This document shows positions 1 through 38,858 of a stretch of 38,858 nucleotides of DNA, piece after piece; the first letter of the stretch is position 1, and every line of letters starts with the position of its first letter. The notes under the pieces are model-generated. The model had not been told where the DNA came from. It ran no database searches and saw only the letters and a program-made list of their open reading frames with translations. Made by a program: the position numbers and the translations under genes. Origin of the DNA: Sorangium cellulosum (GTDB taxonomy: Bacteria > Myxococcota_A > Polyangia > Polyangiales > Polyangiaceae); the NCBI GenBank assembly GCA_020720045.1, contig DYPH01000049.1, positions 1 to 38,858 of the forward strand. Direction: 5' to 3'.

Positions 1-46
1 CATTGCTTTGATCACATCCCGTGTAAATTGCAATTCCGAGCAGCTA

Positions 47-130
47 CCTAGGGGCCCGTCCGTCGGCGTCGACCAGCAATTTTGCTGGCAGCGGCGACGC
101 CGGAGACGGCGGGCCCACTTTCCTAGGGGC
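47..130. repeat. Palindromic element flanked by 9-bp direct repeats
   Basis: The direct repeat CCTAGGGGC occurs at 47-55 and 122-130. Between and partly over the repeats lies a long imperfect hairpin. Its outer arms start GGGCCCG at 52-58 and end CGGGCCC at 110-116; the middle arms are GGCGTCG against CGACGCC; the core is CCAGCA-ATTT-TGCTGG at 73-88. It sits directly after the stop codon of the leftward gene ending at 132, so it could end transcription of the long leftward run, although there is no T-tract. The direct repeats on a hairpin also fit a small non-autonomous mobile or REP-like element. I see no second full copy in this window. Confidence 0.5.
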
Positions 131-131
131 G

Positions 132-1094
132 CTACGGCGCCAGGAGGGTGACCGCCACCGAGCTGCCGCTGGAGAGGCCGCTGGAGAGGCCGCGCTCTTC
201 GGTCAAGTAGTGGGTCAAGGCGGCCCGGTCGGCGGCGGAAAGTGGTTTTGAAGAAAGCGACGTAATCAGTGATTGATGTGTCGAAGTGCACGCGCCAAAC
301 GGCGTGTCGTAGCGCTGGCCGCGATCGAGCCGGAACAGCGCAAGGAGTTCGTCGCTCGCCGGCGCATATACCTGAATTTGCGCGAGGAAGAAGGCGCCGT
401 CGGTGACCTTTGCCGTCTTCGCCAGATCGCGCACCTGGTAGGCGTAGACGGTCCTCTGGACGTCAGACTTAAACGTCGTTGTTCCGAAACCTGCCTCGCA
501 TGATTGAAAGATCTGCGTCGTTGGGATCAGGATTCGCGTCGGATGCCTCCCCGTCAGCGCGGGCGTCCAGGCGGCGATCGTGTGGTTGCTTGTCGGCCAA
601 AAGAGGCCGACCTGCTTCACACCGACCTGCGTCGCGAGGAACGCAAACAGTGCCGAGATCTCGTCGCACTCGGCGGTGACCGACGGCGCGACGAGGCTCC
701 GGAGCCCGCTCGTTGGTGCCGATTTCTCGAGCCCCTTCCATAGCTTTGTGGAGGCAGGCTCCTCGTTGGTGATCGCCCAGCGGACGCCGAAGAAACCGGC
801 ATCTCGGGTCGCTTCAAACAGCGCACGGAGGCGAACGAACTCGCGAAAGGTGGCGGCCCGCTCGTCGTTGTTGGCGAAGGTTGACTCGGGAAAGAGCGCG
901 GCGAAGCGCGGTTCGGCGACGTCGGTCGGGAGCGCGTCGAGGGTCCGATTCAGGGCGGCGACGAAGCTAGTTGCGCCGCCGCTCTCGTCGGAAAAATGAT
1001 ATATAACAGGAGGTTTTGTGACCTCCGCGCGACTCGCGTCCGTCGACGCGAGCACGAGCAAACCGGCGGCGACGACGTTTCTTCGGAGGCGCAT
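132..1094 (-). CDS. Secreted transglutaminase-like protein, function unknown
   Basis: This is a 320-residue protein with an N-terminal signal peptide (MRLRRN followed by a short hydrophobic run ending near SRAEV), so it is probably exported to the periplasm. The middle resembles a transglutaminase-like cysteine protease core: a Cys in AECDEISALFAFLA, then VGVKQVGLFW, then a His in SNHTIAAW about 30 residues later. In the usual fold a third residue, Asp, follows in a 'DPT'-like strand; here that strand reads ILIPTTQIF, so the Asp is not obvious. The C-terminus is Ser/Gly-rich (GLSSGLSSGSS). It is the last gene of the leftward run, 47 bases after the TPR-type protein. The family call is inference; an unrelated hypothetical secreted protein is possible. 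Confidence 0.5.
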   Translation of the reverse strand: MRLRRNVVAAGLLVLASTDASRAEVTKPPVIYHFSDESGGATSFVAALNRTLDALPTDVAEPRFAALFPESTFANNDERAATFREFVRLRALFEATRDAGFFGVRWAITNEEPASTKLWKGLEKSAPTSGLRSLVAPSVTAECDEISALFAFLATQVGVKQVGLFWPTSNHTIAAWTPALTGRHPTRILIPTTQIFQSCEAGFGTTTFKSDVQRTVYAYQVRDLAKTAKVTDGAFFLAQIQVYAPASDELLALFRLDRGQRYDTPFGACTSTHQSLITSLSSKPLSAADRAALTHYLTEERGLSSGLSSGSSVAVTLLAP

Positions 1095-1141
1095 GCCGAC
1101 CTAGCGGCGGCCGCGCCCGAAGTGTGACGCGAAATCGCGCT

Positions 1142-2086
1142 TCAGCGGAAGGCGGGGGCGACGTTCACGTTGATGACCGCCGTTCCTGGGCCCGAATTGC
1201 TGTTTGATTTAAACACTCCGGCCAGCGCAAGGCCGCCGACGACCGCCGCCGCACCGACGACGCCGCCCGCGATGGCGACCGGCACGACCCAGCCCTTCGT
1301 CGGCTCGCGGACGACGGTCCGCAGCGGATCGACGGCGTCGCCGCGGGTGGCGATCGGGAGGCCGTCCTTGCCTTGCCCCTCGAGGTAGTAGTCGATGAGG
1401 GGCGCCTTCACGGCAGCGCCGGGGACCTGGGTTCGGAAGGTGCCGCCGGCGAGGGTGACCGGCAGGGCGACGAAGGTCTTTGTGCCGCTCCGATAATGGA
1501 GCGTGAGCTTAGCGAGGCGATTTTCGGGGTCTTCCACGCGCCCCGTGATGGTGAGCGTCTCGCCGACGGCGACCTCGCTCGATGCCTGGCTCTTGACGAG
1601 GACCGGCTTCGGCGGAGGGGCGGCGGCGGTCACGAGGCCGGGGCGCCCGTCGTCGATCCAGCGCTTCTTGGCGGCGTCGAAGAAGTCCCGAAAACGGGGA
1701 GATTCACTCGTCGGGAGCGCGTAGTCGGGCTTTTGCGCGAGGAGCCCACGCACGGCGCTCTCGGCCTCTTCCGCGTGGCCGATCGTGATATAGTCGAGGG
1801 CCAAAAGTCGATAAATATCGACTCGTTGTTCCGTCGTCAGGTCCGGCCGAAGCAGCGCTGCCGAGAGCGCCTGGATCGACTCTTCGTACTGCTGATCCTC
1901 AAAGAGGGAAGCGCCCCGCGCGAGGAGGTCGGCTGCCTTCTTCCCACCCGGGGCGGCAACGGCCGGCTTCGCCTGGGCGAGCACCGTCGCGGGATGGCTC
2001 AGCGCAACAAGCTGGGCGACAGCGAGCGTCGAAAGAAGACGGCCCGCCCGGCGGCGGAAGACGGAGAGGGGGCGGACTTCGCTCAT
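1142..2086 (-). CDS. TPR-type exported protein with C-terminal membrane helix
   Basis: The protein has 314 residues from the ATG at 2086. An in-frame ATG at 2101 would add five residues (MDGGA), but a G-rich ribosome-binding stretch lies just before 2086. The N-terminus (MSEVRPLSVFRRRAG, then a hydrophobic stretch ending ATVLAQA) is a signal peptide or anchor. Residues of roughly 45-125 are helical and TPR-like (ADLLARGASLFEDQQYEES, then RVDIYRLLALDYITIGHAEEA). The middle is beta-rich, with GETLTITGRVEDPENRLAKL and a short Ig-like pattern. Near the C-terminus is one membrane helix (WVVPVAIAGGVVGAAAVVGG). Similar exported TPR proteins are common in myxobacteria. It lies 41 bases after the CapA-family gene. 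I do not recognise a specific function. Confidence 0.6.
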   Translation of the reverse strand: MSEVRPLSVFRRRAGRLLSTLAVAQLVALSHPATVLAQAKPAVAAPGGKKAADLLARGASLFEDQQYEESIQALSAALLRPDLTTEQRVDIYRLLALDYITIGHAEEAESAVRGLLAQKPDYALPTSESPRFRDFFDAAKKRWIDDGRPGLVTAAAPPPKPVLVKSQASSEVAVGETLTITGRVEDPENRLAKLTLHYRSGTKTFVALPVTLAGGTFRTQVPGAAVKAPLIDYYLEGQGKDGLPIATRGDAVDPLRTVVREPTKGWVVPVAIAGGVVGAAAVVGGLALAGVFKSNSNSGPGTAVINVNVAPAFR

Positions 2087-2127
2087 CGCGCCCCCGTCCA
2101 TAGCCGGAACTGCGCTGCGCGTCGCGG

Positions 2128-3432
2128 TCACTTGCACGCGGTGAGGACGCCGTTCACGAGGGTCGCCGCCGTCTCGACGATCGGCGCATCGGCCTTCGTC
2201 ATATTCTGTGCATGATACATCGTCTGCGTAAACGAGACGGTCGCCTTCCCGGAGGCGCCCGCCGCCGCCGACTCGGCAGGGAGAGCGGTGCGAATCGGCG
2301 TTTTCTGCATGTAAATTGGGGTGTAGCGGGCGCCGTTTACGACGGTCTTTCCGTCCGCCTTCTTGGTGAGACCGACGTACATGACCGTCGACTTCCAGGT
2401 CGCTGTCGAGCTCGAGACCCCCTCGACCTGGTTCGAAACGAAGTTCCCGAGCGAGTAGAGGACGAAGCCTTCGTGGCCGTCCTTCTTGGAGACGACCTTC
2501 TCCCAGGGCTGTGGCACGTGGGGATGGTTTCCGAAGACGACGAGCGCGCCCGCATCGACAAACGCTTGCGCGAGTTCCTTCTGTTCGGGGCGCGCCTTCA
2601 ATTCGTATTCCACGCCCCAATGGGGCGTCACAACGACGGCATCGTTGGCCTTCGCGAGCGTGCCGATCGTCTTCATGATGAAGTCGCGATCGCGCCCGCA
2701 GTTGAGGACCTGTTTCTTGGAATCGGGGATCCCGTTTGTAGCGCCAGCGACAGAATTTGAGGCGTACGAGCAGGCCAAGTAGGCGACTTTCATCGTCTTC
2801 CCGGACGCGGTTCGCCGCTCGATGACCGTCGACCAGTCGTGGCTGGCGACGTCGCCGCCTTCGCTGGTGCCCGTATAGGGGAGCCCGTACTTCTTGAAGT
2901 TTGCCAGCGTAGCAAGGACACCCCCGGAGCCCTTGTCGAGGGAGTGATTGTTCGCCGAAGAAACGACGTCGAAGCTCGCTTTGAGCAGAGCCGGCATGAG
3001 CGTCGGATTGTAGTTGAAGGCCGGGTAGCTCGACGGGGCCTTGCTCTCGTCGGCGGGCCCTTCGAAGTTTGCGTAGGAAATGTCCGCCTTTTCGAACAAC
3101 GGAACCGACTTCGACCAGAGCGAGCCGAAATCGTCGTTGCTCGCGTCTTTGTCGGTGCTCTTCGCCTGAAGCTGAAGCGGCATGTGCAGGAGCACATCGC
3201 CGACCGCCGAAAGCGTCAGACGATCGCCAGCCGCGCACGCTTCGGAAAAGACGAGCGGCGCCGCTGCGACGGGCGGGTTCGGATTGACGAGTTCATCCGG
3301 GAGGTTAGCCGTCTCGTCGAGGCCATCGAGGTCCTCTTCGCCGGTCTCCGTCGAGCAGGACGCGAGGAAGAGCGCCCCCGGCACAAGGAGCGCGGGGAGG
3401 AGAGCGGCGAGACGGCGCGGACGGAGCTGCAT
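2128..3432 (-). CDS. CapA/PgsA-family metallophosphoesterase lipoprotein
   Basis: The protein has 434 residues. The signal peptide ends in a lipobox (ALFLASC), so it is probably a lipoprotein. The body follows the CapA / poly-gamma-glutamate synthesis family: LSAVGDVLLHMPL (metal-binding GD), SYANFEGP (the 'NLE' motif with F for L), VVSSANNHSLDKG (NNH), VVTPHWGVEY (HWG), VVFGNHPHVPQPWE (GxHPH) and FVLYSLGNFVSNQ. These residues build the calcineurin-like two-metal site. Family members act in capsule or polyglutamate export or anchoring, but many standalone homologues have unknown substrates. No pgsB/pgsC or capsule genes lie nearby, so polyglutamate synthesis is not supported by context. An Asp/Glu-rich linker follows the lipid-modified Cys. 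Confidence 0.85.
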   Translation of the reverse strand: MQLRPRRLAALLPALLVPGALFLASCSTETGEEDLDGLDETANLPDELVNPNPPVAAAPLVFSEACAAGDRLTLSAVGDVLLHMPLQLQAKSTDKDASNDDFGSLWSKSVPLFEKADISYANFEGPADESKAPSSYPAFNYNPTLMPALLKASFDVVSSANNHSLDKGSGGVLATLANFKKYGLPYTGTSEGGDVASHDWSTVIERRTASGKTMKVAYLACSYASNSVAGATNGIPDSKKQVLNCGRDRDFIMKTIGTLAKANDAVVVTPHWGVEYELKARPEQKELAQAFVDAGALVVFGNHPHVPQPWEKVVSKKDGHEGFVLYSLGNFVSNQVEGVSSSTATWKSTVMYVGLTKKADGKTVVNGARYTPIYMQKTPIRTALPAESAAAGASGKATVSFTQTMYHAQNMTKADAPIVETAATLVNGVLTACK

Positions 3433-3478
3433 GGGCGGCGAGAGTACCCGGCAGTCCTCCGGTTACAAGATCGATGTT

Positions 3479-4918
3479 TTACTCCGCGAGTGAACGGGCA
3501 CGCCGGAGGGCCGAAAGCGCCGCTTCTGGGTCTGTTTCCGCGAGCGCCCATCCGCGGGAGAGGCTCCTCTCAAACAGCATTTCTGCCGCATGGGGCTCTG
3601 CCCTCCGGTGGGCAGTTTCAAGCAGTGCCAGTCGCGTCGCCTCGGCGAGGGCGGCGCCATCGACGGCGCTACCCGCCGGGCTGAGCGGGACAAAAACGGC
3701 CTTTGCGAGAAGCAAAAATCCACACTTCGGTGAACTACCTAACGCAGCAAAGCGAAGGGCGACACGTTGTGCAGCCGTTCGGACCCCTTCATGTTCATGC
3801 CCAAGAGTCAGCAACAAAAGCGAAGAAACCGCATTTGTTGCGCCGCCCAAAGGATCGGGGCCGGCGAGTGCCCGTGCGAGCCTGTCGAGGGCAAATTCGC
3901 AGGCGGCCGTCCGCTTCGCCTGGAGGTCGGCGAGGGCGGTCAAGGTCGCCGTCGTGACCGGGTTTGGGGCGTAAGACGGGGGCGTCCCCGCGTAGGCATC
4001 CCGGGCGGCGAGGAAGGCGGTCAGGTAGCCGGGATCGCGGCTTGCGGGGCCGTTGTCCGACGCGAGAGTTGCCCCGGAACGCGCCTGGAGGGCCCCTTCG
4101 AGGCGACCGACGAGGGTGCCGCGGAGGCGTTCATCGGGAGTCTCGGCAAAGAGGGCGCGGAGGCGCTCGATCTCCAGCGGAGTTGCGGTGGCGACGAGGC
4201 GATCGGCCGCCTTGGCCGCAAGCACGAGCGCGCGACTGGCAACAGCGGAAGCGGCAGCCCCTCCAGCGCGTGGGCGCGCGTCGCGCAGGAGTTCTTGGAG
4301 GAGCGTGAAGCCAGAAGCTCTGGAAAAACGGCTCTTTGCACCGATGAGCGCCGCCGCGATGGCGAGCTTGCCGGCGTCGTCCACAAGCGCGACGTCGATG
4401 CTCTTGGCGAGCGCTGCGGCGGTCTCGCCTTCGTCGGGCGTCAGGAAGGGCAGCAGACGGGCAGTGGATGCAGCATACACGCGTTCGTCCCCCTCGGCGG
4501 TCGCGCGCGTGCGTGCCTCCTCGTAGATCGCCCGCGCGGTGTCGGGGCGAACCGCCTCGGCGACCCTTCCATACAGATAGCCGGCGAGGGCCCGTTTCGT
4601 TCGCGTCGCCTCCGCTTGGGCGAGGCGGTGGGCGAACGGTTTGCCAGGCCCGCTGGGGGCCGCGAAGAGCGCCAGGACGAGCCCGCGGAGGTCGTCGAAG
4701 TGTCCCCCTTGGGCGGTCGGCCAGAGGGTGACGAACGCGTCGAGGGCGTCGACGTCTTCCGCCGCCCGCGCGCATCGCAGACCGGCGAGGATCGCCCGCG
4801 TCCGTTCCGGCTCGGTGGCGCTCGTCGCGAGCGTCCGGTAGGCGGGGAGCGCGGCGCGCGAGCCGGCATTTCGCTCCAGGGCGTCGGCGGCAGCGAAGGC
4901 GGCGGCATAGAGCAACAT
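3479..4918 (-). CDS. Alpha-helical repeat protein, partner candidate of Hsp70
   Basis: The protein has 479 residues and starts three bases after the stop of the Hsp70 gene, so the two are almost certainly co-translated. It is Ala/Leu/Arg-rich and predicted to be almost entirely helical, with short paired helices typical of TPR or HEAT-type solenoids (for example RTLATSATEPERTRAILAGL, and AIYEEARTRATAEGDERVY near the middle). There is no signal peptide and no catalytic motif I recognise. It ends EAALSALRRARSLAE. Position suggests a role as co-factor or client adaptor of the Hsp70; this is inference. The next gene (CapA family) follows after 46 bases. Confidence 0.65.
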   Translation of the reverse strand: MLLYAAAFAAADALERNAGSRAALPAYRTLATSATEPERTRAILAGLRCARAAEDVDALDAFVTLWPTAQGGHFDDLRGLVLALFAAPSGPGKPFAHRLAQAEATRTKRALAGYLYGRVAEAVRPDTARAIYEEARTRATAEGDERVYAASTARLLPFLTPDEGETAAALAKSIDVALVDDAGKLAIAAALIGAKSRFSRASGFTLLQELLRDARPRAGGAAASAVASRALVLAAKAADRLVATATPLEIERLRALFAETPDERLRGTLVGRLEGALQARSGATLASDNGPASRDPGYLTAFLAARDAYAGTPPSYAPNPVTTATLTALADLQAKRTAACEFALDRLARALAGPDPLGGATNAVSSLLLLTLGHEHEGVRTAAQRVALRFAALGSSPKCGFLLLAKAVFVPLSPAGSAVDGAALAEATRLALLETAHRRAEPHAAEMLFERSLSRGWALAETDPEAALSALRRARSLAE

Positions 4919-4921
4919 CGG

Positions 4922-7519
4922 CTACTTGGCGCCGCGATCGGTGACGAGGCCCATCTGCGGGAGGCGCTCGCAGGCGACCTCAAGGCGCTCCAGCTCCTCT
5001 TCCGCGGCGATGAGCTTGTCGAGGATCCCCTTTGTCGATTTCTGGAGGCCGTCCGCACCACTCAATGCGGCCAGTGCCGGCTCGACGACCTCGCGGAGGC
5101 GACCCTCGATGCGCGTACGCTCTGCATTTTGTGCGGCGCGAAGCTCTTCCGGTGCCGTCGTGACCTGGTCCTCCAGCTTCCTGCGAACGAGGAATGCCCA
5201 GGCGCTTACGTTCGACAGGCGCGTCCGCAGGTAGCTCGGATCGTTGATGTCGACGCGGCTCCACTCCTCCTGCGTCGCCGTCTCCAAGAGCGCTTGAACC
5301 TCATTGTTTACCCGCCGCCAGGTCGCAGCGTCGTTCGTCGCGAAGGCCTCGTGGGCCTTGTCGTCGAGGCTCTCGATGCGCGCCTCCCACTGCTCGCGGC
5401 TCATGCCGGCGAGGCTCGTCTCGACGCGGTACGCGATCCGCTTGAGGCGCCCCATCCGCTCTTCGTATTTCTCAAGCGGCGGCGCAAGAACGTCCCCCGA
5501 TCCGCCTTTGAATTCATCGATCAAGTCGCGGAGTTGTCCGGAAAGCTGCGGGAGTTTATCCGGGTTGATACGCGCGGCATCGCGGATTTGACCGACGAGC
5601 AACGTCGACCGCTCTTGGAAGGCCTGCCCCGAGTGCCCCCAGAGGGCACGACTCGCCGATTCCGACTCTTCCAATAGCGCGTCGAGCTGCCCTTTCGGAT
5701 CGAAGGCGAGTGTATCGGGCGCCTCAACAATCGCCTGAACCTCTTGATTCGCGACGAGCGCACGCGCTTCGATGCGCATCGATTCGTCGCAACGAATCGT
5801 CACTTCCACCGGGGAACCAATCGGAAGATCCTTCGGTACATCAATGATCAGCGTCTTGATCGGAAGGCGATTTTGGAGCAGTCGGAGGACGACGGCGCCG
5901 CTCTGGTCGACGGTGAACAGCAGCGTCGACGCCTGCGTCGGCAGGCCGGTCCCTTTGGCAAGCACCACCCGACGATCGCGGCGGCCGGCGCGGACGACCT
6001 CGATGCCGATGTCCTTCGCGACGACCGCAGCTCGTGTGAGCGCCGTGGGGCGTGGCCGCAAGTCCCCGCGATGCAAAGGAATTTGGAACTCGGCTAGCGG
6101 CATCGCGACCGCATTCTGAAAGGCGAAGGTCACCTGCTTTTCCGGCTCTTCCGGGAGCGTCACGGTGAGCGCGATCGTCGGTCGTTCCCCATCGGGGACC
6201 GCCGCCTCTCCGAGAATGTCTTCGCCGTCCCAGAGGGCGATTTGCTTGGAGCCGGCCGGCGCTTTTTCGACAACAAAGCGTAGGGGAAGCGTCGCCGACT
6301 GCCCGAGAAGTGGTGTTGAAAAAAGCAGAGATGCCGCTTTGTCATCGGTCATCACGCGGAGCCCCCCAAGGCTCGACGCATGAACGGCAGCTCCGAGCGC
6401 CACGCAGGTGTCTACGTCGTCTTGAAGCGGGGGGCGCTGCCCCTTGGTTTTTGCGCAAAGCGCTTCAATCACGCGACGAACGACGAGTGGCACGCGCGTC
6501 GACCCGCCGACGAGCACGACGTGATCGAGGTCTTCTAGGCGGAGACCCGCCCGCTCTTCGGCTTCGGCGAGGGCGCGTTCGCAGCAGGCGATCGTCTGCT
6601 CGACGAGCGGCGAAATCACCGCCTCGTAGTCGGCGCGACCAATGTCCGCTTCAAAGGGGACAACTGCGCCATTCTTATCGCGGAGAAGCTCAGTTTTCGC
6701 GACGTGCACGACTTCGGTCATCGTCAGCGACTCTTTGATCTCCTGCGCAAGGTGCATGAGCCTCAAAAAACGAACACGGTCGTGGAGATCGGTGCTCGGC
6801 GCCAGATCGAGGGCAAAGCCTTGCCCGACAAGCTGCTTCCGAAGGTGCTCGGCAAAGGCGCGGTCGAGGTCGTCGCCGCCGAGGAAATTGTCTCCGTCGA
6901 GAGCGACGACTTGGTATTCGCCGCCGAGGCTACGGAGGATCGAAACGTCGAAGGTCCCACCGCCAAGGTCGTAGACGAGGAAGGTCCTATCGCCACTGAT
7001 TTCGGGATGTTTCCAGGTTTGATAAATGGCAGCGGCCGTCGGCTCCTGCAGAATGCCGATGACCTCCAAGCCGGCGATTTCTCCTGCTTTTCGCGTCGCC
7101 TCAACCTGTGGCGCGTCGAAGTAGGCGGGGACGGTAATCACGGCGCGCGCGAGCGGGAGCGTTCCCGGGCCGCCATCCCCTGCGGCAAGCTGCTCGCGGA
7201 GCGCCTCTACGAGGCTCGCGAGGATTTTCGCGGAGATTTCCTCCGGCGTGAGCATGTGGGGGCCGCAAGGGACCTTCGTGCGCTGCCCCATCTTCCGCTT
7301 GATCGACTCGACGGGCGGCTCTTCGGCGGTGCGCCGCGCGCGGGCCGGGTGGCCGACGACGAAGCTTTGCGCCTTCTCATCCCACGCGACCGCCGACGCG
7401 AAGGTCCGGCGCCCGAAACGATCCTTGTAGAGTACAATCTCGCGTTCGGACGGCGGCAGCCACGCGGCCTCCGAGTTCGTCGTCCCGAGATCGATGCCAA
7501 CGGCTCTATCGAAGATCAT
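4922..7519 (-). CDS. Non-canonical Hsp70 (DnaK-family) chaperone with extra domains
   Basis: The protein has 865 residues, against about 640 for DnaK. The ATPase domain is complete: GIDLGTTNS at residues 8-16, a connect-type motif AVITVPAYFDAPQ near 126-138, EPTAAAIY at 159-166, YDLGGGTFDVS at 183-193 and VGGSTRVPLV at 337-346. The usual VLLLDVTPLSLGIET linker is not present. Instead about 110 beta-rich residues (roughly 385-495) come before a recognisable substrate-binding segment (KDIGIEVV, then VVLAKGTGLPTQ and FTVDQSGAVVLRLLQN). The helical C-terminal part, about 620-865, is longer than the DnaK lid and lacks the acidic EEVKD-type tail. A good Shine-Dalgarno (AGGGGAG) precedes the ATG. 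Neighbours are a J-like protein and helical-repeat proteins. There is no CIRCE element upstream. Confidence 0.9.
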   Translation of the reverse strand: MIFDRAVGIDLGTTNSEAAWLPPSEREIVLYKDRFGRRTFASAVAWDEKAQSFVVGHPARARRTAEEPPVESIKRKMGQRTKVPCGPHMLTPEEISAKILASLVEALREQLAAGDGGPGTLPLARAVITVPAYFDAPQVEATRKAGEIAGLEVIGILQEPTAAAIYQTWKHPEISGDRTFLVYDLGGGTFDVSILRSLGGEYQVVALDGDNFLGGDDLDRAFAEHLRKQLVGQGFALDLAPSTDLHDRVRFLRLMHLAQEIKESLTMTEVVHVAKTELLRDKNGAVVPFEADIGRADYEAVISPLVEQTIACCERALAEAEERAGLRLEDLDHVVLVGGSTRVPLVVRRVIEALCAKTKGQRPPLQDDVDTCVALGAAVHASSLGGLRVMTDDKAASLLFSTPLLGQSATLPLRFVVEKAPAGSKQIALWDGEDILGEAAVPDGERPTIALTVTLPEEPEKQVTFAFQNAVAMPLAEFQIPLHRGDLRPRPTALTRAAVVAKDIGIEVVRAGRRDRRVVLAKGTGLPTQASTLLFTVDQSGAVVLRLLQNRLPIKTLIIDVPKDLPIGSPVEVTIRCDESMRIEARALVANQEVQAIVEAPDTLAFDPKGQLDALLEESESASRALWGHSGQAFQERSTLLVGQIRDAARINPDKLPQLSGQLRDLIDEFKGGSGDVLAPPLEKYEERMGRLKRIAYRVETSLAGMSREQWEARIESLDDKAHEAFATNDAATWRRVNNEVQALLETATQEEWSRVDINDPSYLRTRLSNVSAWAFLVRRKLEDQVTTAPEELRAAQNAERTRIEGRLREVVEPALAALSGADGLQKSTKGILDKLIAAEEELERLEVACERLPQMGLVTDRGAK

Positions 7520-7598
7520 GAGGCTCCCCTACACGGTGACGCGGTCGATGGTTCCAAGTTAGCTGCAGAATGCATGAATGTACGGAGGTCATGAACCC

Positions 7599-7955
7599 TC
7601 AACGCGCGCCAGCGAGCAACGGGTCTTCGAGGGGGTTGTCGGGCGGCGAGAGGTCGGCGCCGAGCCCATCGCCGATCGCCGGCAGGACGATGAAATCTTC
7701 AGCTTCTACGGAGATTTCCGGGCGTACAGCCCGTTTGCGTGCCGGCGGTTTCCCCGGTGTGGGTCCCCGCGGAGGCATCGCGCGGAGCGCGTGAATCACG
7801 CGATCCCGGGGGTGGCCGACGAGCGCCTCCCAGGCATTTCGAAGGGCATTCCGCTCGTCGTCGTCGCGCGCCACTTCCATGCGGCCGCGGAAATAGGCGG
7901 TGATCGCCGCGGGGCCGAGCGTCGGGTCGATGCCAAAGGCGTCAAAAGGGTTCAC
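7599..7955 (-). CDS. Small J-domain-like protein lacking HPD
   Basis: The protein has 118 residues from a GTG at 7955. The chosen start begins VNPFDAFGIDP, which aligns with the first turn of a J domain (compare DYYEVLGV). AAITAYFRGRMEVARDDD then follows like helix II, and ERNALRNAWEALVGHPRDR like helix III. The HPD tripeptide that stimulates Hsp70 ATPase should lie between those helices and is absent; that loop reads ARDDDERN. The tail (after KPPARKRAVRPEI) is short, acidic and Pro-rich. It lies 79 bases upstream of the Hsp70 gene on the same strand, which supports a role with it. Confidence in the J-like fold is moderate. Confidence 0.6.
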   Translation of the reverse strand: MNPFDAFGIDPTLGPAAITAYFRGRMEVARDDDERNALRNAWEALVGHPRDRVIHALRAMPPRGPTPGKPPARKRAVRPEISVEAEDFIVLPAIGDGLGADLSPPDNPLEDPLLAGAR

Positions 7956-8035
7956 GCAGGCGGGGAGGGTAGAGCCGATCGCTCCGGCCGTCTCGCGGCT
8001 TATGCCTGCGCCGCCGCCCGCGACCCAATTTCGAG

Positions 8036-9247
8036 CTAGGTCGGCGTGTTGCGCGAAACCCCGAGGCGAAGCGCCGCCGCTTCCCACCGCTCGCGCGCGT
8101 TGCGTACCGAGGGCGAGGCGGGGAAGAGGCGTTCTCCATCGGCGAGCAGCCGATCGGCCTCTTCCAGGCCGTCCCGGGTGTTTCGCGCGATGCGCGCGAG
8201 CGCGGCGTCGGCGCGGTGGAAGGCGAGCCGGGAGCGTGCGTTCCGATGGGTCGGGCAGACGCGAACGGCCCGCTCCGCCGTGGCGACGCGATCCGCCTGA
8301 GTGAGGAGGTCGTCCGAGAGAAAGATAAGCGACTGAGCGCAGAGAGCAGACCACGCAAACATCTCACCGGAGTCGCGTTCGATTCGCGCTGCGAGCGATT
8401 CAACAAGCGGCGCTAGCTGGCGCATCGTTCGCTCTTTGATAGGACCCTTTCCATCGGCCTTGTTCCACGCCCATAAGAAATGATCTGCCATTTCAAGCGT
8501 CTGCGTTTCAAGGACGAGCGGGCGGTCCGCCCACTCCCAGACGGCGGCAAGCGTCACCAAGGCGCCTTCTGCAAGTTTATCGCTTTCTTGAGCTTTTGCC
8601 TCGTGAATCGCCTCCAGCGGCGCCGCGGTCGCTTCGTCGAGGATGCGGTCAATGGCGGTTCGCGCCCGACGGCCGTAGCGATTGTTCTCGAGGGAGGCCG
8701 CCGTTCCAAGGAGCTGAAGCGCACTCCGTGATGCTGCAGTTCGCTCGCGCGCTCCGATTAGTGCACGTTTTTCAATCGCCTCCAGAGTATGGAAAGGGAG
8801 GTCTTGAATAAGGATTTCGAGGTCGACTTTTGCAGCATCTTCCCCGGCGGCCGCTTCGGCGATCCCCCGAAGCAAATCGGGTTTTTCGGTGAGGCGGCAC
8901 CACGCGCGGAGCGACGCAAGCTCAAGCGCGCGCCCCCGGTCGGTCCCCGCGAAACGGGGGAGGGGCGCCAAGCGCTCAAAGAGGACCGCCGCGGCGTGAA
9001 TCGCCGCGATCGGAAGGGTACCCGTCGATGCCCCATCGATGAGCCGCGCCAGGAAACTGTCGGTACGCCCCGCCTCCACCGCCGCAATCGCTTCGCTCCG
9101 TTCCACGCCGAGGGCAGAAAAAATACCTGCAAGTCTTGGTGGTTGGGGAATGTCGGGCGTACTCACCGCCTGCCAAAAATGAGCAGCAGCGACCTCCTCT
9201 TCGAGGCGCGCCAGGAGGGCGTCGTCGTCGGGGCGAAAGGAAATCAA
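8036..9247 (-). CDS. TPR-like helical-repeat protein, Hsp70 locus
   Basis: The protein has 403 residues from a TTG at 9247 (MISFRPDDD). A GAG core seven bases upstream, inside the end of the phosphoesterase gene, supports that start, and the gap to the upstream stop is only four bases. The protein is soluble and almost all helical. The last 100 residues look like TPR units (ADRVATAERAVRVCPTHRNA, then GLEEADRLLADGERLFPASP). The N-terminal half has longer helices and no motif I recognise. It is followed after 80 bases by the J-like gene and then Hsp70, so a co-chaperone or scaffold role is plausible but inferred. Confidence 0.6.
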   Translation of the reverse strand: MISFRPDDDALLARLEEEVAAAHFWQAVSTPDIPQPPRLAGIFSALGVERSEAIAAVEAGRTDSFLARLIDGASTGTLPIAAIHAAAVLFERLAPLPRFAGTDRGRALELASLRAWCRLTEKPDLLRGIAEAAAGEDAAKVDLEILIQDLPFHTLEAIEKRALIGARERTAASRSALQLLGTAASLENNRYGRRARTAIDRILDEATAAPLEAIHEAKAQESDKLAEGALVTLAAVWEWADRPLVLETQTLEMADHFLWAWNKADGKGPIKERTMRQLAPLVESLAARIERDSGEMFAWSALCAQSLIFLSDDLLTQADRVATAERAVRVCPTHRNARSRLAFHRADAALARIARNTRDGLEEADRLLADGERLFPASPSVRNARERWEAAALRLGVSRNTPT

Positions 9248-9251
9248 TGGC

Positions 9252-9929
9252 TTACTCGACGGGGAACCAGGCGTGGCGCGCGCGAATCGAGACGAGCCGG
9301 GCGCGACGCTCGGTCTCTGACTTCGGCATCGGCTCGTCGGCGTCGAGGACGAGCCCGGTCAGCGCGTTTCCGTAGACGCAGCCGGTGTCGAGCCCCGTCG
9401 CAAATGGATGAAATTGAAGGCCAACCATCGCGTGGTGGCCAAAGACGATGTGCTCGGGCCCGAGGTAGCGGCTGGCCCAAAGGACCTTCGGCTGTCCGAC
9501 CAAGCGGACATGCAGGATTGTCTCGCGGTCCTGCGCGAAAAAGGGGAGCGTCGGGTCGACGCCGGCATGGAGGACACGCACGCCATGCTCAGGGAGGTCG
9601 ATCCAGAGCGGCAGGGCATCAAGAAGGGCCCATTCTTCGGTGCTCAGCTGGCGGGCGAGATCCAAATGATTGGGGCCGAGCGGAATCTTCTCTTTTGTGC
9701 CGCGCGCACGGTGCCAACGGAGGAGGCGTTCCTCGTGGTTTCCGCGAACCGCCCGCGCGCCGACGGTCCGCAAGAGACGGAGAACCCCCCGCGAATCGGG
9801 GCCACGAGCGACCAAATCGCCTGCAAGAACCAGACGATCGCCCGTCGAAAAGCGCACAGCAACGAGCAGCGCGTCGAGTTCCTCGCGACACCCATGAACG
9901 TCGCCGACGAAAATCGTCCGCCCGTTCAC
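9252..9929 (-). CDS. PPP-family metallophosphoesterase (ApaH/PrpE-like)
   Basis: The protein has 225 residues from a GTG at 9929. GGGGAA lies four bases before this GTG, and there is no better start inside. The two-metal site of the PPP superfamily is intact: GDVHG at residues 9-13, GDLVARGPDS at 37-46, GNHE at 63-66, His121 in LHAGVDP and His165 in VFGHHA. The C-terminal DTGCVYGNALTGL (181-193) is typical of the bacterial ApaH/PrpE group, which hydrolyses diadenosine tetraphosphate or phosphoproteins; the substrate cannot be told from sequence. It is the first gene of the run leading to Hsp70, 73 bases after glgC. A link to heat or stress signalling through Ap4A or protein dephosphorylation is speculative. 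Confidence 0.85.
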   Translation of the reverse strand: MNGRTIFVGDVHGCREELDALLVAVRFSTGDRLVLAGDLVARGPDSRGVLRLLRTVGARAVRGNHEERLLRWHRARGTKEKIPLGPNHLDLARQLSTEEWALLDALPLWIDLPEHGVRVLHAGVDPTLPFFAQDRETILHVRLVGQPKVLWASRYLGPEHIVFGHHAMVGLQFHPFATGLDTGCVYGNALTGLVLDADEPMPKSETERRARLVSIRARHAWFPVE

Positions 9930-10002
9930 CGTTTCCCCGCTTCGAGGAGCCCGATCATTCAAACACCCTAAAACCGCCCTCAGATCGAAAAGAAATAGCC
10001 GC

Positions 10003-11271
10003 TCAATCGGTGATCTTTGCCCGCTTCGGGATGACGACGATACCGTTCGCCGTGACCGTGAAGCGACGCCTGTCGGCCTCACTATCGTAGCCGATGACCG
10101 TCCCCGCCGGAATTTCGACGTCTTTGTCGATGATCGCCTTCCGGATCTTCGCGTGGCGCCCGATGATGACGCGCTCGAAGAGGACGCTCTCCTGGATCTC
10201 GCTGAACGAGTGGATGCGGCAGCCGGGGGCGAGCACGCTCCGATGGATGCGCCCGCCGGAGACGATGCAGCCGTGGGAGACAAGGCTCTCGGTGGCCGTT
10301 CCGACGCGCGCGAGGGTTTCGTCGCGGAAGACGAACTTGGCCGGCGGATCGTGGGAGTTGGCGGTCCGGATGGGCCAACGGGGATTGTAGAGGTTGAACT
10401 GGGGCTGGACGGCGATGAGGTCCATCTGCGCCTCCCAGTACGCTTCGATGGTGCCGATGTCGCGCCAGTAGCCGCGGCTCGTTCGTACAAATTCGGCGCC
10501 GACTTCGGCTTCCTCGCCAGGAATCTCATTCGTCATGAAATCGTAGGCAAATACCGGGCGCCCCTCGCGGACCATTCGCGGCAATACGTCGTGGCCGAAG
10601 TCGTGGCGGGTATCGCGCCGCGCGTCCCAGTCGAGTTCGTCACGGAGCGCCTGCGTTTCGAAGACATAGTTGCCCATGCTCGCTAGACAGACGTCGTCGC
10701 GGCCCGGCATGGTGGGCGGATTTGCGACCTTCTCATGGAAGGCGATGATTCGACCTTCCTCGTTGATTTCAATGACGCCGAAGGCGCTCGCTTCTGCCTT
10801 CGGGACCGGAATCGCTGCGATCGTCGCGACTGCGCTCTTGCGACGATGAAACTTGAGCATCTGAGCCACGTCCATCTTGTAGACGTGGTCCCCGCCAAAG
10901 ACGCAGACGAGTTCCGGCTGGTCATCGTCGATTACGTGAGAGCATTGGTAGACGGCGTCGGCCGAGCCTTTGTACCAACTGATTCCGGTGCGCATTTGCG
11001 CAGGGATCGTCTCGATGTAGGACCCCAACATCGGATTGAGATGCCAGGCGCGCGAGATGTGCTCTTCGAGGGAGGCGCTCTTGTACTGGGTAAGTACCTT
11101 GATGCGCGTCAAACCCGAATTGACGAAATTCGAGAGCACGATATCGATGATTCGGTAGCGGCCGCCGAAGGGGACGGCCGGCTTGGCGCGCTCCGACGTG
11201 AGCGGGGCGAGGCGCTTCCCCTCGCCGCCAGCGAGAATCATGACGAGCACGCGATCGTTGTGGGTGGCCAT
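10003..11271 (-). CDS. glgC: Glucose-1-phosphate adenylyltransferase
   Basis: GlgC makes ADP-glucose from glucose-1-phosphate and ATP, the committed step of glycogen synthesis. The protein has 422 residues from the ATG at 11271 (MATHNDRVLVMILAGG). A GTG at 11310 would add 13 residues, but neither start has a well-placed Shine-Dalgarno. Visible family motifs are ILAGGEGKRLAPLT (nucleotide loop), FGGDHVYKMD, and GYWRDIGTIEAYWEAQMDL, followed by a C-terminal left-handed beta-helix (SGGRIHRSVLAPGC, then IGRHAKIRKAIIDKDVEIP). The glucose-1-phosphate lysine motif, usually FxEKP, reads FHEKVANPP. The length matches the bacterial family. It is divergent from xdhC, with a 15-bp palindrome between them. 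Confidence 0.95.
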   Translation of the reverse strand: MATHNDRVLVMILAGGEGKRLAPLTSERAKPAVPFGGRYRIIDIVLSNFVNSGLTRIKVLTQYKSASLEEHISRAWHLNPMLGSYIETIPAQMRTGISWYKGSADAVYQCSHVIDDDQPELVCVFGGDHVYKMDVAQMLKFHRRKSAVATIAAIPVPKAEASAFGVIEINEEGRIIAFHEKVANPPTMPGRDDVCLASMGNYVFETQALRDELDWDARRDTRHDFGHDVLPRMVREGRPVFAYDFMTNEIPGEEAEVGAEFVRTSRGYWRDIGTIEAYWEAQMDLIAVQPQFNLYNPRWPIRTANSHDPPAKFVFRDETLARVGTATESLVSHGCIVSGGRIHRSVLAPGCRIHSFSEIQESVLFERVIIGRHAKIRKAIIDKDVEIPAGTVIGYDSEADRRRFTVTANGIVVIPKRAKITD

Positions 11272-11352
11272 GGGTACTCGGACGGTCCTTTGCTTTCGAG
11301 CGGTCGCCACGTACGCCGCAGGGAGCGGCGACGATCCATCGGCGATCGGCGC

Positions 11353-11367
11353 TTCAGGTTACCTGAA
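11353..11367. promoter_or_regulatory. 15-bp perfect palindrome in glgC-xdhC divergent region
   Basis: TTCAGGT-T-ACCTGAA is a perfect inverted repeat with an odd centre, located 38 bases before xdhC and 82 bases before the chosen glgC start. On the top strand it is followed by an A-run (GAAAAAAG), so read leftward it is a stem preceded by U residues, not a normal terminator. The position between divergent genes fits an operator for a dimeric regulator; which one is unknown. Confidence 0.4.
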
Positions 11368-11404
11368 AAAAGCGTAGGAAGGCGCGCGAGATCGCCCCTA
11401 CCCG

Positions 11405-12220
11405 ATGCCTGTGTCGTCCATTTCCTCCCCTCTTGTTGCGCTTCCGCCCGCCGAATTCCTGCGGCGCGTCGCTGCGCGCATCGATGCGGGGCATGGGGGC
11501 GCCCAAGCGACCGTCGTCGCGCGCCACGGTTCGGCCCCGGCGACACCCGGTCAAAAGATCTACGTGGGCGGCGATGGCGTCGCCTTTGGAACGGTCGGCG
11601 GCGGCGCCATCGAAAAGGCGGTCCTCGCCGATTTGGCGGCGATCGCCGCGGCGCCGCGGAGCGCCCCCTTCCGAACCGTCGAACACAAACTCGGTGCAAC
11701 CCTCGGGATGTGCTGTGGAGGACGCGTGACGCTCCTACTTGAACCGGTCCCCGCGCGGCTGCCTGTGCTCATCGTCGGCGGCGGCCACGTCGGGGCGGCG
11801 CTCGCTCCGCTCCTGGCGACGCTCGATTTTGCGGTCACCCTCGCCGATGCACGTGAATCGTTTGGAGAAAATGGGCGGTTTCCCGGCGTGCTCTCTCTCC
11901 CTGTCGACCACGACGAGGCGGGGCGCATGCTCCCCGAAGAGGCGGCGATCGCCGTGATGACCCACGACCATCAGCTCGATCAGGAGGTGATCGAGTGGGC
12001 CTTCCGCCGACGCTTCGGCTTCGTCGGCGGCGTCGGCAGTCGCGCAAAGGCGGAGCGGACGCGGCAACGGTTGGAGCTCAAAGGGTTTTCTGAAACCGAT
12101 CGCCAGCGACTCCGCATGCCGGTCGGCGTCGACATCGGCGCCCGTTCGCCGGCAGAAATCGCGATCGCGATCGCCGCCGAGCTGATCGCCTACCGAGCGT
12201 CGCTCACGGAGAGCCGATGA
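11405..12220 (+). CDS. xdhC: XdhC/CoxI-family molybdenum cofactor maturation protein
   Basis: The protein has 271 residues. XdhC-family proteins bind molybdenum cofactor, promote its sulfuration and insert it into xanthine dehydrogenase. The N-terminal XdhC domain shows ATVVARHGSAPATPGQK, FGTVGGGAIEKAVL and LGMCCGGRVTLLLEPV (the Cys-Cys pair is typical). The C-terminal half is a Rossmann domain (PVLIVGGGHVGAALAPLL) ending in the conserved FVGGVGSRAKAERTRQRL and MPVGVDIGARSPAEIAIAIAAEL. It overlaps the EamA exporter gene by four bases (ATGA). The xanthine dehydrogenase lies 2.4 kb downstream on the same strand, separated by two leftward genes, which suggests an interrupted xdh locus. Confidence 0.92.
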   Translation: MPVSSISSPLVALPPAEFLRRVAARIDAGHGGAQATVVARHGSAPATPGQKIYVGGDGVAFGTVGGGAIEKAVLADLAAIAAAPRSAPFRTVEHKLGATLGMCCGGRVTLLLEPVPARLPVLIVGGGHVGAALAPLLATLDFAVTLADARESFGENGRFPGVLSLPVDHDEAGRMLPEEAAIAVMTHDHQLDQEVIEWAFRRRFGFVGGVGSRAKAERTRQRLELKGFSETDRQRLRMPVGVDIGARSPAEIAIAIAAELIAYRASLTESR

Positions 12221-13134
12221 AGCCGGCGCCGAAGCTCGCGCCGAGCGCCCTCCTCGCGCTGGGTGCAGTCTACACGATTTGGGGATCGACCTACCTTGCG
12301 CTCCGATGGCTCGTCGCCGAGGTCCCCGCTCTCCTCGCCGCTGGCAGTCGCTTCGTGCTCGCTGGGTCGGCGCTCCTCGCCTTCGCTCTTCTCCGGAAGC
12401 CGAAAGCGGCCGCCGCCGAGGATGTTCCGAGCGTGCGACCGACGGCGCGGGGGCTGTTCTTCGCTACACTCGCGGGATCGTTGATGTTTCTCGTCGGGAA
12501 CGGCTTCGTCTCGCTCGCGGAGAAGGAGGTCTCGTCGGGACTCGCCGCCGTCGTCTGCGGCACGATGCCGCTCTTCGTCAGCATCTTCGGCTTCTTCCTC
12601 GGCGAGGCGCCTTCGTGGAAGGAGGGGCTCGGACTTGCGCTCGGTTTCTTCGGCGTCGCCGTCGTCGGTTCCGGCTCGCTCAATGCGAGTTTCGGTGCCG
12701 GTACACTGCTTCTTCTTGCGCAAATCGGCTGGGCGATTGGGAGTCTCGTCAATCGCCGCTTCGGCAAAGAGATGGGGAGCGGTCTCTTCCCGTCGGCGCT
12801 CCAGATGATCGGGGGCGGGCTGGTCACCGTCGTCGTTGCCCTCGCAAAGGGGGAGCGCTTTCCGACGGCGGCCCCTTCCGCGCTCGCCATCGGCGCGTTC
12901 GCTTACCTCTGTGTCTTCGGAAGCATCGTCGCCTTCACCGCCTACACCCACCTCTTACGGACGGTGACTCCGGCCCTCGCGACGAGCTACGCCTACGTCA
13001 CGCCGCTTGTGGCCGTCGTCCTCGGCTGGTCGCTCGGCCGCGAAAAAATTGGCCCCGCGACGATCGTCGGGGGCCTGTTGGTCGCGCTTGGTGTTGCGCT
13101 CGTTCTTCGCGGAAAACGCCCGAAGCACGCGTAG
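12217..13134 (+). CDS. EamA/DMT-family exporter (YedA-like)
   Basis: The protein has 305 residues with about ten hydrophobic segments in two EamA repeats, the arrangement of drug/metabolite transporters. The first repeat opens with ALGAVYTIWGSTYLALRW, typical of the YedA/RhaT-like branch; the second carries LLAQIGWAIGSLVNRR and ends FGSIVAFTAYTHLLRTV, then YVTPLVAVVLGW. It sits in the inner membrane and probably exports a metabolite. Coupling to xdhC by a four-base overlap suggests a purine-related or detoxification substrate, but this is inference. The gene ends seven bases before the convergent Pro-rich gene, with a hairpin in between. Confidence 0.88.
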   Translation: MKPAPKLAPSALLALGAVYTIWGSTYLALRWLVAEVPALLAAGSRFVLAGSALLAFALLRKPKAAAAEDVPSVRPTARGLFFATLAGSLMFLVGNGFVSLAEKEVSSGLAAVVCGTMPLFVSIFGFFLGEAPSWKEGLGLALGFFGVAVVGSGSLNASFGAGTLLLLAQIGWAIGSLVNRRFGKEMGSGLFPSALQMIGGGLVTVVVALAKGERFPTAAPSALAIGAFAYLCVFGSIVAFTAYTHLLRTVTPALATSYAYVTPLVAVVLGWSLGREKIGPATIVGGLLVALGVALVLRGKRPKHA

Positions 13135-13154
13135 CGCCCGTCAGCGGACGGGCG
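13135..13154. terminator. Hairpin between convergent genes
   Basis: CGCCCGTC-AGCG-GACGGGCG forms a perfect 8-bp GC-rich stem with a 4-base loop. It begins directly after the TAG of the EamA exporter and runs into the 3' end of the convergent gene that stops at 13141. No T-run follows on either strand, so it is an imperfect intrinsic terminator, perhaps bidirectional. Confidence 0.45.
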
Positions 13155-13815
13155 GGAGCATGTGGCTCGGCTGCGGCGGGATGACGTTGAGATCGCCCCC
13201 CATGAAGAGGAAGAACGGGGCGCTGTAGCGGAGCGTCGTTGTGTAGCCGGGGTGGATGGCGATCCGCTGGACGGCGCCGCCGGTCGGCCCGAACATGTAA
13301 TTGAAGGATACACGGACTTCGTAGGGGCCGGCAGGGAGCGGGATCGTCGACCAACCCCACGGGCGCGACATTTTTCGCCCATTGATTTCCACGTTTGTGG
13401 AGACCAAGAAGAGAATCCACTGCATAAAGAAGAAGCTCGTGTGAACGCGCAGCTCCCCCATCGTCGCAGGGTCGTAGGCTTGTGGCTGCCCATAGGGCTG
13501 CATCGCCTGCTGGCCGTACCCTTGCGGGTAGCCCTGCTGCGGATAGCCCGGCTGCTGGCCTTGTTGGGGATACCCCTGCTGCTGGCCCTGCTGGGGATAC
13601 CCCTGCTGGGGGTAGCCCTGCGGGGGGTGTTGGGGAGCGCCAAACCCACCTGGCGGCGGCGGGTATCCCCCCGGCGGCGGACCATAACCGCCCCCTCCGG
13701 GCGGCGCCGGTGGGCCGTATCCTCCCCCGCCGGGCGGCGGAGGGGGCCCCGGCGGAGGGCCGTAACCTCCACCTCCGGGCGGCGGCGGCGGTCCGTAGGG
13801 GCCCTGATTGCTCAC
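13141..13815 (-). CDS. Pro/Gly/Gln-rich protein with beta-rich C-terminal domain
   Basis: The protein has 224 residues from a GTG at 13815 that overlaps the upstream stop by four bases (GTGA). Residues 1-115 are low complexity: blocks of GPPPPPGGGGYG, then repeats of QQGYPQQGQ. Residues 120-224 form a compact domain with alternating beta strands: TNVEINGRKM, WGWSTIPLPAGPYEVRVSFNYMF, then IAIHPGYTTTLRYSAPFFLFMGG. A similar domain (an 'INGR / WG / PLPAG / Y-F / LRY-AP / GG' pattern) is known to me from Pro-rich proteins of actinobacteria and myxobacteria, but without a function. There is no signal peptide. Strong codon-level repetition at about 13500-13800 makes expansion or contraction of the repeat likely. 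Confidence 0.75.
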   Translation of the reverse strand: MSNQGPYGPPPPPGGGGYGPPPGPPPPPGGGGYGPPAPPGGGGYGPPPGGYPPPPGGFGAPQHPPQGYPQQGYPQQGQQQGYPQQGQQPGYPQQGYPQGYGQQAMQPYGQPQAYDPATMGELRVHTSFFFMQWILFLVSTNVEINGRKMSRPWGWSTIPLPAGPYEVRVSFNYMFGPTGGAVQRIAIHPGYTTTLRYSAPFFLFMGGDLNVIPPQPSHMLPPVR

Positions 13816-14576
13816 TTGCGACGACCTTTCACGAGGGCATCGACCCCCTCTTGGCCACCGAGCTTCTCAAAGGTATTTGCTGCCATTTTCTGAAGGCGCT
13901 CCTGCTCGACCGGCGAGAGCCCTCCGAGCATCCGCTGGGCCATTTGCATCAAGTCGCCGCCGGCGAAAAAGGCATTGAGATCGATGCCGGCCCCCCCCGC
14001 AGCACCGCCTTGCATCAATTGATCGGCCATTTGTTCTGCGGCGTCGAGGAGCTCGGGGTTCGCGTCGATAGATGCCTGCATCTTCTCCATCGCCCCCTTC
14101 ATCGCGTCCCCGTCGCCGAAGAGCTGGGCGCGCACGAAGGCGGCCGACGACGCTGCATCGAAGGTCGCGAAGGCGGGGCCGTAGAGGGCGGCTCCGCGCT
14201 CCTTCATCACTGCGGCGGCATCTTCGTCGCCGAGCTGAGGGATCCAGGCGCCTGCATCGCCGAAATACTCAATGGCCGTTTCATAGCTGGCGTAGCCGTC
14301 GTCCCCCCAGCCGACGTCGGGCGCAACCAGAAAGCCACGTGCGTCGTCATGAAGATTTAGTGCCTCGCCGAGGCCCTGGCGGGCAAACGCACCGAGCTCT
14401 TCCGGCTCCCCGGCAAAGGCGATCCCAAGGAATACGGCGGTGCCGTCTTCGCCGAGCGGGACGACGGGGAAGGTCTCCTCCAAGGCCGTCGCGTAGTCGG
14501 CGGCTGGCGTGAGGGCGAGCGCTTCGCAGAAACGCGTGTAGGGTGCACGAAAGATGGCGACGGCGTCGATAGACAT
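13812..14576 (-). CDS. Met-rich soluble protein, function unknown
   Basis: The protein has 254 residues and no signal peptide. The N-terminal 140 residues are mixed alpha/beta (AIFRAPYTRFCEAL, then PLGEDGTAVFLGIAF) and unfamiliar to me. Residues of about 160-235 are helical and rich in Met, Gln and Asn: MKGAMEKMQASIDANPELLD, then AEQMADQLMQGG and GGDLMQMAQRMLGGLSP. The DANPELLDAAEQM pattern recalls STI1/ubiquilin-type helices that bind hydrophobic segments, but this resemblance is weak. It is translationally coupled to the Pro/Gly/Gln-rich gene downstream, so the two proteins probably act together. It is divergent from xanthine dehydrogenase with an 86-base spacer. Confidence 0.65.
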   Translation of the reverse strand: MSIDAVAIFRAPYTRFCEALALTPAADYATALEETFPVVPLGEDGTAVFLGIAFAGEPEELGAFARQGLGEALNLHDDARGFLVAPDVGWGDDGYASYETAIEYFGDAGAWIPQLGDEDAAAVMKERGAALYGPAFATFDAASSAAFVRAQLFGDGDAMKGAMEKMQASIDANPELLDAAEQMADQLMQGGAAGGAGIDLNAFFAGGDLMQMAQRMLGGLSPVEQERLQKMAANTFEKLGGQEGVDALVKGRRK

Positions 14577-14662
14577 GGCGAGGCCGACCTTACGCCATCG
14601 GAGCCCCAGCGACAGGAGAACAATGCCCCTTTTTCGGACAAACGGGTAGGTTGGCGCCGTCT

Positions 14663-17600
14663 ATGAGCGCCCCCTCCGCCGCCCAAGGTCCCCTCTCGTT
14701 TCTCCTCGACGGCGCCCGCGTCTCCCTCGCGGCGAGCAGCGAACCGCCCCATCGGACGCTCCTCCAATGGCTCCGCGCGACCGGCCGCACGGCGAGCAAA
14801 GAGGGGTGCGCGGAAGGGGATTGCGGCGCCTGCACGGTCCTCCTTCTCGACCGCGACGGGCAGGGAAATCCCACGTGGCGCGCGATCAACGCATGCATCG
14901 CGCTGCTCGCCACGATGCACGAGCGCGAGATTGTGACCGCCGCTGGACTCGGTCTCCTCGCCGGCGAAAAGGTCGACGGCTTCGCCGAGTCGCTCCATCC
15001 CGTCCAGGCGGCGATGATTCGCCGCTACGGCTCCCAGTGCGGCTACTGCACGCCCGGCTTCGTCTGTTCGATGGCGGAGGGGTACTACCGGGATGATCTT
15101 TCCGCCGCCTCAAACGAGGAACGTATCCTCGATCAATTGAACGGAAATCTCTGCCGTTGCACTGGCTACCGGGCGATCCGCGACGCGATGAGCGACGCTC
15201 TCGCGGCCAAGGCAACCAAAGATCTGACCGGCGATCTCCTTCAGATTACGAAGAAGAAAGCGCTACCTGCCGCTTCCTCCTTCGCTTTTGAGACGGCGGA
15301 AGGGGCTTTCCTTCGGCCGTCGAACCTCGACGAACTGCTCGCCGCAAAAGCGAAGGATCCCGAGGCGGAGCTGGTCTGTGGCGCGACGGAAATCGGCGTC
15401 TACGCGAACAAGAAACAGCAACGTTGGAAGGCGCTTATCGCCGTCGACACCATCCCCGAACTCCTGGAAGTGACGCAGACGGAGCAGGCGTGGCGTATCG
15501 GCGCGTCGGTTTCACTCACGAGCGTCGAAGAGGCGCTCGCTGGCGAGTACCCGCTCCTCGACGCGATGTTCGCCGTCTTTGCGAGCCGCCCGATTCGGAG
15601 CCGCGCGTCGCTCGCGGGGAACCTCGTCACCGCGAGCCCCATCGGCGACATGGCCCCGTGCCTCCTCGCCCTCGATGCAACGTTGCACCTTGCATCCAAA
15701 GAGCGTGGGCCCCGCGAAGTGGCGATCGCCAGCTTTTTTACTGGGTACCGCGCGACGGTGCTCGCGAAAGATGAAGTCGTCGTCGCCGTCGAGATCCCCC
15801 GCAGCGTGACCGCCGGCTGCACCCGCGAGCAGTCGAGCGTGAAGGTCTCGAAGCGCCGCGAGCTGGATATCTCCATCGTCTCCGCCGCCTTCGTCGTCGA
15901 CGTCGACGCAGACGGAATTGTGCAGCATGCACGTATTGCCTACGGCGGCGTCGCAGCGACCCCGCTCCGCGCCTATGCGGCCGAGGAGGCGCTCGTCGGG
16001 AAGCGGTGGCGCGCCGTCGACGTCGCCTCTGCCAACACGATTGCCGCGACGCGGGCCGCGGTAGCCGACGTACTCGCTGGAATTTACACGCCGATTGACG
16101 ACGTGCGTGCCAAAAAAGGATACCGGGTCGGTCTCATCGCCACGCTCTTTGAGCGCTTCTTCGATGGCGAGCACGGCCCGATCCTCCCCCCGGAGAGCTA
16201 CGGAAAGCGCTTGTCTCCGCCCGGCGAGACGCCGGATCGGAGAACCCCTTCCGAAGCGGCGCCGATTGCCGTCCACGAAGGGACCGCGAAGAAGCATCCC
16301 CACGAGAGCGCTGTCGGTCACGTCACCGGGAGCGCCCGCTACGTCGACGACGTCGGCCGGACGCGCCACGCGCTCACCCTCTGGCCCGCCGGGAGCCCCT
16401 ACGCCCGCGCGCGGCTCGATGCCCTCGATGTCGACGAAGCGGCGGCGATGCCGGGCGTGCATACGGTGCTCACAGCGGCCGATATTCCTGGCGAAAATGA
16501 TGTCGGCGCCGTCCGCAAAGACGAGTCGCTCCTCGTGCCGATCGGCGGCGAAGCCTCCTACCTCGGACACATGGTGGCGGTCGTCGTCGCGGAGACCGAG
16601 GAGCTCGCGCGTGCCGCGGCCGGGAAGATCCGTGCAAGCTACACTGAGCTTCCGCCGGTCCTCGGCATGGAAGAGGCGCTCGCTGCCGAAAGCTTCCATT
16701 CGGCGGGCCACCGCATCGTGCGCGGCGACGCAGCGGCCGCGTTGAAGAGCGCCTTCCGCACCGTCTCCGGGACGCTCACCATCGGTGGCCAGGAGCATTT
16801 TTACCTGGAAAGTCACGCCGCGTTTGCCGAAGCGGGCGACGACGGCGACGTGAAGGTTCTCTCGTCGACCCAGCACCCGAGCGAGGTGCAGGCGGTCGTC
16901 TCCCACGTGCTCCATCTTCCGCGTCACCGGGTCGTCGTCGAGAGCCCTCGCATGGGGGGGGGCTTCGGCGGAAAGGAGACCCAGGGGAACACCTGGGCGG
17001 CGCTCGTGGCGCTCGCCGCGTGCAAAACCAAGCGCCCGGTCCGCGTCCAACTCGACCGCGATCTCGACATGGAGCTCACCGGGAAGCGCCACCCCTTCTT
17101 TGCGAAGTACCAGGTGGGATTTGACGCAGAAGGGCATTTGAGCGGCGCAAACGTTGAGCTGTACAACGATGGCGGTTGGGCCCTCGATCTCAGCGAATCG
17201 ATCTGCGATCGCGGCCTGTTTCACCTCGACAACGCCTATTACATTCCCCACGTCGACTTCTTCGGGCGCGTCCTCAAGACGAACACCACGAGCCATACCG
17301 CGTTCCGCGGCTTCGGCGGTCCGCAAGGAATGGTCGTCATTGAGGAAATTATCGATCGCGTCGCCCGAGAACTCGGCCTCCCGCCGGAGATCGTCCGTGA
17401 GCGCAACCTCTATCGCGGCGACGGGGAGACGAACACGACCCACTACGGGCAGCACCTTGACGACAATCGAATTTCCCGGATTTGGTCCGAGCTTCTCGCG
17501 AGCTCACGCTTCGAAGCACGCAAGGAAGAGATAGCCCGCTTCAATGCGGAATCTCCGCGTATCAAACGAGGTATCGCGATCACGCCGGTGAAATTCGGCA

Positions 17601-18613
17601 TCTCTTTTACGGCGACCTTCTTGAACCAGGCTGGCGCCCTCGTCCTCATTTACCGGGACGGCACCGTCCAGGTGAACCACGGCGGCACCGAAATGGGGCA
17701 GGGGCTCTACACGAAGATGCTCGGCGTCGCGGCGCGGGAGCTCGGGGCAGACCCTTCCACGATCCGCGTGATGAAGACGACGACCGACAAAGTCCCGAAC
17801 ACATCGGCGACTGCCGCGTCTGCAGGCGCCGACCTCAACGGCCAGGCGGTCGCCGATGCCTGCCGCCAGCTCGTGGAGCGCCTTCGGCCGGTCGCCGCCG
17901 AGCTCCTCGCGTCCAAGCTGGAGAAGCTCCCGCGTGACATCGCCTTCGAAGAGGGCTTCGTCTTTGAGCGGAGCCAGCCGGCAGTGAAGGTTTCCTTCGG
18001 GGAAGTCGCCGAGCGGGCCTATTTCCAGCAGATCGCCCTCTCGGCGACTGGCTTCTACCGGACGCCCGGCATCGGCTACGACAAGGCGAAAGGGAAGGGG
18101 AAACCGTTCTACTATTTCGCCTACGGGGCAGCTGTTTCCGAGGTCGAAGTTGACGGGTATTCGGGAATGAAGCGCGTCCGCGCCGTCGACATTCTCCACG
18201 ATGTCGGCGAGTCTTTGAACCCGTCGATCGACCGCGGTCAGATCGAGGGGGCCTTCGTCCAGGGAATGGGCTGGCTCACCGCCGAAGAGCTCGCCTGGAA
18301 CGCCAAGGGGCGCCTCCTCTCCCACTCGGCGAGCACCTACCAGATCCCCTCGATCGGCGACGCGCCGGAACATTTCCAGGTCTCGCTGCTCCCGAAGGCA
18401 CCGCAGGCGGGGACGATTCACGGCTCGAAGGCGGTCGGTGAACCGCCGCTCATGCTCGCGATTTCCGTCCGCGAAGCGCTCCGGGATGCCGTCTCTGCGT
18501 TCGGCGATGCCGTCGATGCCAGCCGTGCGGTGCCGCTCGGTTGCCCGGCGACCCACGAGGCGATCTTTGCGGCGATTCAATCGCGGATCGGCCGCGCGGA
18601 AGCGGCCGAATAG
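14663..18613 (+). CDS. xdh: Single-chain xanthine dehydrogenase
   Basis: The protein has 1316 residues from the ATG at 14663; an in-frame TTG at 14651 directly abuts GGTAGG and is less likely. It oxidises hypoxanthine and xanthine to urate. Domain order follows the eukaryote-like single chain. The plant-type [2Fe-2S] cluster has Cys 49, 54, 57 and 78, and the second cluster Cys 126, 129, 164 and 166. A FAD domain follows at about 200-480 (AELVCGATEIGV, then SRASLAGNLVTASPIGDM). The molybdopterin domain occupies about 545-1310. Active-site matches are GQEHFYLESHA (the Glu that binds substrate), FRGFGGPQG (substrate Arg) and AVGEPPLMLA (catalytic Glu). Bacterial enzymes are more often split into two or three subunits. 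XdhC is encoded nearby and allantoinase 5 kb downstream. Confidence 0.93.
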   Translation: MSAPSAAQGPLSFLLDGARVSLAASSEPPHRTLLQWLRATGRTASKEGCAEGDCGACTVLLLDRDGQGNPTWRAINACIALLATMHEREIVTAAGLGLLAGEKVDGFAESLHPVQAAMIRRYGSQCGYCTPGFVCSMAEGYYRDDLSAASNEERILDQLNGNLCRCTGYRAIRDAMSDALAAKATKDLTGDLLQITKKKALPAASSFAFETAEGAFLRPSNLDELLAAKAKDPEAELVCGATEIGVYANKKQQRWKALIAVDTIPELLEVTQTEQAWRIGASVSLTSVEEALAGEYPLLDAMFAVFASRPIRSRASLAGNLVTASPIGDMAPCLLALDATLHLASKERGPREVAIASFFTGYRATVLAKDEVVVAVEIPRSVTAGCTREQSSVKVSKRRELDISIVSAAFVVDVDADGIVQHARIAYGGVAATPLRAYAAEEALVGKRWRAVDVASANTIAATRAAVADVLAGIYTPIDDVRAKKGYRVGLIATLFERFFDGEHGPILPPESYGKRLSPPGETPDRRTPSEAAPIAVHEGTAKKHPHESAVGHVTGSARYVDDVGRTRHALTLWPAGSPYARARLDALDVDEAAAMPGVHTVLTAADIPGENDVGAVRKDESLLVPIGGEASYLGHMVAVVVAETEELARAAAGKIRASYTELPPVLGMEEALAAESFHSAGHRIVRGDAAAALKSAFRTVSGTLTIGGQEHFYLESHAAFAEAGDDGDVKVLSSTQHPSEVQAVVSHVLHLPRHRVVVESPRMGGGFGGKETQGNTWAALVALAACKTKRPVRVQLDRDLDMELTGKRHPFFAKYQVGFDAEGHLSGANVELYNDGGWALDLSESICDRGLFHLDNAYYIPHVDFFGRVLKTNTTSHTAFRGFGGPQGMVVIEEIIDRVARELGLPPEIVRERNLYRGDGETNTTHYGQHLDDNRISRIWSELLASSRFEARKEEIARFNAESPRIKRGIAITPVKFGISFTATFLNQAGALVLIYRDGTVQVNHGGTEMGQGLYTKMLGVAARELGADPSTIRVMKTTTDKVPNTSATAASAGADLNGQAVADACRQLVERLRPVAAELLASKLEKLPRDIAFEEGFVFERSQPAVKVSFGEVAERAYFQQIALSATGFYRTPGIGYDKAKGKGKPFYYFAYGAAVSEVEVDGYSGMKRVRAVDILHDVGESLNPSIDRGQIEGAFVQGMGWLTAEELAWNAKGRLLSHSASTYQIPSIGDAPEHFQVSLLPKAPQAGTIHGSKAVGEPPLMLAISVREALRDAVSAFGDAVDASRAVPLGCPATHEAIFAAIQSRIGRAEAAE

Positions 18614-18629
18614 GCATCCATCAAATGCG

Positions 18630-20621
18630 CTAGTTGCAGGCCCTGGGCTGCGCACTCCGGAAGTCGCAGCCCTTTCCGCCGCTCGCTTCGTTGCATTCTG
18701 CAGGCAAAAACGTCGTCGGCTTTCCATCCCAGCAGCTCCGGGCCCAGCGCGTGATCTGTGCGCGGGCCGCCTTGCCGGCAGGCGTGTTGCACGCCGCGAA
18801 GCCGTGGGCGCCGTAGCCGGGATCGAAGGGGACCTGGTACTGGGCGAGCGCGACGCCGGAGCCGTCGACGCGCTCTACGCCCTCGATGCCGACGATCGGC
18901 TGGAGGGCCGGCGTGAGCATTTTTGCACGGAGCGCGCGCCCGAGGAAGGCGGTGCCGATGTTCGGAACGACCGGGTCGTCGATGCTCTCTTGGAGGATGT
19001 AGAAGGGCTCGCCGGCGGTGTCTTTCTCGACGACGTCGGCCCAAACTGAGCTGTCGACGCCGTCGAGCTGGGTCTGCGCGTAGCCGATGGCGAGGCGGAG
19101 ATCGACGAAGGTGCCGTAGCTCGCGGAGAGCAGCGCTGCCGTATTGTCGAAAATAATGGATTTTACAAGAAAATGAGCCCAGCCCCCTGCGGGGACGTTG
19201 AAGGCGCCGTAGCGGATCGTCGGGTCGGCGAAGGTGACGACGGAGCCCACGATCCCGCCGAGCGAGCCGCCGGCCCAAATCGGTTCTGCCGGGTTCGGCC
19301 GTCGCCCCTTTGCCGGGTTGGCGATGTTCTGGGGGCCGAGGGTGTCTGCGGCGAGGAGATCCCCCAGCTTCGTCTCCAGCATTTTCTGCATCGCGGCGCC
19401 GTTTACGAGCGATTGGAGGAGGCGCCCGAGGACGCCATGGGAGCCGGAGAGCGACTGGACGAGCGTGGTGATGTTCCCGAGGGCGGTCTTGTCGGTCCAG
19501 CCATCGAATTCGTAGTTCGACTTGCCGGCCCCTTCGAGGGCGAGATCGGCGTCGAAGGCGTCGTCATCGACGTTCCCACCGGCACCGTGCCCCCAGAACA
19601 CCATCCGGTAGTCGCCGGTGCCGCGCGGGATCATCACGCGGAAAGGTGCATCCTGCACCCCTTGCGCGATCGGCTTCCCGGCGGCGTCGAAGGTGAGGTG
19701 GTACTTTTCACCCGTAAACTTAGGCACTCCCGAGAGGTGCCCGCGAACGATCGCGAGGACGGGGCCGCTGTCGAAGGTCGTGACCTTGTCGGCGACGGCG
19801 GTGACCTTTCCGTCCACGACCGCCTGCTCGGCTACCTTTCGTGCCGCCACGATCGGGAGCTTCGGCGTCTCTGCTTCGCGGGTCGTGAACTCGGTGAGGC
19901 GCACCACGCGGGCCAGGTCGATGTTCGCCTTCTTCAGGGCGGCCCGCGTCGGCGCGTAATAGGCGCGCAGATCGGCCTCCTCTTGGCTGGCCGGTTCGGC
20001 GCGATCGAGGGCAATGAGTAGAGCGCGATTGGCGTTAAGTTTCGAGGTCTTGGCAACCCCATCGTCGCCGGTGACGGTCACGGTTGCGTCGTCGGTAACG
20101 ACCCCGATGTAGTCGTGCTTCGGCGCATAAGGGGCGAGGGGGTAGAGCACCAAGAGGCTCTCTTTTCCAGCCGTTGACACGTCGTCGGCGGTGACGACCT
20201 CGGTCCTCTGGGGAATTTTCGCCCCGGTCGCGGCGTCGATCAAGAACCCGGCTTGGTCGAAAAGAACCGGATCTACGGTGCCGATCGCTCCAAAGAAAAC
20301 CGGCTGAACTCGGGAAAATCCCTCAGCGCGGTTGATGAGCGACGGTTCATCGTCGGTGCCGAGGAGGGAGCTCTTGTTCATCGCCACGCGGATCGACGTC
20401 GGGCTCGTCGCGTCGGCCTTTGCGTAGTGGTTCGACGGAAATGGGAGGATGCAGCGCGTGTCGTCGGTCGGCCCGCAGGCGAGCATGAGCGGCGTCCGAT
20501 CGCCTTCCGCGCGGGGCGTTCCGTCGTAGGTCGTGCTGCAGCCGCCCCCGGCGACCGAGAGGACGGCGACAAACGGGATAACGACGGCAGAAAACGGAGC
20601 AAAGGTGCGGCGGAACTTCAT
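18630..20621 (-). CDS. Secreted lipase-like alpha/beta hydrolase lipoprotein
   Basis: The protein has 663 residues. A signal peptide ends in SVAGGGC, a weak but plausible lipobox. The N-terminal part (CILPFPSNHYAKAD, then AEGFSRVQPVFF) resembles the N-terminal domain of secreted bacterial 'virulence factor' lipases. The hydrolase part has an oxyanion-type WGHGAGG at 343-349, the nucleophile Ser453 in AGGSLGGIVG, a likely acid Asp549 in SIDDPVVP and His606 in GYGAHGFA, in the right order for a catalytic triad. Several Cys at the C-terminus may form disulfides, consistent with export. The substrate is unknown; a lipid, ester or polymer is likely. It stands alone, convergent with xanthine dehydrogenase (16 bases apart). 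Confidence 0.75.
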   Translation of the reverse strand: MKFRRTFAPFSAVVIPFVAVLSVAGGGCSTTYDGTPRAEGDRTPLMLACGPTDDTRCILPFPSNHYAKADATSPTSIRVAMNKSSLLGTDDEPSLINRAEGFSRVQPVFFGAIGTVDPVLFDQAGFLIDAATGAKIPQRTEVVTADDVSTAGKESLLVLYPLAPYAPKHDYIGVVTDDATVTVTGDDGVAKTSKLNANRALLIALDRAEPASQEEADLRAYYAPTRAALKKANIDLARVVRLTEFTTREAETPKLPIVAARKVAEQAVVDGKVTAVADKVTTFDSGPVLAIVRGHLSGVPKFTGEKYHLTFDAAGKPIAQGVQDAPFRVMIPRGTGDYRMVFWGHGAGGNVDDDAFDADLALEGAGKSNYEFDGWTDKTALGNITTLVQSLSGSHGVLGRLLQSLVNGAAMQKMLETKLGDLLAADTLGPQNIANPAKGRRPNPAEPIWAGGSLGGIVGSVVTFADPTIRYGAFNVPAGGWAHFLVKSIIFDNTAALLSASYGTFVDLRLAIGYAQTQLDGVDSSVWADVVEKDTAGEPFYILQESIDDPVVPNIGTAFLGRALRAKMLTPALQPIVGIEGVERVDGSGVALAQYQVPFDPGYGAHGFAACNTPAGKAARAQITRWARSCWDGKPTTFLPAECNEASGGKGCDFRSAQPRACN

Positions 20622-20741
20622 GATCGGGCGGCCGCAGTCATGCCACGATCACACGCGCATCGCACGCGCAAGTCCCGAAAAAAATGCGCCGCGATGCGTT
20701 GTTGTTGCGCGTCTCGGTGCCATTCCGTAGGCGCTAGCTTC

Positions 20742-20963
20742 ATGAGCATCCGATACGCACTTACGATTGAAGGAATGCACTGTGGCGCCTGCGTTCGACG
20801 GGTGCAGCATGCACTCACCGAGGCAGGCGCGACCGAAGTTACGGTCGTCCTCGGGAAGGCAGAGGCGACCGTCGACGATGTGCCCGAAGGGGATCTCCGA
20901 AGGGTCGTCGAAGACCTAGGCTTCCCCGTTTCCGGCATCGCCGCGGTCGCTGGCGACGCATGA
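20742..20963 (+). CDS. copZ: Heavy-metal-associated copper chaperone
   Basis: The protein has 73 residues with one HMA fold: ALTIEGMHCGACVRRVQHAL gives the GMxCxxC copper site at residues 11-17, and the rest follows the beta-alpha-beta-beta-alpha-beta pattern (EVTVVLGKAEATV, then LRRVVEDLGFPV). It probably carries Cu(I) to the ATPase encoded next, with which it overlaps by four bases (ATGA). The start at 20742 is the only sensible ATG before the fold. Upstream, 20622-20741 holds the promoter; I see no clear CueR-type operator there. Confidence 0.88.
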   Translation: MSIRYALTIEGMHCGACVRRVQHALTEAGATEVTVVLGKAEATVDDVPEGDLRRVVEDLGFPVSGIAAVAGDA

Positions 20964-23314
20964 CGACGACCGATCCCGGCGCTGCGATGGTCGTCCCGGT
21001 AGGCGGGATGACGTGCGGCGCCTGCACGGGGGCCGTCGAGCGCGCGGCGGGCAAGGTCGCTGGGGTCGTTTGCGCGGCGGCGAGCCTCGAAACACGTGCA
21101 GTTCGCATCGAAATGGGGGCCGACGGGGACCGGGCGGCGATCGCTCGGGCGGTCGTCGACGCTGTCGAAAAGGCCGGCTATGCCGCTGAAATTCCTGACC
21201 CCGATGGCGATGAGGCGACGCGCATTCGCGCCCGAGACCTCGCCGAAGGCAAGGAGGCCTCGGCCCTCTTCGCGCGGTCGCTCGCTGCGATCGGAGTCGG
21301 TGTACTCCTCATGCTTCTTGCGCCGCTGTCGATGGACCGCAGCCATGTGATGCATGCAGATGCCATGCATCGCGGGATCGCGAACCTGTTCACGGCGCTC
21401 GCCCCGATCGTTTACCGGGCGCCGCCGGAGGCCTACCTGGCGGCATCGTGGACGTTAGCGCTCGGCACTCTGGCTCTGATCGGTCGTGCGCCGCTTTCGC
21501 GCGCCTTCAAAGCGGCGCGGGGCGGCCACGGAACGATGGACACGCTCGTTGTGCTTTCCGCCCTCGCCTCGCTCGCCCTCTCGGCGGCGACCCTCGCCGC
21601 CCCGATGCCCGAGTCTTACCTCGACGGCGCCGTGATGGTCTTCGCCTTCACCGGCCTCGGCCGCGCCCTCGAAGCGCGCGCGAAGCGAGCGACGGGGAGC
21701 GCCCTCGTCTCCCTCGCCGCGCTCACCGTCGACGATGTCGCCGTAGTCGATGACGACGGTGTGGCACATACCCTCCCGCGCGCCCTTCTCCGAAAGGGGG
21801 ATTGCCTGCGGATTCTGCCGGGGGCCCGCATCGCCGCCGACGCGGTCGTGACGAGCGGGACGAGCCGCATCGACGAGGCGAGCCTGACCGGCGAGCCACT
21901 TCCAAGGACGGTCACCGTCGGCGATAAACTTGTGCAGGGTACACTGAACTCCGACAGTCCCCTCGACGCGACCGTCATCGCCGCCGGGCGCGACGGGACG
22001 CTGGGGCGACTCCTTACAGCCCTCGAACTCGCAAGTGCCGAAAAAGCATCTGGATTTGGCTGGGTGGATGCGATCGCGGCGCGCTTCGTCCCCGCGCTCC
22101 TGGCCGTCGCCACGCTCGCCGCGCTCGGGTGGTGGCTCTTTGGAGCCGGTGGAGCCTACGCGGCACGCATCTTTGCCTCCGTGGTCGCCGTCGCCTGCCC
22201 GTGCGCCCTCGGCCTCGCGATTCCGATCGCCGCGTCGGCGGCGACAACGCGCGCTGCGAAAGCGGGGCTCTACGTCCGTGGTGCCCGTGCCTTCGCGAAG
22301 ATCGGCGACGTTCGCCACCTCGTCTGCGACAAGACCGGGACGCTTACCGTTGGTGCACCAACGGTTGCATCTTGCATGTGGTTTCCTGACGCCGACGAAC
22401 CGCCGCACACACGCAAGGCGGTCTACGAAGCGGTGAAGGCCCTCGAGGGGAAGAGCGAGCACGTCCTCGCGAAGGCGCTGGTCGCTTGGGCGGAAGCGTC
22501 GGGGAAGCCCCGTCTCCGGCCGGTGCGGGACGTCGTCGTGACCCCCGGCCGCGGCCTTGCGGGGACCGTCGACGGGATCCGCTGGGCGATCGGCGACGCC
22601 ACCTTCCTTCCGGCGGAGAACCAGGCGGGCGTCGGAACGGCCTCGGTTTTTGTCCTTGCGGGCGACGCGCCGGTTGAAGTGGGCCCGCCGTCTCTCGCGA
22701 CGCCGCTGCCAGCAAATTCGCTGGCGGTCGCGAACGGACGGGCCCCCGTCGCTGCGCTCACGCTCACCGATGAAGTGCGACCCGAGGCCGAGGACCTTGT
22801 GCGCGCCGCCCATAGAGAAGGGTGGAAGGTGCATCTATTTTCTGGGGACCGCTCGCCGGCGGTCGCCGAGATTGCGCAGACCCTCGGCATCGACGACGCA
22901 CGCGGAGGCATGCTGCCTGCCGATAAGGCGGCGGCGATTCGCGCGCTTCGCGACGGTGACAGCGCCGTTGCGATGATCGGGGACGGATTGAACGACGCGC
23001 CCGCCCTCGCAGAAGCCGATTTGTCGCTTGCGCCGGGGAGTGCCGTTGCGGCGAGTCTTGCCGTCGCCGACGTCGTCTTTTTGCGAGGCGATCTGCGCGC
23101 GTTCCCTGAGCTCCTCGCGCTCGGTCACGCGTTTCGACGCACCGTCCATCGCGGCCTCTTCTGGGCCTTTGCCTACAATATCGTTGCAATTCCGGTCGCC
23201 GCTGGCCTCTTCGAGCGCCGCTTCGGGATCGCGCTCACGCCGGCCACCGCCGGTCTCTCGATGGCGGCCAGCTCGCTCTTCGTGGTGCTCGGATCGATCC
23301 GTCTCGCCCGATAA
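20960..23314 (+). CDS. copA: P1B-type copper-exporting ATPase
   Basis: The protein has 784 residues and pumps Cu(I) out of the cytoplasm. It has one N-terminal HMA domain (GMTCGAC, 16-22) and about eight membrane helices. Signature motifs are LTGEP at 309-313, the transport motif CPC at 413-415, DKTGT at 457-461 and GDGLND at 674-679. Late helices carry AYNIVAIPVAAG and MAASS, as in Cu(I)-type pumps. The first external loop is Met/His-rich (MDRSHVMHADAMHRG), which could bind metal on release. Two deviations: the nucleotide-domain HP motif reads SEHVLA rather than SEHPLA, and the residues after CPC read ALGLAIPIA rather than ALGLATPTA. It is coupled to copZ. Silver is an alternative substrate. 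Confidence 0.92.
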   Translation: MTTTDPGAAMVVPVGGMTCGACTGAVERAAGKVAGVVCAAASLETRAVRIEMGADGDRAAIARAVVDAVEKAGYAAEIPDPDGDEATRIRARDLAEGKEASALFARSLAAIGVGVLLMLLAPLSMDRSHVMHADAMHRGIANLFTALAPIVYRAPPEAYLAASWTLALGTLALIGRAPLSRAFKAARGGHGTMDTLVVLSALASLALSAATLAAPMPESYLDGAVMVFAFTGLGRALEARAKRATGSALVSLAALTVDDVAVVDDDGVAHTLPRALLRKGDCLRILPGARIAADAVVTSGTSRIDEASLTGEPLPRTVTVGDKLVQGTLNSDSPLDATVIAAGRDGTLGRLLTALELASAEKASGFGWVDAIAARFVPALLAVATLAALGWWLFGAGGAYAARIFASVVAVACPCALGLAIPIAASAATTRAAKAGLYVRGARAFAKIGDVRHLVCDKTGTLTVGAPTVASCMWFPDADEPPHTRKAVYEAVKALEGKSEHVLAKALVAWAEASGKPRLRPVRDVVVTPGRGLAGTVDGIRWAIGDATFLPAENQAGVGTASVFVLAGDAPVEVGPPSLATPLPANSLAVANGRAPVAALTLTDEVRPEAEDLVRAAHREGWKVHLFSGDRSPAVAEIAQTLGIDDARGGMLPADKAAAIRALRDGDSAVAMIGDGLNDAPALAEADLSLAPGSAVAASLAVADVVFLRGDLRAFPELLALGHAFRRTVHRGLFWAFAYNIVAIPVAAGLFERRFGIALTPATAGLSMAASSLFVVLGSIRLAR

Positions 23315-23336
23315 TCTCTCTGGAACTCGAGCAACC

Positions 23337-23600
23337 TCAAAGGTCGATCTGGGAGCCGATTTCGACGACGTGGTCGGGCGGGAGACCGAAAAGGTCGGTC
23401 GCTGCCAGAGCGTTTCTGGAGCGGAAAGCGAAGAGTTGTTCGCTGAAACCGGAGAAGCGCCCCGCCGGCGACGGGACGATCCGCTCCTTCCCGAGGAGGT
23501 ACTGGATCTCTCCGGTGGCACCGGTCGCCGCGGGATCGAGGGCGGCGAGGTTCGCCAGGGTCACGCGCAGCGCACCGGGGACATGGGGCGCCGAAATACC
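23337..23600 (-). pseudogene. kup: Remnant of Kup potassium transporter C-terminus
   Basis: The reading frame ending at 23337 encodes the very end of a Kup-type potassium uptake protein: IQYLLGKERIVPS, then FAFRSRNALAATDLFGLPPD and VVEIGSQIDL, which is the conserved Kup C-terminus. Kup-like sequence (PHVPGALR) continues upstream of the first possible start (GTG at 23564) until an in-frame TAG at 23601-23603. The membrane part of about 550 residues is absent, and the allantoinase gene begins at 23614 on the other strand. This is therefore a truncated leftover and not a small gene with its own start, although expression of a 75-residue peptide cannot be excluded. Confidence 0.75.
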
Positions 23601-23613
23601 CTAGAGTCGGCCG

Positions 23614-25014
23614 GTGAACTTCGACGCCGACCTTCGCCCGCCGACCGACTACTTCCTCCGGGGCCGCCGTGTGCTTACGCCGGAGGGGATCGCGCCGAGG
23701 CACCTCCATATCCGCGCTGGGAAAATTGCAGCGATCGGGCCCTACGAAGCGGTGCCGGCGGGGGCACCGGTCGTCGATGCCGGCGACCTTGTCGTGCTTC
23801 CCGGGCTCGTCGATACGCATGTACACATCAACGATCCCGGCCGCGCCGACTGGGAGGGCTTCGCGACGGCGACGCGGGCGGCGGCGGCGGGCGGCGTGAC
23901 GACGGTCGTCGACATGCCGCTCAACGCGATTCCGGCAACGACGACCCTCGAAGGGCTCCAGGCAAAGCTCCGCGCGCTCGAGGAAAAAGCGTTTGTAAAT
24001 GTCGGTCTCTGCGGCGGTCTCGTCCCGGAAAATGCAGCCAACGTAGGCGATCTCTATCGGGAAGGATTGCTCGCCTTCAAATGCTTCCTGGCGGAAACCG
24101 GGGTGAAGGAGTTTACGCATGTGAGCGACCGCGAGCTCGCTGCCGGGATGAAGAGCCTCGCCGCGGTGAACGCGCCGCTCTTCGTGCATGCCGAGCTCCC
24201 GGAGCCGCTGGAGGCGGCCGAAAAGGCGCTCGGGCCGCTCGCCCTCGACCCGCGCAGCTACGATGCCTGGCTCCTCGCCCGCCCGAAGAGCGCCGAAGAC
24301 GCCGCCGTCGATCTCGTCGCGAAGACGGCAAAGAGCACCGGTGCACGGGCCCATATTGTGCATTTGTCGGCTTCGAGCGCTTTGGAAGTTTTGTGGCGGG
24401 CGAAGGACGAGAACATCGCGCTCACCGCGGAGACCTGCCCCCACTATTTGACCTTTGCTTCCGAGGAGATCGCAGACGGCCAGACGGCGTTCAAGTGTGC
24501 GCCGCCGATTCGCGAAGCCGAGAACCGGGAGAAGTTGTGGGGGGCCCTCAAAGAGGGATCGATTGCCCAGGTGGTAACGGATCATAGCCCGGCGACCATC
24601 GAACTCAAATGCAGTGGATCCGGCGACTTTACCAAGGCGTGGGGCGGGATCGCCTCGCTCCAGCTCGGTCTCGCCATCGTGTGGACGGGGGCTTCGGCCC
24701 GCGGCGCATCGCTGGTCGACGTCGCCCGCTGGATGAGCGAGATGCCTGCGCGCCTCGTCGGCCTCTACGGCCAGAAGGGGTGTCTTGCGGTCGGCGCCGA
24801 TGCCGACGTGATCTTCTTCGATCCGGAGGCCGACTTCTTCGTCGATGCTAACACCTTGGAACATAAGAACAAAATTACCGCCTACCAGGGGCGCACCCTG
24901 AAGGGGCGCGTGGCTCGGACGATCCTCGGCGGGCAGACGATCTTCACTGCCGATTCAGCACTCGGAGCCACCTTCCACGGCGCGCCCCAGGGGCGCTGGC
25001 TCCGCCGAAACTGA
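23614..25014 (+). CDS. allB: Allantoinase
   Basis: The protein has 466 residues from a GTG at 23614. It belongs to the cyclic amidohydrolase superfamily and most closely fits allantoinase, which opens allantoin to allantoate. The metal site is visible: GLVDTHVHINDPGR (His69 and His71), the bridging Lys in LAFKCFLAETG, His in FVHAEL, His in AHIVHLS, and the catalytic Asp in VVTDHSPAT. GVTTVVDMPLNAIPAT and ETCPHYLTF are also typical. With the xanthine dehydrogenase 5 kb upstream it suggests purine catabolism for nitrogen. Dihydropyrimidinase or hydantoinase are alternatives but fit less well. The gene begins next to the truncated Kup remnant, so this junction may be a recombination boundary. 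Confidence 0.9.
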   Translation: MNFDADLRPPTDYFLRGRRVLTPEGIAPRHLHIRAGKIAAIGPYEAVPAGAPVVDAGDLVVLPGLVDTHVHINDPGRADWEGFATATRAAAAGGVTTVVDMPLNAIPATTTLEGLQAKLRALEEKAFVNVGLCGGLVPENAANVGDLYREGLLAFKCFLAETGVKEFTHVSDRELAAGMKSLAAVNAPLFVHAELPEPLEAAEKALGPLALDPRSYDAWLLARPKSAEDAAVDLVAKTAKSTGARAHIVHLSASSALEVLWRAKDENIALTAETCPHYLTFASEEIADGQTAFKCAPPIREAENREKLWGALKEGSIAQVVTDHSPATIELKCSGSGDFTKAWGGIASLQLGLAIVWTGASARGASLVDVARWMSEMPARLVGLYGQKGCLAVGADADVIFFDPEADFFVDANTLEHKNKITAYQGRTLKGRVARTILGGQTIFTADSALGATFHGAPQGRWLRRN

Positions 25015-25065
25015 TGCACTTTGCACGCATGCTTTCGGAAGCTGTCCGTTGCGCGTTGGCCGGCG

Positions 25066-25947
25066 ATGCGAACCCTCCTCGTCGTCTCCGCAGCAACCCT
25101 CCTCGGGGCCTGCGCCACGTCGGACGCCCCTCGCGTGCCGGCAACCCCCACCCACGACGCAGCGCCGCCCTTTCATGAGGAGCCTTCGCTGGTGGGGCTC
25201 CTCGACGAGGCGCACGTTTCGGGCGCGTTCGTCTACGCGCCGCTTGGAAAATGGCGGACGGAAATGGCCGGGAGCAATCGTGCATCCTGCATGGAACGGC
25301 GATCGCCCGCCTCGACGTTCAAGGTGCCCCACGCGTTGTTCGCCCTCGACCGTGGCGTGATCACGCCGGCGACGACCTTCCCCGGCGTCGACGTCCCCGC
25401 CTTCCCGGCCTGGCGGGAGACGCTCGACTTGAAGGGGGCGCTTGCAGCGTCGAGTGTGCCGTGGTTTCAACAGGTTGCGACGAACCTCGGAGTTGCCGGC
25501 GAGCAGGAGTTGGTCGACAGCTTCGACTACGGCGACCGCCAAATTGGTGCAGACCTCACCCATTTTTGGCTTGGTTCAACGGGCGCGGCGCTCCACATCG
25601 CGCCGGCCGAACAGGTCCGCTTTTTGGACCGCCCGATGGCGAAGGACCTCCCGCTCCGCCATCCGGAGTCGGCCGATGCGCTCCTCGCGCTCCTCCCGGA
25701 AGAGCGCGTCTCCGGACGGGTCGTGCGTGGGAAGACCGGCTGGGCGGTATCCGACGATGGGCGCACCCGCGCCGCTTGGTACATCGGCATCGTGCTCCCC
25801 GACGGCGAAAAGCCGGGCCCCCTTCAACAGGGGACCGCGTTTGCCCTCGTTCTTGACGCTCCGAAGCGCGCCGACCAGCAAATTCCCACGATGGATCAGC
25901 GGAAGCCGCTCGCCTTCGCGCTGCTCAAACGGGCGGGGCGCCTGTAA
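25066..25947 (+). CDS. Class D beta-lactamase-like lipoprotein
   Basis: The protein has 293 residues from the ATG at 25066 (MRTLLVVSAAT); longer in-frame starts only add a non-signal segment. The lipobox LLGAC places the lipid-modified Cys at 16. Class D active-site motifs are present in order: STFK at 83-86 (nucleophile Ser and carbamylated Lys), SSV at 129-131, FWL at 167-169 (the Trp that supports Lys carbamylation) and KTG at 223-225. The YGN motif is YGD (155-157). It may hydrolyse beta-lactams in the periplasm, or be a related serine hydrolase or penicillin-recognising protein. Its last 23 bases overlap the tail of the convergent acyl-CoA ligase gene. Confidence 0.85.
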   Translation: MRTLLVVSAATLLGACATSDAPRVPATPTHDAAPPFHEEPSLVGLLDEAHVSGAFVYAPLGKWRTEMAGSNRASCMERRSPASTFKVPHALFALDRGVITPATTFPGVDVPAFPAWRETLDLKGALAASSVPWFQQVATNLGVAGEQELVDSFDYGDRQIGADLTHFWLGSTGAALHIAPAEQVRFLDRPMAKDLPLRHPESADALLALLPEERVSGRVVRGKTGWAVSDDGRTRAAWYIGIVLPDGEKPGPLQQGTAFALVLDAPKRADQQIPTMDQRKPLAFALLKRAGRL

Positions 25948-27507
25948 CCAGGCGTCTCAAGGCCGGCTTGTCGATCTTCCCGGCGCCGGTGCGTGGAAGC
26001 GTGGAAAGTACATGGAACTGCTTCGGCACCTTGTAGCGGGCGAGGTGCCCCCGGCAGTAGTCGGTCAGCGCCGCTGAGACGTCGCCGAGCGCTGCCAGCT
26101 CCGGGCGCCCCGCGACAAACGCAGCACCGACTTCGCCCCACTTTTCGTCGGCAACAGCGACGACGGCCGCCTCGGCGATCGCCGGGTGCGCGAGCAGGAT
26201 CGTCTCGATTTCTAACGGGAAAATGTTCTCCCCGCCGGAGATGTACATTTCCTTCTTCCGGCCGACGATGCGGTGGCAGCCGTCGGGTTCGCAGATCGCA
26301 AGGTCGCCGGTCTTGAGCCAGCGGGTGCCGAAAGAATCAGTGCAGAATGCAGCTTCTGTCTCCGCGGGGCGTCCGTCGTAGCCGCCGAAGAGATGCAGGC
26401 CGCTGACCCAGAGTTCGCCCGGTTCCCCTCGCGGCGCTTCGCTGCCGTCGTCGCGGGAGATGCGCGTGCGGATGCCAAAGAGGGGGAAGCCGACGGCGCC
26501 GCGCCGGTGGGGGAGGGGGACCTCCTCGGCGGCCATGTCGAAGGTGTTGGGGCCGGCTTCGGTGAGCCCATAGCCGTTCCGGAGGAGGAGCCCGCGCGCC
26601 GCGTAGCGGGCATAGAGCGGCTCCGGGCAGGGGGCGCCACCGCTGACGATTCGCCGGAGGTTTCCGAAGTCGGTCGTCGCAAAGGCAGGATTTTCTGCGA
26701 GATCGTGAAACATCGTTGGGACGCCAAACAAATGGGTCACCGCCCTGTTTCCGATCAACGCCAGTACCTGGGCCGCCTCAAAACCGCGCACGAGCACCGT
26801 CGCGCCGCCGCAAGCGACCATCGCCGTCGTGTAGACGAAGAGACCGCCGACGTGGAAAAGCGGCGCGGCGACGAGGGCACGCGCGTCTCGCCCGAGGCTC
26901 CACGAGGTCGCCGTTTGCACGGCGTTGGCCCACGCTTGGCGGTAGGGGATCAATGCCCCTTTCGGCGTTCCGGTGCTCCCCCCGTGTAGCAAATCACCCA
27001 CGGATCTTCTGGCGAAAGATCAGGAAACGGCGGGCACGCGGCGGTTTCGTGGCGGGCGTCTTCGAGGAGATCTCGAAGATCGATGCGTGGGATTGTGCCG
27101 GAAATATGTGAATATTCTGAGCGCTTGGTCAGGCTTGCCTGCCCGAGCTCCGCGCATGTCTCGTTGGTGACAAGCACGCGCGGCGCTTTGCTGGCGGCGA
27201 GGATCTCTCCGAGTTCGGAAGCCGACAACCGCATGTTTAGCGTTTGAAGGACGGCGCCTAGCTTGTTTGAAGCGAAGAGCAGATCCAGGTAACCGGAGTG
27301 GTTCTTCGCGAGCACGGCGATGCGATCGCCGCGGCCGACTCCATGGCGCGCCGCGAGGTGGGCGGCGAGCCGTTCGACGCGTGCATTCCACACGCGATAG
27401 GTGCTTGCCTGCCCGCCTTCGCATGCGTCGGGTTCATCATGCGCGATGAGCCCGATCGCCTCGGGCGCCGTCGCCGCCCGCGTGGCGAGCCAGTCGAGGG
27501 CACTCAC
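25925..27507 (-). pseudogene. AMP-dependent acyl-CoA ligase broken by a one-base frameshift
   Basis: Translation from a GTG at 27507 gives the N-terminal part (MSALDWLATRAATAPEAIG, then PWVICYTGG) and leaves frame inside the ATP-binding loop. A second frame continues GGSTGTPKGALIPYRQAW to the stop at 25925, with GYGLTEAGP, WLKTGDLA and GRKKEMYISGGENIFP. Adding one base to the six-C run at 26978-26983 (G run on the coding strand) restores YTGGSTGTPKG and a continuous protein of about 527 residues. The start overlaps the phaC stop by four bases (GTGA). It is probably a sequencing error, a phase-variable tract or recent inactivation; the rest of the sequence shows no decay. An intact enzyme would form acyl-CoA from carboxylic acids. 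Confidence 0.8.
25939..25954. terminator. Short hairpin at convergent gene ends
   Basis: CGCCTG-TAAC-CAGGCG forms a 6-bp stem. The loop holds the TAA stop of the beta-lactamase-like gene, and the whole stem lies near the end of the convergent ligase gene (stop 25925). It is weak and has no T-run, but is the only hairpin at this convergent boundary. Confidence 0.25.
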
Positions 27508-28565
27508 TCGGCGAGCGCGGGGCGCACCGGCGTCGCGTCTGCCTCAAGGACCGGCGTCGAGCGATCGACCCAGAACTTGAGGAGCTTCGGCCAGAGCTTC
27601 GTCGTCGCCGACTTCGACACGACCGCGCCGACGTGGCTGCCCGAGAGGTGGAGCCACTCCTTGTCGGTTGCGCTGATTTCGTCGACGAGGGCGCGCGCCC
27701 CTTTCCACGGGACGATGTGATCGTGTTCGAAGGTGACGACGTGGGTTGGGCACTTCACGTCGGAGAGATGGATGCGCTTTCCACTCAATTCGAAGGTGCC
27801 ACGAATGAGCGCGTCGTTCTGGTACAAGTCCTCGATATACCGCGTAAAACAGGCGCCTGGGAACGACACGCTGTCGTTGCCCCAGGTCTCCAACGCGAGG
27901 AACCCTTCGAAGGACTCGTCGTCCCACTGGCGGTCGAGGACGTGGACCGCCTTTGAAAGATCGAGGGTCGGCCGAAGCATCTTGAAGGTCGCGTGGAGGA
28001 GCTGCCAGGGGACGTTCCCAAGGCCGTCGGCGATCGCCTTCGGCTTGAGGGTGGTGACGTTCGTCCACTTGGAGAGGAGGCCGTCGTCCGAGAAGACGAT
28101 CGGCGTCGCCAGCGCCGTCAGCGTGAGGACCTTCTCCGGGCGGAGCGCTGTGTGGCAGACGGCCATCGTCCCGCCGAGGCAGTAGCCGAGGACGTGGATC
28201 TTCTCGACGCCCGCCGTCGCCGCCGTCTTCTTGATGGCGCGCCCGACGTAGCGATCAAAGATCGTGTCGAGCGAGAGGTAGCGATCCTCGTCCCCCGGCG
28301 TCCCCCAATCGATGCAGTACACATCGAAGCCCTGGAGGCAAAGCCACTCGGCAAAGCTCTTCCCCGGCAGGAGGTCGAGGACGTAGTGGCGATTGATGAG
28401 CGACGGCACAAGCAGGACGGGCTCCGTGTATTTTACAACGGCGCCCGGTACCTGATACCGAAGCAATTTCCACTTGTTCTCTTCATGAACGACGACGTGC
28501 GGCGTCGTTCCGACCGGCGGCAGCTTTCGAAACGGGAGTTCAAGGACTCGCTTCAGGCCACGCAT
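27504..28565 (-). CDS. phaC: PHA synthase, class III-type catalytic subunit
   Basis: PhaC polymerises hydroxyacyl-CoA into polyhydroxyalkanoate granules. The protein has 353 residues from the ATG at 28565, the length of class III PhaC (about 355) and much shorter than class I or II (about 560-590). The lipase-like box is GYCLGG with catalytic Cys129; Asp282 lies in FEHDHIVPW and His311 in GSHVGAV. LLVPSLINRHYVLDLLPG and FDVYCIDWGTPGDEDRYLS are strongly family-typical. The ATG overlaps the stop of the acyl-CoA synthetase gene (TGATG), and its stop overlaps the next ligase start. Class III enzymes need a PhaE (or PhaR-type) partner; the small coiled-coil protein two genes upstream is the candidate. 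Confidence 0.93.
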   Translation of the reverse strand: MRGLKRVLELPFRKLPPVGTTPHVVVHEENKWKLLRYQVPGAVVKYTEPVLLVPSLINRHYVLDLLPGKSFAEWLCLQGFDVYCIDWGTPGDEDRYLSLDTIFDRYVGRAIKKTAATAGVEKIHVLGYCLGGTMAVCHTALRPEKVLTLTALATPIVFSDDGLLSKWTNVTTLKPKAIADGLGNVPWQLLHATFKMLRPTLDLSKAVHVLDRQWDDESFEGFLALETWGNDSVSFPGACFTRYIEDLYQNDALIRGTFELSGKRIHLSDVKCPTHVVTFEHDHIVPWKGARALVDEISATDKEWLHLSGSHVGAVVSKSATTKLWPKLLKFWVDRSTPVLEADATPVRPALAE

Positions 28566-30319
28566 CAGCCGGCTCCCCGCATGTCGATGTAGAGGTTCAC
28601 GAAGGTCTCTTTGAACTTCGCGTAGACCTGCTTGCGACGCACCTTGAGGGTCGCGGTGAGCTCGCCCCCTTCGACGGTGAGCGGCTTTTCGACGAGCGCC
28701 CACTTCTTGATCGATTCGTAGCTCGCAAGCTTCTCATTCACACGCGCGACGACGCCTTCGAGAGCCGCCTTCAAATCGGCCGATTCAAGGCTGCCGAACT
28801 GGGCGACCGCGTTTTCGACATTCGGCCAAATCCCGGCGACGAGGAACTTTTCGCCGTCGCCGTAGACGACCGCATGGGCGACGAGCGGCTCGTCTTGGAA
28901 GCGCTGCTCGATGTTTGCCGGGGGGACGTTCTTCCCGCCGGCCGTCACGAGGATGTCCTTCTTGCGGTCGACGATCTTGAGGAAGCCGTCTTCGGTCCAC
29001 TCGCCGACATCGCCGGTCTTTAGCCAGCCGTCCTCGGTGAAGGCCTCTTTCGAGGCGACCGGATCCTTGTGGTAGCCGCGGAAGATGTTCGGCCCCTTGG
29101 CGAGGATCTCGCCGTCCTCGGCGAGCTGGATCGTCACCGAGGGGATCGGCTTGCCGACGGTGTCGAAGCGGTGGGCTTTGTGGGTATTGAAGGTCAGCGT
29201 CGGCGAGGCCTCCGTGAGCCCGTAGCCTTCAATGATCAGGAGACCATTCGCTTTGAAGAATTCCTTCACTTCCCGTTTGAGGCCGGCGCCGCCGGAGAGG
29301 CAAAACCGGAGCCGCCCACCGGTGACTTCTCCGAGCTTCGCCTGTTGCTCTTCGGGGGTCGGCTCGGTGCCGTCGGCCTTCGGAGCCTTCGCGAGCGTGG
29401 CGAACTTCTCCCAGAGGGAGGGGACGCTCATGAAGACGTGGGGGCGCACCTCCGTGAGCTTCGGGAGGACATTCTTGACGTCGACGAGGTAGGTCTCGAA
29501 GCCGAGCGTGTTCCCGAGGCAGGCTTCGCCGAAGCCGAAAATATGGCTCATCGGGAGCCACAGGAGGTCGACGTCCCCTTCGCTGACGAGGGGGCCGTTG
29601 CACTCGAGCCAGTCGCGCCCGTTCGTGCCGACGTTGTTGTGCGTAAGCGGAACTCCCTTGGGATTTCCAGAGGTTCCGCTCGTGTAGAGCATCACCGCGT
29701 CGTCGTCGAGGGAGACGGAGTTCATCCGGGTCTCAAAGGCGCTTCCATCGGCGGCGTGGAGCTTCGCCCCCTCTTCCATCAATGCGGAAAACGGCACGAT
29801 AGCGGCGGCGAGCGCTTCCGCCGACGGGACCTTCACGCCGCGGGCGGTGAGCGCCTCGACCGCCTTTTCGACGGAGAGCTTCGCGCCGAGGAGGACGATC
29901 GTCTTGAGGGGGCCGGACGTGTCCCAGCTCTCGAGGGCGCGCTCCAGGAGCGCCTGTCCGTCGACGAAGAGGGCGACGGCGTCGCTGTGGGAGAGCACGT
30001 AGCTCGCCTGCTCGACGGTGCTTGCAGGATACACGGGAACCATCACACCGCCGACCGCCTGGATGCCGAGCGCCGACGAAATCCACTCGACGCGGTTCGC
30101 CGCGAAGATGGCGGCGCGATCGCCACGGGCGAGGCCCCGCTTGGCGAGGACGAGGCCAACAGCTCGAATTTGCTCAGCAAATGCGTTCCAGGTTACCGTG
30201 TCCCACGTTCCGGGCCCGCGGTCGATGTAGAAGCGGACGGCGTCGCCGCGAACGGGCAGCTGATCGAAGACGGCGCGGGGGGCGATGCGAAGTTCTTGGT
30301 AGGCGGCGAAGTCGATCAC
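28565..30319 (-). CDS. Long-chain acyl-CoA synthetase (FadD15-like)
   Basis: The protein has 584 residues from a GTG at 30319 and belongs to the AMP-forming ligase family. It activates fatty acids to acyl-CoA with ATP. The ATP loop is YTSGTSGNPKG at 212-222, followed by GYGLTEASPTLTFN, then WLKTGDVGEWTEDGFLKIVDRKKD and the catalytic-Lys region ETFVNLYIDMRG area at the end. The overall layout (IFAANRVEWISSALGIQAVG, then VPVYPASTVEQASYVLSHS) is that of long-chain, FadD15/FAA-like enzymes. It overlaps the small upstream gene by four bases (GTGA) and phaC by one, so it should supply acyl-CoA for the PHA pathway, presumably after partial beta-oxidation by enzymes encoded elsewhere. Confidence 0.92.
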   Translation of the reverse strand: MIDFAAYQELRIAPRAVFDQLPVRGDAVRFYIDRGPGTWDTVTWNAFAEQIRAVGLVLAKRGLARGDRAAIFAANRVEWISSALGIQAVGGVMVPVYPASTVEQASYVLSHSDAVALFVDGQALLERALESWDTSGPLKTIVLLGAKLSVEKAVEALTARGVKVPSAEALAAAIVPFSALMEEGAKLHAADGSAFETRMNSVSLDDDAVMLYTSGTSGNPKGVPLTHNNVGTNGRDWLECNGPLVSEGDVDLLWLPMSHIFGFGEACLGNTLGFETYLVDVKNVLPKLTEVRPHVFMSVPSLWEKFATLAKAPKADGTEPTPEEQQAKLGEVTGGRLRFCLSGGAGLKREVKEFFKANGLLIIEGYGLTEASPTLTFNTHKAHRFDTVGKPIPSVTIQLAEDGEILAKGPNIFRGYHKDPVASKEAFTEDGWLKTGDVGEWTEDGFLKIVDRKKDILVTAGGKNVPPANIEQRFQDEPLVAHAVVYGDGEKFLVAGIWPNVENAVAQFGSLESADLKAALEGVVARVNEKLASYESIKKWALVEKPLTVEGGELTATLKVRRKQVYAKFKETFVNLYIDMRGAG

Positions 30320-30636
30320 GGCTGGTCTCCTTGGGTCGTGCGCGCCGCCGTGGCGTCGTCGAGCTTCTCCTCGAGGTCGACGATGCGGCTGTTGAGTTCG
30401 TTGAGCAGGTGGAGCGTCCGCTCCTGGTCGTTCTTTGTGGCGAGGCCGAGCGTACCGAGGGCCCCCTCGCGGAGGCGGTTGAAGCGGCGGAAGCCCTTGG
30501 CGGCCGACGTGACGAGCTGGGCGGCCGGCTCCAGGATCAATGGGTTGCGGAGCGCCCCTTCCAGTGCCTCCGAGACCTTTCCGTCCCAGCGATCAAACCG
30601 CTTTTTAAATCCGTCCCAAAGGGCCATCGCCTTCAT
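30316..30636 (-). CDS. Small coiled-coil protein, candidate PHA synthase partner or phasin
   Basis: The protein has 106 residues from the ATG at 30636, with GAGGAG six bases upstream; a GTG three bases earlier is also possible. It is amphipathic-helical throughout: LWDGFKKRFDRWDGKVSEAL, LILEPAAQLVTSAAKGFRRF, then a C-terminal coiled coil (NDQERTLHLLNELNSRIVDL, EEKLDDA). The segment LGTLGLATKNDQERTLHLL resembles the C-terminal 'L-P-T-x-x-D' plus coiled coil of PhaE, PhaR-type subunits and phasins. Those partners are usually 180-360 residues, so this would be a minimal version. It is coupled to the acyl-CoA synthetase by a four-base overlap and leads the phaC genes. Function is inferred from position and helix pattern. 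Confidence 0.6.
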   Translation of the reverse strand: MKAMALWDGFKKRFDRWDGKVSEALEGALRNPLILEPAAQLVTSAAKGFRRFNRLREGALGTLGLATKNDQERTLHLLNELNSRIVDLEEKLDDATAARTTQGDQP

Positions 30637-30686
30637 CACTCACTCCTCGTCGTCCGTTGCGTGCGTTCTCAGATTCGTCGAAAATT

Positions 30687-31562
30687 CTACGGCGCGAGCC
30701 CGAGGCGTCGAAGCTCCGCCGCCTCCGAGAAGTCCGGGTTGGTGTCGCCCGTCTTCGCTACGGCGCGCGCGACCTCGCCGTAGCACTCGGAAATATATTG
30801 AATTTGACGGGTCGTCGTCGCGACACCGGCCGCCGGCGTGACGACCGCCGTCGTGCGGATCGCATGCGCTTCGGTGAACGTCAAATCGGGGAGGATCAAG
30901 CGTCCAAGCGCGACGTCTTCCGAGCTGTAGGTGTCTTTCCCCGCGTAGGGCTGCCCAGCGACGACGCCGTTCCGGATCGTCCCTTCGACGTTCCATTTGG
31001 CGCCCGGGGCGAGCGGAAACGGGAATACGCGAATGGGGGTTTCGTAGAGAAGGAGCGTTTGACCATTCGCCGGCTTCTCCTCTGCGGAGACGATCCCGTG
31101 GAGGTACAGACCGTCGTCGGCGATGTGATAGACAGCGTCCAGGGTACCGGCGGCATCGAAGGGGGTCGCGAAGGTCGCGCCGCCCGCCTTGCTTGCGTAC
31201 CAAAGGCCGTCCAATTTCTTGGCGGCGACTTTGAAGCTCCGATCATCCTTGTAAGAGTCGCCGAAGTCCCAGGTGCGCGCGCCGGTGTCGGCGACGGTGC
31301 CGCTTGCGTTCACCGCGCGGGTCGTCCCCGAGGGGTTCACCAGGAACTGGGCGACGGCGCCGAAGGTCGGGGCCATCTCGCTCGCCTCCAGCTTTCCATC
31401 ACGGTTGGGGAGGCAGGTGATCTCCGTGCTCGGCGACTCGTAGGGGGAGTAATTCGGGACGTAGGAGAGGTTGTCGCCGCAGGCGGTGGCGAAGGTCGCG
31501 AGGGCAGCGGTTCCGGCGAGCACGGGGAGTACGCGGGCGAGAATCAAAGGGAGTTTGCGCAT
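30687..31562 (-). CDS. Lipoprotein, paralogue of the 34199-35221 lipoprotein
   Basis: The protein has 291 residues from the ATG at 31562 (MRKLPLILARVLPVLAG), with GAGG about 11 bases upstream; a longer frame to 31613 lacks a signal at its end. The signal peptide ends FATACG, with Cys28 as the likely lipidation site. The mature part is beta-rich: TWDFGDSYKDDRSFKV, GLYLHGIVSAEE, then QIQYISECYGEVARAVAKTG and a final AAELRRLGL. The same end pattern (YVAECYGVVAAVASKD, AAEVRRLSL) occurs in the lipoprotein three genes upstream, so they are paralogues. I do not recognise the family. It lies 25 bases after the barrel gene and 50 bases before the PHA genes. Confidence 0.75.
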   Translation of the reverse strand: MRKLPLILARVLPVLAGTAALATFATACGDNLSYVPNYSPYESPSTEITCLPNRDGKLEASEMAPTFGAVAQFLVNPSGTTRAVNASGTVADTGARTWDFGDSYKDDRSFKVAAKKLDGLWYASKAGGATFATPFDAAGTLDAVYHIADDGLYLHGIVSAEEKPANGQTLLLYETPIRVFPFPLAPGAKWNVEGTIRNGVVAGQPYAGKDTYSSEDVALGRLILPDLTFTEAHAIRTTAVVTPAAGVATTTRQIQYISECYGEVARAVAKTGDTNPDFSEAAELRRLGLAP

Positions 31563-31587
31563 GATTTTCTGGGCCTCAATGCTCGGT

Positions 31588-33192
31588 TCAAAAGGCGAAA
31601 ACGGCGCGAACACGCGCGAGCTGCGCCGGCTTGGCCGGAAGCGCTAGAGTCGGGTTGTCGAGGCCGCTGAGCGGAAAGAGAACCGCGTAATCAAAGGCGA
31701 GAAGGAGCCCGTCGCGCGAATGGTAGACGAGGCTCGGATCGATCTCGACGCCGAGGGGCGATTTACCACCGGGGGTAGAACTCGCGTAGTTGGCTGCGCT
31801 ATACACGCCGAAAACCTGAGTCTCCAAGCGGCCTTGTGCGTTCTTGAAGACGTCGAAGCGGAAGTGGGGGCGCACATAGACCGCGTCGGTGACCGTCCCG
31901 ATGATCTCGCGGAAGAGGATCCGGTCGATGCGGTAGTCGGAGTGGAAGCGGAAGTTGTTCGCCGTCGTGTCGTAGGGGGGATTCGCCTGGGCGCCGTCGA
32001 GGTCGCCGGCCCGGGGCGCCTTCTGGGTGGTGCCCGGGTAGGCGCCGAAGCCGGGGGCGCGGTCGCCGCTGGCGTAGCCAAAGTCGAGGCCGACGCCGGC
32101 GATGTCGTCGGGGTCGCCGTACTCGCTCTCGACGGCGAGACCGAGCTGCTTCGAGGTGATCGGATCCCGGAGTTCGAGGCCGGGCAGCAGGGAGGCCTGG
32201 CCGATCTTCGCGTAAAGAGAAGCGATTTCCCCTTCGACGCGGAAGTGCTTGCCGATGATGCGCAACCAACCGTCGACGGCGGTCGCGGAAAAATCGCGCC
32301 CGGTGACCTGCGTCGGCCCGATCGGCGTCGCCGACGTGCCGGGGAGGTAGGCGGCCGGCACATCGCGGTTTTGCCAGCGCTGGGAGAAGTAGCCACCATA
32401 ATCAATGGTGATTTTGTCGGCCTTCTTGCGACGAGCAATCGTCTTTGGGCTGTGCCACTTCATCGCGGCGAGCGTGAGGGTCGGCGTGTTTGCCGAGGGG
32501 GAAAGGCCGATGGAGCGCTGGCCGTCCTTGCGGAGGGGCCCCTGGACCGTCGATGAAAGATCGAACGCTGCCGCGAAGATATGGCCGACGGCCGGTGCTG
32601 CGAAGGCGACGCGATCGACGGCGTCGCCGGAATCGCAGTCCGAGCAGTCGCCGCCGTTGGCGAGCATGCCGAGGCCCCATTGGTTGCCCATGCGGCCGAC
32701 GGCGAGGAGACCAAACGGCGTTGAGGCCTCCGCCCAAGCGCGTTTGACGCGGAAGGCGCGGCCATTGTTGGAGCCATTGGCCGGCAATTGAGTCGACGTC
32801 GTTGAGGGGACGCCCTGCGCCTCGGAGCCCCATTGAAGGTTATCGAGGACGTCGATGCGGCTCTTCACCGCGATGCCGCCGAACGGGGCATAGACGGCGA
32901 CGTCGGTCCGGAAGCGGGTGTCGGCGTGGAGGAGCGTCTGCCCCTTTACGTTGTCGACGGGGACCGGAAAGAGGAGCTGGCCGGAGGGGGTCGGCCCGCG
33001 GTCGAGATCGAGGTTCACGAGCGCCTCGCCGCGGGTGCGGAAGGAGCCGGTGAGGACGACGGTCGTCTTCTCGCGCGGGGTAATATCCTGGCCGACGTCG
33101 GTAAACCCGGTGGCGTGGGCTCCCGTGGAGAATGCACCTAGTGCGGCGATGCCACTCGCGAAGGCGAGGAGGCTGCGATGGGCGCCCCTCAC
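31588..33192 (-). CDS. Outer-membrane beta-barrel protein
   Basis: The protein has 534 residues from a GTG at 33192. A signal peptide (MRGAHRSLLAFASGIAALGA, ending GAHATGF) is followed by many alternating amphipathic strands, for example FRVEGEIASLYAKIG and AVYVRPHFRFDVFKNAQGR, and a final aromatic residue in RVRAVFAF. This is typical of an outer-membrane barrel. A Cys pair cluster (GGDCSDCDSGDA) lies in a predicted loop. I associate this kind of roughly 500-residue barrel with myxobacteria (possibly the family named TIGR04551), but without a known substrate. The start overlaps the hydrolase stop by four bases (GTGA). In this setting it could import lipid or anchor the neighbouring lipoproteins. 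Confidence 0.78.
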   Translation of the reverse strand: MRGAHRSLLAFASGIAALGAFSTGAHATGFTDVGQDITPREKTTVVLTGSFRTRGEALVNLDLDRGPTPSGQLLFPVPVDNVKGQTLLHADTRFRTDVAVYAPFGGIAVKSRIDVLDNLQWGSEAQGVPSTTSTQLPANGSNNGRAFRVKRAWAEASTPFGLLAVGRMGNQWGLGMLANGGDCSDCDSGDAVDRVAFAAPAVGHIFAAAFDLSSTVQGPLRKDGQRSIGLSPSANTPTLTLAAMKWHSPKTIARRKKADKITIDYGGYFSQRWQNRDVPAAYLPGTSATPIGPTQVTGRDFSATAVDGWLRIIGKHFRVEGEIASLYAKIGQASLLPGLELRDPITSKQLGLAVESEYGDPDDIAGVGLDFGYASGDRAPGFGAYPGTTQKAPRAGDLDGAQANPPYDTTANNFRFHSDYRIDRILFREIIGTVTDAVYVRPHFRFDVFKNAQGRLETQVFGVYSAANYASSTPGGKSPLGVEIDPSLVYHSRDGLLLAFDYAVLFPLSGLDNPTLALPAKPAQLARVRAVFAF

Positions 33193-34202
33193 GGTGCCTC
33201 CGTCTTCGTCGCCGGCTTTGTGGTCGTCTTCCCGGTCAGCGCGGCGGTCGCCGCCTCCGAGAGCATCGGCTCTCCGTCGAGGAAGGCGAGGAGATCTGCC
33301 GTCGATTCCGCCGCCGCTTCAATCATCGGAAAGTGGCCGCAGCGCGGGTACACCTTCATGCGCGCATTCGGCAATTCCCGCGAGAGCTGCTCGCCGAAGT
33401 GGAGCAGGGTGACTTCGTCTTCGCGCCCCCAGAGGAGCATCGTCGGCTGCTTGATCGTCCGGTATTTGTCTTGGAATTCCGAGAATCGCTGGCCCCGAGT
33501 CGCGGCGAGTGCGGCAGCGATGGTGCCTGGGCGCTCCAAAGAACGCTCAACGGCGGTCATCATTTGGTCGGTGATGTAGCGTTCCTGGTCGAAGAAGGCG
33601 AAGGAGATACGCTCATCGACATTTTCCTTGTAATAGGCATTGAAGAGCGCTTCGCCGAGCCCCGGCGTGCGTGCCCAGAGGAAGAAGCTCGGGAGCTGCT
33701 CCTCGTAGACCCATGCATCATACAGGGCGATTTTCGAGACGCGCTCGGGGGCGGCGAGGGCCATCGAGAGGACGACGGACGAGCCCCAGGAATGGCCGAC
33801 GACGGACGCCTTCTCGATGCCGCGTGCCTTCATCAGCGCGAGGACGATCTTCGCTTCTGCGGCGGGCGAGTAGTCGCCTTCCGGGCGGTCGCTCCAGCCG
33901 AAGCCTTTGAGATCCATCGATAAAACGCGGTGCTTCTTTGCGAGCGTCGGCGTCACAGCGAGCCAGTTCTCGAGGCTCGACGCGAAGCCGTGCACAAGGA
34001 CGACCGGCGCAGGATCGTCCTGGGGACCGGTGTCTTCGTAGCGGATACGTGCCCCCTCGACCTGGAGGTAAGTGGCCGTCTTCGGCTCGCCGGCCATCGC
34101 GCCGCGGTGGTAGCCGTCACAGCCGGTTCCGAAGAGGAGTGCGCCGGCAACAAATGCCGTTTTTGCAAGCGCGACGCTGAATTCTTTCACCGAAGCATTC
34201 AC
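33189..34202 (-). CDS. Alpha/beta hydrolase lipoprotein
   Basis: The protein has 337 residues from a GTG at 34202 that overlaps the upstream stop (GTGA). The signal peptide has a lipobox (LLFGTGC, Cys28), so the enzyme is probably anchored in the envelope. The fold is the classical MhpC-like alpha/beta hydrolase: VLVHGFASSLENW (oxyanion), GHSWGSS with nucleophile Ser138, an acid in LWGREDEVT (Asp262) and His290 in PRCGHFPMIE. A Thr/Lys-rich tail (TGKTTTKPATKTEAP) follows. The substrate is unknown: ester, lactone or polymer-derived oligomer. Its position between two lipoproteins and a barrel, upstream of fatty-acid activation and PHA genes, suggests an esterase that releases acids for import. 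Confidence 0.85.
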   Translation of the reverse strand: MNASVKEFSVALAKTAFVAGALLFGTGCDGYHRGAMAGEPKTATYLQVEGARIRYEDTGPQDDPAPVVLVHGFASSLENWLAVTPTLAKKHRVLSMDLKGFGWSDRPEGDYSPAAEAKIVLALMKARGIEKASVVGHSWGSSVVLSMALAAPERVSKIALYDAWVYEEQLPSFFLWARTPGLGEALFNAYYKENVDERISFAFFDQERYITDQMMTAVERSLERPGTIAAALAATRGQRFSEFQDKYRTIKQPTMLLWGREDEVTLLHFGEQLSRELPNARMKVYPRCGHFPMIEAAAESTADLLAFLDGEPMLSEAATAALTGKTTTKPATKTEAP

Positions 34203-35221
34203 AGGCTCAATCTCCGAACTTCCGCCGCGCGGGTGAAGTTCCCGCTCGTTTCGTTGTCCTTCGAAGCGACCGCCGCGACGACGCCGTAGCACTCCGCCAC
34301 GTAGAGGAAGGTGACGCGGCTCGACGCGAGCGTCCCCGGCGCCGTTCCAAACTGACTCGTGCGCGTCAGCAGGATCTTCACGCGATTGACGGCGAAGGTT
34401 CCGAAGGGGGTCTTCGCGGTCCCGGTCGCGTCGACGCTCCCGTCCCATTGCTCGTAGTAGGCGGTTCCAAAGGCCGACGAGAAGGTGATCCCCTGGGCGG
34501 TGCCGGTGACGAGCCCCTTCGAGGTGAACGTCGAGCCGACCTTCACCGGGTAGCCGAGGGCGGTGATCGGCTGGTCGTAGGAGAGCTTCGTCGACGACGT
34601 CCCGGCGGCCGGGGAGACGATCCCCTTCAAGCGGAGGGCGCCGGAACCCTTGTTGTAGACACCGAGGAGTTCGGTCTCACCGCCGAGGCGCGCGGCAAGG
34701 TTAGTTCCTGCGAAATCGGCCTTGTACCAGCCCTGCGCAGGGTCGAGCGACTCAATGACGATGTCGCGGTCACCGGTAAGTGCGCCGGTAAAATCCCAGG
34801 TAATTGCGCCATTTGCCGCTTTTGTGCCGGCGGGGTCAAAGTCGGTTTCGGTGGAGACTTTGTAGGTCGCGCTTGCGCCGATCACCGAGGGATTTTCGCT
34901 CTCGTCAATGATCCCATCGCGGTTGCCACACCCCCCTGCATCGCCGGGGGTGGTGCCGTCCGGCTTGCTCGCATCGGTGACGGGGCCGCTATCGGTCGGC
35001 GAGCCGTCGGGGCGCGAGCCGTCGACGCTGCCGCCGTCGACGTTCGGTTCGGGATCTTTGCAGAGGCCGTTGGCGCCGCACACTCCCGAGGAGCATTCGG
35101 TGCCGACGCGGCAGGTCGCCTGTTGCCCTTCGGCGCAGCCGGCGAAGATCGCCATCGCGAGGAAGGCCGCCCCCATGCCGATTTCGAGGCTTTTTCGCAT
35201 CGCTCGTCGATTCTGCTGCAT
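34199..35221 (-). CDS. Lipoprotein with Cys-rich and Asp/Pro linker regions
   Basis: The protein has 340 residues from the ATG at 35221; GGAAGGA ends seven bases before it, which favours this ATG over the GTG three bases upstream. The signal peptide ends IFAGCA (Cys29). Next comes a small Cys-rich patch (CRVGTECSSGVCGANGLCKD) and a disordered linker rich in Asp, Gly, Pro and Ser, then a beta-rich domain of about 230 residues (ITWDFTGALTGDRDIVIESL, GTFAVNRVKILLTRT) ending YVAECYGVVAAVASKD. It is a paralogue of the 30687-31562 lipoprotein. It is the first gene of the leftward envelope and PHA run and divergent from phaR. Function unknown. Confidence 0.8.
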   Translation of the reverse strand: MQQNRRAMRKSLEIGMGAAFLAMAIFAGCAEGQQATCRVGTECSSGVCGANGLCKDPEPNVDGGSVDGSRPDGSPTDSGPVTDASKPDGTTPGDAGGCGNRDGIIDESENPSVIGASATYKVSTETDFDPAGTKAANGAITWDFTGALTGDRDIVIESLDPAQGWYKADFAGTNLAARLGGETELLGVYNKGSGALRLKGIVSPAAGTSSTKLSYDQPITALGYPVKVGSTFTSKGLVTGTAQGITFSSAFGTAYYEQWDGSVDATGTAKTPFGTFAVNRVKILLTRTSQFGTAPGTLASSRVTFLYVAECYGVVAAVASKDNETSGNFTRAAEVRRLSL

Positions 35222-35356
35222 CACGAAGTCCTTCCGCTGCCGTTTCAGCCACCTGACGCTTTACGTCACTCGCTGCTGTCTCCGCACCGCAATCTCGCGC
35301 CGTCCTGGCGGATCGCCGAGGGCGTTGTGGGCTTGCGGGGGGGAAGCTGCTTGCTA

Positions 35357-35392
35357 TGTTGCTGCGCAACAAAGGTTCGCTGCGCCGCAACA
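35357..35392. promoter_or_regulatory. Paired TGC-N3-GCA palindromes, candidate PhaR operators
   Basis: Site one, 35357-35371, is the perfect palindrome TGTTGC-TGC-GCAACA. Site two, 35378-35392, is CGCTGC-GCC-GCAACA, the same plan with two arm mismatches. Their centres (35364 and 35385) are 21 bp apart, two helical turns, so bound dimers would lie on one face of the DNA. PhaR of alpha-proteobacteria is reported to bind CTGC-N3/4-GCAG-type sites. The pair lies 136 bases before the leftward lipoprotein start and 284 bases before phaR. Confidence 0.5.
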
Positions 35393-35530
35393 TTACCGGG
35401 CGTCGGGGGGCGGTCAAGTTCAAATCATGAGAACGACGAAGCAGCGTACAGTATCAACGGTTGCGCTGAAAAGTACTGTAATTGTAGAGAAAGCGGGCGC
35501 TCTGGTTCCGTCGGTTTTGCGACGGGCTCG

Positions 35531-35551
35531 CGATGCTGCAGTGCAGCATCG
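35531..35551. promoter_or_regulatory. Perfect 21-bp palindrome, candidate PhaR autoregulatory operator
   Basis: CGATGCTGCA and its exact reverse complement surround a central G at 35541. The core CTGC-AGT-GCAG fits the CTGC-N3/4-GCAG pattern known for PhaR. It lies 124 bases before the phaR ATG, where binding would repress phaR itself, a common arrangement for this regulator. Confidence 0.6.
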
Positions 35552-35675
35552 GCCTTTGGGGCGCGTCATTGAGGTTGCGGTCCCCGGTCGACGTGGCCCC
35601 AGCGTCGTTCGCGACGCGGGCCCTGCGCAGGAACCGCCGCTTCGGGAGGCGGTTCGCGGTAGAAGGGCCGAACCG

Positions 35676-36260
35676 ATGCTGGTCAAGAAGTACCCAAACC
35701 GGCGTCTCTACGACACCCTCGAGAGCCGCTACATCACCCTCGAAGAGCTCGCGGAGAAGATCCGCGCCGGGGCCGATGCGCGCGTCATCGACGCCAAAAC
35801 CGACGAAGACCTCACCCAGCAGACGCTGACCCAGATCATCCTCGAGAGTCGTAACGCTGCGCGTTTGTTGCCTGTTCCCCTCTTGGTCCAGCTCGTTCGC
35901 ATGGGGGACGACGCCCTTGCCGAGTTCTTCTCGCGCTACGTCGCCTGGGCGCTTGAGGTGTATCTTGCAACCAAACAGAACGCGCTCGGCTTCGCCGGCC
36001 TCGGCGCGCTGCTCGGGACGGCCCCCCTCCGCTGGCTGGAGCGCTCCGATCGTGGCGAGCGCCTTCGCCCACCCTGGGAAGAGAAAGCGGCCGTCGACGC
36101 GGCCGAGATCCCACGCGACCACGCGAGCAGCGCGCCCCCGGAAGCGGCGGTCGCGGAGGTCGTCCCGCCAACGGCCGGCGTGCTCGGCCTCGGCGAAGAC
36201 GTCGCCGCCCTTCGGCGTGAACTCGACGCCCTCAAACGCACGCTCCGACGCAAGCGCTGA
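35676..36260 (+). CDS. phaR: PHA synthesis regulator PhaR
   Basis: The protein has 194 residues from the ATG at 35676, with AGAAGGG eight bases upstream. The N-terminal 60 residues are the PHB/PHA accumulation regulator DNA-binding domain: VKKYPNRRLYDTLESRYITL, then EELAEKIRAGADARVIDAKT and DLTQQTLTQIILE, a close match to the family. The second part (LLVQLVRMGDDALAEFFSRY) corresponds to the PHB_acc domain that senses polymer or 3-hydroxybutyrate oligomers. The tail has an Ala/Pro-rich linker and a short Leu coiled coil (VAALRRELDALKRTLRRKR). In well-studied bacteria PhaR represses phasin genes and its own gene until granules form. Longer in-frame starts upstream run through non-coding DNA and the operator. 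Confidence 0.92.
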   Translation: MLVKKYPNRRLYDTLESRYITLEELAEKIRAGADARVIDAKTDEDLTQQTLTQIILESRNAARLLPVPLLVQLVRMGDDALAEFFSRYVAWALEVYLATKQNALGFAGLGALLGTAPLRWLERSDRGERLRPPWEEKAAVDAAEIPRDHASSAPPEAAVAEVVPPTAGVLGLGEDVAALRRELDALKRTLRRKR

Positions 36261-36338
36261 GTCGCTTCGCGCGTTTCTCGCCGTGTTCGCGTCAACACCC
36301 TCGATCGTCGTTGACGTCGTCCTGCGCACCAACACCGA

Positions 36339-36449
36339 GTGTTGCAATCGTCGAGTTAAACTCGACCAATCCGACACCAAGTGTTGCAATCGTCGAGTTA
36401 AACTCGACCAATCCGACACCAAGTGTTGCAATCGTCGAGTTAAACTCGA
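36339..36449. repeat. Three-copy 42-bp tandem repeat with internal palindromes
   Basis: Copies begin at 36339, 36381 and 36423, exactly 42 bases apart, each with GTGTTGCAATCG followed by the perfect palindrome TCGAGTT-A-AACTCGA (36351-36365, 36393-36407, 36435-36449). Between palindromes the filler ACCAATCCGACACCAA is identical; the third copy is cut after the palindrome. Across each junction is a second small palindrome (ACAC-CAA-GTGT; in the first copy CAACAC-CGA-GTGTTG). The period equals four helical turns, so all palindromes face the same side. The array ends 88 bases before the RCC1 lipoprotein ATG. It is AT-richer than its surroundings. Confidence 0.85.
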
Positions 36450-36537
36450 TCGCATCGCCCCGCGCGGGTTCGTCTGGTGCGCGTCAAAGGGCGATTCGTC
36501 GCGGACCAATGCAGCAAATGCGTGATATTCTGAGAGG

Positions 36538-37980
36538 ATGAGCTACAAAATTGGTGCGATTGCCACTCTTGCTATCCTGACGGCCTGCGGCGAAGTTGCC
36601 TACGAACCGGCCGTGACGACCGATGCCTCCCTCCCGGACGCCGCGGACGCCGCGGCCGACGTGTTCCGCGATGCCGGCTACGACGCGAGTGACGCGGGCT
36701 TCCGCGCAGATGCCGATGCGTCGCTGCCTGTTGACGCGGACGTTGATGCCGACGCAGCCCTTCCTCCGGAGAAGGTCATCGACGTGTCGGTCGGCGTTGA
36801 ATATGTATGCGCCCTCTTCGAGAGCCATCGAATCAAGTGCTGGGGAAATGGGTTTGGCGGTGAACTCGGGACCGGCGTGGCGACCTGGCGGGGAGCTCAC
36901 CCGGGCGAATTGACGCCGCAGACCCCGTTTGTCGATGTTGGCCCGGCCCGCACCATCACGAGCGTTCATGCCGGGTCTGGTTCTATGTTTGTCCTCCTTG
37001 ACAACCACCAGGTAGGCGCTTGGGGGCTCAATCGGTTTGGTTCCCTAGGGGCTGGAATCGCAGAAGAATCAGGCAGTTTCCAGATGGGGAGCGGTCTTCT
37101 TCACGTTCTGCTCGGAAGCAACCGAACAGTCACCGAATTGTCTGCGGACAATGGGGTAGGCTGCGCGCTTCTCGACGATGGATCTGTCAAGTGTTGGGGC
37201 TGGAACATTCGCGGCTCCCTCGGGCTTGGTGACACCACCGATCGCGGCTCCGACGCCACTCAAATGGGAAATGCGCTCCCCGCCGTCGACCTCGCCGGAG
37301 GGCCTGTTCGACACGTGTCGGTCAGCGAAGGGGCGAGCTGTGCGGTATTCATGGATGGTCGCTTGAAATGCTGGGGGGGAAACATCGGCTATCAACTCGG
37401 CGTCGGAGACGCGCTCGACCGTGGCGATGGGCCGAATGAAATGGGCGCCGCGCTCCCCTTCGTCCCCCTGGGGACCGCTTGGAAAACCTCAACCGTTTCG
37501 CCCGGTTTTCCGGCGTGCGCACTCTCGACCGACGGCCGCGTAAAGTGTTGGGGACTCGCCTCGGGCGGTCAGCTCGGCACCGGCGACGGGCGCGACCGAA
37601 TCGCCCTCGCCGACCTGGGAGACGCGCTCCCCGCCCTCTCCTTTGGGGGCGGCATCGTTACCCAGCTCGTCGCGAGCGCGGGCTCCGGGTATGCGCTCCT
37701 CGCGGACGGCGCCGTGTGGGCTTGGGGCAACAACGCGACGGGGACTCTGGGCGTTGGCACGACGACCAACGCCGCAACGCCGGTTCTGGTCAACCTCGGC
37801 GCCAACGTTCGCGTCGCGAAAATTCACACCCGACGATGGACAACTTGCGCCGTCACGACGGACGGACGGGTGAAGTGCTGGGGGGACAACAAGTACGGGC
37901 AACTTGGCCTGGGCGACCAGCGGACCCGCGGGGGGGCGCCCTCCGACATGGGGGACAACTTGCCTTTCATCGATCTGTAG
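36538..37980 (+). CDS. RCC1-repeat beta-propeller lipoprotein
   Basis: The protein has 480 residues. The short signal peptide MSYKIGAIATLAILTAC ends in a lipobox (Cys17). Residues of about 24-78 are an Asp/Ala-rich linker. The rest holds seven RCC1-type repeats of the form CALxxDGxVKCWGxNxxGQLGxGD (for example GCALLDDGSVKCWG, TCAVTTDGRVKCWG), enough for one complete seven-bladed propeller; most blades carry a Cys pair. Surface-exposed RCC1 lipoproteins are numerous in Polyangiales and their partners are mostly unknown. GAGAGG directly abuts the ATG with no spacer, and an in-frame TGA just upstream rules out a longer start. The 42-bp repeats lie in front. The next gene follows after 12 bases. 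Confidence 0.9.
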   Translation: MSYKIGAIATLAILTACGEVAYEPAVTTDASLPDAADAAADVFRDAGYDASDAGFRADADASLPVDADVDADAALPPEKVIDVSVGVEYVCALFESHRIKCWGNGFGGELGTGVATWRGAHPGELTPQTPFVDVGPARTITSVHAGSGSMFVLLDNHQVGAWGLNRFGSLGAGIAEESGSFQMGSGLLHVLLGSNRTVTELSADNGVGCALLDDGSVKCWGWNIRGSLGLGDTTDRGSDATQMGNALPAVDLAGGPVRHVSVSEGASCAVFMDGRLKCWGGNIGYQLGVGDALDRGDGPNEMGAALPFVPLGTAWKTSTVSPGFPACALSTDGRVKCWGLASGGQLGTGDGRDRIALADLGDALPALSFGGGIVTQLVASAGSGYALLADGAVWAWGNNATGTLGVGTTTNAATPVLVNLGANVRVAKIHTRRWTTCAVTTDGRVKCWGDNKYGQLGLGDQRTRGGAPSDMGDNLPFIDL

Positions 37981-37992
37981 AGTTCCGCACCC

Positions 37993-38858
37993 GTGAAGCT
38001 TCGTCTCACCCTTAGCGCCCTCCCGCTGCTCGCTCTCGCCTGCAGCCGGGGGGGCGCCCCTTCTTCCATCCCAGATTCCGCGACTCCAAGCGACGCCGCC
38101 GTTGCGATAGTAGACGCGGGATTGCCCGAAGACGCCGGCGAAGACATTTGGGCCTTCAAGCTCCCTGATGCGGCGCCGTACGACAGCGCAACCTGCCGTC
38201 ATCCGCCCACCGTCAAAGACTGCAAGGACGGCCTGTGCCGGATCCCTGCAGGTTGCTTTTTGATGGGCTCGGATCCCGACGAACCGCACCGTGCCGCGTA
38301 TGGCGAAGAGCAGCGCGAAGCGACACTGACTCACTCTTTTCTCATTGGCGACCACGAAGTCACCCAGGCCGAGTGGGTCAGCAAGGGCCTCGTCAATCAC
38401 TCGGGCCTTTCCCAGAGCCCCGATCCCAACCGCCCGCCCGGCGATCAGGGCCGCGACTGCGACGGGCCCGACTGCCCTGTTGGGTTTGTGAGCTGGCAAG
38501 AGACCTGGCTCTATCTGAACAAGCTCAACGACGCTGCCGGGCTGCCCCACTGCGTCGACGTGAGCGACTGCACCGGCACCCAGGGCGTCGACTTCTCGTG
38601 CAAGACGATGAAGCAGAACACGGAGAGCTTGTACGAATGTACCGGCTACCGTCTCCCTACGCTCGTCGAATGGGAATATGCGGCGCGCGGGGGTACCCAA
38701 GGCCCCTTCTACAATGGCCTACCCGTACCGGAAGATTGCGGGCGACTCCCCGGCTTTCGGGCGATCGCCTGGGGCTGCGCGAACGCAAACAAGACGACCC
38801 ATCCCGTCAAGCAGCTGCAGCCGAATCACTTCGGGCTCTACGATGTATTCGGCAATGC
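37993..38858 (+). CDS. Formylglycine-generating-enzyme-like (SUMF1) lipoprotein, partial
   Basis: This frame begins at a GTG at 37993 and runs off the window after 288 codons. The signal peptide is VKLRLTLSALPLLALAC, with a lipobox Cys at 17, followed by an Asp/Ala/Pro linker like that of the RCC1 gene. The body follows the FGE-sulfatase fold: CRIPAGCFLMGSDPDEP, then TLTHSFLIGDHEVTQAEW, FVSWQETWLYLNKLN, YRLPTLVEWEYAARGG and NHFGLYDVFGN. Such domains are widespread in myxobacterial lipoproteins and often lack formylglycine activity; the C-terminal Cys pair that would decide this lies beyond the window. It is 12 bases after the RCC1 gene, so co-transcription is likely. Confidence 0.85.
   Translation, partial: MKLRLTLSALPLLALACSRGGAPSSIPDSATPSDAAVAIVDAGLPEDAGEDIWAFKLPDAAPYDSATCRHPPTVKDCKDGLCRIPAGCFLMGSDPDEPHRAAYGEEQREATLTHSFLIGDHEVTQAEWVSKGLVNHSGLSQSPDPNRPPGDQGRDCDGPDCPVGFVSWQETWLYLNKLNDAAGLPHCVDVSDCTGTQGVDFSCKTMKQNTESLYECTGYRLPTLVEWEYAARGGTQGPFYNGLPVPEDCGRLPGFRAIAWGCANANKTTHPVKQLQPNHFGLYDVFGN

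Follow-up and report, generated by a model that had tools for sequence, protein, structure and literature searches.

Inverted REP units alternate in intergenic clusters in the BIME mosaics of E. coli, and minisatellites of the VNTR/MIRU type consist of head-to-tail intergenic repeats of 40-80 bp that can vary in copy number. The genomes of myxobacteria are among the largest in bacteria; a literature search returned little on intergenic repeats in this group and no publication on arrays like those described below, an absence that is no proof in itself. Of the systems known to the authors, the sopC/parS centromere of the F plasmid is nearest in form to these arrays; it is made up of twelve tandem repeats of 43 bp that carry ten inverted repeats of 16 bp (PMC6238139). 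REPs carry a tag (GTAG or CGTC) at one end, occur in high copy and are often dimers in opposite orientation (PMC3733652).

Here, a 42-bp tandem array is described in the window, that is, the whole stretch of 38,858 nucleotides that was analysed (contig C60 of genome G000, 6.34 Mb); it belongs to a small family of such arrays, dispersed over intergenic places within its own myxobacterial family. The arrays resemble sopC/parS in having a tandem unit of about four helical turns (42 bp here) with dyads able to take a protein dimer. Unlike sopC/parS, they are chromosomal and short, occur several per genome, alternate two dyads and vary in sequence from array to array, and no parA or parB domain was found among the neighbouring proteins scanned. 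They are also, like REPs, short intergenic palindromic repeats that are hairpin-capable and come in several families per genome (PMC3733652), but they run head to tail at a fixed step of 41-43 bp and occupy few loci. By eye, one palindrome of the window array (dyad Q, below) has CGTC ahead of it and CCA behind it, but this putative tag overlaps the paired arm, and CGTC is absent at the corresponding dyads of three other arrays of the genome (C132, C337 and C90). Moreover, the exact Q palindrome occurs at three places, all in one array and head to tail, rather than in high copy and as opposed dimers. As in BIMEs, palindromic units alternate between genes; unlike in BIMEs, two different dyads do so at constant spacing. 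With VNTR/MIRU-type repeats the arrays share the head-to-tail intergenic layout, a unit of that size range and a plausible variation of copy number; in contrast to them, they are defined by phased dyads, and in one related genome (G017) the linkers diverge while dyads and spacing persist. Plasmid or phage iterons are not indicated by the neighbouring genes (PHB_acc_N, RCC1 and FGE-sulfatase domains) or by any plasmid or phage match, and the array is not CRISPR-like in that it has no unique spacers, the window linkers repeating together with the dyads.

By TRF, the array occupies 36332-36449 (period 42 bp, 2.8 copies, 98% match, no strand); it was also recovered by a repeat search and has the top tandem score of the window (229, the runner-up scoring 122). 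The initial annotation, which had placed 42-bp near-identical tandem units at 36339-36449, was right about the array and its end and set the start 7 bp too far to the right. Two dyads, neither with a strand, alternate along the array. Dyad Q (TCGAGTTAAACTCGA) contains the 15-bp palindrome TCGAGTT-A-AACTCGA, which is perfect in all three copies, as had been claimed, and extends to 17 bp (GTCGAGTTAAACTCGAC) in the first two; the copies lie at 36350-36366 (GTCGAGTTAAACTCGAC), 36392-36408 and 36435-36449 (TCGAGTTAAACTCGA), with centres at 36358, 36400 and 36442. Dyad P (consensus CRACAC-N3-GTGTTG) lies at 36330-36344, 36372-36386 and 36414-36428, with centres at 36337, 36379 and 36421. Only its first copy (CAACACCGAGTGTTG, arms of 6 bp, loop of 3) is perfect, and the first two bases of that copy precede the array and belong to the relic of a gene X described below; the second and third copies (CGACACCAAGTGTTG) each have one G/T mismatch, and the second palindrome that had been reported over the unit junction is to this extent imperfect. 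Adjacent P and Q centres are all 21 bp apart, and the repeat spacing is exactly 42 bp, which bears out the reported four turns (at 10.5 bp per turn).

In the real tandem unit the Q arm is 8 bp and the strict P arm 4 bp. Of 20,000 shuffled units, 223 had an arm of at least 7 bp; when 20,000 random 42-mers were taken from the window instead, 662 did, so Q alone is a chance event of about 1-3%. The evidence is stronger for the unit as a whole: both full window copies are self-complementary about both axes (0.76 and 0.71), and none of 500 shuffles of each reached such values. It should be noted that any tandem repeat of a palindromic unit yields a second dyad half a period away, so the half-period phasing of the window array is not independent evidence; since the window unit is itself palindromic, its double palindrome and its exact phasing are one fact, not two. 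The units are nearly identical, linkers included. The single-strand fold of the array is strong compared with shuffles, both as RNA (-50 kcal/mol, z -8.4) and as DNA (-26.9 kcal/mol, z -5.8). A genome search for the exact Q palindrome, as had been proposed, found it (TCGAGTTNAACTCGA) at three places in 6.34 Mb, all within the array, and at none for the reversed control. GAGTTNAACTC has five genome places versus two for the control, and no array was seen by eye around the two other genomic GAGTTNAACTC sites. A coding repeat was considered and is unlikely, since the 41- and 43-bp steps of the family break the reading frame.

The array lies between co-directional genes. Upstream, a gene with a PHB_acc_N (PhaR-like) DNA-binding domain by Pfam (35676-36260, plus strand) ends 71 bp ahead of it, and this gene is 99% identical in the sister genome G001. 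Between the two lies a 33-bp relic (36299-36331, plus strand), 97% identical to an internal stretch of a 228-aa open frame, X, that occupies the corresponding place in G001; the array starts at the base directly after this relic. Downstream, the ATG of an RCC1-repeat gene (36538-37980, plus strand) stands 88 bp past the end of the array; the RCC1 repeats were identified by Pfam and a lipoprotein-like start was read by eye, in agreement with the RCC1 lipoprotein originally reported behind the array. It is followed by a gene with an FGE-sulfatase domain that is cut by the contig end (37996-38858, plus strand). Inspection of the DNA next to the array showed no sigma-70-like promoter, a result of little weight in this bacterial group. 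The DNA of G001 tracks the window at 96-97% as far as 36265, and thereafter solely over the 33 bp at 36299-36331; that match aside, 36262-38858 has two short weak matches on other G001 contigs. The RCC1 gene is absent from the G001 locus, where a gene with a 2Fe-2S ferredoxin domain lies downstream, the counterpart of which in G000 is found on contig C283 after an FGE-like gene; G001 retains a 30-bp stretch (90% identical) read as the end of the FGE-like gene. The end of the relic, the missing G001 match and the shuffled downstream genes together place the array on a rearrangement edge in a variable stretch. By eye, the FGE-type sequence at 37996-38858 is near-identical, though not identical, to the start of C283 (L070 1-450), and the end of the window and the start of C283 are probably tandem FGE-type paralogues at which the assembly broke.

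When the array was searched against 59 relatives with BLASTN, only the self-match was returned, which wrongly suggested a unique element, a notion refuted by a second array. A loose half-unit pattern gave one extra match with three mismatches, the surroundings of which form a 42-bp array on contig C132 of G000, and a covariance model of the window units recovered the same array on the minus strand (40.3 bits, E 3.6e-10 over 6,145 bases). A model of these two arrays, searched over 59 genomes, gave matches below E 1e-3 only in G000 (C60, C132 and C337) and G001 (C121); at E up to 1, 47 of the 59 genomes had matches, the weak ones of which were treated as chance. With a third model of 16 units, matches at E up to 0.1 were found in 27 of 39 genomes, and 13 regions were inspected: five contained arrays (G000 C90 and four contigs of G017, which belongs to another genus of the same family) and eight did not. 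Since the array-free regions include G039 (E 2.2e-4) and G010 (E 9.6e-4), E-values of this model near 1e-4 are unsafe alone. The known relatives of the window array are accordingly G000 C132, C337 and C90, G001 C121, the four G017 contigs, and C3 of G121, a further genus, found as described below. The G000 C337 and G001 C121 arrays occupy orthologous places beside the same kinase-TPR gene, in DNA 96% identical over 4.4 kb; their module order and inner bases differ, and the C121 array is cut by a contig end. From these differences in order and sequence, the copy-number change foreseen in the initial annotation is plausible. The arrays on G017 C4 and G017 C132 are similar and share flanks in sequence and order; they are probably paralogous rather than independent. 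A pattern scan of GTDB returned three places, namely the G001 array, one Lysobacter site and one other myxobacterial site, and there was no tandem array at the latter two. The window array had no match in plasmids or phages, two other arrays had none in plasmids, and two array patterns had none in viral contigs.

The sister arrays share a common design: a period of 41-43 bp, a P dyad with the core CGAC-N7-GTCG, and a Q dyad that is not the same in every array. The inner bases and flanks of P vary by module type while the core is kept. Q reads GAGTTNAACTC in the window array and AGGTTGANCCT in C90. In C132, C337 and C121 it reads GCAGTTTNNANTGC and is imperfect in most copies (about 5 of 7 pairs in C337 and C121), although one C132 copy, GCAGTTTAAACTGC, is a perfect palindrome in place of the TCGAGTTAAACTCGA of the window. 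Q is GCTACCGGTAGC in G017 C4, C132 and C283, and CTTACCGGTAAG in G017 C815; a Q variant of G017 and its reverse complement (GCCAGCGGTAGC and GCTACCGCTGGC) are both present. Across ten arrays, P-to-Q steps measure 20.5-21.5 bp in 32 of 36 cases and Q-to-P steps 20-21.5 bp in 31 of 36, the exceptions all being in G066, and Q-to-Q steps measure 41-43 bp in 44 of 47, the remaining three being about 3 x 42 bp. These counts omit four P-like calls (G000 C337 at 19, G017 C283 at 13 and 305, and G017 C4 at 73) and add one hand-picked Q (G017 C815 at 62.5). The spacing between P sites is partly imposed, because P sites with two mismatches were admitted only 41-43 bp from another P; to Q sites no spacing rule was applied. 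In four G000 and G001 arrays (16 of 18 P modules, 15 distinct) the P dyad is 69% paired, versus 27-37% when slid. The covariation score of the P-module alignment was reached by 111 of 500 shuffles and its paired fraction by 24 of 500; since covariation is this weak, P is a conserved sequence rather than a free structure. Further, tested on real copies, a whole-unit palindrome (p<0.05) is present in 13 of 32: 2 of 2 in the window array, 4 of 4 in G066, 3 of 3 in G121 and only 4 of 23 elsewhere. In many 42-bp copies with steps of 20.5 and 21.5 bp, P and Q are therefore two local dyads, the phasing of which is not automatic. A shuffle test for the midway dyad was not significant for most C337 and C121 units.

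The contrast between Q and the linkers is strongest in G017. In its four arrays, unit-to-unit identity is 0.82-0.89 over the 14 columns of Q, 0.27-0.44 in the linkers and 0.40-0.45 in the P zone, the Q values being inflated because Q sites were picked by a match with at most two mismatches in 11-14 bases. The G017 linkers are near or moderately above chance identity, and of constant length: the 42-bp step persists, and this regularity is not imposed by the picking of Q. Identities of Q, linkers and P zone in G000 are 0.91, 0.66 and 0.58 for C337, 0.86, 0.53 and 0.61 for C90, and 0.83, 0.77 and 0.69 for C132, where Q ranks 7th of 42 windows in conservation. The retention of dyads of fixed phasing against the linkers is thus seen in G017, more weakly in G000 C337 and C90, and not in G000 C132.

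No shared gene was seen in the scanned neighbourhoods of the arrays, and the flanking genes are unrelated. Each of the four G000 arrays lies between genes, with a gene or open frame downstream of it. The C132 array is flanked by co-directional RNA_ligase and AAA_21 ATPase genes, the latter 62 bp on; the C337 array lies between a GH5 gene about 0.1 kb off, its start read by eye from the lipobox, and the divergent kinase-TPR gene; and the C90 array begins 17 bp past a small lipoprotein-like frame and stands 0.1-0.2 kb ahead of a co-directional 297-aa frame. Neighbours of the G017 arrays include a PALP (tryptophan-synthase-like) enzyme, a MerR regulator and a Bor-like lipoprotein. Sister arrays beside such unrelated genes (AAA_21 ATPase, GH5, kinase-TPR, PALP enzyme and MerR) weaken the original proposal of an operator of the RCC1 lipoprotein gene; under the reading put forward below, the array is not a dedicated RCC1 operator. 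The outcome that had been named as pointing to a neutral repeat family, namely a repeat dispersed over many non-promoter places, is found by half: the family is scattered, but the exact palindrome occurs nowhere else in the genome than in the window array, and each of the four G000 arrays has an intergenic place in front of an open frame, which for C90 is the 297-aa frame only. Around the C132 array (L108 4293-10697) there are three proteins with AAA/SMC-like ATP-binding starts, one of them AAA_21 by Pfam and two by eye, in addition to the RNA ligase; in G001 this stretch has matches only to repeats, and it may be a defence or mobile island.

The reading put forward here, to which about even confidence is attached, is that the arrays are rows of putative dimer-binding sites on one face of the DNA. 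Centred about 21 bp, or two helical turns, from one another, the alternating P and Q dyads would all lie on the same side of the helix; one sequence-specific dimeric protein, or two of them, could load side by side on P and Q, and the loaded array may then act on neighbouring transcription or on local DNA architecture. Selected, helically phased sites are indicated by G017, because there Q is conserved and the spacing held while the linkers are nearly random, a combination that has the look of binding sites for a dimeric protein. The notion of a phased array of sites in the initial annotation fits these data and the recurrence of the two-dyad design at 41-43 bp. Against the binding-site reading, no neighbour gene was seen to recur, and the different Q palindromes within one genome would require several proteins or one tolerant protein. 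Also counting against it are the weak covariation of P, the imperfect Q and the mostly non-significant midway dyads of C337 and C121, the rank of Q in G000 C132 and, with little weight, the lack of a sigma-70-like promoter. The arrays might, more doubtfully, be docking scaffolds of a so far undescribed myxobacterial system that mark chosen intergenic places, with a general protein on the widely kept P and variable partners on the exchangeable Q two helical turns away. An array family with fixed helical phasing, one shared and one swapped site would reveal a new nucleoid or regulatory protein, or else a new mode by which palindromic repeats propagate and are maintained; an element that looked like one gene's own operator is in fact recurrent. 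A minority possibility, though a substantial one, is a dispersed palindromic tandem repeat of little or no function, hairpin-prone, which arises or inserts at breakpoints at gene boundaries, is expanded and homogenised by slippage and stays where it is harmless. Such a repeat would be in keeping with four arrays at unrelated places in one genome, with a window array that begins exactly at the edge of the 33-bp relic in a rearranged locus, with the differing module order and partial homogenisation of the orthologous C337 and C121 arrays, with the strong single-strand fold, and with a second, more numerous tandem family of 45 bp in G000, one copy of which, next to the C337 array, G001 lacks. However, neutral decay should affect all columns and add indels, whereas in G017 Q and the 42-bp step are kept among nearly random linkers; the P core is also found in two genera (G000 and G017), though the model used also scored Q and linkers.

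Compared with the binding-site reading, a transcribed element, in which the arrays would form tandem hairpins within leader or trailer RNA, is unlikely. The strong fold and the persistence of the dyads despite base differences between arrays would suit such a structured RNA, as would the 2:1 excess of G-T (20) over A-C (10) among the 77 mismatches in distinct modules, the strand read being arbitrary for several arrays; the other 47 mismatches are neither, Rfam gave no family at gathering score in seven array loci and only a chance-level match for the window stretch, and the occurrence of a G017 Q variant together with its reverse complement is what double-stranded sites would be expected to yield. 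Control of the RCC1 gene by the PhaR-like neighbour or another regulator bound to the array is very unlikely, even with the DNA-binding-domain gene ending so close ahead of the array, the RCC1 start so close behind it and the exact Q palindrome confined to it, since the 99% identical PhaR-like protein of G001 has neither array nor RCC1 gene at its locus and the PHB_acc_N domain is absent from the scanned neighbours of the other arrays. Hardly probable at all is a centromere-, origin- or recombination-type site of sopC/parS-like or iteron-like kind: the F-plasmid centromere likewise has 43-bp tandem repeats with inverted repeats (PMC6238139), but the arrays number several per genome, the plasmid, phage and viral-contig searches gave no matches within the scope stated above, and no partition or replication gene was found among the flanking proteins scanned, which leaves the iteron-like element of the initial annotation unsupported.

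The reach of the design was gauged by a pattern of two P cores 41-43 bp apart, which had matches in 75 of 385 genomes. Counted by hand, with overlapping pairs counted apart, such places numbered 86 versus 12 for the reversed control in 108 genomes of the same family (11 of the 86 in G000), 17 versus 2 in 75 genomes from the rest of the order, 33 versus 13 in 134 from the rest of the class and 8 versus 1 in 68 from the rest of the phylum; G061 alone had 15. Among the 30 loci listed, 29 were single places, and since a midway dyad (p<0.05) was present in only 1 of these 29, most single places look like chance. The search did lead to two more arrays in the same family, G121 C3 and G066 C55. The first has a period of 43 bp and a P core, from which a palindrome is set off by half a period (21.5 bp); its pattern-matched step fails the midway test (p 0.23), yet the whole unit is self-complementary. 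The second has a period of 41 bp (GCAAGCGCTTGC) and is matched by the P pattern, its axes lying elsewhere. In a more distant genome, G327 (L183 1449-1729), there is a 43-bp array of 6.6 copies in which the CGAC-N7-GTCG core is repeated; it was not counted as a member of the family, having a midway dyad in one of three units (p 0.045) and no clear midway palindrome.

Other repeats were encountered in the same genomes. The 45-bp tandem family (AACGCGTCCGTCCGCGAAGCGGGAGACGGCGCGGAGTTCTCCACA) is dispersed over many G000 contigs (L071 961-1326, L072 940-1124, L074 463-655 and others), and 47 of the 49 matches listed are to part of it (40 of 415 candidates having been scored). The copy beside the G000 C337 array (L106 4778-4836) is missing at the orthologous place of G001, as if recently inserted or lost. 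A degenerate piece of the 45-bp element is present at the start of the 2Fe-2S ferredoxin-domain gene (L056 11160-11207; L070 ~596-654), where the aligned DNA of the two genomes differs in length by 16 bp. Within the window, the second strongest tandem repeat by TRF is an imperfect one of 15/27 bp at 13506-13628. At L108 ~6446-6493, about 40 bp match a repeat that is dispersed over several G001 contigs and is partly tandem, and L074 1124-1327 holds a third kind of tandem array, with a period of 57 bp and 3.6 copies.
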